Origin: Pseudomonas fluorescens
Lineage (GTDB): Bacteria; Pseudomonadota; Gammaproteobacteria; Pseudomonadales; Pseudomonadaceae
Direction: 5' to 3'
Length of the DNA stretch: 64,000 nt
Assembly: GCF_000968015.1 (NCBI RefSeq)
Contig: NZ_LACH01000014.1
Coordinates: 109,582-173,581 of the forward strand
In this document: one piece after another, positions 1-64,000 of the stretch
Layout of the letters: every line of letters starts with the position of its first letter
Position numbering within the stretch: position 1 is the stretch's first letter
The notes under the pieces: model-generated
What the model was told of the DNA's origin: nothing
What the model saw: the letters and a program-made list of their open reading frames with translations, nothing else
The model's database searches: none
Position numbers and translations under genes: made by a program

Positions 1-1
1 C

Positions 2-172
2 GTAAGGGCGAACCCGCCAGCTGCCGGTACTGCAGGAATGGATATGTACTCAGTCCACAAGAGCTTGGTCGGCTACCTGGCCGCCAAGATCAAAAGATCG
101 CAGCCTCCGTCAGCTCCTACGGGGGATCGGCGTCGATCCGCAGAGGTCCAAACTGACAGCGCCGTCAGTTAG
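2..172 (+). CDS. Possible 3' end of an unidentified gene
   Basis: One frame is open from the window edge to a TAG at 170-172. It reads as about 56 residues, with a plausible helical stretch around MYSVHKSLVGYLAAKI and then a Pro/Ser/Arg-rich tail. Codon choice in the first part (GTC, GGC, CTG, GCC, AAG, ATC) fits a high-GC pseudomonad, but the tail looks less coding-like. I recognise no family. The stop lies inside the palindrome at 151-170. It could equally be non-coding leader DNA. Confidence 0.3.
   Translation, partial: VRANPPAAGTAGMDMYSVHKSLVGYLAAKIKRSQPPSAPTGDRRRSAEVQTDSAVS
151..170. promoter_or_regulatory. Palindrome upstream of the RND operon, candidate response-regulator site
   Basis: AACTGAC and GTCAGTT form a perfect 7-bp inverted repeat separated by six bases, about 90 bp before the adaptor gene. 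OmpR-family regulators of the CusR/CopR type bind inverted or direct TGACA-like half-sites near such operons. Because this operon encodes its own regulator of that type, autoregulation is a fair guess. There is no T-tract, so it does not look like a terminator. Confidence 0.4.
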
Positions 173-261
173 CAGTCACCTTCCTGACGGGCGAACAGGT
201 TTATAAAGGGAGGTATAAACCTGAAAAAACTCCGACCACCCAGCCCCGGCGCCCCACTCGC

Positions 262-1422
262 ATGCGAATTCAGAAAAAACCCGTCCTGCTCGCAGCCCTT
301 CTGATCGTTCTGGCAGCGCTGGGGCTGTGGTACGCCATCAAGCCTGCTACCACCAAACTGACCGCACCCTCTGCGATCCCTGTTCGGGTCGTGAACGTCG
401 TCGAAAAAGACGTCCCCCGCTACGTCAGCGGCATCGGCTCGGTGCTGTCCCTGCATAGCGTTGTGGTGCGCCCGCAAATCGACGGCATCCTCACCAAAAT
501 CCTGGTTAAAGAAGGCCAACTGGTGAACAGAGGCGACCTGCTGGCCACCATCGATGACCGCTCGATCCGCGCCAGCCTCGATCAGGCCCGGGCACAACTC
601 GGCGAAAGCCAGGCGCAACTGCAAGTCGCGCTGGTCAACCTCAAACGCTACAAGCTATTGAGCGTGGACGACGGCGTATCCAAACAGACTTATGACCAGC
701 AACAGGCGTTGGTCAACCAACTCAAAGCCACCGCCCAAGGTAACCAGGCCTCGATCGACGCCGCTCAAGTGCAGCTCTCCTACACACAGATTCGCTCCCC
801 GGTGACCGGTCGCGTTGGTATTCGCACGGTGGACGAAGGCAACTTCCTGCGCATGACCGACGCTCAAGGCCTGTTCACGGTGACCCAGATCGACCCGATC
901 GCCGTGGAGTTCTCCCTGCCACAGCAAATGCTGCCGACCCTGCAGGGCCTGATCAACGATCCGGAACATGCTCAGGTGAAGGCCTACATCGGCGCCGACA
1001 CCGACGGCGAAACCGGCAATCTACTGGGCGAGGGTCATTTGACCCTGATCGACAACCAGATCAACGCCAACACCGGGACCATCCGCGCCAAGGCTGAATT
1101 CGACAACCCTGGGCAGAAGCTCTGGCCGGGGTTGCTGGTGACGGTAAAAATTCAGACAGCGCTGGATAAAGATGCGCTGGTGGTGCCGCCCACTGTCGTA
1201 CAACGCGGCCTTGATCAACATTTCGTCTACCGGGTCAACGGTGACAAAGTCGAGACCGTTCAAGTGCAGATGGTCCACCAAGGCAGCGGCCAGGACATCA
1301 TCAAAGGCGTGAAACCCGGCGACATATTGGTCAGCGACGGCCAGTCGCGGCTCAAGCCCGGGTCGACGGTCCAGGTCCTGAGTGATCCACCGCAAGTGGT
1401 CCAATCGGAGCCGAAACCATGA
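262..1422 (+). CDS. RND efflux periplasmic adaptor (MdtA/MexM-like)
   Basis: This is a 386-residue membrane fusion protein that would join an inner-membrane RND pump to an outer-membrane channel. It has an N-terminal hydrophobic anchor (about residues 7-25) and a lipoyl-like half around residues 68-98 (VRPQIDGILTKILVKEGQ). A helical hairpin rich in Ala and Gln follows, then the second lipoyl half (SPVTGRVGIRTVDEGN) and beta-barrel and membrane-proximal domains. The ATG at 262 gives the normal family N-terminus, although no strong ribosome binding site precedes it. The stop overlaps the pump start by 4 bp. Order and size match P. aeruginosa mexM-mexN followed by a two-component pair. No outer-membrane factor gene is present, so a shared channel such as OprM is likely (inference). 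Confidence 0.93.
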   Translation: MRIQKKPVLLAALLIVLAALGLWYAIKPATTKLTAPSAIPVRVVNVVEKDVPRYVSGIGSVLSLHSVVVRPQIDGILTKILVKEGQLVNRGDLLATIDDRSIRASLDQARAQLGESQAQLQVALVNLKRYKLLSVDDGVSKQTYDQQQALVNQLKATAQGNQASIDAAQVQLSYTQIRSPVTGRVGIRTVDEGNFLRMTDAQGLFTVTQIDPIAVEFSLPQQMLPTLQGLINDPEHAQVKAYIGADTDGETGNLLGEGHLTLIDNQINANTGTIRAKAEFDNPGQKLWPGLLVTVKIQTALDKDALVVPPTVVQRGLDQHFVYRVNGDKVETVQVQMVHQGSGQDIIKGVKPGDILVSDGQSRLKPGSTVQVLSDPPQVVQSEPKP

Positions 1423-4400
1423 AGGGCCATGGCTCGGTCTCTGCCTGGTGCATCGACCATCCGGTTGCGACGATTCTGCTGACCTTTGCGCTGGTGCTGC
1501 TCGGTGTCATCGCCTTCCCGCGCCTGCCCATCGCGCCGTTGCCGGAAGCCGAATTCCCTACCATCCAGGTGGCGGCGCAATTGCCCGGTGCCAGCCCGGA
1601 GACCATGGCTTCGTCGGTGGCCACGCCGCTTGAAGTGCAATTCAGCGCCATCCCGGGCGTGACCCAGATGACCTCGAGCAGCGCGCTGGGCTCGACCAAC
1701 CTGACCCTGCAATTCACCCTCGACAAAAGCATCGACACCGCCGCTCAGGAAGTTCAGGCCGCGATCAACACCGCAGCCGGCAAACTACCCAAAGACATGC
1801 CAACCTTACCGACGTGGCGCAAGGTCAACCCGGCCGACAGCCCGGTGCTGATCCTCAGCGTCAACTCGACGCAAATGCCCGGTACCGAACTCAGCGACCT
1901 GGTGGAAACCCTGCTCTCGCGTCAGATCAGCCAGATCGACGGCGTAGGACAAATCAACATCACCGGTCAGCAACGTCCGGCGATCCGCGTACAGGCCTCG
2001 GCCGACAAACTCGCAGCCATCGGCCTGACCCTGGCAGACATTCGCCTGGCGATCCAGAACACCAGCCTCAACCTGGCCAAAGGTGCGTTGTATGGCGAGT
2101 CGAGCATTTCGACGCTGTCGACCAACGACCAGTTGTTCCACCCCGAGGAATACAGCCAACTCATCGTTTCCTACAAGGACGGTGCACCGGTTCACCTCAA
2201 GGATGTGGCGAAAGTCGTCAACGGTTCGGAAGATGCCTACGTGCAAGCCTGGGCCGGTGATAAGCCGGGGGTGAACCTGGTCATCTCCCGGCAACCGGGC
2301 GCCAACATCGTCGAAACCGTGGATCGCATTCAGGCCGCCTTGCCCGGTCTCGAAGCCATGCTGCCGGCCTCGGTGCAGGTCAAAGTGCTGGTCGACCGCA
2401 CCCAAACCATCCGCGCCTCGCTGCACGAAGTGGAAGTCACCCTGCTGATCGCAATCATGCTGGTGGTGGCGGTGATGGCGCTGTTCCTGCGCCAATGGTC
2501 GGCGACCCTGATCGTGTCCGCCGTGTTGGGTGTTTCGCTGATCGCCAGTTTCGCCCTGATGTACATCATGGGTTTCAGCCTGAACAACCTGACGCTGGTG
2601 GCGATCGTGGTGGCCGTGGGGTTTGTGGTCGACGATGCGATTGTGGTGGTGGAGAACATTCACCGCCACCTGGAGGCTGGCGACGGCATGCGCGAGGCGG
2701 CGATCAAGGGTGCCGGCGAGATTGGTTTTACCGTGGTCTCGATCAGTTTCTCGCTGGTGGCGGCGTTCATTCCGCTGCTGTTCATGGGCGGTGTGGTCGG
2801 GCGGCTGTTCAAGGAATTCGCCCTGACGGCCACTTCGACGATCATGATTTCGGTGGTGGTCTCGCTAACCTTGGCGCCGACGCTCGCCGCGCTGTTCATG
2901 CGTGCGCCAGTGCATCACGCCCACGGTAAAAAAACCTTTGGCGAACGCTTGCTGGCAGGCTATGAAAAACTTCTGCGCCGGGCCCTCGCCCACCAGAAAC
3001 TGATGATCGGCGTATTCGGCCTGTCCCTCGGTCTGGCCATCGCCGGTTACATCTTTATCCCCAAAGGTTTCTTCCCGGTGCAGGACACCGGTTTCGTCCT
3101 CGGCACCACCGAAGCCGCCGCTGATATTTCCTACGGCGACATGGTGAAAAAACACTTGGCGATGGCCGAAATCGTCGCGGCGGATCCGGCGGTTCAAGCG
3201 TTTTCCCACTCCGTGGGCGTCTCTGGCAGTAACCAGACCATCGCCAACGGTCGCTTCTGGATCTCCTTGAAAAAGCGCGGCGACCGCGACGTCTCCGCCA
3301 GCCAGTTCATCGACCGGATTCGTCCGCAACTGATGAAAGTCCCGGGCATCGTGCTGTACCTGCGCGCCGGGCAGGACATCAACCTCAGTTCCGGTCCGAG
3401 CCGCGCGCAGTACCAATACGTGCTCAAGAGCAACGACGGCGCGACCCTCAGCACCTGGACCCAGCGCCTCACGGAAAAACTGCGCGCCAACCCGGCGTTC
3501 CGCGACATTTCCAACGACCTGCAACTGGGCGGCAGCATCACCCACATCAGCATCGACCGCAGCGCCGCCGCGCGTTTCGGCCTGACCGCCAGTGATGTCG
3601 ATGAAGCGTTGTACGACGCCTTCGGTCAGCGGCAGATCAACGAATTCCAGACTCAGATCAACCAGTACAACGTGATTCTGGAACTGGACACCAAGCAGCG
3701 CGGCAAGGCCGAAAGCCTCAACTATTTCTACCTGCGCTCGCCGCTGAGCGGGGAAATGGTGCCGCTGTCAGCGCTGGCGAAATTCGACGCGCCAACGGTT
3801 GGCCCGCTGTCCATCGCCCATGACGGCATGTTCCCGGCTGCCAATTTGTCGTTCAACCTCGCGCCCGGTGTGGCGTTGGGCGATGCGGTGATCATGCTCA
3901 ACCAGGCCAAGGCCGAAATCGGCATGCCGGCCGCCATGAGCGGCAACTTCCAGGGCGCGGCCCAGGCGTTCCAGAGTTCGCTGGCCAGCCAGCCTTGGCT
4001 GATCCTGGCGGCACTGGTGGCGGTGTACATCATTCTCGGCGTGCTCTACGAGAGCTTCGTGCATCCGCTGACGATCATCTCGACGCTGCCGTCGGCGGGG
4101 CTCGGCGCGGTGATCATGCTGTGGATTTGCGGGCAGGACTTTTCGATCATGGCGCTGATCGGGCTGGTATTGCTGATCGGGATCGTGAAGAAGAACGGCA
4201 TCCTGATGATCGACTTCGCCCTCGAAGCCCAACGCAAGGGCGGGCTGCCGCCGGAAGAAGCGATCTACCAGGCCTGTATCACGCGGTTCCGGCCGATCAT
4301 CATGACCACCCTCGCCGCACTGCTTGGCGCGCTGCCGCTGATGCTCGGCTACGGCACCGGCGCCGAATTGCGCCAGCCATTGGGGATCGCGGTCGTTGGC

Positions 4401-4520
4401 GGCTTGCTGGTGAGCCAGGCGCTGACGTTGTTCACCACTCCGGTCATATACTTGTGGCTGGAGCGGCTTTTCCATAAGCCCAAACCCGCACCGATGCCGG
4501 CGCTGGCAACCACAGACTGA
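1419..4520 (+). CDS. RND efflux inner-membrane pump (MdtC/MexN-like)
   Basis: This 1033-residue protein is of full length for a hydrophobe/amphiphile-exporting RND transporter driven by the proton gradient. The first membrane segment lies near residues 12-31. The TM4 segment (FVVDDAIVVVENIHRHLE) carries the two proton-relay aspartates near residues 403-404. The TM10 region (IVKKNGILMIDFALE) supplies the conserved lysine near residue 922. Two large periplasmic porter/docking loops are present. It overlaps the adaptor by ATGA and is followed after 9 bp by the response-regulator gene, so all four genes probably form one operon. The substrate cannot be read from the sequence; in the MexMN family antibiotics such as phenicols are known substrates. 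Confidence 0.93.
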   Translation: MKGHGSVSAWCIDHPVATILLTFALVLLGVIAFPRLPIAPLPEAEFPTIQVAAQLPGASPETMASSVATPLEVQFSAIPGVTQMTSSSALGSTNLTLQFTLDKSIDTAAQEVQAAINTAAGKLPKDMPTLPTWRKVNPADSPVLILSVNSTQMPGTELSDLVETLLSRQISQIDGVGQINITGQQRPAIRVQASADKLAAIGLTLADIRLAIQNTSLNLAKGALYGESSISTLSTNDQLFHPEEYSQLIVSYKDGAPVHLKDVAKVVNGSEDAYVQAWAGDKPGVNLVISRQPGANIVETVDRIQAALPGLEAMLPASVQVKVLVDRTQTIRASLHEVEVTLLIAIMLVVAVMALFLRQWSATLIVSAVLGVSLIASFALMYIMGFSLNNLTLVAIVVAVGFVVDDAIVVVENIHRHLEAGDGMREAAIKGAGEIGFTVVSISFSLVAAFIPLLFMGGVVGRLFKEFALTATSTIMISVVVSLTLAPTLAALFMRAPVHHAHGKKTFGERLLAGYEKLLRRALAHQKLMIGVFGLSLGLAIAGYIFIPKGFFPVQDTGFVLGTTEAAADISYGDMVKKHLAMAEIVAADPAVQAFSHSVGVSGSNQTIANGRFWISLKKRGDRDVSASQFIDRIRPQLMKVPGIVLYLRAGQDINLSSGPSRAQYQYVLKSNDGATLSTWTQRLTEKLRANPAFRDISNDLQLGGSITHISIDRSAAARFGLTASDVDEALYDAFGQRQINEFQTQINQYNVILELDTKQRGKAESLNYFYLRSPLSGEMVPLSALAKFDAPTVGPLSIAHDGMFPAANLSFNLAPGVALGDAVIMLNQAKAEIGMPAAMSGNFQGAAQAFQSSLASQPWLILAALVAVYIILGVLYESFVHPLTIISTLPSAGLGAVIMLWICGQDFSIMALIGLVLLIGIVKKNGILMIDFALEAQRKGGLPPEEAIYQACITRFRPIIMTTLAALLGALPLMLGYGTGAELRQPLGIAVVGGLLVSQALTLFTTPVIYLWLERLFHKPKPAPMPALATTD

Positions 4521-4529
4521 GGCGGGGTC

Positions 4530-5207
4530 ATGCGCGTTCTGATTATCGAAGACGAGGAAAAAACCGCGGATTATCTGCACCGCGGTCTGACGGAACAGGG
4601 TTACACCGTGGACCTGGCGCGCGACGGCGTCGAAGGCCTGCACCTGGCGCTGGAAAGCGACTACGCGGTGATCGTCCTCGACGTCATGCTGCCGGGCCTC
4701 GACGGCTTCGGCGTACTGCGCGCGTTGCGTGCGCGCAAGCAAACCCCGGTGATCATGCTCACCGCCCGCGAGCGTGTGGAAGACCGGATCAAAGGCCTGC
4801 GCGACGGTGCCGACGATTACCTCGGCAAACCGTTTTCCTTCCTCGAACTGGTGGCGCGCCTGCAAGCGTTGACCCGCCGCAGCGGTGGCCATGAACCGGT
4901 GCAGGTGAGCATCGCCGACCTGTGGATAGATTTGATCAGCCGCAAAGCCACCCGCGCCGGCACACGCCTGGACCTGACCGCCAAGGAGTTCTCGCTGCTG
5001 AGCGTACTGGCCCGCCGTCAGGGTGAAATCCTGTCGAAAACCGCCATCGCCGAAATGGTATGGGACATCAATTTCGACAGCGACGCCAACGTCGTCGAAG
5101 TCGCGATCAAACGCTTGCGAGCGAAGCTCGACGGGCCGTTCGACGAGAAGCTACTGCACACGATTCGTGGCATGGGTTATGTGCTGGAGAGCCGTGGTGT
5201 CCAGTAA
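4530..5207 (+). CDS. OmpR/PhoB-family response regulator (CopR/IrlR-type)
   Basis: This 225-residue two-domain regulator has an N-terminal receiver with acidic residues IEDE at 6-9, phospho-acceptor Asp51 (VIVLDVMLPG), Thr78 and Lys100 (LGKPF). A C-terminal winged helix follows from about residue 128 (LDLTAKEFSLLSVLARRQGE; VVEVAIKRLRAKL). Sequence style fits the heavy-metal response regulator subgroup, but in this operon it most likely controls the efflux genes 9 bp upstream. Its stop overlaps the kinase gene start by 14 bp, suggesting translational coupling. Confidence 0.93.
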   Translation: MRVLIIEDEEKTADYLHRGLTEQGYTVDLARDGVEGLHLALESDYAVIVLDVMLPGLDGFGVLRALRARKQTPVIMLTARERVEDRIKGLRDGADDYLGKPFSFLELVARLQALTRRSGGHEPVQVSIADLWIDLISRKATRAGTRLDLTAKEFSLLSVLARRQGEILSKTAIAEMVWDINFDSDANVVEVAIKRLRAKLDGPFDEKLLHTIRGMGYVLESRGVQ

Positions 5208-6561
5208 CTCGATTGCCCTGCGCCTCAGTGGAATGTTCACGCTGGTGGCACTGTTGGTGTTTCTGTTGATCGGCTGGGCCTTGTACCAGCAGGTCGATAA
5301 AGGCTTGGGTTTGCTGCCCGAGGCGGAGCTGGACGCGCGCTACAGCGTGCTCGAATCCACGGTCGGGCGCTACGGCACACCCGAGCATTGGGTGAAAATC
5401 AACAACAAGCTCAAGCTGCTCGGCGAAGAAGACAAGCGCATCAGTTTCTGGATCATCAGTGGCGATCCAAACTACGAATACGGCAACCTGACGCCGCAGA
5501 TCCGCGCCTTTGCGGAAGGGCCACTGGGCATGCGCGACTTGAACCTGCCGGATCATCCTTCTCCGTTGAAAGTGCTGGTCAGCCAATTCCCGGCCAAGGA
5601 TCAACGCCCGCCGTTGCGCTTCATGATCGGCATCGACACCGAGACGTTTCTGCAGACTCAGCATCATCTACTGATTGCCCTGATCAGCCTGGCGATCATC
5701 GGCGTGTTGTTGGCGTCGGCCCTCGGTTATTGGGTGGCGCGAATCGGCCTCAAGCCGCTGATCAAGTTGTCCCAGGAAGCCCAGCGATTGGCCCCGCCGT
5801 TGTTGTCCGGTCGCCTGCAATTGTCGCCTCTGCCGCCGGAATTGAATCAGTTCGTCAATTCGTTCAACTCGACACTGGAGCGGGTCGAACAGGCTTACTC
5901 GCGCCTTGAGTCGTTCAACGCTGACGTCGCCCACGAACTGCGCTCGCCACTGACCAACCTGATCGGCCAGACCCAAGTCGCGCTGACCCGCGGGCGATCC
6001 GCCGAACACTATTTTGAAGTGCTGCAATCGAACCTTGAAGAGCTTGAACGACTGCGCTCGATCATTAACGACATGCTGTTCCTCGCCAGCGCGGATCAGG
6101 GCAGCAAAGCCACCAAACTGACCTCAACCTCGCTGGCCGACGAAGTGGCGACAACGCTGGAGTATCTGGATTTCATTCTTGAAGACGCGCAGGTACAGGT
6201 GCAGGTCAGTGGTGATGCGCAGGTGCGGATCGAGATTGCTCATCTGCGTCGGGCGTTGATCAACTTGCTCAGTAACGCAGTGCAACACACTGAACCCGGG
6301 CAGGTGATTGAGGTGCGGATCGAGGTTGAGGAGCATCAGGTCAGCATCGGGGTTGCGAACCCTGGGTCGCCGATTGCCAGCGAGCATTTGTCGCGGCTGT
6401 TTGAGCGTTTTTATCGGGTCGATGCGTCGCGCAGCAACAGTGGCAACAACCATGGGCTGGGGTTGGCGATCGTCAAGGCGATTGCGTTGATGCATGGGGG
6501 GGATGTGTTTGTGCGCAGTGATCATGGGATGAATACGTTTGGGATTCATCTTCCCGTCTGA
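5194..6561 (+). CDS. Sensor histidine kinase of the efflux operon
   Basis: This is an inner-membrane kinase of about 455 residues, partner of the preceding regulator. The longer open frame begins inside the regulator gene; I chose GTG 5194 (GTG 5197 is adjacent) because the hydrophobic segment TLVALLVFLLIGWALY follows closely. Order: TM1, a periplasmic domain of about 130 residues, TM2 (LIALISLAIIGVLLASALGY), HAMP, an H-box with the phospho-accepting His (FNADVAHELRSPL), an N-box (LINLLSNAVQHT), a heavy-metal-kinase-like ANPG box, and a G2 box (GLGLAIVKAIA). The signal is unknown. Confidence 0.9.
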   Translation: MVSSNSIALRLSGMFTLVALLVFLLIGWALYQQVDKGLGLLPEAELDARYSVLESTVGRYGTPEHWVKINNKLKLLGEEDKRISFWIISGDPNYEYGNLTPQIRAFAEGPLGMRDLNLPDHPSPLKVLVSQFPAKDQRPPLRFMIGIDTETFLQTQHHLLIALISLAIIGVLLASALGYWVARIGLKPLIKLSQEAQRLAPPLLSGRLQLSPLPPELNQFVNSFNSTLERVEQAYSRLESFNADVAHELRSPLTNLIGQTQVALTRGRSAEHYFEVLQSNLEELERLRSIINDMLFLASADQGSKATKLTSTSLADEVATTLEYLDFILEDAQVQVQVSGDAQVRIEIAHLRRALINLLSNAVQHTEPGQVIEVRIEVEEHQVSIGVANPGSPIASEHLSRLFERFYRVDASRSNSGNNHGLGLAIVKAIALMHGGDVFVRSDHGMNTFGIHLPV

Positions 6562-6563
6562 CA

Positions 6564-6754
6564 GAGTTCGACTCAAGATCCCCCCTCACCCTAACCCTCC
6601 CGAAACGTCGGACCGCCCAGAGGTAGAGGGGACTGACCGAGGTGTTTTTTCGAGTGACATCGACCTGAAATATCGAGTCGAACTCAGGTTTTGAAAAGCG
6701 TGCGATCTGCTCCCTTTCCCCTCTCCCCCGTGGGGAGAGGGCTGGGGTGAGGGG
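6564..6754. repeat. Interleaved inverted repeats in the spacer after the kinase gene
   Basis: The spacer 6562-6893 holds no convincing gene. It contains a perfect 11-bp inverted repeat (GAGTTCGACTC at 6564-6574, GAGTCGAACTC at 6675-6685). It also has an 18-bp inverted repeat with two mismatches (CCCCTCACCCTAACCCTC at 6582-6599 against 6737-6754). Within the second arm sits a local hairpin, CCTCTCCCC-CGT-GGGGAGAGG, near 6719-6741. Such CCCTCACCC/CTCTCCC units recur in many Pseudomonas genomes. The pattern resembles a small non-autonomous repeat element; no transposase is present. Confidence 0.6.
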
Positions 6755-6893
6755 TGGCCCTTAGCTACAACGCAAAACTCGACTCTTACCTCCCACGCAA
6801 CAGTCCTTTCATGAATCCGCTCTTTTTCCCCTCTCCAATCCCCCTTATCTTTGCCGCACCAAACAGCACTTGCCAAGCAAGAAGGTTTTAAAG

Positions 6894-7118
6894 ATGTCCA
6901 ACACTATGGGTATTGCCAGCGCTTTCGTTTTGTCCTCTTTGTTTCTGTCTCCGTTCGCCATCGCTGAAGAGTCGCAGACGTTCGTCGCGCAAAATTCCGC
7001 ACGCGCAGCTGCATTCGAACAGCATCAGAGCGAAATGACGGCCAAGGCCCAGGAAGCTGCGCAAACCCCTCAAGCGTCGAGCACTCAAGCCCAGCCACGG
7101 GTTGAGAAAGACAGCTGA
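6894..7118 (+). CDS. Small secreted protein of unknown function
   Basis: This 74-residue protein begins at the ATG that follows an AAGAAGG ribosome binding site by about 8 nt; a TTG further upstream (6870) lacks one. Residues 1-25 form a signal peptide (hydrophobic core ASAFVLSSLFLSPF, cleavage after AIA). The mature part of about 50 residues is polar, rich in Gln, Ala and Glu and probably helical or disordered, with no cysteine and no recognised domain. It is followed by a strong terminator, so it is a monocistronic unit. The function is unknown. Confidence 0.7.
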   Translation: MSNTMGIASAFVLSSLFLSPFAIAEESQTFVAQNSARAAAFEQHQSEMTAKAQEAAQTPQASSTQAQPRVEKDS

Positions 7119-7185
7119 TTATTAAGTATCGCTTTGTTTCCCTCGACACTTTTCATCGGCTCTTCCCTTTGAAAAGTTGTCTTCA

Positions 7186-7212
7186 AAGCCGCTGCTATCA
7201 GCGGCTTTTTTT
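7186..7212 (+). terminator. Rho-independent terminator after the small secreted protein
   Basis: The stem AAGCCGCTG (7186-7194) and CAGCGGCTT (7199-7207) encloses a CTAT loop and runs into a T-tract. It lies about 70 bp after the stop. Confidence 0.9.
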
Positions 7213-7313
7213 CGTTGTGGTTTTAAACAGCTTCAGTTCGTCTTCCCTAACAAGAAACATCCGGAGTCTCGAAACAATGAGGCTCTTAGTTGACCCAAGG
7301 AGCTTTACCGCTA

Positions 7314-8633
7314 GTGCGTTTCCCTCTTAGATTCAACCCGTTATTCATTGCAATCGCTGCAACGGTGGCGCCTGCCGCTCACGCCGCAGACGACTCAAAC
7401 GCCGAAGGTTTCGTTGAAGGCTCAAGCCTCAACTTCAACGCCCGCAACTACTACATGAACCGCAACCGCCTGCAGCAGACGGACGACAACATTGAATGGG
7501 GCCAGGGTTTCCTCGGCCTCTTCGAATCGGGTTACACCCAAGGCACCGTCGGTTTCGGCGTTGATGCCCATGCCATGCTCGGGCTCAAACTCGACGGCGG
7601 TGGCGGCACTGATGGGTCGAGCATCCTGCCGATCAGCGATGGCAACGGAAAAGCGCCGGGCTCGTTCTCGACGGCGGGCGGTACGTTGAAAATGCGTGCC
7701 TTCGATACCGAGCTGAAGGCCGGTGACTTGTTTCTCACCACCCCGGTGATCGCCGGCGGAGAAACCCGCATGCTGCCCCAGACCTTTCGCGGCGTCAGCC
7801 TGACCAACCACAGTTTCGACGGCTGGATGATTGAAGGTGGCCAGGCAAGTTTCACCAAGCCATACAACCAGAGCGGACACACCCGAATCGGCACGTCCTA
7901 CGGAAGCCTGGCCGATGGTGACGAAAGCCGGCACGTGAACTGGGCCGGTGTCGCCTGGAGCGGTCTGCCGGGGTTGACCAGCAGCCTCTATGCCTCCGAG
8001 CTCAAGGACATCTGGAACCAGTATTACTACGATCTGGACTACACCTACGCGCTGAATGATCTGGTCAGCCTCAACCCGGGGCTGCACTTCTATCACACGC
8101 AAGACTCCGGCAATGCGCTACTGGGCAACATCGACAACAACACCTACAGCCTGCATTTCACCGTCGGCGTGGGCAATCACAGCGTTACCGCCGCGTATCA
8201 GCGGGTCAACGGCAACACGCCGTTCGACTACATCAGCCAGGGCGACAGTGTCTACCTCGACAATTCCCAGCAGTATTCGGACTTCAACGGCCCAAACGAA
8301 CGCTCATGGAAACTCAAGTACGCCTACGACTTTGTCGGGCTCGGCCTGCCCGGCCTGACCTCGGCGGTGTCTTACTCCCGAGGGGAACTGGACCTGACCA
8401 AGGTCGATCCGGACAGCCCCGGTTATGCCTCGTGGTTCAGCGCTGACGGCAAAAACGCCAAGCACTGGGAACGCGACATTGATCTCAAGTATGTGGTTCA
8501 GGGCGGCAAGGCCAAAAACCTGGCGCTGCGTCTGCAATGGGCGACCAACCGTGGCGGCAACGGCTACGGTGTGCTGGATCAGGACACCGATGAATACCGG
8601 GTGATCGTCGACTACCCGCTCAATGTCTTCTAA
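7314..8633 (+). CDS. OprD-family outer-membrane porin
   Basis: This protein of about 439 residues would be an 18-strand outer-membrane channel for a specific small organic nutrient. The signal peptide ends APAAHA, followed by the family-typical opening ([17 protein letters not shown], then a WGQGF segment). The internal motif [17 protein letters not shown] and the C-terminal strand ending YPLNVF (terminal Phe) support the assignment. The start is uncertain: GTG 7314 lies 11 nt after AAGGAG, while the frame also allows TTG 7290, which has no ribosome binding site. The substrate (amino acid, aromatic acid or sugar acid) cannot be inferred. Confidence 0.88.
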
Positions 8634-8647
8634 GCTTCAATAAGCAA

Positions 8648-8678
8648 AAGGCCAGCATGTTTTGCTGGCCTTTTTTTT
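8648..8678 (+). terminator. Rho-independent terminator after the porin gene
   Basis: AAGGCCAGCA (8648-8657) pairs with TGCTGGCCTT (8663-8672), with a five-base loop and eight T residues, 14 bp after the stop codon. Confidence 0.93.
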
Positions 8679-8780
8679 ATCCGGGATTTATACAGGCGCT
8701 CCGATCGCAAACCGTTTCTGGGATTCTGCCTGAGTCTTGCAAAACACTTTCATAACGCCTCATTAGCAGAAGTCAGAACC

Positions 8781-10277
8781 ATGAGTGTGAGCAGTGCGAC
8801 ATCTCACCATCCGATCCGGTCGACGCGATCGGAGCGGCTTCTGGTTCTCGGCAGTTTTCTGCTAGTGATTGCGATTTTGAGCATCGTGGCGTTCCTGCTC
8901 ATTCGCGAACACGCCAATGCTGAACAGTCTGCCACTCGTGCAGCATCCAACATCGTGCAGTTGATTGACGCCGACGTGCTGCGCAACGTCGAACTCTATG
9001 ACCTGTCCTTGCTCGGCTTGATCGCGGCCTCGCAGCGAGAAGACCTCAAGTACGTCTCCCCGACTATCCGGCATCTGGCCTTGTTTGACCGTGCCACTGC
9101 CGCGCCGTACAAGGGCGACATTTTGTTGCTGGACAACAAGGGCGACGTGATCGCCGACTCGGCCTCGGTAGAGCCCAGAAAGGGCAATTATGCTGACCGC
9201 GAGTATTTTCAGTCGCACGTGACCAATCGCGACCCGAGCATGCTCATCAGCCGTCCCTTCCGGTCCAGACAGGCTGAACATGAATGGCGAATCAGCTTCA
9301 GTCGCCGGGTCAGTGGCTCACAGGGCGAATTTCTTGGCGTGGCCGAAGCCGCTATGCGCTTGAGTTATTTCGACCAGCTGTTCAACAGCTTGAGCATCGG
9401 TCGTGACAGTTCGGTCAACCTGATCAGCTCGGACGGGTTTCTTCTGGCTCAGGAACCCCGCCTGGCCGAAGAGCTGATTGGCAAGGACTTCAGCGACCGT
9501 CCCAACTTCCAGCGCATCGTCAAAGAAGGCAACGGCAGCTTCACCGGTGTTTCAAGCCGCTATAAGGACAAACGCCTGTACACGTTCTCCAAGGTAGGCA
9601 ACTTGCCGTTGATCGTCATCGTTGCACTGTCCAGTGATGAAGTGTTTGCCTCGTGGAAGCGCACGACGGTTGTGGTCAGCGTTGCGACTATTGCGCTGTG
9701 CATCGGCTTGCTCTGGCTGACTTGGCTGCTCAGCCGGGAACTGCGCCTGCGCCACAACGCCGAACAGGAACTGGCACAACTGGCGGCCACCGATGCGTTG
9801 ACCGGCCTGGCCAACCGCCGAACGCTGGATCAGGTCCTGCGTCATGAGTGGTTCCGCGCTCAACGTTCCGGCCAGCCATTGTCGCTGCTGATGATTGATG
9901 CCGACCACTTCAAGGCCTACAACGATCGTCATGGGCATCAGGGGGGCGATGATGCGTTGCGCTCGGTGGCCAAGGTGATCTCCGACAATGTGAGGCGACC
10001 CGCTGATCTGGTCGCCCGTTACGGCGGTGAAGAGTTTTCGGTGATTCTCGCGGAAACCGACAGCCAGGGCGCGCAACAGATTGCCGAACACATCCGCGCG
10101 ACAGTGGAGCAATTGCCGCTGGTGCCAGGTGCCGAGTCGCCGATTACTGTCAGTATCGGTATCAGTACCTGGACCACCTCCGCCGAGATCAGTCTGGAAC
10201 AGCTATTGTTTGCAGCGGACAAGGCGCTGTATCAGGCCAAGGAAAGTGGGCGTAATCGGGTGGTCACTGCGGACTGA
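8781..10277 (+). CDS. Membrane-bound diguanylate cyclase
   Basis: This 498-residue protein would make cyclic di-GMP from two GTP. It has TM1 at about residues 21-43, a periplasmic Cache-like sensor of about 240 residues (with LLLDNKGDVIADS and REYFQSH stretches typical of dCache domains) and TM2 near 286-307. The GGDEF domain runs from about residue 328 (ATDALTGLANRR). The active-site motif is GGEEF at about 415-419, and an inhibitory I-site RPAD lies exactly five residues before it. It should therefore be active and product-inhibited. It is monocistronic and converges on lpxC. The ligand is unknown. Confidence 0.92.
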   Translation: MSVSSATSHHPIRSTRSERLLVLGSFLLVIAILSIVAFLLIREHANAEQSATRAASNIVQLIDADVLRNVELYDLSLLGLIAASQREDLKYVSPTIRHLALFDRATAAPYKGDILLLDNKGDVIADSASVEPRKGNYADREYFQSHVTNRDPSMLISRPFRSRQAEHEWRISFSRRVSGSQGEFLGVAEAAMRLSYFDQLFNSLSIGRDSSVNLISSDGFLLAQEPRLAEELIGKDFSDRPNFQRIVKEGNGSFTGVSSRYKDKRLYTFSKVGNLPLIVIVALSSDEVFASWKRTTVVVSVATIALCIGLLWLTWLLSRELRLRHNAEQELAQLAATDALTGLANRRTLDQVLRHEWFRAQRSGQPLSLLMIDADHFKAYNDRHGHQGGDDALRSVAKVISDNVRRPADLVARYGGEEFSVILAETDSQGAQQIAEHIRATVEQLPLVPGAESPITVSIGISTWTTSAEISLEQLLFAADKALYQAKESGRNRVVTAD

Positions 10278-10297
10278 GGCCTTTCCCGCAGGCATAA

Positions 10298-10328
10298 AAA
10301 AAGGCCACCCGAAGGTAGCCTTTAAAAA
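10298..10328. terminator. Bidirectional terminator between the cyclase gene and lpxC
   Basis: An A-rich run leads into AAAGGCCACC, a CGAA loop and GGTAGCCTTT (one mismatch), followed by TTTAAAAAA. It sits between convergent genes and has A/T tracts on both sides, so it can serve either strand. Confidence 0.75.
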
Positions 10329-10346
10329 ACTAGAGAGGTTTTTTAC

Positions 10347-11294
<948 letters not shown>

Positions 11295-11370
11295 TCAACA
11301 AAGGCTGGCGATGATAGCAGACCAGACCTTTGCTGAACACCAATCACCTTCATAGCCCTGATACATTCCA

Positions 11371-12564
11371 TTAATCGGCCTGACGACGCAGGAAAGCCGG
11401 GATGTCCAGGTAATCCAGATCATCTTGCGGATTCATCTTCGCGGCAGTTGCAGCACCGGCCTGAGCCTGGTTGCGCATGACGGTCGGACGGTCCAGGTCA
11501 CGGTAGTTTACTGCAGGCGCTTCCTGACGCGAAGGCGCTTGTTGCTGCGGCTGCGATGCCACGGACGTGTGCATGGTGTTGTCGATAACCTTCACAGGCT
11601 TCTCGATTTTCGCGCCCAGACCGGTGGCAACCACGGTCACGTGCAGCTCGTCGCGCATGTCTGGATCGATAACGGTACCGACCTTGACCATTGCGTGTTC
11701 GGAAGCAAAGGCTTCGATGATGCTACCCACGTCGGAGTACTCACCCAGGGACAGGTCAGGACCGGCGGTGATGTTCACCAGGATGCCGCGTGCACCTTGC
11801 AGGTTCACGTCTTCCAGCAACGGGTTGCGAATGGCCGCTTCGGTGGCCTCACGTGCACGGTTCGGACCGCTGGCGCAGCCAGTGCCCATCATCGCCATGC
11901 CCATTTCGCTCATCACGGTCCGTACGTCGGCAAAGTCGACGTTGATCATGCCCGGACGCTTGATGATGTCGGAAATACCGCGAACGGCACCGGCCAGTAC
12001 ATCGTCGGCCTTGGCGAATGCGGACAGCAGGCTTGCGTCCTTGCCAAGGATGGTCAGCAGCTTCTCGTTGGGAATGGTGATCAACGAGTCGACGCTTTCA
12101 GACAGCAGACGGATACCTTCGTCGGCGATCTGCATGCGCTTGCGGCCTTCGAACGGGAACGGACGAGTCACCACCGCAACGGTGAGAATCCCCATTTCCT
12201 TGGCCACTTCAGCAATGATCGGCGCAGCACCGGTACCGGTACCACCGCCCATGCCAGTGGTGATGAACACCATATTGGTGCCCTGCAGGACTTCGGCAAT
12301 GCGCTCACGGTCTTCGAGAGCGGCCTGACGACCTACTTCAGGGTTGGCGCCAGCGCCGAGACCTTTGGTCACGCCGGTGCCCAGTTGCAGGATGGTCCGC
12401 GCGCCGATGCTTTTCAGCGCCTGGGCATCAGTGTTGGCGCAGATGAACTCAACGCCTTCAATGTTGCTCTTGACCATGTGGTTGACGGCGTTGCCGCCGC
12501 CTCCGCCAACACCGATAACTTTAATAACCGGGCTTGCGGGGATGTTGTCTACGAGTTCGAACAT
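11371..12564 (-). CDS. ftsZ: Cell division GTPase FtsZ
   Basis: This 397-residue tubulin homologue forms the Z-ring. The nucleotide-binding N-terminus has VIGVGGGGGNAVNHM near residues 15-30 and the tubulin signature GGGTGTG near residue 107. The T7 loop (NVDFADVRTVM) is present. A variable Gln/Ala-rich linker leads to the conserved C-terminal peptide (DYLDIPAFLRRQ), which docks FtsA and ZipA. An AAGGAGAGGG ribosome binding site lies just before the ATG. It is 71 bp downstream of ftsA. Confidence 0.99.
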   Translation of the reverse strand: MFELVDNIPASPVIKVIGVGGGGGNAVNHMVKSNIEGVEFICANTDAQALKSIGARTILQLGTGVTKGLGAGANPEVGRQAALEDRERIAEVLQGTNMVFITTGMGGGTGTGAAPIIAEVAKEMGILTVAVVTRPFPFEGRKRMQIADEGIRLLSESVDSLITIPNEKLLTILGKDASLLSAFAKADDVLAGAVRGISDIIKRPGMINVDFADVRTVMSEMGMAMMGTGCASGPNRAREATEAAIRNPLLEDVNLQGARGILVNITAGPDLSLGEYSDVGSIIEAFASEHAMVKVGTVIDPDMRDELHVTVVATGLGAKIEKPVKVIDNTMHTSVASQPQQQAPSRQEAPAVNYRDLDRPTVMRNQAQAGAATAAKMNPQDDLDYLDIPAFLRRQAD

Positions 12565-12635
12565 TTTCCCTCTCCTTTCAATTCTCTAGTTTTTTCGCCT
12601 ACTGCCTGTATCTACAACGGTGCTGCGGTAAATCT

Positions 12636-13895
12636 TTAGAAGTTGCCTTGTACCCAGCTCTTGAAGCGATCGAGCAAGGCGACTTTCGGTTCTTCATTGC
12701 TGTAGCTGTCGCGGCTGCTGATGCCCGAGAACGAAATCCCGTCGGACTGCTTCTGCAGGCCGTACATCAACAGGCCAACGCCAGTGGAATAAATCGGGTT
12801 GCGGACCACATCGTCCAGGCCCTTGACGCCATGCGGCACGCCCAGGCGGACCGGCATGTGGAAGATTTCTTCGGCCAGTTCGACCGCGCCTTCCATCTTC
12901 GACGTACCACCGGTCAGCACGATGCCGGCCGGGATCAGGTCTTCGTAGCCACTGCGACGCAGTTCGGCCTGGATCAGCGTGAACAGCTCGTCGTAACGCG
13001 GCTCGACCACTTCGGCCAGGGCCTGACGGGACAGCTCGCGCGGTGGACGGTCACCGACGCTTGGGACCTTGATGGTTTCACCGGCACCGGCCAGTTTGGC
13101 CAGGGCGCAGGCGTAGCGAATCTTGATTTCTTCGGCGTACTGGGTCGGAGTGCGCAACGCCATGGCGATGTCGTTGGTCACCTGATCGCCCGCAATCGGG
13201 ATCACCGCGGTGTGACGGATCGCGCCTTCGGTGAAGATCGCGATGTCGGTGGTGCCACCACCGATGTCGACCAGGCACACGCCCAGCTCTTTCTCGTCGT
13301 CGGTCAGGACCGAGTAGGCCGAGGCCAGTTGCTCGAGAATGATGTCGTCGATTTCCAGGCCGCAGCGACGCACGCATTTTTCAATGTTCTGTGCGGCGTT
13401 GACGGCGCAGGTGACCACGTGAACCTTGGCTTCCAGACGTACGCCCGACATGCCCAAAGGCTCGCGAACGCCCTCCTGGTTATCGATCACGTAATCCTGC
13501 GGCAGGGTGTGCAGCACGCGCTGGTCAGCCGGGATCGCTACAGCCTGAGCAGCGTCGAGCACACGCTCGAGGTCGGCGGAGCTGACTTCGCGATCACGAA
13601 TCGCCACGATGCCGTGAGAGTTCAGGCTGCGGATATGATTGCCAGCCACGCCGACAAACGCCGAGTGAATGCGGCAACCAGCCATCAGCTGCGCCTCTTC
13701 GATCGCGCGCTGGATCGATTGCACGGTGGACTCAATGTTCACCACCACGCCTTTCTTCAGGCCACGGGACGGATGGGTACCGATCCCGACGATTTCCAGC
13801 GTGCCGTCGTCCGAGACCTCGCCGACCAGCGCCACCACCTTGGAGGTGCCGATATCGAGACCGACGATCATTTTGCCGCTTTGCACGTTTGCCAT
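12636..13895 (-). CDS. ftsA: Cell division actin homologue FtsA
   Basis: This 419-residue actin-like ATPase tethers FtsZ to the membrane. The chosen ATG gives MANVQSGKMIVGLDIG; six further codons upstream (to 13913) are unlikely. Actin-fold motifs are seen: phosphate 1 GLDIGTSKVVALVG, phosphate 2 VDIGGGTTDIAIF and the adenosine motif GIVLTGGTSKMEG. The C-terminal amphipathic membrane-targeting helix is present (ALLDRFKSWVQGNF). It lies 14 bp after ftsQ. Confidence 0.98.
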   Translation of the reverse strand: MANVQSGKMIVGLDIGTSKVVALVGEVSDDGTLEIVGIGTHPSRGLKKGVVVNIESTVQSIQRAIEEAQLMAGCRIHSAFVGVAGNHIRSLNSHGIVAIRDREVSSADLERVLDAAQAVAIPADQRVLHTLPQDYVIDNQEGVREPLGMSGVRLEAKVHVVTCAVNAAQNIEKCVRRCGLEIDDIILEQLASAYSVLTDDEKELGVCLVDIGGGTTDIAIFTEGAIRHTAVIPIAGDQVTNDIAMALRTPTQYAEEIKIRYACALAKLAGAGETIKVPSVGDRPPRELSRQALAEVVEPRYDELFTLIQAELRRSGYEDLIPAGIVLTGGTSKMEGAVELAEEIFHMPVRLGVPHGVKGLDDVVRNPIYSTGVGLLMYGLQKQSDGISFSGISSRDSYSNEEPKVALLDRFKSWVQGNF

Positions 13896-13909
13896 GGTCC
13901 TGCCTCTTC

Positions 13910-14779
13910 TCAATTCTTCGCGACAGCGGGTTGGGCTGCCGTGGGCGCTACAGGTTCCCGCCAGCCAACAGCGAGGCCGTTGGCGTAGCGCAGATCGATG
14001 CGCGCAATGTTCGTAATCTGTTCTTTAAGCGTCTTGTCATAGATGGCAATGAAGCGGCGCATCTTTTCCAGCAGGTTGCCGCGTCCCAGCAACAGTTCGA
14101 TTCCCGGGCCTGCGCTGCCGGCGCCGGTGGTCAGGAACCAGCTGCCTCGTTCACGCAACTCCAGGCGCGCAATCGAGAAGCCCAACGGCCTGAGCATCTG
14201 GCTCAGCACCTGGTATTGCTGCATCACTTGTTGTTGGGCCCGTTGTGGGCCGAACAGCTGTGGCAAGTGTTCGTAGTTCGCCAGCTCTCTCGGGGTGAAC
14301 GCCTGACCCTGGTTGTTCAACAGCGACTCATCGCCCCAACGGGCCACCGGCAGTTGTTCTTCCAGGCGGATCACCACTTGATCCGGCCACACCCGACGCA
14401 CTTCGGCGTGGGCAATCCATGGCATCGTTTCAAGCTCGGTGCGCATGCTCTCCAGGTCGATGGTGAAGAAGCTCGACGCCACGTACGGGGCGATCCGCTG
14501 CTGCACCGCTTGCTGGCTGATGTAACTCAAATCGCCCTGCACGTTGATCTTGGTGATCGGCCGGTCGGCGTACGGCAGCAAACGCTGTGCGCCTTCGTAA
14601 GTACCGAAACCCAGTGCGACCAACAACACCGGCCAGAACAGGCTTTTCAGAAAACCAAAATTGGCTTTCGGCAGGCGCGCAGACATCGGCTCTTTGGCCA
14701 CCATTCGGCTGGCACCCCGCGGTACCGGCTTGCGGCCGGGTGGTGCGGAGGGCTGATGTCTCAGCTGTGCGCCTTGCAT
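13910..14779 (-). CDS. ftsQ: Cell division protein FtsQ
   Basis: This is a bitopic divisome protein of 289 residues. The start at 14779 ([11 protein letters not shown]) was preferred to an upstream ATG that would overlap ddlB. It has a basic, Pro-rich cytoplasmic tail of about 45 residues, one TM segment ([16 protein letters not shown]) and then the POTRA domain ([20 protein letters not shown]). The beta domain contains [19 protein letters not shown]. It works with FtsB and FtsL, and FtsL is encoded at the other end of the cluster. It is 4 bp from ddlB. Confidence 0.96.
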
Positions 14780-14783
14780 GGTC

Positions 14784-17189
<2,406 letters not shown>

Positions 17190-17197
<8 letters not shown>

Positions 17198-18260
17198 GGG
17201 CCACCTCCAGGCAGGTATCGACCACGTTACGGGTTGCATCGGGTTTGGCCAGGCGGCGTGCCGCGGTGGCCATGTCGGTGAGTCGTTGTGGTTGCATCAG
17301 GACCTCTGTCAGGCGTGCGGCAAGATCCGCTGCGCCAGTCGTTCTTTGCGGCATCAGGAAGGCAGCGCCTTCACGGGCCAAATAATCGGCGTTGCGGGTC
17401 TGGTGATCGTCGATCGCGTGGGGCAAAGGCACCAGCATCGAGGGCAGACCGGCGGCGGCCAGTTCACTGATGGTCAGCGCGCCTGCGCGGCACACCACCA
17501 GGTCGGCCCAGCCATAGGCTTGGGCCATGTCTTTGATGAAAGGCTGCACTTGCGCCTCGACGCCAGCCGCGCGATAGCGCTCTGCAGTCACTTCATCGTG
17601 GTTTTTGCCGGCCTGATGAAACACTTCCGGGCGCAGGTCGGGGGCGACTTGCGACAGGGCTTCAGGCAGCAACTTGTTCAACGGTTCTGCGCCCAGGCTT
17701 CCACCCAGGATCAGCAATCGCGCCTTGCGACCGGCCAGAGCCTGTCGCGGTGTTTCGAGGAACAGCTCGGTGCGCACCGGGTTACCGGTGGTCCGACGGC
17801 TGCCCGACAGGGTAAAGGTGTCGGGGAACGCTTCACAGACTCGGGCGGCCAACGGCACCAGCAACCGATTGGCGGTACCCGCCACGGCGTTCTGTTCGTG
17901 AACGATCACCGGCACGCCGGCCAGTTTGGCTGCAACGCCACCAGGACCGGTCACATAACCACCAAAGCCGACGACACACACCGGCCGCAGCTGACGAATG
18001 ATCGCCCGCGCCTGCCAGATCGACTTGAGCAACATGAACGGCGCCTTGAGCAGGGACAATTTGCCCTTGCCACGCAATCCGCTGGCATTGATCCGATGCA
18101 GTTCGATGCCGGCCACCGGGACCAGATCGTTCTCGATGCCACGCGGTGTCCCGAGCCAATGCACGGTGTAACCACGGGCCTGGAATTCGCGAGCACACGC
18201 CAGCGCCGGGAACACGTGGCCACCGGTGCCGCCGGCCATGATCAATACGTTAGCGCCCAT
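17190..18260 (-). CDS. murG: Lipid II synthase (UDP-GlcNAc transferase) MurG
   Basis: This 356-residue GT28 glycosyltransferase adds GlcNAc to lipid I on the inner face of the membrane. The first G-loop is [15 protein letters not shown], directly after the chosen ATG at 18260. The second and third glycine-rich parts are seen as [11 protein letters not shown] and [13 protein letters not shown]. The donor-site segment [18 protein letters not shown] is present. A 35-codon upstream extension overlaps ftsW and is rejected. The gene overlaps ftsW by 11 bp. Confidence 0.97.
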
Positions 18261-19467
18261 GGGTCGGCTCCTCGGCGAAGTCGCTCTCATGGAACTCCAT
18301 CTCTTCGCTGCCCAAGTGGGTTCGACTCTCCCACTCGATGCGCAGCAACAAGCCCAGACACCCACCGCAGATCACCAACGAACTGCCGCCGTAACTGAGG
18401 AACGGCAGGGTCAGGCCTTTGGTCGGCAACAGGCCGACGTTCACCCCGATGTTGATCAGGAACTGGCCGATCCACAGGAACGACAGGCCGTACGCGATGT
18501 AGGCGGCGAAGAATTGCTTGGCCTTCTCGGCCCAATAACCGATGTACATGCCACGAACGCAAACGAACACGAACAGCGCGACCGTACACAAGGAGCCCAC
18601 GGCACCCAGTTCTTCGGCCAGCACCGAGAACACGAAGTCAGTGTGGGCTTCCGGCAGGTAGAACTGTTTCTGCACGCTGTTGCCCAGGCCGACGCCGAGC
18701 CATTCGCCGCGACCAAAAGCAATCAAGGCTTGCGACAACTGATAGCCGGCACCGAACTGGTCGGCCCACGGATCCGCAAAGTTGGTCAGGCGCGCCATTC
18801 GATAGGGCTGCACTTGAATCAGCAACACCACCGCCGCGACCGCCAGCACTACCATCAAGGAAAACCGGAACAGCCCGACGCCGCCAAGGAACAGCATCGC
18901 CGCAGCGGCGCCCATCATCACGACGGTGGCGCCGAAGTCCGGTTCCATCAGCAACAGGCCTGCCATTGGCAACAGCACGATGAACGGCTTGAAGAAGCCC
19001 ATCCAGCTTTCACGCACTTCTTTCTGACGGCGCACCAGATAACCGGCGAGGTAAATCACCACGAACACCTTGGCGATTTCGGAAGGCTGGACGTTAAAGA
19101 AGCTGAAACCGATCCAGCGCATCGAACCGTTCACTTCCCGGCCGATCCCCGGAATGATCACCATCACCAGCAAACCGAACGCACCAATCAACATCAGCCA
19201 GCCCAGGCGTTGCCAGGTGGCAATCGGAATCATCAGCGTGACGACGCAGGCACCCAGGCCCAGCACAATGTAGATTAGGTGGCGAATCATGTAATACAGG
19301 GCGCTGCCCGACTGCACAGCCCCCACTTCGGTCGATGCCGATGCAATCATGACCAGCCCGAGACCGATCAAGGCCAGGCAACCGGCGAGCATCGGGAAGT
19401 CGAGGTCGATACCACGCCCGGTGATCAACGGCGACGGATACGGCTTGATGATATTTCGCAGGCTCAT
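18250..19467 (-). CDS. ftsW: Septal peptidoglycan polymerase FtsW
   Basis: This is a SEDS-family protein of 405 residues with about ten membrane segments, which polymerises lipid II together with FtsI. The start MSLRNIIKPYP (19467) is preferred to a longer frame reaching into murD. Conserved features include NGSMRWI in the large loop, PSEIAKVFVVIY, and a C-terminal PTKGLTLPFLSYGGSS. It overlaps murD by 4 bp. Confidence 0.97.
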   Translation of the reverse strand: MSLRNIIKPYPSPLITGRGIDLDFPMLAGCLALIGLGLVMIASASTEVGAVQSGSALYYMIRHLIYIVLGLGACVVTLMIPIATWQRLGWLMLIGAFGLLVMVIIPGIGREVNGSMRWIGFSFFNVQPSEIAKVFVVIYLAGYLVRRQKEVRESWMGFFKPFIVLLPMAGLLLMEPDFGATVVMMGAAAAMLFLGGVGLFRFSLMVVLAVAAVVLLIQVQPYRMARLTNFADPWADQFGAGYQLSQALIAFGRGEWLGVGLGNSVQKQFYLPEAHTDFVFSVLAEELGAVGSLCTVALFVFVCVRGMYIGYWAEKAKQFFAAYIAYGLSFLWIGQFLINIGVNVGLLPTKGLTLPFLSYGGSSLVICGGCLGLLLRIEWESRTHLGSEEMEFHESDFAEEPTHGR

Positions 19468-20810
19468 GCCAGATCCTCCACAGCGCGGACGAACTGGTGA
19501 CCACGGTCTTCGTAATTCTTGAACATGTCGAAACTGGCGCAGGCCGGGGACAACAGCACCACATCGCCCGGTTGGGCAGCGGCGCGGCATTGCTCTACCG
19601 CTTCAACCAGCGAACCGACCCGGATCAACGGCACCGCGTCGCCGATAGCTTCACCGATCTTGTCGGAGTCGCGGCCCATCAAAATGACGGCGCGGCAGTT
19701 GGCTGCTACCGGATCACGCAAGTCCTTGAACTCGGCACCCTTGCCGTCGCCGCCAGCGATCAACACGACTTTGCCGTCGATGTCCGCACCCAGGCCTTCG
19801 ATGGCAGCCAGTGCGGCGCCAACGTTGGTGGCTTTGGAATCGTTGTAGTAACCCACGCCGTCCAGGTCACGAACCCACTGGCAGCGATGCTCAAGCCCGG
19901 CGAAGGTGCGCAGGCTCGAGAGCATGGCATCGAACGGCAAGCCGACCGCGTGGCCCAGCGCCAATGCCGCCAGGGCATTGGACTGGTTGTGGGCGCCGCG
20001 AACTTTCAACTCGCGCACTGGCATCAGGTTCTGGAATTCGAAGGCCAGGTACTTCTCGCCGTCTTCTTCGCGGATACCGAATGCCTTGAAATCGGGCTTG
20101 CTCAAACCGAAGGTCCAGCATGGCTGACCTTCGCCAATCAGCGGACGGCTCAGGGCATCCTGACGGTTGACCACAAACTGCCTGGCACCCCGGAAGATCC
20201 GGTGCTTGGCCAGGTGATAGGCCGGCAGACCGCTATAGCGGTCCATGTGGTCTTCACTGACGTTGAGCACAGTCGCCACTTCGGCGTTGAGTTGATCGGT
20301 GGTTTCGAGCTGGAAGCTCGACAGTTCCATCACGTACAGCTCGACGTCGTCGCTGAGCAGGTCCAGCGCCGGCGTGCCAAGATTGCCGCCAACGGCGACG
20401 CGCTTGCCGGCCGCCGCAGCCATCTCGCCGACCAGTGTGGTGACGGTGCTTTTCGCGTTGGAACCGCTGATGGCGACAATCGGCGCCTTCGCGTTACGCG
20501 CGAATAGCTCGATGTCGCCGGACAATTTCACGCCACGGGCGGCGGCAGCCTGCAGGGCCGGGGTCGCCAGCGCCAGGCCGGGGCTCACGTAGAGCTCGTC
20601 GGCGCGGCACAGGAATTCGACGTCCAGCTCGCCACAACGCACTTCCACGTGCGGATAGTCACGCTTGAGCGTGGCCAGTTCCGGTGGATTTTCCCGCGTA
20701 TCGGCGACAGCAAACGACGTGCCCCGGTTCGCCAGGAAGCGAACCAGGGACATGCCGCTCTTGCCGAGGCCGACAACGATGCGGAAGTGGTCAGAAGCGA
20801 TCAGAGACAC
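19464..20810 (-). CDS. murD: UDP-N-acetylmuramoyl-L-alanine-D-glutamate ligase
   Basis: This 448-residue enzyme adds D-Glu. The UDP-binding start IVVGLGKSGMSLVRFL is followed by an ATP loop reading ISGSNAKSTVTTLVG. The usual glycine before Lys in the Mur P-loop (NGKS/T) is Ala here; by memory other pseudomonads share this, so it is probably a lineage variant and not a defect. Later motifs LNVSEDHMDRY and YYNDSKATN are intact. It lies 5 bp after mraY. Confidence 0.96.
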   Translation of the reverse strand: MSLIASDHFRIVVGLGKSGMSLVRFLANRGTSFAVADTRENPPELATLKRDYPHVEVRCGELDVEFLCRADELYVSPGLALATPALQAAAARGVKLSGDIELFARNAKAPIVAISGSNAKSTVTTLVGEMAAAAGKRVAVGGNLGTPALDLLSDDVELYVMELSSFQLETTDQLNAEVATVLNVSEDHMDRYSGLPAYHLAKHRIFRGARQFVVNRQDALSRPLIGEGQPCWTFGLSKPDFKAFGIREEDGEKYLAFEFQNLMPVRELKVRGAHNQSNALAALALGHAVGLPFDAMLSSLRTFAGLEHRCQWVRDLDGVGYYNDSKATNVGAALAAIEGLGADIDGKVVLIAGGDGKGAEFKDLRDPVAANCRAVILMGRDSDKIGEAIGDAVPLIRVGSLVEAVEQCRAAAQPGDVVLLSPACASFDMFKNYEDRGHQFVRAVEDLA

Positions 20811-20815
20811 TCGTT

Positions 20816-21898
20816 CTACCTCAGCTTCAGGGTGGCAAGGCCAACCAGCACGAGAATCACGGTGATGATCCAGAAACGGACAATCACGCGTGGCTCGGGC
20901 CAGCCCTTGAGTTCAAAGTGGTGGTGTATCGGTGCCATGCGGAACACACGGCGACCGGTGAGCTTAAAGGACGCAACCTGAATGACGACTGACAGGGTCT
21001 CCATCACGAACACGCCGCCCATGATGAACAGGACGATTTCCTGACGGACGATCACCGCGATGGTGCCCAGCGCCGCGCCCAGCGCCAGTGCGCCGACGTC
21101 GCCCATGAACACCTGGGCCGGATACGTGTTGAACCAGAGGAACCCGAGACCCGCACCGATCAAGGCGCCGCAGAACACGATCAACTCGCCTGCGCCCGGC
21201 ACATACGGGATCAGCAGGTATTCAGCGAATTTCACGTTACCCGACAGGTAGCAGAAAATCCCCAACCCGCCGCCGACCATTACGGTGGGCATGATCGCCA
21301 GACCGTCGAGGCCGTCGGTCAGGTTGACCGCGTTGCTCGAGCCGACGATCACGAAGTAGGTCAGGACGACGAAGCCTATGCCCAGCGGAATGCTGTGGTC
21401 CTTGAGCATCGGCAGGATCAGGGTGGTTTCCACCGGTGTCGCTGCGGTCATATAAAGGAAGATCGCCGCGCCCAGGCCGAACACCGATTGCCAGAAGTAC
21501 TTCCAGCGACTTGGCAAGCCACGGGAGTTCTTCTCGATCACTTTGCGGTAATCGTCGACCCAGCCGATCGCGCCAAACAACAAGGTCACCAGCAGCACGG
21601 TCCAGACATAACGGTTGGTCAAGTCAGCCCAAAGCAACGTGCTGACGCCGATGGACGACAGGATCAGCGCGCCGCCCATGGTCGGGGTGCCGGATTTGGA
21701 CAAGTGCGATTGTGGACCGTCGTTACGAACGGATTGACCGATCTGACGGTTCTGTAAAGTGCGGATCATCCACGGGCCATAGCACAGCGACAAAACCAAC
21801 GCGGTCAGCACACCGAGAATCCCGCGCAGGGTCAGGTACTGAAAGACCGCGAAGCCTTTGTAGAACTGTTGCAGATACTCCGCTAGCAGCAGCAGCAT
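20816..21898 (-). CDS. mraY: Phospho-MurNAc-pentapeptide translocase (lipid I synthase)
   Basis: This 360-residue, ten-TM protein transfers phospho-MurNAc-pentapeptide to undecaprenyl phosphate. The start [13 protein letters not shown] (21898) overlaps the murF stop by one base (TAATG), so translation is probably coupled. Signature parts are [10 protein letters not shown], the Asp pair in [22 protein letters not shown] and a histidine-rich cytoplasmic loop ([10 protein letters not shown]). Confidence 0.98.
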
Positions 21899-23265
21899 TA
21901 ATGTTTCTCCAGGCTGGTCCCGCACAAAGCGGCGACGATGTTTTCCATCGCAGCGCTGCGCGAGCCCTTGATCAAAATGGTGGTGTTTGTGTCTTGCTCG
22001 GCGCCGAGGGCCTTGATCAGTTCAGCCTGAGTGGTGAAGTGATAGGCCTGCTCGCCGAAAGCGTTCACGGCGTGAGCCATCATTGGCCCGACAGCGTAAA
22101 GCGCGGAAACCTTGCCGCAAGCGTACTCGCCCACATCGCGGTGCCCCTGCTCCGCCCAATCGCCCAACTCGCCGATATCCCCGAGCACCAGAACGGTGCG
22201 GCCGGAAAAGCCGGCGAGTATATCAACGGCGGCGCACATGGAGGTGGGGTTCGCGTTGTAGGTGTCATCGATGACGCGCATGCCATTGCTGGCCAGTTGC
22301 GCGACGGTGCGACCTTTTACCGGTTGTACTGCGCCGAGGCCGGTGGCAATGCCGAACAGCGACACGCCCAGAGCATGGGCGGCGGCGGCGGCGGCCATGG
22401 CATTGGCGACGTTATGGGTGCCGAGCAGGTTCAGTTGAACGCGCTCCATACCTTCAGGCGTGTGCAGGTTGAAGGCCGGGCAACCGCGAGCGTCGCGGTC
22501 CAGGTCGCTGGCGTAGAAATCGGCGCTGACATTGCTCAAGGCAAAGGTCAGCACTTTGCGACCGGCAGCGCGGGTCTTCCAGATGTCGAACGCCTTGTCG
22601 TCAAGATTGAGAACGGCGACGCCATCGGCATCCAGCCCTTCAATAATCTCGCCCTTGGCTTCGACGATTTTTTCCGGCCCACCGAACTCGCCGACATGGG
22701 CGGTCCCGGCGTTGTTGAGCACGGCCACATGAGGCTTGGTCATGCCGACGGTGTAGGCAATTTCGCCGAGCCGCGAAGCACCCAGTTCGATCACCGCAGC
22801 GGTATGTTCCGGTGCGAGCTCGAGCAGGGTAAGCGGAACGCCGAGATCATTGTTCAGGTTGCCACGGGTCGCCAACACCGGACCGCGCGTGCGCAGGATG
22901 CTGGCGAGCATTTCCTTGACCGTGGTCTTGCCGCTGGAACCGGTGATGGCCGCAACGGGATGGGTATAAGCCGCACGATTCAACGCGCCCAGTTGCCCCA
23001 GCGCCTGACGAGCATCTTTCACCAGCAATTGCGGCAGCGTGCTGTCGGCGACTTCGCGCTCGACCAACGCCGCTACGGCGCCTTTTGCGGCGACGTCATT
23101 GAGATAATCATGACCATCGAAGCGCGGGCCGGTCAGGGCGATAAAGAGTTGGCCTGGCTTGATCGCGCGGCTGTCAATGCTGACGCCGTCGAAGCTGGCA
23201 TCGGCAGTGACCAAGCGGGCATTCAGCGCGCCGGTCAGTTCGCTCAGTTTCAAGGCTTTAAGCAT
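21898..23265 (-). CDS. murF: UDP-MurNAc-tripeptide D-alanyl-D-alanine ligase
   Basis: This 455-residue enzyme adds D-Ala-D-Ala to UDP-MurNAc-tripeptide. The N-terminal domain contains [17 protein letters not shown], the P-loop is [14 protein letters not shown], and the C-terminal domain has [13 protein letters not shown]. It overlaps murE by 8 bp and mraY by 1 bp. Confidence 0.97.
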
Positions 23266-24720
23266 GGGCCACCTCCCACGCGGTCAAGGCGTGATCGGCC
23301 TCGACCAGATCGGAGAACGCGTGACGCTGGCCGTTGATTTCCTGATAGTCCTCGTGACCTTTACCGGCCAGGACAATCACGTCATCCGCCGAAGCGCTGG
23401 CGATCAATTGGGCAATCGCCTGGCCACGGCCAGCGACGAAGGTGACTTTATCCACAGCGGTAAAACCGGCGCGGATGTCGTTGAAGATCACTGCCGGGTC
23501 TTCGGTGCGCGGGTTGTCATCGGTCACCAGCACGCCGTCAGCCAGACGCTCGACCACTTCAGCCATGAGCGGACGTTTGCCGCGATCGCGATCACCACCG
23601 CAACCGAACAGGCACAGCAAACGGCCTTTGGCGTGAGGACGCAGGGCCATCAAGACCTTTTCCAGCGCATCCGGTGTGTGGGCGTAATCGACCACGACCA
23701 GCGGCTGAGTACCGCCGCCGAGGCGCTGCATGCGTCCGGCCGGGCCTTCTAGTTTCGGCAGCACATTGAGGATTTCGTCCAGCGCGTAGTCCAGACCCAG
23801 CAAGGCGCCGACCGCGGCCAGTACGTTGCTCAGGTTGAAACGACCGAGCAAGGTGCTGCGCAAGTGATGCTCACCCTGCGGCGTGACCAGCGTGGCGCGC
23901 ACGCCTTCGTCATCGAACTGCGCTTCACGGCAATAGAGGTAAGCGCTGGCATCTTCCAGGCTGTAGGTGATCAGGCGCGATTCACGTTTGTCCGCAGCCA
24001 GTTGGCGACCGAATTCGTCGTCGAGGTTGACCACCCGGCACTTCAAATCATTCCAGGCAAACAGCTTGGCCTTGGCTTCGCCGTAGGCTTGCATGGTGCC
24101 GTGGTAATCCAGGTGATCGCGGGACAGGTTGGTCATCACCGCCACATCGAACGCCAGAGCGGTCACGCGACCCTGATCCAGACCGTGGGAAGAAACTTCC
24201 ATGGCGACCGCTTTGGCGCCGGCCTTTTTCAGGTCAGCGAGGGTCGCTTGCACCGCGATCGGATTCGGCGTGGTGTGCAAGCCGCTTTCGAGCGCGCCGT
24301 AAAAACCGGTGCCCAACGTGCCGACGATGCCGCAGTGCTGGCCGAGCAAATCCAAGGCTTGTGCAACCAACTGCGTCACGCTGGTTTTGCCGTTGGTGCC
24401 GGTCACGCCGATCAGGTTCAGGTGACGACTAGGGTCACCGTAAAAACGACCGGCGATGTCCGACAGCTGCGCCGCCAGGCCTTTGACAGGAATCAGCGGC
24501 ACATCGGTAATCGGCAATACAGTCGCGCCTTCGACTTCATACGCCACAGCGGCAGCGCCGCGTTGCAGGGCGTCGGCGATGTGCGCGCGGCCGTCGAACT
24601 TGCCGCCTGGGACGGCGAGAAACAGATCGCCAGCCCGCACGTTGCGGCTGTCCAGGGTCAGTTCGCGGATTAACAGATCGCGGCCGGCGTGGGCGAAAAT
24701 CTTGTTCAGACTCAGAGACA

Positions 24721-24721
<1 letters not shown>
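23258..24721 (-). CDS. murE: UDP-MurNAc-L-Ala-D-Glu meso-diaminopimelate ligase
   Basis: This 487-residue enzyme adds the third stem residue. The P-loop is GVTGTNGKTSVTQ. The motif DDNPRTEDP contains the DNPR signature that specifies meso-diaminopimelate, as expected in a Gram-negative. LTLDSRNVRAGDLFLAV and the SRDHLDYHG segment support the family. Its ATG overlaps the ftsI stop by one base. Confidence 0.98.
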
Positions 24722-26749
<2,028 letters not shown>

Positions 26750-26753
<4 letters not shown>

Positions 26754-27697
26754 CGCAGCTTCTCCGCGACGCGCATGACGGCGCTACGGGAACGTGGGTT
26801 GGCTTTGAGTTCGGCCTCGGAGGCGGACTGCGCTTTGCCATGGATTTTGATTATGGGTTCGAAGGCGACGTGACGTACCGGCAGGTTGCGCGGCAGGTTG
26901 TCGGCTTCGCCTTTCACCAGTTTGCGCATGAACAGCTTGACGATGCGGTCTTCCAGCGAGTGGAAGCTGATGACGACCAGACGGCCGCCGACTTCCAGGC
27001 ATTCCAGCGCGGCTTCGAGGCCGGCTTCCAGATCGCCCAGTTCGTTGTTGACGTGAATGCGCAAGCCCTGGAACGCACGGGTCGCCGGGTTTTTGCCCTT
27101 TTCCCACGCAGGGTTGGCGACTTTCAGGACTTCAGCCAGATCGGCAGTGCGCTCGAACGGCTTGATGTCGCGACGTTCGGCCACGGCACGGGCCATACGG
27201 CCGGAGAAACGTTCTTCGCCGTATTGCTTGAACACCCGGGCGATTTCTTCCACGGGGGCGGTGTTGACGAATTCGGCAGCGCTGATCCCACGGGACGGAT
27301 CCATGCGCATGTCCAGCGGGCCATCATTGAGGAAACTGAAGCCGCGCTCAGGGTCGTCGAGCTGCGGCGAGGACACGCCGAGGTCGAGCAAGACGCCGCT
27401 GACCTTGCCGTCCAGACCACGCTCGGCGACTTCCGAGCCGAGCTCGGCAAAGCTGCGCTGTACAACGACAAAGCGGCCGTCTTCGGCCGCTAGCGTTTGC
27501 CCGGTGGCAATCGCTTGAGGATCTTTGTCGAATCCGAGTACCCGACCATCGGGGCCGAGCTGGCTGAGGATCAACCGACTGTGTCCGCCGCGCCCGAACG
27601 TACCGTCCAGATAGCAGCCATCAGGACGTACGGCGAGAGCCTCCACGGCTTCGTCAAGCAGTACGGTGATGTGGTTAAAGCCGCTATCAATAGTCAC
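26750..27697 (-). CDS. rsmH: 16S rRNA (cytosine1402-N4)-methyltransferase
   Basis: This 315-residue enzyme (formerly MraW) N4-methylates C1402 of 16S rRNA. The N-terminus [13 protein letters not shown] and the SAM-binding loop [14 protein letters not shown] are seen. [28 protein letters not shown] and a C-terminal [12 protein letters not shown] confirm it. It starts with GTG, overlapping mraZ by 4 bp. The same window encodes RsmI, which modifies the same nucleotide on its ribose. Confidence 0.98.
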
Positions 27698-28149
27698 AGG
27701 ATCAAATCACGCAGTTCATCAGGCATGGCGCCCGGTTGTTGAATGGCAGCCAGGTCAGCGGCAGAAACCGCATCCCAGGCATCCTCGTCCCACAATTGGA
27801 ACTTGTTCAGTTGGCCTACCAACATCGCGCGCTTATCCAACTTGGCATATTCACGAAGACGCGGCGGAACCAGAAAACGACCACTGCCATCGAGCTCAAG
27901 GTCGACGGCATTACCAATCAGTAAGCGTTGCAGGCGGCGGTTCTCTTCGCGAAGCGAAGGCAGTGCGCGCAGTTTGGTTTCAATAATTTCCCACTCATCG
28001 AGGGGGTAAACACACAAACACGGATCAACGGCATCAATTGTGACGATTAACTGCCCGGAACTACGCGAAACGAGCTCGTCACGGTACCGGCTCGGCATAG
28101 CGAGACGGCCCTTTGCGTCGAGACTGATAGCGTTAGCTCCGCGAAACAC
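27694..28149 (-). CDS. mraZ: Division/cell-wall cluster regulator MraZ
   Basis: This 151-residue protein has two AbrB/SpoVT-like swapped-hairpin halves (each with [14 protein letters not shown]- or [16 protein letters not shown]-like sequence). MraZ is known to bind direct repeats ahead of its own operon and repress it; three such repeats are present 40-70 bp upstream. It starts with GTG after a GGAG site about 10 nt away. It is the first gene of the cluster. Confidence 0.97.
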
Positions 28150-28190
28150 GACAGCGTTTCTCCAAATATTAGCGTTTTGAGCTCAAAAAA

Positions 28191-28217
28191 CCCACTTCAT
28201 GCCACTTCCCGCCACTT
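28191..28217 (-). promoter_or_regulatory. MraZ operator: three 10-bp-spaced GTGG boxes
   Basis: On the minus strand AAGTGGC, AAGTGGC and AAGTGGG occur at 28211-28217, 28201-28207 and 28191-28197, exactly one helical turn apart. This is the known architecture of MraZ boxes (a GTGG/TGGG core every 10 bp). The array begins at the predicted transcription start, a typical repressor position. Confidence 0.88.
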
Positions 28218-28223
28218 GTGCAC

Positions 28224-28253
28224 ACTATAGGAATGCGGCCACCGCACCGTCAA
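28224..28253 (-). promoter_or_regulatory. Sigma70-type promoter of the mraZ cluster
   Basis: On the minus strand TTGACG (28253-28248) is followed after 18 nt by TATAGT (28229-28224). Predicted transcription begins near 28217, giving an untranslated leader of roughly 68 nt before mraZ. Confidence 0.82.
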
Positions 28254-28506
28254 GGCGCGGTTTAAAGGAAAACCCTTACAGAACTGAGATTTAGGAGCGT
28301 ATTAGGAGGGGCAAGGAGAATCAGACGTGTCATCCCGCTCAATAACTTGAACCAGCACTGATGGCTGCGCTCGAAAGTTAAAGTAGTTTATTAAGAGTAA
28401 GATTTTTTCGGTATTACGAAAGTGCTTCTGCCGACGATTGTGTAAGGAGGGAAATTGCCATCACCAACGCCCTGCTCAATGATTTAAGCAGAGGAGAGAA
28501 AAAAGG

Positions 28507-28860
28507 TGGAGAGTCGATCTGTAAGCCGGGTTCTGTCTTGAACAGTCATTCGTCTACGATGGCCATCACTGGACATCTTTAGCAACCTACCCGGTCCCAG
28601 CGCGGGCCACGCCTTGGGACCCTATTTGGTCTTGCTCCAAGTGGGGTTTACCTAGCCACGAACTGTTGCCAGTCGCGCGGTGCGCTCTTACCGCACCTTT
28701 TCACCCTTACCGGCGCCGAAGCGCTTAGGCGGTTATTTTCTGTGGCACTTTCCGTAGGCTCACGCCTCCCAGGCATTACCTGGCACTTCGCCCTATGGAG
28801 CCCGGACTTTCCTCCCCCCCCTAATTCTCATAGAGGGCAGCGACTGTCCGATCGACTCTC
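28507..28860 (-). ncRNA. rnpB: RNase P RNA, bacterial type A
   Basis: This is the catalytic RNA for tRNA 5' maturation, about 354 nt. The minus-strand 5' end AGAGTCGATCGGACAG pairs with the 3' end (GATCGACTCT) as helix P1. The universal 5' core GAGGAAAGTCCGGGCTCC lies near 28795-28812. The universal 3' part (ACAGAACCCGGCTTACAGAT) lies near 28518-28537. Ends are estimated to within a few bases. A run of Ts follows the 3' end, and further down sits CTCTGCTTAAATCATTGAGCAG, a possible extra terminator hairpin. Confidence 0.97.
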
Positions 28861-28869
28861 CGCCGCGAA

Positions 28870-28897
28870 GATTAACGGCAGAGCGGCCGAAGGACAA
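28870..28897 (-). promoter_or_regulatory. Candidate rnpB promoter
   Basis: On the minus strand TTGTCC (28897-28892) is followed by a 16-nt spacer and TTAATC (28875-28870), about 10 nt before the RNA 5' end. The -10 box is imperfect, so confidence is moderate. Confidence 0.5.
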
Positions 28898-28934
28898 GCG
28901 CTAAACGCCTTGGGCCGCGCCTGCACGTCGGTTT

Positions 28935-29807
28935 TTACTCGCCCTTCTGTTTATCCAGCGCGACCTGATAAAGCACATTCTTGCGCTCGCCGGTAATTTG
29001 CGCCGCCAACGCCGCAGCTCGCTTGAGCGGCATTTCTTCAAGCAACAAATTCAGAATGCGCATCGCTTCACTGCTGACGGCGTCCTCGGCCTCGGGGGCA
29101 GACCAACCCGCCACCAACACCACGCACTCGCCGCGTTGCTGATTGCTGTCTGACTCGACGAACTCGCGTAACTCGGCCAGCGGCAAGCCCTTAAGGGTTT
29201 CAAAGGTTTTAGTGATTTCACGGGCCAGCAAAGCCGGGCGCTCCCCACCGAACACCAGCTCCATGTCTTGCAGACATTCAAGGATGCGGTGTGGCGCCTC
29301 ATAAAAAATCAGCGTGCGCGGTTCTTCCTTTACCAACTCAAGACGAGCGCGCCGACCGACAGCCTTGGCCGGCAGGAAGCCTTCGAAGATGAAACGGTCC
29401 GACGGCAACCCCGCCGCCGACAACGCTGCGATCAACGCGCAGGCACCCGGGACCGGCACCACATTGATACCCGCAGCACGGGCCTGGCGCACGAGGTGAT
29501 AACCCGGATCGGAAATCAACGGCGTGCCGGCATCGGAAATCAACGCCACATCGTCGCCGGCGAGCAAGCGGGTGATAAAGCGGCTACCTTCATCCCGCTC
29601 ATTGTGTTCATGACAGGCTGCCAGCGGTGTAGGAATGCCGAAATGCTGCATCAAGCGCTGAGAGTGACGGGTATCTTCGGCGGCGATCAGGGCGACCTCG
29701 CGCAGGATTTTCAGCGCACGCGCACTGATGTCGTCCAGGTTGCCGATGGGCGTCGCCACCACATAAAGCGAGCCAGCAGCGGAATTCAAAGCACCTGGAG
29801 CAGTCAA
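28935..29807 (-). CDS. rsmI: 16S rRNA (cytidine1402-2'-O)-methyltransferase
   Basis: This tetrapyrrole-methylase-fold enzyme of about 290 residues 2'-O-methylates C1402. Motifs are LYVVATPIGNLDDIS, AEDTRHSQRL, LISDAGTPLISDPGY and FEGFLPAK. The start is ambiguous: TTG 29807 has an AGGTG site six bases upstream and gives a family-length N-terminus, while ATG 29840 would add 11 residues. The gene is divergent from lpoA, the E. coli arrangement. Confidence 0.95.
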   Translation of the reverse strand: MTAPGALNSAAGSLYVVATPIGNLDDISARALKILREVALIAAEDTRHSQRLMQHFGIPTPLAACHEHNERDEGSRFITRLLAGDDVALISDAGTPLISDPGYHLVRQARAAGINVVPVPGACALIAALSAAGLPSDRFIFEGFLPAKAVGRRARLELVKEEPRTLIFYEAPHRILECLQDMELVFGGERPALLAREITKTFETLKGLPLAELREFVESDSNQQRGECVVLVAGWSAPEAEDAVSSEAMRILNLLLEEMPLKRAAALAAQITGERKNVLYQVALDKQKGE

Positions 29808-30016
29808 AGCGCACACCTCATGATCGGTAAAAGCCGCCATTGTAGCGCGTCGCGACGTTCGCGATACGCGCAAGCAACCCTCGGTTTTGCAGCCTTTTGT
29901 GCAGTGCCGCAACATTTGCACGAGCTAAATTGATCGATTCACACCAGTAACATCGCGCCCCGGCCAGCGCTTGGGTACAATTCCACGCTAATTTGATCGA
30001 GTATCAGGAACACTAC

Positions 30017-31827
30017 ATGATCGCTTGCCTGCGGCTGTTCACTGCCCTCTGCCTCGCTGCCTTGCTGGCGGCTTGCGCCAGCTCGCCCTCCTCCAGCCTT
30101 GGCGAACTTCCACGCACCCCGGATGCCAGTATCGAGCAATTGCTCGCACAGGCCGCTCAAAGCAAAGACCCGGAAAAAGCCTCCCTGTTGCGCCTGAGCG
30201 CGGCAGACCTGGCCTATCGTCAGGGGAATGCCGGCCAGTCCGCGCAAATCCTGCAACAAGTCCCCGTCGAAACACTCAAGCCTGGCCAACAGGTTTTCGC
30301 CAGTACCCTGGCGGCAGAACTGGCCATGGTTCGCAATCAGCCCAAAGCGGCGCTGACAGCCTTGAGTCATCCGAGCCTGCAACGCCTGAGCGAACTGCCG
30401 GCCGAGCAACAGGTTCGCACCGGCACCGTCCATGCCCGCGCCCTTGAAGCCGATGGCCAGACGCTGGCTGCCGCGCGGGAACGCATCTTCATTGCACCAA
30501 TGCTCGAAGGTGAAGCGGCAAGCAAAAACCACGAAGCGATCTGGACCCTGATCGCCTCGCTGCCGACTGATCAACTGCAGCCGAGCGCCACTGACGACCT
30601 CGGCGGATGGATGGGCCTGGCGCTGGCGGTGAAAACTGCCGGCACCCTGGAACAGCAACAAGCCGCGATCGACAACTGGCGCGCACAGAATCCAAAGCAC
30701 CCGGCCGCCATTCAATTGCCGTTGCCACTGACCAAGCTCAAGGAACTGGCCAGCCAGTCCCTGAGCAAAATTGCCCTGTTGCTGCCACAAGACGGCCCGC
30801 TGGCGTCGGTCGGCAAAGCACTGCGCGAAGGTTTCATGGCTGCTCACTACCAGGCCCAACAAGCCGGGCAGAAGCCGCCGGCCATCGAGTTCTATGACAG
30901 CTCGAAACTCACTTCGGTGGACGAGTTCTACCGCAAAGCCCAGGCCGATGGCGTGCAACTGGTCGTCGGTCCGCTGGAGAAGCCGCTGGTCAAACAGCTC
31001 AGCGCTCGCCCGCAACTGCCGATTACCACCCTGGCGCTGAATTACAGCGAAGGCGAACAAGGCCCGGCCCAACTGTTTCAGTTTGGTCTTGCTGCTGAAG
31101 ACGAAGCTCGCGAAGTCTCGCGTCGCGCTCGCGCCGATGGCCTGCATCGCGCAGCCATCATGGTGCCGAAAGGCGAATGGGGCGATCGCGTGTTGAGAGC
31201 GTTCAGCCAGGATTGGCAGGCTAATGGTGGCAGCATCGTCGCTACCGAACGTGTCGACCAACCAGTTCAACTGGCCCAGCAGATTGCCGACATGTTCCAG
31301 CTGCGTCAGAGCGAAGGTCGTGCCAAGAGCCTGCAAAGCACCGTTGGCGGGCAGGTAGCCGCCCAGCCTTCGCGTCGCCAGGACATCGAGTTCATCTTCC
31401 TGGCTGCAACGCCTCAGCAAGCCCAGCAGATCAAGCCGACCCTGAACTTCCAGTACGCCGGCGACGTGCCGGTTTACGCCACCTCCCACGTGTTCAGCGC
31501 CAGCGGCGATGTGAATCAGTACAACGACATGAACGGCATTCGCTTCTGCGAAACCCCATGGTTGCTGGAGGCCAACGATCCACTGCGCAAACAAGTGACC
31601 GCTCAATGGCCACAAGCTGCTGGCAGCCTGGGTCGTCTGTACGCGATGGGCGTTGACGCCTATCGTCTGGCTCCGCGTCTGGGGCAACTCAAGGCCTTGC
31701 CGGAGAGCCGCATCGAAGGTCAATCGGGCAGCCTGGGCATGACTGCAAACCAGCGAGTCGTTCGTCAGTTGCCGTGGGCACAGTTCGTGAGCGGTCAGGT
31801 TCAACGCCTGCCGGATACCCCGCGCTG

Positions 31828-31828
<1 letters not shown>
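30017..31828 (+). CDS. lpoA: Outer-membrane lipoprotein activator of PBP1A
   Basis: This lipoprotein has 603 residues. The lipobox LLAAC lies about 20 residues into the signal peptide (MIACLRLFTALCLAALLAAC). The N-terminal half is a helical TPR-like domain and the C-terminal half (from about residue 250, KIALLLPQDGPLASVGKALR) resembles periplasmic binding proteins, as in E. coli LpoA, which stimulates the transpeptidase of PBP1A. Pseudomonads are known to use LpoP for PBP1B, so the exact partner should be treated as inferred. It overlaps yraN as TGATG. Confidence 0.93.
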
Positions 31829-33463
<1,635 letters not shown>

Positions 33464-33479
33464 TCCTGTATGAGCACTG

Positions 33480-33530
33480 CTTGCGATGGTGTCCTTGAGA
33501 CCGCCATCGCGAGCAGGCTCACTCCTACAG
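33480..33530. repeat. REP-type palindrome
   Basis: CATCGCGAGCAGGCTCACTCCTACAG at about 33505-33530 is one unit of the Pseudomonas GTAGGAGTGAGCCTGCTCGCGA family, with a partial opposite GCGATGG near 33484. It is in the 3' spacer between two convergent transcription units. Confidence 0.75.
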
Positions 33531-33532
33531 TA

Positions 33533-33568
33533 ATAAAAAAGGCGATCCATCCGGATCGCCTTTTTTAT
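33533..33568. terminator. Bidirectional terminator, BON lipoprotein gene / sspB
   Basis: GGCGATCC-ATCC-GGATCGCC (33541-33560) is flanked by an A-rich run before it and a T-run after it, so it can stop transcription from both sides. Confidence 0.92.
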
Positions 33569-33981
33569 TACTTCACCACCTTCAAACTCGGTCGACCGCT
33601 GGGACGCGGCGGCTCGCTGTCGGGTGGCGGAATATCGTCATCCGGCTCGATCTCTTCCTCGTCTTCCATAGGCGATTCCAGATCGAACACCATGCCCTGA
33701 CCGTTCTCCCGAGCATAAATACCCAGGATCGATGCGATAGGCACGTACAGGGTGTGCGGTACGCCACCGAAGCGCCCTTCGAAGCTGACCGCTTCGTTGT
33801 CCATGTGCAGATGACGCACGGCTGCCGGCGATACGTTCAGGACAATCTGTCCGTCACTGGCAAAACCCTGAGGCACTTGCACCGACGGATACTCGGAATT
33901 GACCAGCATGTGCGGGGTGCAATCGTTGTCCACAATCCACTCGTAGAGCGCGCGGACCAGATAAGGTCGACTGGAGTTCAT
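33568..33981 (-). CDS. sspB: ClpXP specificity-enhancing factor SspB
   Basis: This 137-residue adaptor delivers ssrA-tagged peptides to ClpXP. The folded domain (MNSSRPYLVRALYEWIVDN to about residue 108) is followed by an acidic flexible linker. The C-terminal XB peptide ends GRPSLKVVK, nearly identical to the ClpX-docking tail in E. coli. It lies 16 bp after sspA. Confidence 0.97.
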   Translation of the reverse strand: MNSSRPYLVRALYEWIVDNDCTPHMLVNSEYPSVQVPQGFASDGQIVLNVSPAAVRHLHMDNEAVSFEGRFGGVPHTLYVPIASILGIYARENGQGMVFDLESPMEDEEEIEPDDDIPPPDSEPPRPSGRPSLKVVK

Positions 33982-33997
33982 AGCGGCTCCTTAAGCC

Positions 33998-34615
33998 TTA
34001 GCGCATATCGCGTTCGACACCAGACAGACTCGCCTGGAAAGCCTCACGCGCAAACGAGCGCTCCATGTAATCAAGCAGCGGCTTGGCAGGCCGCGGCAGT
34101 TCTATACCCAGAATCGGCAATCGCCAGAGTATTGGTAATAGGCAGCAATCCACCAGACTTTGTTCCTCACTGAGGAAAAACGGCTTGTCGGCGAACAACG
34201 GCGACACGCCGGTCAGGCTTTCGCGCAGCTCTTTGCGAGCAACGACACGGGCTGCTTCCTTGGACCGGGAATCCAGGATCAGATCCACCAGACCACACCA
34301 GTCACGCTGAATACGATGAATCAGCAGACGGCTGTTGGCACGCGCCACTGGATAAACCGGCAGTAAGGGCGGGTGCGGGTAACGCTCATCCAGATATTCC
34401 ATCACCACGGTCGACTCCCACAACGCCAGGTCACGATCGACCAGGGTGGGCAAGCTGCCGTAAGGGTTCACTTCAATCAGTTTAGGCGGCTGGCGACCAG
34501 CTTCCACGTAAATGATCTCGGCGCTGACACCCTTCTCTGCAAGTACGATACGCACTCGGTGGGAATAGTGGTCGGCGGGGTCGGAGTAACAGGCCAACCG
34601 ATTGGTCACGCCCAT
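33998..34615 (-). CDS. sspA: Stringent starvation protein A
   Basis: This is a 205-residue glutathione-S-transferase-fold, RNA polymerase-associated regulator. The thioredoxin-like N-terminus contains [21 protein letters not shown], and the helical C-terminal domain carries the [11 protein letters not shown] segment. A strong AGGAGG site lies six bases before the ATG. It follows petC after a spacer dominated by a large hairpin. Confidence 0.97.
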
Positions 34616-34654
34616 GGCGGTCCTCCTCGCTTGTTGAAATTATCGGAAACGGAA

Positions 34655-34740
34655 AAACGCGCGCGCCCAGAGGGCGCCTCCCGTAACGCCTGGATCACCA
34701 GGCTCGTTACACCTTCAGAGACGCCCTTGGGCGCGCGCGA
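34655..34740 (-). terminator. Large two-tier hairpin with T-tract in the petC-sspA spacer
   Basis: The outer arms GCGCGCGCCC(AG)AGGGCG (34659-34676) and CGCCCTTGGGCGCGCGC (34722-34738) are near-perfect complements. Between them is a second stem, GTAACGCCTGG (34683-34693) against CCAGG-CT-CGTTAC (34698-34710). On the minus strand the structure is followed by TTTTT about 35 nt before sspA. It looks like a strong terminator or attenuator after petABC. Confidence 0.72.
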
Positions 34741-34763
34741 TTGACAGCAATTTTACAGCAATA

Positions 34764-35546
34764 TCAATGGACGTCTTTCCAGTATTCACGCTTGAGCAAG
34801 TATGCGAATACGAAGAAGAACGCCAGGTACAGCAACACATAGGTACCGATGCGCTGATGCTGCAGCTTCACCGGGTTGGCCGAGTAGGCCAGGAAGGTCA
34901 CCAGATTCTTGACCTTCTCGTCGAACTGCTCTTCGTTCAGCGTGCCGGTTTTCGGCAGTATGGTCAGTTGGTCGCAGGCTTCATGCGTCAAAGCGGTGCC
35001 GGTCAGCGGATCGTATTGCTTCTTGCCGTCTTCGACGATTTGAACTTGTTTACAGCCTACCACCTGACGACCCTGCAGGCCGACCAGAACGTTAGGCATC
35101 CCGACGTTCGGGAACACCTTGTTGTTCACGCCCCAAGGGCGCGATGGGTCTTCGTAGAAAGATTTCAGGTAACCGTAGAGCCAGTCAGTACCACGAACGC
35201 GGGCGACCAGGGTCAGGTCGGGCGGCGCCGCACCGAACCAGGTCTTGGCGTCAGCCGGCTGCATGCCGATGCTCATGTGGTCGCCAATCTTGGCGCCGGT
35301 GAACACCAGCTTCGAGAGCATCAGGTCGTGCGGAATGCCCAAGTCATCGGCGACACGCTCGTACCGCTGGAACTTGGCGCTGTGACAGCCCATGCAGTAG
35401 TTGGCGAATGTACGTGCGCCATCCTGCATGGCAGCCTTGTCGGAAACGTCGATATCGACCTTTTCCAGCTCAGGACCACCGTGTTCGGCCGCGAAGGACA
35501 GTACAGGCAAAGCAGCAAGAATCAGTACAGCAAATAGCTTTTTCAT
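34764..35546 (-). CDS. petC: Cytochrome c1 subunit of the bc1 complex
   Basis: This is a 260-residue protein with a cleavable signal (MKKLFAVLILAALPVLSFAA), a single haem c motif CMGCH at 51-55 and a C-terminal membrane anchor (YVLLYLAFFFVFAYLL). A 31-codon upstream extension overlapping petB is rejected. Its ATG is next to the petB stop. It receives electrons from the Rieske protein and passes them to cytochrome c. Confidence 0.97.
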   Translation of the reverse strand: MKKLFAVLILAALPVLSFAAEHGGPELEKVDIDVSDKAAMQDGARTFANYCMGCHSAKFQRYERVADDLGIPHDLMLSKLVFTGAKIGDHMSIGMQPADAKTWFGAAPPDLTLVARVRGTDWLYGYLKSFYEDPSRPWGVNNKVFPNVGMPNVLVGLQGRQVVGCKQVQIVEDGKKQYDPLTGTALTHEACDQLTILPKTGTLNEEQFDEKVKNLVTFLAYSANPVKLQHQRIGTYVLLYLAFFFVFAYLLKREYWKDVH

Positions 35547-36757
35547 CAGCCAGTCACCCTTTCCGGAACCGGTTTGGTCTTCTCGAGCCTGGTGTAGAAC
35601 GGCATCAGAATGAAGTAGGCGAAGTACAGGAAAGTACATACCTGCGACAGCAACGTCCGCTCAGGGGTTGGGGCCAGTACGCCCAGCACGCCCAGAATCA
35701 CGAACGAGATGCAGAACACCCAGAGCCAGATCTTGCTCAGCCAGCCTTTGTAGCGCATCGACTTGACCGGGCTACGATCGAGCCATGGCAGGACGAACAG
35801 CACAGCGATGGCCGCGCCCATGGCGATAACGCCCAGGAGCTTGTCCGGAATCGCCCGCAGAATCGCGTAGAACGGGGTGAAGTACCAAACCGGAGCGATG
35901 TGCTCTGGAGTCTTGAAGGCGTTCGCCACTTCAAAATTCGGCTTCTCGAGGAAATAACCACCCATTTCCGGGAAGAAGAACACGATCGAGCAGAAGATGA
36001 ACAGGAACACCACCACGCCGACGATATCTTTCACGGTGTAGTACGGGTGGAAGGCAATGCCGTCCAGCGGTACGCCGTTTTCGTCTTTGAATTTCTTGAT
36101 GTCCACGCCGTCCGGGTTGTTCGAACCGACTTCGTGCAGCGCCAGAACGTGCAGCACCACCAGACCGAGGATCACGATCGGCAAGGCAACAACGTGCAGG
36201 GCGAAGAAGCGGTTCAGGGTGATACCGGAAATCAGGTAGTCACCACGGATCCACTGAGTCAGGTCGTTGCCGATGACCGGGATCGCACCGAACAGCGAGA
36301 TGATCACCTGGGCACCCCAGTAGGACATCTGACCCCACGGCAGCAGGTAACCCATGAAGGCTTCAGCCATCAGCGCCAGATAGATCAGCATGCCGAAGAC
36401 CCACACCAGCTCACGCGGCTTCTGGTACGAACCGTAGAGCAAGCCACGGAACATGTGCAGATAGACCACGATGAAGAACGCCGAAGCGCCAGTGGAGTGC
36501 AGCAGACGCAGGATCGAGCCGTACTCGACGTCGCGCATGATGTATTCGACGGAAGCAAACGCTTCTTCCGCCGACGGGGTGTAGCTCATGGTCAGCCAGA
36601 CACCGGTAACGATCTGGTTGACCAGAACGAGCAGTGCCAGGGAGCCAAAGAAGTAGAAGAAGTTGAAGTTCTTCGGGGCGTAGTACTTGCTGAGATGGTC
36701 TTCCCACATTTTGGTCGCGGGAAAGCGCGCATCAACCCAATCCATGAACTTGCTCAT
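35546..36757 (-). CDS. petB: Cytochrome b subunit of the bc1 complex
   Basis: This is a 403-residue, eight-helix protein with bis-His haem ligation (LLHSTGASAFFIVVYLHMFR and FFALHVVALPIVILGLVVLH). The Qo-site PEWY-like position is seen as APVWYFTPFYA, an APVWYF variant seen in this group. ATG 36757 overlaps the petA stop by one base; a GTG three bases earlier is possible. It carries out the Q cycle. Confidence 0.97.
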   Translation of the reverse strand: MSKFMDWVDARFPATKMWEDHLSKYYAPKNFNFFYFFGSLALLVLVNQIVTGVWLTMSYTPSAEEAFASVEYIMRDVEYGSILRLLHSTGASAFFIVVYLHMFRGLLYGSYQKPRELVWVFGMLIYLALMAEAFMGYLLPWGQMSYWGAQVIISLFGAIPVIGNDLTQWIRGDYLISGITLNRFFALHVVALPIVILGLVVLHVLALHEVGSNNPDGVDIKKFKDENGVPLDGIAFHPYYTVKDIVGVVVFLFIFCSIVFFFPEMGGYFLEKPNFEVANAFKTPEHIAPVWYFTPFYAILRAIPDKLLGVIAMGAAIAVLFVLPWLDRSPVKSMRYKGWLSKIWLWVFCISFVILGVLGVLAPTPERTLLSQVCTFLYFAYFILMPFYTRLEKTKPVPERVTG

Positions 36758-37350
36758 CACGCTTTCTCCGTATCGACGCCAATGACAATGATGTCATCGG
36801 TCTCATAGGAATGCGGGGGAACTGGCAGGTTCAAAGGCGCAGGTTGCGACTTGTAGACGCGGCCAGCCAGATCGTAGTGGGAACCGTGGCAAGGGCAGAA
36901 ATAACCACCTACCCAGTCCTTGCCCAGATCCGCAGGTGCCACTTCTGGACGGAAGGTCGGCGAGCAACCCAGGTGCGTGCAGATACCGATCAGCAGCAGA
37001 ACCTCTGGCTTGATCGACCGCGTTTGCGGGTCGACATAGGTCGGTTGTGTCGAGTTCTTGGAGGTCGGGTCAGACAGCTGGCCCTCGATCTTTTTCAGAT
37101 TCCCCAGGATTTCCTCGGTACGGCGGACAATGAACACCGGCTGACCGCGCCACTCAGCAATCATCTGCTGGCCTGGTTCGATTTTGCTGACATTCACCTT
37201 CACCGGTGCACCTGCGGCTTTCGCCTTGGCACTGGGAAACCATGACCCCACGAACGGGACCGCAGCCCCCACCGCTCCTGCAGCACCCACCACGGATGTG
37301 GCTGCTACCAAGAAGCGACGCCGGCCTGCATTCACGCCGTCATTGCTCAT
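36757..37350 (-). CDS. petA: Rieske iron-sulfur subunit of the bc1 complex
   Basis: This 197-residue protein has a twin-arginine-like start (AGRRRFLVAATSVVG) serving as signal and anchor. The [2Fe-2S] ligand motifs are CTHLGC at 124-129 and CPCHGSH at 152-158, with the disulfide cysteines included. It is the first gene of petABC. Confidence 0.97.
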   Translation of the reverse strand: MSNDGVNAGRRRFLVAATSVVGAAGAVGAAVPFVGSWFPSAKAKAAGAPVKVNVSKIEPGQQMIAEWRGQPVFIVRRTEEILGNLKKIEGQLSDPTSKNSTQPTYVDPQTRSIKPEVLLLIGICTHLGCSPTFRPEVAPADLGKDWVGGYFCPCHGSHYDLAGRVYKSQPAPLNLPVPPHSYETDDIIVIGVDTEKA

Positions 37351-37565
37351 TCAGTCCTCTCCCATCAGCTTTGTGGCCTGTTAAATCAGGCGTCTACTAA
37401 GTAAAAATCTGAACTTATAAAAATTTTGCCGAATGGTAATGAAAAGCCCCAATTCTGACAAGGTAATTACCGAGGGGCTCCACTGCCAAGCCTTGCAGTA
37501 TAGGGCTTCTACGGCTGTGGCAAGTTGTCACAGAGCAATTCTTTGATAAATCGCACCCATAAAAA

Positions 37566-37601
37566 AACGCCCAGCTTCGCGAGGAAACTGGGCGTTCTTT
37601 T
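37566..37601 (-). terminator. Terminator after rpsI
   Basis: On the minus strand AACGCCCAG (37596-37588) pairs with CTGGGCGTT (37574-37566) followed by seven Ts. It separates the ribosomal-protein pair from petABC. The rest of the 37351-37617 spacer holds no gene. Confidence 0.88.
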
Positions 37602-37617
37602 TGAACGTAAAAGCGAA

Positions 37618-38010
37618 TTAACGCTTCGAGTACTGCGGACGCTTACGCGCTTTACGCAGACCAACTTTCTTACGTTCAACTTCACGTGCATCGCGGGTAA
37701 CGAAGCCAGCTTTGCGCAGAGCGCCACGCAGGGTTTCGTCGTACTGCATCAGTGCGCGAGTGATACCGTGGCGGATTGCGCCAGCTTGACCACTTACACC
37801 ACCACCGATCACGGTGACGTAGATGTCGAATTTCTCGACAGTCTCAGTCAGTTCCAGCGGCTGACGAACTACCATGCGGGCAGTTTCGCGGCCGAAGAAA
37901 TTTTCCAGGGTGCGGTTGTTGATGGAGATGTTACCAGTACCCGGACGCAGGAAAACGCGTGCGGTTGCGGTCTTGCGACGGCCAGTGCCGTAATTTTGAG
38001 TCGCCGACAT
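37618..38010 (-). CDS. rpsI: 30S ribosomal protein uS9
   Basis: This is a 130-residue protein of normal length, with [16 protein letters not shown] at the start and the conserved basic tail [16 protein letters not shown], which reaches into the ribosomal P site. It lies 14 bp after rplM. Confidence 0.99.
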
Positions 38011-38024
38011 AATGAACTATTCCG

Positions 38025-38453
38025 TTAAAACTTCAGTTCTTGGGGCTGCTGAGCAGTATGAGGGTGTACAGCGCCCGCATAGACTTTCAGCTTACGATAC
38101 ATGTCGCGACCCAGCGGGTTCTTAGGCAGCATGCCTTTGACCGCGGTCTCGATCACGCGCTCAGGGGCTTTAGCGATCAGCTTTTCGAAGTTGATCGACT
38201 TGATGCCGCCCGGGAAACCGGAGTGGGAGTAGTAGATTTTGTCGGTGGTTTTAGCACCGGTTACACGAATCTGCTCGGCATTGATAACGACGATGTAATC
38301 GCCGGTGTCAACGTGAGGAGTGTACTCAGCTTTATGCTTGCCACGCAGACGGCTCGCGATTTCGGTGGCCAGACGACCCAGGGTCTGACCTGCAGCGTCG
38401 ACGACAAACCAGTCGCGCTGTACTGTTTCCGGTTTAGCAGTAAAAGTTTTCAT
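38025..38453 (-). CDS. rplM: 50S ribosomal protein uL13
   Basis: This is a 142-residue protein of normal length, with [36 protein letters not shown] and [19 protein letters not shown]. It is first in the rplM-rpsI operon. Confidence 0.99.
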
Positions 38454-38494
38454 TCTTTATAGCCTCAGGGGCCGCCCTGTAAATTAGACGGCGG

Positions 38495-38523
38495 ATCTTA
38501 CTGAATAGTGCGTACTTTGACAA
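38495..38523 (-). promoter_or_regulatory. Candidate rplM-rpsI promoter
   Basis: On the minus strand TTGTCA (38523-38518), a 17-nt spacer and TAAGAT (38500-38495) lie about 45 bp before rplM. A leader of roughly 35 nt would follow. Confidence 0.65.
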
Positions 38524-38698
38524 GTCAAAGGCAGCCGGATACAGACGCTTTCGGGGGCTCGGGTCGGCGCGTCCGTTCAACGGCAAGATTCTTCGGCGGC
38601 GGCGCATCACTTCCACTGCAGAAAGAGGTGCGCAATTATGCAGATTGCGAAAAATAATTCAACCTGCTTTTATGATTGTTTTGCCCAAGGAGCATCCG

Positions 38699-39739
38699 AT
38701 GGACTATCGACAGCTAGGCCGAACCAATCTGAACGTGAGCGCCATCTGCCTCGGAACCATGACCTGGGGCGAGCAAAACAGCGAGGCTGAAGCCTTCGCC
38801 CAGATTGAACGGGCCAAGAGTGCCGGGATCAATTTCATCGATACCGCCGAGATGTACCCGGTGCCGCCCAAGGCCGAAACCTACGCCACCACCGAGCGCT
38901 ACATCGGCAATTACTTCAAAAGCCGTGGTGATCGCGCCGATTGGATCCTGGCCAGCAAGATCGCCGGCCCCGGCAACACCATCGACTACATCCGCGACAA
39001 AAACCTGCGACACAACCGCCAGCACATCACCGAAGCCGTGGACGCCAGCCTCAAGCGCTTGCAGACCGACTACATCGACCTCTACCAGTTGCATTGGCCG
39101 GAGCGCAGCACCAATTTCTTCGGTCAGCTCGGTTACAAACACCAGACCGAAGCCAACCTCACGCCACTGGAGGACACCCTCGAAGCGCTGGACGAACAGG
39201 TCAAGGCCGGCAAGATCCGCCACATCGGCCTGTCCAATGAAACGCCATGGGGAACCATGCGCTTCCTCGCCATTGCGGAAGCCCGTGGCTGGCCGCGCGC
39301 GGTGTCGATCCAGAACCCGTACAACCTGCTCAATCGCAGCTTCGAAGTCGGCCTGGCGGAAATCGCCATCCGCGAACAGTGCGGTCTGCTCGCCTATTCG
39401 CCGCTGGCGTTCGGTTTCCTGTCGGGCAAGTACGAAGGTGGCGCGCGTCCGCCTAAAGGCCGCCTGAGCCTCTACAGCCGCTTCAGCCGCTATTTCAACC
39501 CGCAGTCGGAAGCAGCGTGCAGCCGTTATGTGGCACTGGCGCGTGAACACGGCCTGGACCCGGCACAAATGGCGCTGGCGTTTGTCACTCAGCAGCCATT
39601 TGTGACCAGCAACATCATTGGCGCGACAACCATGGAACAATTGGAGAGCAACATCGCCAGCTTCGAGCTGAAGCTGTCGGATGAAGTACTGGAGGGCATC
39701 GAGGCGATTCACAAGGATCACCCGAACCCGGCACCTTGA
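38699..39739 (+). CDS. Aldo/keto reductase (Tas-like)
   Basis: This 346-residue TIM-barrel NADP(H)-dependent oxidoreductase has MDYRQLGRTNLNVS preceded by AAGGAG at a six-base distance. The catalytic Asp and Tyr are in FIDTAEMYPV, Lys in LASKIAGPG and His in LYQLHWPER, where the Tas-like subfamily has its extended active-site loop. It is most like E. coli Tas; the physiological substrate is unknown. Confidence 0.92.
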   Translation: MDYRQLGRTNLNVSAICLGTMTWGEQNSEAEAFAQIERAKSAGINFIDTAEMYPVPPKAETYATTERYIGNYFKSRGDRADWILASKIAGPGNTIDYIRDKNLRHNRQHITEAVDASLKRLQTDYIDLYQLHWPERSTNFFGQLGYKHQTEANLTPLEDTLEALDEQVKAGKIRHIGLSNETPWGTMRFLAIAEARGWPRAVSIQNPYNLLNRSFEVGLAEIAIREQCGLLAYSPLAFGFLSGKYEGGARPPKGRLSLYSRFSRYFNPQSEAACSRYVALAREHGLDPAQMALAFVTQQPFVTSNIIGATTMEQLESNIASFELKLSDEVLEGIEAIHKDHPNPAP

Positions 39740-39753
39740 TTGATTCATAGACC

Positions 39754-39821
39754 CCATCGCGAGCAAGCTCGCTCCCACAGGTTTTGCGCAATCCCTGTGG
39801 GAGCGAGCTTGCTCGCGATGG
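39754..39821. repeat. Inverted REP pair (REPIN-like)
   Basis: CCATCGCGAGCAAGCTCGCTCCCACAGG and its near-perfect reverse complement (from 39793) are separated by about 11 bases. They lie between the convergent reductase and acyl-CoA dehydrogenase genes and would form a very stable cruciform or RNA hairpin. Confidence 0.92.
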
Positions 39822-39843
39822 CGGCCTAACAGTCACCGCAAGG

Positions 39844-40980
39844 TCAAAGCGACCGCGCAATAATCTCCTTCATGATTTCATTGGTCCCCGCATAAATCCG
39901 CTGCACCCGCGCATCCGCCCACGCCCGGGCGATCGGGTATTCCCACATGAAACCGTAACCGCCATGCAACTGCACGCACTCATCGAGCACCTTGCATTGC
40001 AGGTCAGTGCCCCAGTACTTGGCCATCGCCGCCGTCGGCACATCCAGCTTGCCTTGCAGGTGCAGTTCCAGACAGCGATCGACGAAGACCCGACCGATCT
40101 GAATCTCGGTCGCCATCTCCGCCAGTTTGAAGCGGGTGTTCTGGAAGTCGGCGATCGCCTTGCCGAAAGCCTTGCGCTCGCGGGTGTACTCCAGCGTCCA
40201 TTGCAACGCAGCTTCAGCCGAAGCCAGCCCGCCGATGGCAACGGTAAGACGCTCTTGAGGCAATTCCTGCATCAGGTACGCAAAGCCCATCCCGGCCTGC
40301 CCCAACAGGTTTTCCTTGGGCACCCGCACGTCCTGGAAGAACAGTTCCGAGGTGTCCTGAGCCTTCATGCCGACTTTTTCCAGACGCTTGCCCTTGGCGA
40401 AGCCTGGGGTGTTGGCCTCCACCAGAAACAGGCTGGTGCCTTTCGCGCCGGCCTTCGGATCGGTCTTGGCCACAACAATCACCAGGTCCGCCAGATAGCC
40501 GTTGGTGATGAACGTCTTCGAACCGTTGATCACATACTCGTCGCCATCGAGCACCGCGGTGGTTTTTACCCCTTGCAGGTCGGAACCGGCACCCGGCTCG
40601 GTCATGGCAATCGCCGTGACCATCTCGCCAGACACCAGTTTCGGCAGGTATTTGTGTTTCAGCGCTTCACTGCCGTAATGCAGGATGTAAGGTGCGACGA
40701 TGTCCGAATGCAGGGAAAAACCGATACCGGTCAGGCCGAGACGACCGACCTCTTCGATCACCACCGCGCTGTAGAGAAAGTCCGCCCCCAGACCGCCGTA
40801 CTCTTCTGGCAGATGCGAACAGAGCATGCCCGCCTCCCCTGCCTTGTTCCAGAGTTTGCGGTCGATATAGCCTTGTTTTTCCCACTGACCATGGAACGGT
40901 ACGGCCTCTTTTTCGAGGAACGTTCGTACGCTGTCGCGAAAAAGTTCGTGCTCTGAACTGAACAAGGTTCTGGGGATCAT
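39844..40980 (-). CDS. Acyl-CoA dehydrogenase
   Basis: This is a 378-residue flavoprotein. The start PRTLFSSEHELFRDSVRTFLEK, the FAD/substrate segment IAMTEPGAGSDLQGVKTTA, ITNGYLADLVIVVAKT and the C-terminal QLHGGYGFMWEYPIARAWAD follow the long-chain/short-branched family. It passes electrons to ETF. The chain-length preference is not readable. It is divergent from a GlxA-type regulator. Confidence 0.95.
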   Translation of the reverse strand: MIPRTLFSSEHELFRDSVRTFLEKEAVPFHGQWEKQGYIDRKLWNKAGEAGMLCSHLPEEYGGLGADFLYSAVVIEEVGRLGLTGIGFSLHSDIVAPYILHYGSEALKHKYLPKLVSGEMVTAIAMTEPGAGSDLQGVKTTAVLDGDEYVINGSKTFITNGYLADLVIVVAKTDPKAGAKGTSLFLVEANTPGFAKGKRLEKVGMKAQDTSELFFQDVRVPKENLLGQAGMGFAYLMQELPQERLTVAIGGLASAEAALQWTLEYTRERKAFGKAIADFQNTRFKLAEMATEIQIGRVFVDRCLELHLQGKLDVPTAAMAKYWGTDLQCKVLDECVQLHGGYGFMWEYPIARAWADARVQRIYAGTNEIMKEIIARSL

Positions 40981-41125
40981 GCGGCACCTGTCGTTATTGT
41001 TAGCCGGAATTGACCTTCAGAGACTATGCCCTGCATCTGATACAGGACACTGGACACATCCGACAAAAAATAAGACGATCCAGCCGTCTGGTGACCACTT
41101 TCCCCTATAAGAATAAAGTTGAATT

Positions 41126-42121
41126 ATGTCTAACCAAGTCTCCACGCCCTTGCGGCGCGTCAGCATCCTGGCTATCGACCGGGTTTTCGCTTCCACCCTC
41201 ATGCAAGCCAAGGATTTCTTTCACCTGGCCAGCCTGCGTTACGGTAAACAACTGGGCCAAGGCCTGACTCCGGCGTTCGAAACCCGTCTGGTCAGCCCCG
41301 ACGGCAAACCGGTGAACAGCTTCAGTGACGTGATCATGCCGGTGGACGGCGGCCTGGAAAACGCCGACATCATTGTCCTTCCAGCCTTCTGGGACGATTT
41401 CGACACCCTTTGCCAACGTTATCCACAGGTCCTGCCCTGGCTGCGTCAGCAACATGCTCGCGGCGCGGTACTGTGCGGCGAGGCCACCGGGGTGTTCTGG
41501 CTGGCCGAGGCAGGGTTGCTCGACGGCAAGGAAGCGACCACTTACTGGCGCTTCTTCAATGCGTTTGCCGAACGCTTCCCACGGGTTCAGCTCAATCAGG
41601 ACAAACACCTGACCGACGCCGACAACCTGTATTGCGCGGGCGGCACCACGTCGGCCTGCGACCTTTACATTTACCTGATCGAACGCTTCTGCGGCGCCAA
41701 CGTGTCCCAGGCCGTGGCGCGAGACATTCTTTATGAAGTGCAGCGCAGCTACTCGCCGGGACGGATCGGTTTCGGCGGTCAGAAGCTGCACCAGGATGTG
41801 ATCATCCTGCAGATCCAGCACTGGCTCGAAGAACACTTCGCCGACAAATTCCGCTTCGAAGACGTGGCTCGCGAACACGGCATGAGCATTCGTAATTTCA
41901 TGCGGCGCTTCCAGACCGCCACCGGCGACAAGCCGCTGCATTACCTGCAACGCCTGCGCATCGAGACGGCCAAGGGCTTGCTGTCCGGCAGCCGCAAGAG
42001 CATCAAGACCATCAGTTATGAAGTCGGTTACGACGATGCGAGTTTCTTCGCTCGGCTGTTCCGCCAGCACACTGAACTGTCGCCGAACCAGTATCGACAG
42101 CAATTCCAACAAGCTGCGTAG
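41126..42121 (+). CDS. GlxA-family transcriptional regulator
   Basis: This 331-residue protein has an N-terminal DJ-1/PfpI-like domain (about residues 8-185, with nucleophile-elbow-like LCGEATGVFWLAEAG). A C-terminal AraC-type double helix-turn-helix follows (about 230-328: FEDVAREHGMSIRNFMRRF and SYEVGYDDASFFARLFRQH). It is probably a ligand-sensing activator, and the divergent acyl-CoA dehydrogenase gene is a possible target. Confidence 0.93.
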   Translation: MSNQVSTPLRRVSILAIDRVFASTLMQAKDFFHLASLRYGKQLGQGLTPAFETRLVSPDGKPVNSFSDVIMPVDGGLENADIIVLPAFWDDFDTLCQRYPQVLPWLRQQHARGAVLCGEATGVFWLAEAGLLDGKEATTYWRFFNAFAERFPRVQLNQDKHLTDADNLYCAGGTTSACDLYIYLIERFCGANVSQAVARDILYEVQRSYSPGRIGFGGQKLHQDVIILQIQHWLEEHFADKFRFEDVAREHGMSIRNFMRRFQTATGDKPLHYLQRLRIETAKGLLSGSRKSIKTISYEVGYDDASFFARLFRQHTELSPNQYRQQFQQAA

Positions 42122-42142
42122 TTCTCTATCCACACACAAAAC

Positions 42143-42237
42143 CCATGTAGGAGTGAGCCTGCTCGCGATAGCGGTGTGTCAGCCACATCAATGCTGTATG
42201 GACGGACGCTATCGCGAGCAGGCTCACTCCTACAGGG
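42143..42237. repeat. Inverted REP pair, GTAGGAGTGAGC family
   Basis: TGTAGGAGTGAGCCTGCTCGCGATAGCG and its reverse complement, ending CTCACTCCTACAG, are about 40 bases apart. The sequence variant (AGGAGTGAGC) differs from the GGGAGCGAGC variant at 39754 and 46181. Confidence 0.9.
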
Positions 42238-42258
42238 TTTGCGGTGAATTCTGGATGT

Positions 42259-42290
42259 AAAAAAGGGCCTGCATTTGCAGGCCCTTTTTC
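42259..42290. terminator. Bidirectional terminator, glxA-type gene / zapE
   Basis: AAAAAGGGCCTGCA-TT-TGCAGGCCCTTTTT forms a strong stem with A and T tracts on both sides, between two convergent genes. Confidence 0.93.
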
Positions 42291-42304
42291 ATTTCCGGAA
42301 CGTC

Positions 42305-43399
42305 CTACGGCTTATGCGCCCGGGACAGGAATTCGTGGGACTGCATTTCCAGCAGACGGCTGAGCGTGCGCTGGAACTCGAAGTTCAGGCGACCGCCGGT
42401 GTAGAGGTCTTTGAGCTCGACCTCGGCGGAAATGATCAGCTTCACGTTGCGGTCGTAGAACTCGTCGACCATGTTGATAAAGCGTCGGGCGATGTCGTCG
42501 GTGGTGACGCTCATCTGCTCGACACCGCTGAGCAACACGGCGTGGAAGATCTTGCCCAGTTCGATGTAATCGTTCTGGCTGCGCGGGCCGTCGCAGAGTT
42601 CGCGGAAGTCGAACCAGGCCACGTCATCGCACGTACGCAAGGCACGGATTTCGCGGTTCTCGATCATCAGCACGTCGTTTTCGATGGCTGCCGTGCATTC
42701 CGGCGTCAGGGCGCGGAAGCTCTTGCGCAGGCTTTCGTGGGACGCTTCATCCAGCGGAAAGTGGAACAGCTCAGCTTGCTCAAGGTGACGCAGACGGTAA
42801 TCGACACCGCTGTCGACGTTGACGATCTCGGTGTTCTGCTTGATCAACGCAATGGCCGGCAGGAAGCGCGCACGTTGCAGGCCGTCCTTGTACAAACCGT
42901 CCGGCACGATGTTCGAGGTCGCAACCAGGGTCACGCCGTTCTTGAACAGCTCTTCCATCAGCGTGCCGAGGATCATCGCGTCAGTGATGTCGGACACGAA
43001 GAATTCATCGAAACAAATCACCCGGGCTTCGTCAGAGAAGCGCTTGGCGATGATGGTCAGCGGGTTTTTCTCACCGCCAAGGGTCTTCATCTCTTCGTGC
43101 ACGCGCTTCATGAAGCGGTGGAAGTGAGTGCGGACCTTTTCCTTGAACGGCAGTGCTTCGAAGAAGGTGTCGACCAGATAGGTCTTGCCACGGCCAACGC
43201 CGCCCCAGAAGTACAGACCCTTGACCGGTGCCGCGTCTTTCTTGCCAAACAGTTTGCCGAACAGACCCGGTTTGCTGTGCGAGGCCGCGACCAGATCGTC
43301 GTACAGGCGCTGCAAGTGGCGCACCGCAGTTTCCTGCGCGGCGTCATGGAAGAATTCCGGGCGTTTCAGATCAGCTTGATATCGTTCTAGGGGCGTCAT
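42305..43399 (-). CDS. zapE: Cell division ATPase ZapE
   Basis: This 364-residue AFG1-like ATPase has Walker A in FWGGVGRGKTYLVD (about 65-78) and Walker B in VICFDEFFVSD. A sensor-1-like LVATSNIVPDGLY stretch and VSVTTDDIARRFINMVDEFYDRN are present. E. coli ZapE binds FtsZ and affects constriction under stress. It is about 90 bp after trpS. Confidence 0.94.
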   Translation of the reverse strand: MTPLERYQADLKRPEFFHDAAQETAVRHLQRLYDDLVAASHSKPGLFGKLFGKKDAAPVKGLYFWGGVGRGKTYLVDTFFEALPFKEKVRTHFHRFMKRVHEEMKTLGGEKNPLTIIAKRFSDEARVICFDEFFVSDITDAMILGTLMEELFKNGVTLVATSNIVPDGLYKDGLQRARFLPAIALIKQNTEIVNVDSGVDYRLRHLEQAELFHFPLDEASHESLRKSFRALTPECTAAIENDVLMIENREIRALRTCDDVAWFDFRELCDGPRSQNDYIELGKIFHAVLLSGVEQMSVTTDDIARRFINMVDEFYDRNVKLIISAEVELKDLYTGGRLNFEFQRTLSRLLEMQSHEFLSRAHKP

Positions 43400-43417
43400 A
43401 ATTCGTTAGCAAGGCAA

Positions 43418-43450
43418 CAAAAACGGGCCGACACTGTAGCGACGGCCCGT
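43418..43450 (-). terminator. Terminator after trpS
   Basis: On the minus strand ACGGGCCG (43450-43443), a 12-base loop and CGGCCCGT (43430-43423) are followed by TTTTTG. Confidence 0.82.
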
Positions 43451-43490
43451 GGGAATGGCAATCGGCCCTTGGTCGGGCCGAGCCGCTGAT

Positions 43491-44846
43491 TTATTCCTGA
43501 ACCGGCGTCAGAGCAACTCGCAAGGTGTCGATGGCGACGTCGCGAGCGGCGCTGTCAGCAAAGGCCGGGCTGTCGGCAACGCACTCGCCTTCCAGCCAGA
43601 CGCTGAAGCTCAAGTCTTCACTGCGCACATCCAGAGGCTGGCCGGATTGCAGCTGCTTGGTCACCTGACCTGCGGTTTTGCCGTCGGCGAAGTTGCGCGA
43701 CAACAGCAGTTGCTCGCCGTCGGCCGCCAGCAGACGGAAGCGGAAACTGCCGTCGTCTTCGCGGAAACTGACAAAACGCGCGGCTTTCGCGGCTTTCTTC
43801 TTGGTGGTGGTCGCGACCTGGGTCTGAGCGACGAAAGAGCGCAGGCCAACCGCTTCACGCAGTTCGTGAAGGAACGGTGTCGCCACAGAACGGGCCTTTT
43901 TGGCGCCGATCTGCAGGATGTCTTCCAGGTCTGCCGGGCGTTCGATCAGCTGGTGATAACGCTCGCGGGACTCGCCCAACTCATTGTCCAGCAGCTGGAA
44001 CAGACGATTCTTCGCCTCGCCCCAACCCAGGCCTTGCAGCAGTTCGCTGCGGAACTCGTCGGACTGCGCCGGGGTGGCGAACGCCTGGAACAAGGTGAAC
44101 AGGTGCGAGTTGTCTGGATCTTTCGCTTCGCCCGGTGCGCGGGAGTCAGTGACGATCCGCGAAATCGCGTCTTTCATTTCCTTGGCGCTGCTGAACAACG
44201 GAATGGTGTTGTCGTAGCTCTTCGACATCTTGCGGCCGTCGAGGCCTGGCAGCGTGGCGACGCTTTCTTCGATCAGCGCCTCGGGCATGGTGAAGAATTC
44301 TTTGCCCTGACCGAACAGATGGTTGAAGCGCTGGCCGATGTCACGGGCCATTTCCACGTGCTGGATCTGGTCACGACCGACCGGCACCTTGTGGGCATTG
44401 AACATCAGAATGTCCGCGGCCATCAGCACCGGGTAGCTGTACAAGCCCATGGTGATGCCGGCGTCCGGGTCTTCGCCGGTTTCGACGTTCTTGTCCACCG
44501 AGGCCTTGTAGGCATGGGCACGGTTGAGCAGGCCCTTGGCGGCAACGCAGGTCAGCAGCCAGGTCAGCTCTGGGATTTCCGGGATGTCGGACTGACGGTA
44601 GAAGGTCACGCGGTCCACATCCAGGCCACCGGCCAGCCAGGTCGCGGCGATTTCCAGACGCGAGCGCTGGATGCGCAGCGGGTCATCGCACTTGATCAGG
44701 GCGTGGTAGTCGGCCAGGAAGTAGAACGAATCGGCATTGCTGTCGCGACTGGCGACGATCGCCGGGCGGATGGCACCGGCGTAGTTGCCCAGGTGCGGCG
44801 TGCCGGTGGTGGTGATGCCGGTGAGGATACGGGTACGAGTCGTCAT
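43491..44846 (-). CDS. trpS: Tryptophanyl-tRNA synthetase with C-terminal extension
   Basis: This is a class I synthetase of 451 residues, whereas E. coli TrpS has 334. Catalytic signatures are TGTPHLGNY at 15-23 (the HIGH equivalent) and GRKMSKSYDN near 203-212. After about residue 330 a Lys-rich linker (TTTKKKAAKAA) leads to a domain with FREDDGSFRFRLLAADGEQ, which looks like DUF1508 (YegP-type), and an acidic tail. The start MTTRTRILTG is preferred to one eight codons upstream. Loss of the gene should be lethal unless a second trpS exists. Confidence 0.95.
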   Translation of the reverse strand: MTTRTRILTGITTTGTPHLGNYAGAIRPAIVASRDSNADSFYFLADYHALIKCDDPLRIQRSRLEIAATWLAGGLDVDRVTFYRQSDIPEIPELTWLLTCVAAKGLLNRAHAYKASVDKNVETGEDPDAGITMGLYSYPVLMAADILMFNAHKVPVGRDQIQHVEMARDIGQRFNHLFGQGKEFFTMPEALIEESVATLPGLDGRKMSKSYDNTIPLFSSAKEMKDAISRIVTDSRAPGEAKDPDNSHLFTLFQAFATPAQSDEFRSELLQGLGWGEAKNRLFQLLDNELGESRERYHQLIERPADLEDILQIGAKKARSVATPFLHELREAVGLRSFVAQTQVATTTKKKAAKAARFVSFREDDGSFRFRLLAADGEQLLLSRNFADGKTAGQVTKQLQSGQPLDVRSEDLSFSVWLEGECVADSPAFADSAARDVAIDTLRVALTPVQE

Positions 44847-44870
44847 GGGTAATCGCTTGTCAGACTGCAA

Positions 44871-45515
44871 TCAATTCGAAAGACGCGGCAGGATCAGATC
44901 CTTGAGATCGGTCAGCTTGCCATGAAAAAAGTGTCCGCATTCTGCCACTTTCAGCAGCTCATGGGGGAGTTCGAGCTTGTCGGACCATTCGTAAACGAGC
45001 TGCGGATCAATGACCTCGTCGGTTTCAGGCTGAATCAGGGTCAGCTCGCCGTGTTGCGGCAGTTGATCCTGATCGCCCAGGCGCATGACAGCGGGCGCGA
45101 CCATGAACAAATGTTTCAGCTGTTCACCCTTCGCTTCCAGGCGTCCGCCGAGACTGGCGGCAACAAAACCGCCGAAGGAGAAACCGAACAGGGTCAACGG
45201 CAAGTCTGGATGCTTGGCCCGCAGCCATTCGGCGACCGCTTGAGCATCGTCGACTTCTCCCGTGCCCATGTCGTGCGTGCCTTCACTGGCACCGACGCCG
45301 CGATAGTTGAAACGCAAAGTAATCAAACCGGCGTCGCGCGCGGTGCGCTGCAAGGTCGAGACTACTTTGTTGAGCATGGTGCCGCCCTGCACCGGGTTCG
45401 GATGGCAGATCAGCGCCAGGCCGCGGGGCTGCTCGCTATCAAGCCCTTTGTTTTCCAAATACAGGGCTTCCAGTTGGCCGACCGGGCCATCAATCACTAC
45501 AGGGGTTTCGCGCAT
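44871..45515 (-). CDS. Alpha/beta hydrolase (dienelactone-hydrolase-like)
   Basis: This 214-residue enzyme has nucleophile Ser in LFGFSFGGFVAA (GxSxG), the oxyanion region ALICHPNPVQGG, RFNYRGVGASEG, and likely acid Asp/Glu in LIQPETDEVI with catalytic His in CGHFFHG. The start is uncertain: ATG 45515 fits the domain, but a TTG two codons earlier lies closer to a GGAG site. It precedes trpS in P. aeruginosa too, and the substrate is unknown. Confidence 0.88.
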   Translation of the reverse strand: MRETPVVIDGPVGQLEALYLENKGLDSEQPRGLALICHPNPVQGGTMLNKVVSTLQRTARDAGLITLRFNYRGVGASEGTHDMGTGEVDDAQAVAEWLRAKHPDLPLTLFGFSFGGFVAASLGGRLEAKGEQLKHLFMVAPAVMRLGDQDQLPQHGELTLIQPETDEVIDPQLVYEWSDKLELPHELLKVAECGHFFHGKLTDLKDLILPRLSN

Positions 45516-45659
45516 AAGCAAGGAAGGAACTCCGTGACCTCGAATCGGGTCGACTCGTCTAGCAAATTGTCTGTGCCAATCTATTGCGAGTGAATCGCGG
45601 TATACAGCGCAGGTTCGAGCCGTTAACGTAAAGCAAAGCCGTTTATAGAGGAAGGACTC

Positions 45660-46094
45660 GTGGAACACTCGCTCTTAGTTTGGTTGTTACCGACTCTTGC
45701 CCTGGTTGTGGGTGTCGCCATTGGATTCCTGATCGCTCGCCTGGTGCCGAATGCCGCGCCTAGCAGCACTCAACGTCAGCTGGATGACATTCAGGAACGT
45801 TTCGACAGTTATCAGAACGAGGTGGTCACCCACTTCAACAGCACTGCAACGCTGGTCAAGAAACTGACTGCGAGCTATCAGGAAGTGCAGGATCATCTCG
45901 CCGAGGGTGCCAACCGTCTGGCCCTGGACGAGCAGACTCGTCAACGCTTGCTAGCCTCGCTGCACGCGGATGCGGCAGCTGCCCCACGTGAACGCCTGAC
46001 GCCACCGCGCAATCAGGAGCCGCCTCGCGACTACGCCCCCAAAGCCCCGAACGCGCCGGGCATGCTCGATGAGCATTACGGCCTGAAGAAGTAA
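45660..46094 (+). CDS. zapG: Z-ring-associated protein ZapG (YhcB, DUF1043)
   Basis: This 144-residue protein starts with GTG and has one N-terminal TM helix (LLVWLLPTLALVVGVAIGFLI). A cytoplasmic coiled coil (about 37-100) and a Pro-rich disordered tail ending MLDEHYGLKK follow. YhcB is linked to the elongation/division machinery in E. coli. It is divergent from the hydrolase gene. Confidence 0.92.
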   Translation: MEHSLLVWLLPTLALVVGVAIGFLIARLVPNAAPSSTQRQLDDIQERFDSYQNEVVTHFNSTATLVKKLTASYQEVQDHLAEGANRLALDEQTRQRLLASLHADAAAAPRERLTPPRNQEPPRDYAPKAPNAPGMLDEHYGLKK

Positions 46095-46111
46095 TCAGGT
46101 TTCGCGCGACA

Positions 46112-46152
46112 CAAAAAGCCTCCGGATGAGTGATTGTCCGGGGGCTTTTTTG
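46112..46152 (+). terminator. Terminator after zapG
   Basis: AAAAAGCC-T-CCGGA (46113-46126) pairs with TCCGG-G-GGCTTTTTT (46137-46151) with one internal mismatch, 18 bp after the stop. Confidence 0.88.
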
Positions 46153-46180
46153 TCGCTGATTGCTTAGTTGCCAGTTCTGG

Positions 46181-46280
46181 CCCCATCGCGAGCAAGCTCG
46201 CTCCCACAGTGTTTTGTGTCGATCACAAGAAAGTGGCAGCACACAAATCCCTGTGGGAGCGAGCTTGCTCGCGAAGGGGA
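46181..46280. repeat. Inverted REP pair, GTGGGAGCGAGC family
   Basis: CCCCATCGCGAGCAAGCTCGCTCCCACAG (46181-46209) and CTGTGGGAGCGAGCTTGCTCGCGAAGGGG (about 46250-46279) face each other across about 40 bases. Confidence 0.92.
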
Positions 46281-46294
46281 CCGAACTGGCGATA

Positions 46295-46340
46295 CAAAAA
46301 AGCCCGCCCGATCTGTTGAGGATCGGGCGGGCTTTTTTTT
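46295..46340. terminator. Bidirectional terminator before the OmpA-like gene
   Basis: The 14-bp stem AAGCCCGCCCGATC (46300-46313) / GATCGGGCGGGCTT (46321-46334) is flanked by A and T runs and lies about 40 bp from the stop of the minus-strand OmpA-like gene. Confidence 0.92.
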
Positions 46341-46378
46341 ACGCCTGGGGTTCAGTCAGGTGAGTAAAGGGAACACGC

Positions 46379-47080
46379 TTACTGCTGCGGATACTCCTGA
46401 CCCGGAATCGCCTTCAGGTTGACCTCGACCCGGCGGTTCTGCGCCCGGCCATTGGCATCACCGTTGCTGGCAATCGGGTTATCCGGCCCGGCACCGCGAG
46501 CCGACAGGTTGGCACCACTAACGCCCTGAGACGTCAGGTAAGTCGCCACGCTCTGGGCGCGACGCTGGGACAGGTCCATGTTGTGCTGGCGGCTGCCGGT
46601 GCTGTCGGTGTAGCCGACGATCTCGATCTGGTTCTGGTTGAACTCCTTGAGCGAGCCCGCCAGATTGTTCAGCGGTTGATAGAAGCCCGACGCGATGTTC
46701 GCCGAATCGGTGGCGAAGGTGATGTTACCCGGCATGATCAGTTTGATCTGGTCACCCTGGCGCTGCACTTCCACTCCGGTGTTGGCCATGCTGGCGCGCA
46801 GCTTTTTCTCTTGCTGGTCGGCGTAATAACCGTAACCGGCAGCGGAAGCACCCACCACCGCAGCGCCAATCAGCGCGCCCTTGCCACGGTTATCGTGACT
46901 GATGGCGGCACCGGCCAGAGCACCGGCCAGAGCGCCGAGGCCACCGTATTTAGCGGTTTTGCTCATGCCCGTGGAACCACCGTCGGCCTGGCCCTGGTTG
47001 TCGTAAGGGTTAGGCGAGGCGCAGCCAGACAGCAAGGCCACAGCCGTAGCGACAATAATCAAACGCTGCTTGGTGAACAT
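46379..47080 (-). CDS. OmpA-family lipoprotein (YiaD-like)
   Basis: This 233-residue protein has a lipobox LLSGC in its signal and a glycine-zipper region (GGLGALAGALAGAAI, GALIGAAVVGASAAGYGYY). From about residue 115 an OmpA C-terminal peptidoglycan-binding domain follows (ITFATDSANI, VGYTDSTGSRQHNMDLSQRR). It would link the outer membrane to peptidoglycan. Confidence 0.94.
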   Translation of the reverse strand: MFTKQRLIIVATAVALLSGCASPNPYDNQGQADGGSTGMSKTAKYGGLGALAGALAGAAISHDNRGKGALIGAAVVGASAAGYGYYADQQEKKLRASMANTGVEVQRQGDQIKLIMPGNITFATDSANIASGFYQPLNNLAGSLKEFNQNQIEIVGYTDSTGSRQHNMDLSQRRAQSVATYLTSQGVSGANLSARGAGPDNPIASNGDANGRAQNRRVEVNLKAIPGQEYPQQ

Positions 47081-47195
47081 GTAGAGCTCCTACTTTTTGC
47101 ATTCTGTGGTGCAACGGACAAGGCATTAAACCTTAGCGGGCGTTGGATCATTGCGGATAAAAATAATTCCGCCACGCCCCTCACAACGTTAGAAA

Positions 47196-47840
47196 TCACG
47201 CCCGCACAAAAGGGTTCTCGCGCATTTCATCGCCCAGACGTGTGTCCGGACCATGCCCGGTGACTACCGTCGCTTCTTCGTCGAGGGTGTACAGCCGCTG
47301 CTTGATCGACCGCACGATGGTCGCCTGATCGCCACCCCACAAATCCGTGCGCCCTACCCCGCGACGAAACAACGTGTCACCGGCAATCAGCAGCTTAGCC
47401 TCTGAAAACCAAAAGCTCATGGAACCCGGTGTATGACCCGGCGTGTGCAATGCCACGCCGCATCCGCAGGCCAGTTCTTCATCATCGGCCAACCAGCGAT
47501 CCGGCGGCGGCACCGGCGTGTAGGGCACACCGAACATCTGGCACTGCATCTCCAGGTTGTCCCACAGAAATTGATCTTCTTTGTGCAAATGCAGGGTTGC
47601 GCCGGTTTTCTCCTTCAACTGACCGGACGCCAGGAAGTGATCGAGGTGCGCATGGGTATGAATGATGCTGACCACCTTCAGGCCCAGTGCGTCGAGTCGC
47701 GCGAGAATCAGTTCGTGATTACCGCCCGGATCGACCACGATGGCTTTTTTGGTGATCGGATCGCCGATGATCGTGCAGTTGCACTGCAAGGGTCCGACGG
47801 GGAAGGTTTCGCGGATGAGGGCTGTATTCGGGGTTTGCAT
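47196..47840 (-). CDS. Metallo-beta-lactamase-fold hydrolase (glyoxalase II-like)
   Basis: This 214-residue protein starts at MQTPNTALIRETF. The HTHAHLDH motif near residue 60 binds the two metals, and LHTPGHTPGSM, IAGDTLFRRGVGRTDL and the C-terminal GHGPDT complete the site. It is similar to E. coli YcbL, a type II glyoxalase-like enzyme; the substrate is likely a thioester but is not certain. Confidence 0.92.
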   Translation of the reverse strand: MQTPNTALIRETFPVGPLQCNCTIIGDPITKKAIVVDPGGNHELILARLDALGLKVVSIIHTHAHLDHFLASGQLKEKTGATLHLHKEDQFLWDNLEMQCQMFGVPYTPVPPPDRWLADDEELACGCGVALHTPGHTPGSMSFWFSEAKLLIAGDTLFRRGVGRTDLWGGDQATIVRSIKQRLYTLDEEATVVTGHGPDTRLGDEMRENPFVRA

Positions 47841-48114
47841 GGGTTTAATCCTGGTGCCAAGGCTGGGTACTGCGGTTGTGATGCGCAAAATTGATAGGTT
47901 ATCCTCGCGCCGCGCCTATTTTGAACCAAGACGGAAGGAAGCCGACGCCCCCCTCGTCGATAAAAGCGTCCTTTTTCTGGACCGGGCATTATCAACCGCA
48001 TTCGCGGCAAGAATGGTCTGCTCTTTATCGCCCACACCGATCTTCGCGCTCAAGCAAACGACGGCACCACCGGGCTGCCAGGCAAACCACCCTATTCCCA
48101 ACAAGGATAATCCC

Positions 48115-48924
48115 ATGCCAGAAGACCTCAGCTGTAAAACGGCCTGCGCGTTTGTGGCAGGACGCTCGCACCTCAAGACTCAAACGCCTAGCCAGGACTA
48201 CGTCGCGGCCAGAGAGTCCAACGAAGTGACGTGCATTTCATTGGCCGACGGGGCTGACTCCAGAGCCAGATCCGACATCGGCGCCCAAGTAGCGGTCACG
48301 GCCACCCTGGCCTTTGTCTGCAAAAACTTTGAAAGCCTCTGGCAAAACATGGACAAACACAACGCGAAGGCAGCTCAGCGACTGGTTAATCGCTGCCTGG
48401 ACGCGTTCAGACGCAAATCTGCAAAGCTTGGCGGCGATATCAACGACCTGGCTTGTTCCTTGTCGTTCGTCGCTTACTCACGAGGCCGTTACCTGGCAGG
48501 CCAATTGGGCAATGGTGTCATCGCAAGCGTTGATGCGGACGGACAACTTCAGGCCCTTTCTTATCCAGAAAATGGCGAGCTCGCCAATACCCCCCTGTTT
48601 CTGACTGACCATAAAGCAGCGTCGCAGCTCAAGTTGTACCGTGGGCAAATCGAAGCCACGACTGGCTTCGCGATCATGAGCGACGGCACCGCAGAAAGCC
48701 TCTATGACAAATCCAGCGGCGTCCCCGCCCCGGCGATCCAAGAGCTGCTGGAGTGGAATGCAACGTTGCCCAGAAAAAAAATGAGGGACGTGTTGGGTGA
48801 CAACTTGCAACAGTCCATTGCCAGTAAAACCGAAGATGACTGCTCCATCGGCTTACTGTCGATCCTGAAGCACTCCATCGACGTGGGGCAGACCTCCGGA
48901 GTGACTGTCTCAGAGGAAAAATGA
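48115..48924 (+). CDS. Orphan PP2C-like serine/threonine phosphatase
   Basis: This protein has 269 residues. It has the PP2C_2-type pattern: GRSHLKTQTPSQDYVAA (Gln27-Asp28), SLADGADSRARSDIGAQ (Asp45), IMSDGTAE (Asp190) and an end motif EDDCSIGLL (Asp241-242). The metal-binding aspartates thus appear retained, but the DGxG box reads DGAD. ATG 48115 follows AAGGAT by eight bases; an upstream open extension is antisense to the neighbouring gene and is rejected. Relatives in other genomes usually sit beside a von Willebrand domain protein and a kinase; neither is here. Confidence 0.75.
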   Translation: MPEDLSCKTACAFVAGRSHLKTQTPSQDYVAARESNEVTCISLADGADSRARSDIGAQVAVTATLAFVCKNFESLWQNMDKHNAKAAQRLVNRCLDAFRRKSAKLGGDINDLACSLSFVAYSRGRYLAGQLGNGVIASVDADGQLQALSYPENGELANTPLFLTDHKAASQLKLYRGQIEATTGFAIMSDGTAESLYDKSSGVPAPAIQELLEWNATLPRKKMRDVLGDNLQQSIASKTEDDCSIGLLSILKHSIDVGQTSGVTVSEEK

Positions 48925-48978
48925 CCGAAAACCTCTGATCGCAAGGCCCAACTTGTTTCGGAGGTCTTCAAACGGCGA

Positions 48979-51717
48979 TTACTGCAATACACCCAACTCT
49001 TTCGCCCTGGCGACCGCCTGCGTGCGCCGTTCAACCCCAAGCTTGCTGTTGATATGGCTGGCATGGGTTTTCACCGTGTGCAGCGAAATAAACAACTGAT
49101 CGCTGATCTCCTGATTCGAACAGCCTTGGGCGATCAATCGCAGGACAGCCATTTCCCGCGTACTGAGTTGCTCCGCCGCGGTGGATGACTCCACTGCGAG
49201 ACGTGCTGTCACTGTCGGAAGTTGTTCTGAAAGGCTCTGTGAAACGGGCGTCGGCGCACCGAGTTGAAGTTGTCCGCGCAGCCAGTCCGAATGCTCAGCC
49301 AACAACCTGTCAAACGGTTGCAGCACTCCACCCGCCGCCGCGTCCAGTGCCTGACTCAGGGCCTTTCGGGCTTCGGGTTCGCGTCCGCCCCCCAGCAATA
49401 ACGTCACTTTCTGAGTCAGTGCCATCACGCTGAGCAACTGCCTGCCGGTTTGCTGCCCATGCTCCAGCAATGCATTCAATCGCCCTTCGGCCAGCATCGG
49501 CTGCCCCTGAATGACCTCCAGCAAGGCTTGCTGCAACTCGATATGCAGCGGCAGTTGCGGATGGAACTCCGGAGGGGCTGCGGCGTGTTCGCCGTTGTAG
49601 GTCTGGCCCAAGCGAGCGAGCCAGGCTTCGGCCAGATCGGTACGCCCCTGAGCCAGCCAAAGTTCGCATTTGACCAGGGTGATCATCGCCAGGTAGTAGA
49701 TCGGTGGCACGTCCCAGATGTGCATCAGGCGCTCAGCTTCGGCAAGTTCAGCGAAGGCTTTAGCGAATTCGCCGCTGTTGCCCTCAAGCCTGGCGATCAC
49801 GCAATGACCGATCAATACGCTGATATCGCGACAGGCGCGCGCTTCATTCAAACCGGCTTGCAAGCGTGCCCGCGCGGCTTGGGGCTGCAAGCGCAGGGCT
49901 AACAAAAAGCCTTCGTACAAAGTCAGACGGGCGCGTACGGCATACAGCCGTTGCGAGGATAACCGTTGCAGGCGTTGCAACCCCTGACGCACTTCATCCA
50001 GCGCACGAAGGATTTCCCCTCGAGCTTGCAGCACACGAGCGCGGTCGTAATGGGCCAGCGCTTCGAACAGCGGGTTGCCGACCCGTTGCGCCAACTCCAG
50101 AGACTCACGGTTCAACCCGCGCGCACGCCACAAATCGCCGTCGGCAATGGCCAGGTTGGACAGGGTCGAGAGGCACATCAGGCGTTGCCCGTAGCGTTTG
50201 GCGGGCAAGCTCTCCTGCGCTTCGGTGCAGTAGAGCAGCGTCAGCTCACGATTGCCGCGCCCGCGGGCGATGATCCCGCTCAGGGCCAGCCATTGCGCCA
50301 GCATGGATTTCTGCGCAGTGGCCGATGGGGCCGGCAGGAAGCGGCTCAAATGACTGGCCAGCTCCTCGGCGGCGTCCAGCTGACACGCCAGCCCCAACGC
50401 CCAGCTGTACAGCACGATCAGCCGTGGCGTGCTGATCAGCAGGCTGTCGGGCAAATCCATTTTCCAGCGCAGCAACATGCCGACATTCTGTTCGGCCAGC
50501 AGTTGTTCTTCGGAGAGGTTCTGCACCAGGTTCGCCGCGACGTCCAGGTGCCCGGCGCGCAACGCCTGCTCAACCGCTTCATCGAGCAGCCCCTGGGCAT
50601 TGAACCAGCGACAGGCGCGCAAGTGCAGGCTGGCCGCCGGCACCATCGCTTGCGCGGTAGGCCGGGTGCGCAACAGATCGGAAAACAAATGGTGGTAGCG
50701 ATACCAGTGACCGTTCTCATCCAGTGGCACCAGGAACACCTGGTGGGCCAACAGAAAACGCAGGATCTCGGCACTGTCATGGGCTTCGCGAACGGCGTCG
50801 CACAGTTCGCTGCAAAAGCGTTCCTGAGGTGCTGTGTCGTAAAGGAATGACTGCACCTCGGCGGGCAGACAATCGATAACTTCTTCGAGCAGATAATCGC
50901 GGATCAGCCCTTCCCCGCCATGCAAGGCCTGCGGCAAAGCACCCTGGGAGCCCGCTTCAGACGCCGCCAGCAGCCAGAAACGCAGCCCGGCGACCCAACC
51001 TTCGCTGCGCTGGATCAGGTTCTCCAGCGCTTCGCCGCGCAAGGAGCTGCTGTGCCGATCAAGCAGGGTCAGGGCTTCATCGTGAGTCAGGCGCAAGTCC
51101 TGCTCATTCAACTCGAGCAGTTGCCGCGACAGCCGCAGGCGCGCCAGATGCCAGTCCGGCCGCTGCCGACTGGTGACCATGACCAGCAAGCCGTCAGGCA
51201 GGTGATTGAGGAAAAATTGCAGGCAGCGATCGAGTACCGGGCCCTGCGCCAGATGGTAGTCATCCAGCACCAACAGCAGCGGCGTACTCGCAGACAGGTG
51301 CACGGCCAACTCATCGAGCAAACCGTCCAGCCATTCTTCAAAGGCAAACGGCTGGTGCCGCTGGCGCATTTTCAGCAGGCCCAGGGACTGGCTGCCCAGT
51401 TGCGGAAAAAAGTCCTGGAGGCCTTCGAGCAATCGCTCAAGAAAACGTCCGGGATCGCTGTCTCGCGGACTCAACCCCAGCCACAGACTTTGCCAGTGAG
51501 CCGGCAAGCCCTGACAGAACTCTACCGCCAACGAACTCTTGCCAAACCCCGCCGGTGCGCTGACCAGCAACAATCTGCCACCGAGGCCCGCACTCAGGCG
51601 CTCGCACAGACGAGGCCGCAGCACATGGCCGTCGGGCAACGGAGGCCGAAAAAAACGCCCGTCCAGTGCCGCGACGGCGATGTTTGCAGGGCCCGGATGT
51701 GGGGACAGATCAGTCAT
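48979..51717 (-). CDS. MalT-like LuxR-family transcriptional regulator
   Basis: This 912-residue LAL-type (STAND ATPase) activator has Walker A APAGFGKSS near 54-62, Walker B LLLVLDDYHLA near 153 and a winged region with HYRYHHLFSDLLRT-like sequence. A TPR-like helical domain of about 450 residues follows. The C-terminal LuxR helix-turn-helix occupies about 848-905 (LSTREMAVLRLIAQGCSNQE). It lies downstream of, and in the same direction as, the DUF1329/DUF1302/ligase genes and probably activates them (inference). The inducer is unknown. Confidence 0.92.
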   Translation of the reverse strand: MTDLSPHPGPANIAVAALDGRFFRPPLPDGHVLRPRLCERLSAGLGGRLLLVSAPAGFGKSSLAVEFCQGLPAHWQSLWLGLSPRDSDPGRFLERLLEGLQDFFPQLGSQSLGLLKMRQRHQPFAFEEWLDGLLDELAVHLSASTPLLLVLDDYHLAQGPVLDRCLQFFLNHLPDGLLVMVTSRQRPDWHLARLRLSRQLLELNEQDLRLTHDEALTLLDRHSSSLRGEALENLIQRSEGWVAGLRFWLLAASEAGSQGALPQALHGGEGLIRDYLLEEVIDCLPAEVQSFLYDTAPQERFCSELCDAVREAHDSAEILRFLLAHQVFLVPLDENGHWYRYHHLFSDLLRTRPTAQAMVPAASLHLRACRWFNAQGLLDEAVEQALRAGHLDVAANLVQNLSEEQLLAEQNVGMLLRWKMDLPDSLLISTPRLIVLYSWALGLACQLDAAEELASHLSRFLPAPSATAQKSMLAQWLALSGIIARGRGNRELTLLYCTEAQESLPAKRYGQRLMCLSTLSNLAIADGDLWRARGLNRESLELAQRVGNPLFEALAHYDRARVLQARGEILRALDEVRQGLQRLQRLSSQRLYAVRARLTLYEGFLLALRLQPQAARARLQAGLNEARACRDISVLIGHCVIARLEGNSGEFAKAFAELAEAERLMHIWDVPPIYYLAMITLVKCELWLAQGRTDLAEAWLARLGQTYNGEHAAAPPEFHPQLPLHIELQQALLEVIQGQPMLAEGRLNALLEHGQQTGRQLLSVMALTQKVTLLLGGGREPEARKALSQALDAAAGGVLQPFDRLLAEHSDWLRGQLQLGAPTPVSQSLSEQLPTVTARLAVESSTAAEQLSTREMAVLRLIAQGCSNQEISDQLFISLHTVKTHASHINSKLGVERRTQAVARAKELGVLQ

Positions 51718-51867
51718 GGCCGGCTCTTGTTTGAATGGCGGTTGGCGGCGTTGCAGATGTCCGCAGCCTAGCGGTAAACGAAGAGGGAATGAAGGTTATT
51801 GCTACAAATGGCTACAAAAAGAATACAAGCAGAAGTGTCGAGCAAACCCGACAGTCACACCGCCCTC

Positions 51868-52012
51868 GTAGCAGCTGTCGAGCCTGCGAGGCTGCGTTCG
51901 AGGACGAAGTCCTCGCAAATTCGGTGCACGCGGTTTGTCTGACAGACCGCGTTGCATGGTTTTATGACTGCTGCGCAGCCGAACGCAGCCTCGCAAGCTC
52001 GACAGCTGCTAC
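51868..52012. repeat. Long inverted repeat, GTAGCAGCTGTCGAGC family
   Basis: The arms at 51868-51900 and 51980-52012 (starting GTAGCAGCTGTCGAGC) are near-perfect reverse complements of 33 bp. Inside are two further hairpins: CGAGGAC-GAA-GTCCTCG (51899-51915) and GCGGTTTGTC-TGACAGACCGC near 51930-51950. The spacer 51718-52094 contains no gene otherwise. Confidence 0.85.
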
Positions 52013-52030
52013 AGCGATCGTTATGAAATT

Positions 52031-52066
52031 CAAAAAAAAACGCCCCGAACCAGTCGGGGCGTTTTT
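52031..52066. terminator. Terminator after the DUF1329 gene
   Basis: CGCCCCGA (52041-52048) and TCGGGGCG (52054-52061) enclose a five-base loop. On the minus strand the stem is followed by nine Ts, about 28 bp after the DUF1329 stop, which separates that gene from the regulator gene. Confidence 0.9.
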
Positions 52067-52094
52067 CGAGGATGCGGCCTCTGTTCAGGGCAGC

Positions 52095-53459
52095 TTAGCG
52101 AACACCATCCTGGCGCAGAGCCGCCGGAGTGAAGTCGCTGGTGGTGGCGGTGAAGCCGAAGTCATACGCCGATTTCTCTTCGTTCTTCATGCCCAGCGCC
52201 AGGTAGCGGCCCGATTGCAGGTCGTACAAGGTTTCCAGGGTGTACCACGGCACTTGAACGTTGTAGTAGTTCTGGGAGTGAGCTTCCGCCACACGCCACA
52301 GTTGATTACGACCGTCGTAGTGGTCGATCACGGCCGCTTGCCAGGTGTCTTCGTCGATGTAGAAGTCACGCTTGGCGTAGATGTGACGCTGACCTTCCTT
52401 CAAGGTAGCCACCACATGCCAGACCCGGCGCAGCTCGTAACGAGCCAGGTCCTGGTTGATGTGACCGGCCTTGATGATGTCGTCGTACTTGAGTTGCGGC
52501 GAGTCGAGCTTGTAGCTGTCGGAGGCGATGTACATCTCTTTCTTGCCTTCGAGCTTCCAGTCGTAACGATCCGGTGCACCGTTGTACATGTCCAGGTTGT
52601 CGGAGGTACGCAGGCCATCGGCTGCGGTACCCGGCCCGTCATAGGACACTTGTGGTGCGCGACGCACACGACGCTGACCGGCGTTGTAGACCCACGCCGA
52701 ACGTGGCTCTTTCACCTGGTCGAGGGTTTCGTGCACCAGCAGCACACCACCGGCCAGACGTGCCGGCGCGGTCACTTTCTGCTTGAAGTAGAACAGGATG
52801 TTGCCCGGGTTCGCCGGATCGTAATCCTTCATTTTGTCGCGGAACACGAACTGGTCCTGGAAGTACACCAGGCTGTACGAGCCGTTCGGCTGCGGCGTGG
52901 CCTGGGTCACCAGACGGGTCACGCTGCCACCGCGATAGCGGGTGATGTGGTTCCAGATGACTTCGACGCCGGTCTTCGGAATCGGGAATGGCACTGCGGT
53001 TTCGAAGTTCTCCAGACCGTTGCCGCCGGACACCAGGTTAGTGGCGGTGGCGTTTTTCTTGATCGAGGCAAACACGGCATCCGGCACGGTCGCGCCGCGA
53101 TGGGACGGGTAGACCGGCATCTTGAAGGTTTCCGGGTAGCGCTTGAACATCGCGTACTGGCCGGGAGCGAGTTTGTCCTTGTACTGGTCGACGTTCTGCG
53201 CGGTGATGGTGAACAGTGGTTTTTCACCGGCGAACGGGTCGGACAGGAAACCTTTGCTGTCGGCGGTGCCGGCGTTTTTCGCCATCGGCTTCCAGGCCGG
53301 GATCGAACCGTCAGCGTTGCCCGCCATCTCGGCGCCCATCGGGGTCAGGCTCTTGCCCAGTTTGTCCGCTTCGGCCGCAGGGACCGCCGCCATGACGCCG
53401 GTCGCCAGCAGCGAAAGCCCCAGAACACCGACGTGGAACAGACTCTTTGTTATTTTCAT
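52095..53459 (-). CDS. DUF1329 family, LolB-like envelope protein
   Basis: This 454-residue protein has a signal peptide ending GVMAAVPAAEA. The mature protein shows DUF1329 features: LTPMGAEMAGNADGSIPAW, WNHITRYRGGS, SAWVYNAGQRRVRRAP, RYDWKLEGKKEMYI and AVIDHYDGRNQLWR. Family members have a LolB-like fold and almost always accompany DUF1302 genes. It lies 28 bp downstream of the DUF1302 gene. The molecular role is not established; it may help shuttle a lipid substrate. Confidence 0.9.
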   Translation of the reverse strand: MKITKSLFHVGVLGLSLLATGVMAAVPAAEADKLGKSLTPMGAEMAGNADGSIPAWKPMAKNAGTADSKGFLSDPFAGEKPLFTITAQNVDQYKDKLAPGQYAMFKRYPETFKMPVYPSHRGATVPDAVFASIKKNATATNLVSGGNGLENFETAVPFPIPKTGVEVIWNHITRYRGGSVTRLVTQATPQPNGSYSLVYFQDQFVFRDKMKDYDPANPGNILFYFKQKVTAPARLAGGVLLVHETLDQVKEPRSAWVYNAGQRRVRRAPQVSYDGPGTAADGLRTSDNLDMYNGAPDRYDWKLEGKKEMYIASDSYKLDSPQLKYDDIIKAGHINQDLARYELRRVWHVVATLKEGQRHIYAKRDFYIDEDTWQAAVIDHYDGRNQLWRVAEAHSQNYYNVQVPWYTLETLYDLQSGRYLALGMKNEEKSAYDFGFTATTSDFTPAALRQDGVR

Positions 53460-53487
53460 AGGTGTGTTCGTCCTGATAATGCAGTGC

Positions 53488-55425
53488 TTAGAAGTTCACG
53501 CCGAAGCTGAGCGCAACGAAATCGCGGTCATCGACGGTGGTGTACTTGCCATCAAAGAAGTTGGTGTAAGCCAGGCTCGCGGTGTAGGTGTTCTGGTACT
53601 CGGCATCGACGCCCAGGCTCACTGCTTTGCGACCTTCCTCGAAGTTGCCGCCAGGGCCAGGCGAGTAGCCTTCCACGTCATGAGACCAGGCCACGTTCGG
53701 CTTGAGGTTCACACCGGCGAATACGTCGTTGTATTCCCAGATGGCACGACCGCGGTAGCCCCAGGAGTTTGCGGTGGTAAACCCGTCGTTTTCGCAGTAG
53801 CGACTCACGTTGTTTTGCGGTCCGCCTGCCAGGGTAGAGGTGTTCAATGCCACGCACTGACCATTTGGCAATGGACCAGGGCCGTAGCTCGGGTCACGGC
53901 CGTAACGCGCTTTGTTAGTGCTTTCCAGACCACCAACGTGAGTAAAGCCGACCTCGCCCACCAGGGTCAGTCGCTCGGCGCCCATCACCTGGTCGAAGAA
54001 GTGAGTAAGGGTCGTCTGGAGCTGGGTCACTTCCTTGCGGCGATAGCCTTTTTGATCCGCCCCTGGCGTACCCTGGAGTACGGAAACGTTAGGGTTCAGA
54101 GGTGTCAGACCGGAAAAGAGAATGTCGGTGGTGTTGAGCTGAACCGGAGCATTCGGCCGGTAGCTGACTTCACCACTCCACGCAGTACCTGTCGGTAACG
54201 TGGTAGAGAAGCTCAAGCCATACAGGCGAATATCTTCAGGGTACTCGACGTAGTAGCTGGAGTTACCGGCCACGTTCAATGGCAACAAGGTCGGTGCCAG
54301 GTTACGCGCGACAGCGAGAGGAACACCCCTGGCCACCAGCGAGCCCACCAGGCCCGCCGCGCTATAAGCGCTCGCCGGAGCACCTTTGCCGCTGAAAATC
54401 GGCGCACGGCTGTGGTAGTTCATGAAGTAGGCGCCGAACTCGGTGTCCAGCGGATCGAACATGTATTTGAAGGACACGCCAAATTGACCGCTGTCACGGG
54501 CATCGCGATCCGGACCGCGACGAACGATTACGCCTTCATCCGGGTCACCCCAGGTCACGCCCCTGGCAGCGAGGGTGTTGATGGTGGCATTACGCAGCGA
54601 AGCCGGCAGCCCTGCAGACGTCAGTGCGCTGTTGAGTCCGTTACGGGTGCGCAGTACGGCCAGGTTGTTATCGCAGCCATCCGCAATCACGTCCGGTTGC
54701 GAGAAGAAGGTGCCGCAGTTGTCGACAACAGTCTGGTCCCATTCGAGCTGGTAGAAGGCTTCGGTCGAGAGGTTCTCGGTGAGGCTCTGGGACACGTAGA
54801 ACATGTTGACCGGGATCAGGCCTTCCTTGATCTCGGCACCGGGGCGACGGAACGCGGACACGTCGATCGGGTTGATCGAGTTGATACCGCCGCCGATGAA
54901 AGTACTTTCACCCCAACTCACTACTTGCTTGCCCAGACGCACGGAGCCCGGCTGATCGGCAACGGAGTAGTTGTGGTAGACGAAGGCGTCGAGGATCTGG
55001 CCGCCGGAGGACTTGGCGCCTTCTTTGCGGTTGCTGTCGCTGATGTCCTTGAACGGACGGCTTTCGTCCTTGAGTTCGAAGTCGTACCAGTATTTGCCAC
55101 GGACGAAAACGCCGGTATCGCCATATTTCAACTCAAGGTCATGGATGCCCTTGAAGATCTTGGAGAACGTTTCGCCGCTCTTGAAGTTCAGGTGACCGTC
55201 GTCGGATGTCTGGGACAGGCCACGGCCGCCGTTGTTGACGCCGATGAGATTCTTGTTGGCATTTTCAGTAGACCAACTGGCACCGATCGACAGGGACGAG
55301 TCGAACTGACCTTCGATTTCACCAACGTTGAAACTGACGCCGAATGCTGGCCCGGCGAGCGTAGAGGCAAGACTGACCGCCAGGGGCAGTTTTGCCCGGC
55401 GCCAGAACTGGTTTACTGATGTCAT
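53488..55425 (-). CDS. DUF1302 family outer-membrane protein
   Basis: This 645-residue protein starts at ATG 55425 (GGAG site eight bases upstream); a much longer open frame to 55749 covers the spacer. The signal ends LAGPAFG. The mature part begins FNVGEIEGQFDSSLSIGASW and ends in a beta strand RDFVALSFGVNF with terminal Phe, like an outer-membrane barrel. The interior contains SVRLGKQVVSWGESTFIGGG, a family hallmark. It is probably a channel for a hydrophobic or ester substrate (inference). Confidence 0.9.
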   Translation of the reverse strand: MTSVNQFWRRAKLPLAVSLASTLAGPAFGVSFNVGEIEGQFDSSLSIGASWSTENANKNLIGVNNGGRGLSQTSDDGHLNFKSGETFSKIFKGIHDLELKYGDTGVFVRGKYWYDFELKDESRPFKDISDSNRKEGAKSSGGQILDAFVYHNYSVADQPGSVRLGKQVVSWGESTFIGGGINSINPIDVSAFRRPGAEIKEGLIPVNMFYVSQSLTENLSTEAFYQLEWDQTVVDNCGTFFSQPDVIADGCDNNLAVLRTRNGLNSALTSAGLPASLRNATINTLAARGVTWGDPDEGVIVRRGPDRDARDSGQFGVSFKYMFDPLDTEFGAYFMNYHSRAPIFSGKGAPASAYSAAGLVGSLVARGVPLAVARNLAPTLLPLNVAGNSSYYVEYPEDIRLYGLSFSTTLPTGTAWSGEVSYRPNAPVQLNTTDILFSGLTPLNPNVSVLQGTPGADQKGYRRKEVTQLQTTLTHFFDQVMGAERLTLVGEVGFTHVGGLESTNKARYGRDPSYGPGPLPNGQCVALNTSTLAGGPQNNVSRYCENDGFTTANSWGYRGRAIWEYNDVFAGVNLKPNVAWSHDVEGYSPGPGGNFEEGRKAVSLGVDAEYQNTYTASLAYTNFFDGKYTTVDDRDFVALSFGVNF

Positions 55426-55761
55426 CGACGCTACTCCATGTGCATTATTGTTATGGCAGTGAGCACTTCTAAAAACGCTGTGGATGACTGGGAGCCAAGA
55501 AGTCCCTAAGTCATTCCAAAGTTGCATCGCCCCCGTTTGTGCGTTTGCTCCGTTCTTAAAAATCCTTGAGCGGACTATAGCCAGCAGGTAGTACTGCTTG
55601 ATCCCTCTAAAGTGTGATTTGCAGCTGCCAGCCACTCTGGAACAGTCCTTTGCCAAGCCGACACCCGTCGGCCCGTCTAGGATGGCTGAAAATTCGGATT
55701 TGACAAGCCAAGCGCTTGCTTGGTGGGGCTGGCGTGCCCTTTCGGGCACGCCAAGTGACGC
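55426..55761. other. Spacer between the acyl-CoA ligase and DUF1302 genes
   Basis: This stretch of 336 bp holds no convincing gene. It has a hairpin GGCGTGCCC-TTTC-GGGCACGCC (55731-55752) directly after the ligase stop, without a T-tract, and a palindrome-like AAGCCAAGCGCTTGCTT near 55706-55722. On the minus strand TGACTTAGGGA...TCCCAGTCA (about 55486-55514) is an imperfect inverted repeat before the DUF1302 start and could be a regulator site. I found no confident promoter. Confidence 0.5.
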
Positions 55762-57444
55762 TTAAAGCGTCGAGAGGAAGGTGCTGTTGTTGGCTTGCCA
55801 TTCGGTGATGTCGACGCGAATACGCTTCTTGTCGAGTTTGCCGACACTGGTCTTGGGAATTTCAGTAACAAGGGCGATCTGGCTCGGGATGGCCCACTTG
55901 CTCAGGTGCCCCAGTTCCACGAACGGCTTGAGGTGTTCCTTCAGTTCCCTGGCCCCGATCACATGGCCTTCGCGGATCACCAGCAGCGCGAACGGACGTT
56001 CGCCCCACTGCGGATCGGCGATGCCCACAACTGCTACTTCGCGTACCGCAGGGTGGCGGCTGATCAAGTCTTCAAGGTCCAGGGAGGAGATCCACTCGCC
56101 GCCAGTCTTGATCACGTCCTTGATCCGGTCGCGAATGTCGATCACCCCCATGCTGTCCAGGGTCGCTACGTCACCGGTGTGCAGCCAGCCTCCGGCCCAG
56201 AGCTCGGCGCCCTTTTGCGGTTCGTTGAAATAGCCCTCGGTGAGCCACGGCGCACGCAGCACCAGTTCGCCTTGAGTCTCGCCATCGGCGGGCAGGAAGT
56301 TGCCGTCGGTGTCGACGATCGCCGCCTCCACCAATGGCCCCGGCACACCGGCCTTGATCCGGTACGTGGTGCGTTCGTCTTCGGTGCCGGCCATCAGCTC
56401 ATCGTTGAGGTGTGCACACGACACCAACGGCCCGGTTTCCGACATGCCGTAAGCGGCGGTCAGTTGAATGCCCTTGGCCTTGGCCGCGTCGTAAAGCGCA
56501 CGGTTCAGCGCACTGCCGCCGATGACGATTTTCCAGCCACCGAAATCCGTGCCTTGCGCAGCTTTGGAATTGAGGACCATTTGCAGGATGGTCGGCACGC
56601 AATGGGAAAAGGTGACCTTCTCCTTGCGCCACAGCTCCACCAGGTACTCAGGGTCATAGCGACCGGGATAGACCTGCTTGAGCCCGAGCATGGTCGCCAC
56701 ATACGGCAAGCCCCAGGCGTGCACATGGAACATCGGGGTGATCGGCATGTAGACGTCGTTGGTGCCCAGCAACCGCACGCTGTCGATGGCGCCCATGATG
56801 GTCGACACACCCATGGTGTGCAGCACCAGTTGCCGATGGGTAAAGTACACACCTTTGGGATTACCGGTGGTGCCGGTGGTATAGAACGTGGTCGCGACCG
56901 AGTTTTCGTCGAAATCCTGGAAGTCGTACTGAGTGTTCGCCGCGGCCAGCAACTGCTCGTATTCGCCGATGAGGTTCGGCAAGTCGGCGGTTTTCTCCGG
57001 AAGGTCAGTCAGCAGCAGGGTTTTCTCTACCGTGGTCAGGTGCCCGGCAATGGCCTGGTACAATCCGACGAACTCGCTGTTGACCAGCACAAAACGGTCC
57101 TCGGCGTGGTTCATGGTATAGAGAATTTGTTCCGGTGACAGGCGCACGTTGATGGTGTGGATCACCGCGCCGATCATCGGGATGGCGAACATGCATTCCA
57201 GGTAACGATGGCTGTCCCAGTCCATCACCGCCACGGTATCCCCGGCCTTGACGCCGGCCGCCGTCAGCACGTTGGCCAACCTTGCGACCCGTTCGATCAG
57301 GGTCGGGTAGCTATAGCGCAACTGGTCGCGGTAAATGATCTCGCGGGTTTTTTCATAACGAGCGCCGGACATCAGCAGCCGTTTAATCAGCAGCGGATAC
57401 TGGTAAGCGCCTTCGGCTGGGGGGATAACGCGAGTCTGCAACAT
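55762..57444 (-). CDS. Fatty acyl-CoA ligase (AMP-binding)
   Basis: This adenylate-forming ligase has 560 residues. The P-loop-like motif is YTTGTTGNPKGVYFTHRQL (near 180), followed by AAYGMSETGP, the Asp in WLHTGDVATLD, and the C-terminal lysine in KTSVGKLDKKRIR. It is closest in style to medium-chain fatty-acid ligases such as P. putida PP_0763, a protein I recall lying next to DUF1302/DUF1329 genes. The ATG at 57444 follows AAAGGGA by five bases; fifteen upstream codons are rejected. Confidence 0.92.
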   Translation of the reverse strand: MLQTRVIPPAEGAYQYPLLIKRLLMSGARYEKTREIIYRDQLRYSYPTLIERVARLANVLTAAGVKAGDTVAVMDWDSHRYLECMFAIPMIGAVIHTINVRLSPEQILYTMNHAEDRFVLVNSEFVGLYQAIAGHLTTVEKTLLLTDLPEKTADLPNLIGEYEQLLAAANTQYDFQDFDENSVATTFYTTGTTGNPKGVYFTHRQLVLHTMGVSTIMGAIDSVRLLGTNDVYMPITPMFHVHAWGLPYVATMLGLKQVYPGRYDPEYLVELWRKEKVTFSHCVPTILQMVLNSKAAQGTDFGGWKIVIGGSALNRALYDAAKAKGIQLTAAYGMSETGPLVSCAHLNDELMAGTEDERTTYRIKAGVPGPLVEAAIVDTDGNFLPADGETQGELVLRAPWLTEGYFNEPQKGAELWAGGWLHTGDVATLDSMGVIDIRDRIKDVIKTGGEWISSLDLEDLISRHPAVREVAVVGIADPQWGERPFALLVIREGHVIGARELKEHLKPFVELGHLSKWAIPSQIALVTEIPKTSVGKLDKKRIRVDITEWQANNSTFLSTL

Positions 57445-57791
57445 AAGAGTCCCTTTTCTGACTGCACGGTCGTGGCTGAAAGTAAGCACTTTAGTGCGCT
57501 TGGACGCCAGCCAAATCAGCCAAAGGAATGATTTGCAGAACCGGGTAAAATGCTAGCTTTGCGCCACTACCTGGCGTGTTTCGTCGGGAATTCGGGAATT
57601 GCGCTGTAAAACGTTGCAACGCATGCACGTAACACTTGTCTGTGAGCCTACGTACCATACGGACATGATGAGCCGATCGGTTGGCAGCCGAACAGTTGCC
57701 CCAGGTCACCCGACCTTCAACCTCATCGTCAAGAGAAGGATCTTGTCCACTAGACCTGTCTGGTCACTCGCCATCGGTATTGCATATAACA
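57445..57791. other. Divergent spacer, ligase / glycosyltransferase
   Basis: This stretch of 347 bp between divergent genes must contain promoters for both. I see no clear -10/-35 pair, operator palindrome or small gene. It is more AT-rich near 57590-57680 and 57770-57800. Confidence 0.5.
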
Positions 57792-58685
57792 ATGACTATT
57801 GAATTGACCGCGCCCCAGAACGGCACCTCCACACAAGTACCTCTGGTTTCCATCGTGGCGCCCTGTTTCAACGCGCAAAAGTACCTGGAAGAGGCCATCA
57901 AGAGCATCTTCGCCCAGGACTACCCGAACTTCGAAGTCATCATCGTGGACGATGGGTCCAGCGACGACAGCCTCGCCATACTCAAGCGCTTGCAACAAAC
58001 CTATGACTTCCAGCTGTATTCGCAACCGAACCAGGGCGTGAGCGCGGCGCTCAACCACGGCTTGCGATACGCCAAGGGCGTCTATGTGTCGACGCCGGAC
58101 CTGGATGACATCATGCTGCCGGAGTCAGTGCGCATTCGCGCCGAATACCTGGACCAGCACCCGAACGTCGGCTGCGTGGGTGCGCTGATCAGCTACATGG
58201 ACAGCGATGGCAACACCATCAAGCAGCAACAACGCGACAAGATCCACACCTACAACTTCGATCAGGTCCTCAGAGGTGCCGTCGTGATCGGCGCCCCTGT
58301 TGCGCTCTATCGCATGAAAGCGATGCGAAGTGCCGACTTCTACGCGCCGAAGCTGAGGGTTCAGGACTTTCAGATGACGTTGCGGATTGCCCGGCTGGGT
58401 TATGAGATCCATGAATTGCCGATCTGCATGACCCGCTATCGCCGCCATGCCAACAACCTGTCGAGAAAATACCGGATATTGCTCCAGGCGGACCTTGAGG
58501 CGATCGCGCCGTACGAGAACCATCCCGGCTACCAGAGCGCCCGCACCAAACTGGTGAACAAGGCCCTCAAATATGCCGTGGTCGAAGACAAGAAAGAAGC
58601 CTGGCAGCTGTTGCGCTCGATTCCCTGGCGGCACCTCAATAGAACCAGCTTCAAACGCTTCAAGCGGCTGGTACTACATCGCTAG
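57792..58685 (+). CDS. Family 2 glycosyltransferase
   Basis: This is a soluble GT-A protein of 297 residues: VSIVAPCFNAQKYLEEAI and VIIVDDGSSDDSL near 18-60, the DXD-like TPDLDD near 102, and a QDFQMTLRIARLGYEI acid motif. There is no TM segment and no polymerising QXXRW motif, so it likely adds single sugars. No other glycan genes are nearby and the acceptor is unknown. The ATG at 57792 was chosen because the domain starts about 15 residues later. Confidence 0.88.
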   Translation: MTIELTAPQNGTSTQVPLVSIVAPCFNAQKYLEEAIKSIFAQDYPNFEVIIVDDGSSDDSLAILKRLQQTYDFQLYSQPNQGVSAALNHGLRYAKGVYVSTPDLDDIMLPESVRIRAEYLDQHPNVGCVGALISYMDSDGNTIKQQQRDKIHTYNFDQVLRGAVVIGAPVALYRMKAMRSADFYAPKLRVQDFQMTLRIARLGYEIHELPICMTRYRRHANNLSRKYRILLQADLEAIAPYENHPGYQSARTKLVNKALKYAVVEDKKEAWQLLRSIPWRHLNRTSFKRFKRLVLHR

Positions 58686-58700
58686 CCGCCTCACAGGGCC

Positions 58701-59330
58701 TCAGTGCATCTCGGTAAACGCGAGTTTCACACCGATGGCGATCAGTACCGCGCCCATGGTCCGATCGAACCAGTGGCCCATCCGGGCAAAACCTGCGCGC
58801 ACGCGCTGCTGGCTGAACAGCATCGCCACCAGGCAGAACCACACAGCGGTGGCCACCGCGAGGTAGATGCCGTAGCCCGCCTGTACCGCCAGCGGCGTGT
58901 GCGGATTGATCACCACGGTGAACAGCGAGAGGAAGAACAGCGTCGCTTTCGGGTTCAAACCGTTGGTCACGAAACCCGAAGTGAAGGCGCCGCGAGCAGT
59001 GCGCTCGCCCGCTTCCTTGTGCAGATCGTCAGCCGCAGGTTGGGCTGGTTGTGCTCGCAAGGCCTTGAAGCCGATGTACAGCAGGTACGCGGCGGCGGCC
59101 CATTTCAGGGCATTAAACAACACGATCGACTGGGACACGATCAGGCCAATGCCAAGCAACGAATAGCCGACGTGCAAGAAAATCGCCGTGCCGACACCCA
59201 GCGCCGTCCAGGTGCCAGCGCGACGACCATGGGTCACGCTCTCACGCACCACCACGGCAAAGTCCGGGCCTGGGCTGGCCACGGCCAGCAAGTGAATCAG
59301 GGCAACGGTCAAAAACTCTGTCCAGTACAT
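58701..59330 (-). CDS. LysE-family amino acid/metabolite exporter
   Basis: This 209-residue inner-membrane protein has about six hydrophobic segments. The family N-terminus MYWTEFLTVALIHLLAVASPGPDFAVVV and the central GFVTNGLNPKATLFFLSLF are RhtB/LysE hallmarks. The start at 59330 excludes 62 upstream codons that cross a REP element. The substrate is unknown. Confidence 0.93.
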   Translation of the reverse strand: MYWTEFLTVALIHLLAVASPGPDFAVVVRESVTHGRRAGTWTALGVGTAIFLHVGYSLLGIGLIVSQSIVLFNALKWAAAAYLLYIGFKALRAQPAQPAADDLHKEAGERTARGAFTSGFVTNGLNPKATLFFLSLFTVVINPHTPLAVQAGYGIYLAVATAVWFCLVAMLFSQQRVRAGFARMGHWFDRTMGAVLIAIGVKLAFTEMH

Positions 59331-59384
59331 GGGGCTCCTCAGGGGCAATTTGGTCAATAAAAACACTCGAGCGAAATCAATCTC

Positions 59385-59518
59385 TGTGGCGAGGGAGCTT
59401 GCTCCCGCTCGGCTACGAAGCAGTCGTGAAACCGGATAACGCGGTATTCCCGACAAAACTCGGTCGCCTGGATTGGGGCTGCTGCGCAGCCCAACGGGGG
59501 CAAGCCCCCTCGCCACAG
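59385..59518. repeat. Inverted REP pair, TGTGGCGAGGG family
   Basis: TGTGGCGAGGGAGCTTGCTCCCGCTCGG and its reverse-complement-like partner (CAACGGGGGCAAGCCCCCTCGCCACA) enclose about 80 bases, including a GGGCTGCTGCGCAGCCC hairpin near 59476-59493. It occupies most of the spacer 59331-59580. Confidence 0.88.
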
Positions 59519-59580
59519 GTGTTTCATCTGATAGGCTCGGCAGATTACGCCTTCAGTTCATTGCACAAAAGGTACAGTTG

Positions 59581-60546
59581 ATGACGAACACTCACCGCGC
59601 CGTTTTCCTCGACCATCCGTCCCTGGACCTGGGCGATCTCGACCTCAGCCCGCTGCAAGAGTGTTTCAGCGACTTACAGCTTTTCGCCCAGACCACGCCG
59701 GACCAGGTAATTGAACGCCTCAAGGGCGCCACCGTTGCCATCAGCAACAAAATCCTGATCGACGCCGCCGCCATCGCTGCCAGCCCCGAGCTGAAGCTGA
59801 TCCTGATCACCGCCACCGGCACTAACAACGTTGACCTCGCCGCCGCCCGCGCCCACGGCATTACCGTCTGCAACTGCCAGGGTTACGGCACGCCGTCGGT
59901 GGCGCAGCACACGATCATGTTGCTGCTCAATCTGGCAACGCGCCTGGCCGATTATCAAAAGGCTGTCGGCGAAGGTCGCTGGCAGCAGGCGAAACAGTTC
60001 TGCCTGCTGGACTACCCGATTGTCGAACTGGAAGGCAAAACCCTCGGCCTGCTCGGTCACGGCGAACTGGGCGGCGCGGTCGCACGGCTGGCCGAAGCCT
60101 TTGGGATGCGTGTACTGCTCGGTCAGATTCCCGGGCGCCCTGCCCGACCGGATCGTTTGCCACTGGAGGAGCTGCTGCCGCAGATCGACGCGCTGACCCT
60201 GCACTGTCCGCTCAATGAACACACCCGTCACTTCATCGGAGCCCGTGAACTGGCCTCGATGAAACCCGGTGCGTTCGTGGTCAACACCGCACGCGGTGGC
60301 TTGATCGACGAGCAGGCGCTGGCCGATGCCTTGCGCAACGGTCACCTGGGTGGCGCGGCCACCGACGTGTTGAGCGTTGAGCCACCGACCGCCGGCAATC
60401 CGCTGCTGGCCCAAGACATTCCACGGTTGATTGTCACCCCGCACAACGCCTGGGGCAGTCGCGAGGCACGCCAGCGAATCGTGGGCCAGTTGACCGAAAA
60501 CGCGCAGGGATACTTCAGTGGTAAAGCGCTGCGGGTCGTCAGTTGA
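59581..60546 (+). CDS. D-2-hydroxyacid dehydrogenase (hydroxypyruvate reductase-like)
   Basis: This 321-residue NAD(P)-dependent enzyme has the nucleotide motif [16 protein letters not shown], substrate Arg in NTARGGLID, a central Glu region and the catalytic His in VTPHNAWGS. It is most like hydroxypyruvate/glycerate dehydrogenases (HprA-type), but glyoxylate and other 2-keto acids are possible. The rsmC start is 34 bp downstream, so the two may be cotranscribed. Confidence 0.92.
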
Positions 60547-60580
60547 TAGACTGCGGCACTTTTTTTCACAGGAGCAGAGT

Positions 60581-61579
60581 ATGGATCCGCGCAGTGAAGT
60601 ACTGCTTCGTCAGGCCGAGTTATTCCAGGGTTCGGTGCTGCTGGCCGGTTTGCCCGCCGATGACCTGCTGGGCCGTCTGCCCGATGCTCATGGCTGGTGC
60701 TGGCATGCCGGCGATCAAGCAGCGCTGGATGCCCGCTTCGCCGAGCGCAGCCATTTCGGTGTGAATGCACCGGAGCGCGCGTTCGACATCGCCGTGGTGT
60801 TTCTGCCCAAATCCAAGGACCTGACCGACTACATCCTCAACGCCCTCGCCTCCAGACTGGCCGGTCGTGAACTGTATCTGGTGGGTGAAAAACGCAGCGG
60901 CATCGAAGGCGCGGCCAAGCAACTGAACCCCTTCGGCAAACCGCGCAAACTCGACAGCGCGCGGCATTGCCAGCTGTGGCAGGTAACCGTGGCCACGGCG
61001 CCAGAAGCCAAATCGCTGGAAAGCCTGGCCCAGACTTATGAATTGCCGCTGGCCGAAGGTCCGCTAAAAGTCATCAGCCTGCCGGGCGTGTTCAGCCACG
61101 GTCGGCTGGATCGCGGCAGCGCGCTGTTGCTGGAACATTTGGACAAATTGCCGAGCGGCCATTTGCTGGACTTCGGTTGCGGCGCCGGTGTGTTGGGAGC
61201 GGCCGTGAAACGTCGCTATCCACACAACCAGGTCACCTTGCTGGATGTGGATGCCTTTGCCGCCGCCAGCAGTCGCCTGACATTGGCTGCCAACGGTCTG
61301 GAAGCTGACGTGATTACCGGTGACGGTATCGACGCCGCACCGATGGGTCTGAGTGCGATTCTGAGCAATCCACCGTTCCATGTCGGGGTTCACACAGACT
61401 ACTTCGCTACCGAGAACTTGCTGCGAAAAGCCGCCAAACATCTAAAAAATGGTGGCGAACTTCGCTTGGTGGCGAACAGCTTCCTGAAGTATCAGCCGCT
61501 GATCGAGGAGCATCTGGGCGTGTGTGCGATCAAGGCTGAAGGACAGGGTTTCAGGATCTACCGAGCCAAACGCGGCTAG
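60581..61579 (+). CDS. rsmC: 16S rRNA (guanine1207-N2)-methyltransferase
   Basis: This 332-residue protein has duplicated methyltransferase halves. The N-terminal half lacks a SAM site. The C-terminal half has [18 protein letters not shown] and the N2-guanine catalytic motif [10 protein letters not shown], then [13 protein letters not shown]. RsmC modifies 30S subunits, whereas the related RlmG acts on 23S rRNA; length and sequence favour RsmC. ATG 60581 follows CAGGAGCAGAGT. Confidence 0.92.
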
Positions 61580-61581
61580 AA

Positions 61582-61599
61582 CCTCTTTTAAAAAAGAGG
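61582..61599 (+). terminator. Weak terminator-like hairpin after rsmC
   Basis: CCTCTTTT-TAA-AAAAGAGG-type pairing immediately after the stop codon; there is no good T-run, so it may act poorly. Confidence 0.4.
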
Positions 61600-61600
61600 C

Positions 61601-61629
61601 TTGCCCAATCGAATTTGCCTAGGCAGAAT
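61601..61629 (+). promoter_or_regulatory. Candidate promoter of the riboswitch transcript
   Basis: TTGCCC (61601-61606), a 17-nt spacer and CAGAAT (61624-61629) predict a start near 61636, exactly one base before the riboswitch P1 stem. Confidence 0.6.
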
Positions 61630-61636
61630 CCGCTCC

Positions 61637-61834
61637 GTCCTAGGGGAGTAGTCTCCCACGAGCGCCATGCTCGTCCGGCATACGTCAACATACTTGGTCA
61701 ACAGACCATGGCGTATGCGACCCAAGCGTCCGCATCAGACGGATCGCAGGGTTTGACAAGACCTATGACACGAACACCTTACCCGGGGCGGGAAGGCTGT
61801 ACGTGTCATAGCCGTGTCGACCCGCCCCTTAGGA
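61637..61834 (+). promoter_or_regulatory. yybP-ykoY (manganese) riboswitch
   Basis: The aptamer at 61637-61769 carries the L1 motif GGGGAGTAG (61643-61651) and the L3 motif ACAAGACC (61756-61763). P1 is GTCCTAGG (61637-61644) with CCTATGAC (61762-61769). ACGAGC-GCCAT-GCTCGT and GCATACG...CGTATGC form internal helices. Downstream, CTATGACACG (61763-61772) can pair with CGTGTCATAG (61802-61811), and TCCTAGG (61638-61644) with CTTAGGA (61828-61834), the ribosome binding site. This class is known to sense Mn2+ and controls Mn exporters. Confidence 0.9.
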
Positions 61835-61842
61835 AAACCCTG

Positions 61843-62427
61843 ATGCTGGATTCACTTCTCGTTCCCACCGCAATCGTTGCCTTGGCCGAAATCGGCGACA
61901 AGACGCAACTGCTCGCGCTCATTCTTGCCGCTCGCTTTCGCAAACCCTGGCCGATCATCGCCGGTATCGTCGCTGCAACCCTGGCCAACCATGCGGCAGC
62001 CGGTGCGGTAGGCGCCTGGGTCGGTAGTTTCTTCTCGAATGCGACGCTGCACTGGATCCTCGCCGTGAGCTTCACCGCGACCGCATTGTGGACCTTGGTG
62101 CCGGACAAGATGGATGACGACGAAGCCAGCACCGCCCGCAAGTTCGGACCGTTCCTGACCACGTTGATCGCGTTTTTCCTTGCGGAGATGGGCGACAAGA
62201 CTCAAGTCGCCACGGTGATGCTCGCGGCGCAATACCCGGAACTGTGGCTGGTAATCATCGGCACTACCGCCGGCATGTTGATTGCCAACGTGCCAGTGGT
62301 TTTGGCGGGTAACTTTGCCGCGGATAAATTGCCGTTGACCCTGATCCGTCGCCTGGCGGCGTCGGCGTTCTTCATCCTCGCCATTGTCGCGGTGTACAAG
62401 GCGATGCAGAGCAGCGGCTGGGTTTGA
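61843..62427 (+). CDS. TMEM165/GDT1 (UPF0016) cation transporter, probable Mn exporter
   Basis: This 194-residue protein has six membrane segments in two repeats, each with the family motif E-x-G-D-K-T (EIGDKTQ at 16-22, EMGDKTQ near 115-121). Bacterial relatives export Mn2+ (MneA/MntX) and the upstream manganese riboswitch supports that role here. AGGA (61831-61834) lies eight bases before the ATG. The long upstream open frame covers the riboswitch and is not coding. Confidence 0.92.
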   Translation: MLDSLLVPTAIVALAEIGDKTQLLALILAARFRKPWPIIAGIVAATLANHAAAGAVGAWVGSFFSNATLHWILAVSFTATALWTLVPDKMDDDEASTARKFGPFLTTLIAFFLAEMGDKTQVATVMLAAQYPELWLVIIGTTAGMLIANVPVVLAGNFAADKLPLTLIRRLAASAFFILAIVAVYKAMQSSGWV

Positions 62428-62459
62428 CGCGTTAGGCCAGAAGACCGCGTTATCGTTCA

Positions 62460-62559
62460 TCGTCGGAACGCCGCCCGGAGCAAGCACGCTCCCACAGGGG
62501 TCAGTGTCGATCACAAAACCAATGTGGGAGCGAGCTTGCTCCGGGCGGCGTTCCGACGA
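62460..62559. repeat. Inverted REP pair after the TMEM165 gene
   Basis: TCGTCGGAACGCCGCCCGGAGCAAG-type and its complement CTTGCTCCGGGCGGCGTTCCGACGA flank GCTCCCACA / TGTGGGAGCGAGC cores. Compared with the other pairs, the outer part reads CGCCGCCCGGAGC, a distinct variant. Confidence 0.88.
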
Positions 62560-62587
62560 GGGCGTCAGCAGCCGCGCAACATGACTA

Positions 62588-63409
62588 TCAGGACTTTTGG
62601 GCTTTCTCGTACAGCGGCATGACTTTCGGAATCGCCGCCTGCAACGAAGCAATACGACTCGACGATGCCGGGTGAGTGCTCATGAACTCCGGCGGCGAAC
62701 CTTCCGAGGCCTTGGTCATCTTGTTCCACAAGGTGATCGCGGCGTTCGGGTTGTAACCGGCGCGAGCGGCCAGTTCCAGGCCGATCAAGTCCGCCTCGTT
62801 TTCATTGGCGCGACTGTTGGGCAAGGTCATGCCGTAGTTGGCCACGGTATCGGCCAGTGCCAGGCTGTCCTGACCCAGACCGAACAAGGCACCGGCGCCC
62901 TGCTTGGCCATTTCGATGCCGTAAGCCTTGGACATCGCTTCACGACCATGCTCGCGCAGGGCGTGGGCGATTTCGTGGCCCATGATCGCGGCGATCTCAT
63001 CGTCGGTCAGTTGAAGGCTGTCGATCAGGCCCGTGTAGAAAATGATCTTGCCGCCAGGCCCGCAGTTGGCGTTGAGTTCGTCGCTCTTGATCAGGTTGAC
63101 TTCCCATTTCCATTGGGCCGAATCCGGACGGAAAACCGGGGCCTGGGCAATCAGTCGGTCGGCAATCGCCTGGACACGTTTGGCCTCGTTACTGGTCTTG
63201 TCCAGCACGCCTTTGGTGTTCGCCTCACCGACAGTCTTTTGGTAAGACTGGGCGTACATCTGGTTGACCTCGTCGGTCGACAGCATGCTGAACATGTACT
63301 GTTTACGCTCAACGCCTACCGCGCCCCCGCTGGTGGTATTGACCGACTGACAACCGGCGAGCAGCAGACTTGCGCTCAGCGCACACACAACCAATGTCTT
63401 GTTCATCAA
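62588..63409 (-). CDS. M48-family lipoprotein metalloprotease (LoiP-like)
   Basis: This is a 273-residue outer-membrane lipoprotein with lipobox LLAGC near residue 20. The zinc motif HEIAH (145-149) and the third ligand in NENEADLIGLE near 206 mark the protease. The family includes E. coli LoiP and BepA, which degrade or assist misfolded outer-membrane proteins. ATG 63409 or 63406 can start it. Confidence 0.93.
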   Translation of the reverse strand: MMNKTLVVCALSASLLLAGCQSVNTTSGGAVGVERKQYMFSMLSTDEVNQMYAQSYQKTVGEANTKGVLDKTSNEAKRVQAIADRLIAQAPVFRPDSAQWKWEVNLIKSDELNANCGPGGKIIFYTGLIDSLQLTDDEIAAIMGHEIAHALREHGREAMSKAYGIEMAKQGAGALFGLGQDSLALADTVANYGMTLPNSRANENEADLIGLELAARAGYNPNAAITLWNKMTKASEGSPPEFMSTHPASSSRIASLQAAIPKVMPLYEKAQKS

Positions 63410-63678
63410 AAAAACCCCTTAAAACATGCCGCGTATCCTAGGCGTGGAATTGTATCGACGCCAGATACAACAGAGGTGTAGACGCTCATTTCAGACAAAG
63501 CTCTCATGGGCGTAGAAAAAAATTCACATAACGGCGCCCACGCGATCGATAACGGCCCGCAATGATTCGTTTGCGACATCGCCCCCTCCAAAACAGCCAA
63601 TTCGCCAACCTCCGCTCATGGCCATCGCCCCCCCTGCCGATACAGCACCGCAGACGTCCTCTTGCGTGCGGAGCACCC

Positions 63679-64000
63679 ATGAAATTCAAGTCCATCCAGT
63701 TTTCCGTGGCGGCCCTCGCCGGCGCCATCGTTCTTAGTGTCGTGGCAGCTCTGGTGCTGTACGCGTTGTTTTCCGGCGCACGGACACAAGACATGGTCCA
63801 GCAGCGGACCCAGGCACAATTTGAGCAAGTCATCGAACAACGCCTGACGTCACTGGCGCAAACCCAGGTCAGCCAGATCCAGCGCGAGCTCGAAGCGCCA
63901 CTGCTGATTGCCGGCGGACTGGTGCGAGTCAACGCATTGATTGGCACACCGGGCGCCGATGGCCAGCCACAGTTGAACCTGAGCCGTGAGCAATTGATCA
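63679..64000 (+). CDS. Methyl-accepting chemotaxis protein, 5' part
   Basis: The frame is open from ATG 63679 (GGAG five bases before) to the window edge, about 107 residues. A TM helix at about residues 7-31 (FSVAALAGAIVLSVVAALVL) is followed by a periplasmic segment beginning FSGARTQDMVQQRTQ, with a helical Gln-rich stretch and APLLIAGGLVRV. This is the start of a dCache-type chemoreceptor; the signalling domain lies outside the window. The ligand cannot be deduced. Confidence 0.78.
   Translation, partial: MKFKSIQFSVAALAGAIVLSVVAALVLYALFSGARTQDMVQQRTQAQFEQVIEQRLTSLAQTQVSQIQRELEAPLLIAGGLVRVNALIGTPGADGQPQLNLSREQLI

Follow-up and report, generated by a model that had tools for sequence, protein, structure and literature searches.

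A candidate pseudoknot at the Shine-Dalgarno sequence of manganese riboswitches upstream of GDT1 and other transporter genes

The leader of a GDT1/UPF0016 cation exporter gene in the window, by which we mean the whole 64,000-nucleotide stretch of Pseudomonas fluorescens DNA that was analysed, is on sequence evidence a true yybP-ykoY Mn2+ riboswitch. We moderately favour a model in which Mn2+ turns the gene on, mainly at the level of translation, and in which two helices, S1 and S2, form a pseudoknot at the Shine-Dalgarno (SD) sequence in the OFF state. In the absence of Mn2+, the anti-P1 helix S1 would displace the weak P1 helix, and the S1/P5b stem-loop would present GGGGCGGG in its loop for pairing (S2) with CCCGCCCC just 5' of the SD. 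Together, S1 and S2 would make up an H-type pseudoknot and so keep the 30S subunit from binding, while the P1 5' strand (UCCUA), once released, could in Pseudomonas additionally pair with the SD (UAGGA). With Mn2+ present, the aptamer would lock P1, so that S1 could not form, the pseudoknot would be lost and the SD would open. This last step is modelled on published work on P1.1: in the available part of PMC6754395, Mn2+ stabilises P1.1 of the Xanthomonas oryzae aptamer against an invading strand. The ribosome-binding site (RBS) of Escherichia coli mntP is closed without Mn, as described in the accessible portion of PMC11647493. We infer the assignment of the competing pairings to the ON and OFF states, and likewise the action of S2 in the OFF state and its joint formation with S1 in the way of the ribosome.

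The preliminary description of this DNA had proposed a manganese riboswitch and suggested a covariance search against Rfam RF00080, which, once run, returned a match above the gathering threshold (Table 1). At E <= 0.001 this + strand copy is the only one in the whole genome. Both GGGGAGUAG and CAACAUACUUGG, whose letters we take to be the defining core of RF00080, are present in the alignment of the window to the family. A metal-transport membrane protein, the GDT1 product (PF01169), is encoded after the riboswitch; its gene contains two repeats within one frame, and is the one GDT1 gene found in this genome. Besides the aptamer, a scan of 61600-61900 gave no more than chance-level hits to two microRNA families, and a second Rfam family in the expression platform was rejected. 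In overlapping samples of genomes, RF00080 was matched in 295 of 298 at the genus level, 194 of 198 at the family level, 24 of 369 at the class level and 129 of 398 at the phylum level. According to the available part of PMC7380456, a UPF0016 gene lies under a yybP-ykoY riboswitch in 328 of the 333 strains that carry such a gene. Some genomes of the genus carry a second RF00080 copy; the copies in L006, L008 and L022 (numbering of the leaders compared below) precede MntP-like genes and that in L001 lies ahead of a Na_Ca_ex gene. Read in the GDT1 frame, the leader itself (61615-61842) stays open from TTG 61615, and automatic annotation may thus give the protein a spuriously long N-terminus that runs across the riboswitch.

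Table 1. Positions, in window coordinates, of the riboswitch, its candidate pairing strands and the downstream gene
Feature	Letters	Position	Strand	Remark
yybP-ykoY Mn2+ riboswitch aptamer (RF00080)		61630-61754	+	cmscan 55.2 bits, gathering 45, E 7.3e-12
P1 5' strand	GTCCTAGG	61637-61644	+	switch helix; candidate anti-SD strand when free; read from sequence
P1 3' strand	CCTATGAC	61762-61769	+	overlaps anti-P1 5' strand; read from sequence
S1 (anti-P1) 5' strand	CTATGACACG	61763-61772	+	covariation
P5b 5' strand	CCTT	61777-61780	+	pairs with 61793-61796; S2 5' strand in P5b loop
S2 5' strand	GGGGCGGG	61785-61792	+	apical loop
P5b 3' strand	AAGG	61793-61796	+	0 nt after S2 5' strand
S1 (anti-P1) 3' strand	CGTGTCATAG	61802-61811	+	covariation
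Loop 3 of proposed pseudoknot		61812-61820	+	9 nt, between S1 and S2
S2 3' strand	CCCGCCCC	61821-61828	+	directly 5' of SD
Anti-SD helix partner	CCCUUAGGA	61826-61834	+	pairs with P1 5' strand UCCUAGGGG, 61638-61646
Shine-Dalgarno	TAGGA	61830-61834	+	8 nt 5' of ATG 61843
GDT1/UPF0016 cation exporter gene		61843-62427	+	194 aa; Pfam PF01169 143.3 bits, E 2.9e-42

Every strand that had been listed at the outset for P1, the anti-P1 hairpin, the anti-SD pairing and an extra pairing lies at its assigned coordinates. The P1 helix, however, comprises seven standard pairs out of eight, its C61640.U61766 mismatch having gone unmentioned, whereas all ten pairs of S1 and all eight of S2 can form. Because P1 and S1 use the common strand 61763-61769, they must compete, and at the level of predicted pairings they are shown to exclude each other. 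The anti-SD helix (61638-61644 with 61828-61834) contains one G.U pair and can be extended to the nine pairs listed in Table 1, and the gap between the P5b and S2 5' strands is 4 nt. Region 61762-61845 folds more stably than its shuffled versions (z = -3.54; none of 200 shuffles was as stable). Within 61829-61842, UUAGG can also pair with CCUGA just 5' of the ATG; CCTG in this place recurs in many Pseudomonas-type leaders and could belong to a small local SD hairpin.

For the comparison of related leaders we used 276 sequences (the window and L001-L275), of which 241 gave a leader with P1 and 35 gave none. Clustering at 85% ungapped identity reduced the 241 leaders to 136 clusters; L178 is the window itself and collapses into the window's cluster. 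S1 was significant (p <= 0.05) in 91 clusters, the 45 others (p > 0.05) being outside the main test, for which the E. coli leaders L187 and L188 were also removed, leaving 89 clusters. Alignment A1 holds 69 of these, chosen by eye and aligned with MAFFT on sequence only. Rows of A2 (28) and A3 (31) were chosen by P1 and S2 type, and their paired percentages therefore lean towards structure; all three alignments take the 3' limits of their rows from the S2 that had been detected. The main tests limited the S2 3' strand to 6-26 nt after S1, so that loop 3 is at least 6 nt there, and only pairings of the S1 loop with the tail were considered for S2, which makes its interleaved position, though not its strength, a product of construction. 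The swap and shuffle nulls behind all S1 and S2 excess figures ignore phylogeny. One leader (L086) comes from a metagenome-assembled genome labelled Chitinophaga, and the labels Pseudomonas and Enterobacterales for sampled leaders were given through named relatives.

The anti-P1 hairpin of the preliminary description gained strong covariation from this comparison. In A1, 88.2% of S1 cells are paired, a figure biased upward because S1 was a selection criterion, and nine of the ten pairs have changed on both sides. The stronger point is the three columns beyond P1 (9-11), where pairs vary among AU, CG, UA and GC and where 30, 41 and 38 cells, respectively, carry double changes. Within the groups, the paired share of S1 cells is 94.8% for 31 rows, 98.0% for 28 rows and 80.5% for the 33 mntP rows. 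The joint covariation score of S1 and S2 in A1 was 0.368 versus 0.141 after shuffling, which ignores phylogeny, and none of 500 shuffles reached it. By the standard of such comparative sequence data, S1 and S2 are shown to be kept by compensating changes in relatives.

The pairing of GGGGCGGG with CCCGCCCC, originally mentioned as extra and as a possible pseudoknot, turned out to be widely kept. Across the 89 clusters, S2 reached at least 6 bp in all (mean 53.7, maximum 65 in 300 tail swaps that ignore phylogeny) and at least 7 bp in 82 (mean 35.5, maximum 47 in the same kind of swaps), with a mean score of 22.9 against 15.96 for swaps (sd 0.42). Taken cluster by cluster, 71 of 91 had p <= 0.05 against shuffles, leaving one in five above that level; of the 45 clusters without significant S1, 28 had S2 at p <= 0.05. 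We counted 63 distinct S2 strands, among them GGGGCGGG, GGCCGG, GAGGGCGGG, GATCGGGC (before mntP) and GCCGAGCTT. In several relatives S2 spans 12-15 bp with wobbles counted (15 bp in L257), and could hardly be switched off there. On the mixed alignment A1, 67.1% of S2 cells are paired with a register that differs between groups, and S2 was therefore recounted per group, giving 85.0% (31 rows), 82.1% (28 rows) and 90.5% (33 mntP leaders). Inside any one group, few S2 pairs have changed on both sides (2 of 8, 5 of 9 and 2 of 7, respectively), and contrasts between groups supply most of the support for S2.

The geometry around S2 also fits a pseudoknot. A P5b stem with a 0-nt junction to S2 and 3-7 nt on the other side was found in 63 of the 89 clusters, compared with a mean of 18.8 and a maximum of 33 in swaps; of the 76 clusters whose P5b reaches 3 bp or more, 67 have a 0-nt junction. 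In an unrestricted search, loop 3 measured 8-14 nt in 79 of 91 clusters (87%, versus 17% with shuffled tails), was at least 7 nt in 89 and was shorter in 2. By our own A-form estimate, about 8 nt would be enough to bridge some 16 bp of stem, which would let S1 and S2 coexist. Loop 3 correlates negatively with S1 length (-0.18) and weakly positively with stem length including the inner stretch (rho 0.24, uncorrected p 0.025). In 82 of 89 clusters an SD-like motif begins between -3 and +7 nt from the S2 end, and in eight it overlaps S2; the search covered -4 to +14, accepted weak three-letter motifs and left seven clusters without one. The leader would accordingly combine the features of an H-type pseudoknot, namely two interleaved helices that each covary, suitable loop lengths and a short junction, with the proviso that double changes of S2 within groups are few and that its interleaved place was set by the search. 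Being kept, adjoining the SD and flanked by a stem with H-type spacing, S2 looks like a core part of the switch and not an extra.

Folding calculations bear on a second reading, which we consider possible and clearly less probable, namely that S2 is a nested ON-state hairpin or is always formed, and that the P1 5' strand alone blocks the SD in the OFF state. The S2 loop would then hold the anti-P1 3' strand while the C-rich strand is kept off the SD, and the OFF state would be as first drawn, with a long S1/P5 hairpin holding the G strand. Indeed, the minimum fold of the whole leader (ViennaRNA) contains S1, an extended P5 that occupies part of the S2 5' strand, and the anti-SD helix of the P1 5' strand on CCCUUAGGA, with no S2, while the part after P1 folds S2 when taken alone. 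Pseudoknot-free folding places S2 as a nested hairpin in the ON ensemble with a mean probability of 0.71 (82 clusters) and 1.0 in the window; being present there too, S2 may be constitutive or belong to the ON state. In the same pseudoknot-free calculations SD accessibility separates the two states poorly, at 0.27 (ON) versus 0.19 (OFF) on average and 0.26 versus 0.07 in the window. Against this reading, the 0-nt P5b junction and the 8-14 nt of loop 3 suit the co-formation of S1 and S2, and the GGAGG ahead of the L176 gene is part of S2.

The same reading depends on the pairing of the P1 5' strand with the SD. In GTCCTAGG-type leaders this strand can form five to nine base pairs with the SD in most of the 14 clusters, L100 and L151 being without such pairing. 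Of the 51 distinct GTCCTAGG-type tails with AGGA found by the pattern, 50 have a T in front of it, while the preceding bases vary. The other 12 of the 63 tails were listed without AGGA, one of them (TCTTAGGA) wrongly, since it contains an AGGA that escaped the pattern; the background is drawn from no more than 12 ORFs, all in the window, one of which has T. Azotobacter leader L075 carries a matching double change, TCCTG/CAGGA, which is absent in L072, L077 and L180. In the OFF ensemble without pseudoknots, pairing of the SD with the P1 5' region has a probability of 0.84 in the window and a mean of 0.38 over the 14 GTCCTAGG clusters. Over all clusters, the anti-SD score is slightly above the swap null (12.99 versus 12.04, sd 0.24). 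In 22 GTCATTGG-type clusters, however, it falls below that null (10.3 versus 12.0), and these leaders keep S1 and S2; if the P1 5' strand were the only block, the blocking step would be missing there. The anti-SD step of the initial model thus holds up strongly for GTCCTAGG-type leaders and was rejected as a general role. As a general blocking step it is unlikely; given the low GTCATTGG-type score and the slight overall excess, it looks like a lineage add-on of GTCCTAGG-type (Pseudomonas-like) leaders.

Our pseudoknot model assumes control of translation. A simple scan of 61540-61900 found no intrinsic terminator, and intrinsic termination was rejected on this result; with the SD in a competing pairing, the leader is predicted to be a translational riboswitch. 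It is improbable, in our estimate, that control runs mainly through Rho-dependent termination or mRNA stability and that the SD pairings only modulate it. Such control has precedents, since Rho regulates E. coli mntP in the available part of PMC11647493, and the corresponding part of PMC13274385 reports for Vibrio parahaemolyticus that mneA and terC mRNA rise with Mn, with no drop in riboswitch coverage. Against it, termination or decay alone needs no S2 positioned at an SD-like motif, as seen in 82 of 89 clusters; the empty terminator scan is uninformative on Rho. Chance complementarity of S2 and the anti-SD strands in GC-rich DNA with SD purines is the least credible explanation by far and was rejected for S2, because, easily as SD and C-rich strands pair even among swapped partners, the excess at 7 bp or more (82 of 89 versus 35.5, in swaps that ignore phylogeny) and the diversity of S2 sequences such as GCCGAGCTT/AAGCTCGGC and GATCGGGC/GCCCGATC speak against it.

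The order of S1 and S2 recurs upstream of GDT1, MntP and Na_Ca_ex genes, named by Pfam for two MntP (PF02659) and five Na_Ca_ex (PF01699) proteins and by motif for the others. We give roughly even weight to the proposal that proteobacterial Mn2+ riboswitches ahead of GDT1/MneA, MntP and Na/Ca-exchanger-like genes, E. coli mntP and perhaps alx among them, share an undescribed platform, in which the anti-P1 loop would pair just 5' of the SD and loss of Mn2+ would build a pseudoknot on the RBS. Thirty-three mntP leaders from one family sample, that of E. coli K-12 mntP (L187) included, align with a common S1/S2. In the automatic search the S2 of L187, whose S1 loop contains a long insert, was not significant (p 0.27); aligned with its relatives, E. 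coli mntP fits the scheme. For E. coli alx (L188), the automatic search returned an S1-like helix of 9 bp (p 0.02) and an S2-like one of 13 bp (p 0.00), the latter, TATGCATAAAAAG/TTTTTTATGTGTA, ending immediately 5' of AGGA. Inspected by eye, the S1-like helix meets only the P1 end and strong local hairpins in the loop compete, and the membership of alx is ambiguous.

Several other riboswitches resemble the window's leader. It shares with the translational E. coli mntP switch the aptamer family, the P1 switch helix, an exporter gene and, judged by alignment with relatives, the order of S1 and S2 at the SD. Unlike mntP, it precedes a GDT1 gene rather than MntP, Pseudomonas adds the pairing of the P1 5' strand with the SD, and it is E. 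coli mntP that has an insert in the S1 loop and an S2 that was not significant in the automatic search. With E. coli alx it has the aptamer family in common. As in the X. oryzae yybP-ykoY switch, P1.1 stabilised by Mn2+ would face a downstream invading strand; that switch is treated in the available part of PMC6754395 as transcriptional, with a terminator as the invader, whereas here there is no terminator in the scanned region and the platform extends to the SD. Control of initiation by an SD pseudoknot is also the principle of preQ1-type translational riboswitches. There, ligand binding creates the pseudoknot within the aptamer and switches the gene off; here, in contrast, the pseudoknot would lie outside the aptamer and the ligand would prevent it.

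The aptamer structure of the very common yybP-ykoY riboswitch has been solved. The class is known, and the S1/S2 platform looks undescribed: a literature search at the level of titles and abstract openings found no pseudoknot in the yybP-ykoY platform, and in the available part of PMC11647493 the translational OFF state is described only as an inaccessible RBS. Pairings kept with changed letters suggest how manganese may turn an exporter gene on, and a conserved pairing scheme that also fits the experimentally used E. coli mntP leader offers specific mutations and a testable switching step.

Some further features were noted among the relatives and elsewhere in the window. In L131-L146 and L149, an upstream ORF of 16-19 codons, starting with GTG or ATG, follows the SD of the riboswitch and runs with its TGA into the ATG of a Na_Ca_ex-like gene; the pattern is present in 16 of 17 loci and suggests translational coupling (Pfam was run on L132 and L136 of this set, both Na_Ca_ex). 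Downstream of the GDT1 gene in the window, 62460-62562 holds a long inverted repeat of TCGTCGGAACGCCGCCCGGAGCAAGC and its complement, resembling a Pseudomonas REP pair. An RNase P RNA gene (RF00010, 335.9 bits) lies on the - strand at 28506-28859.
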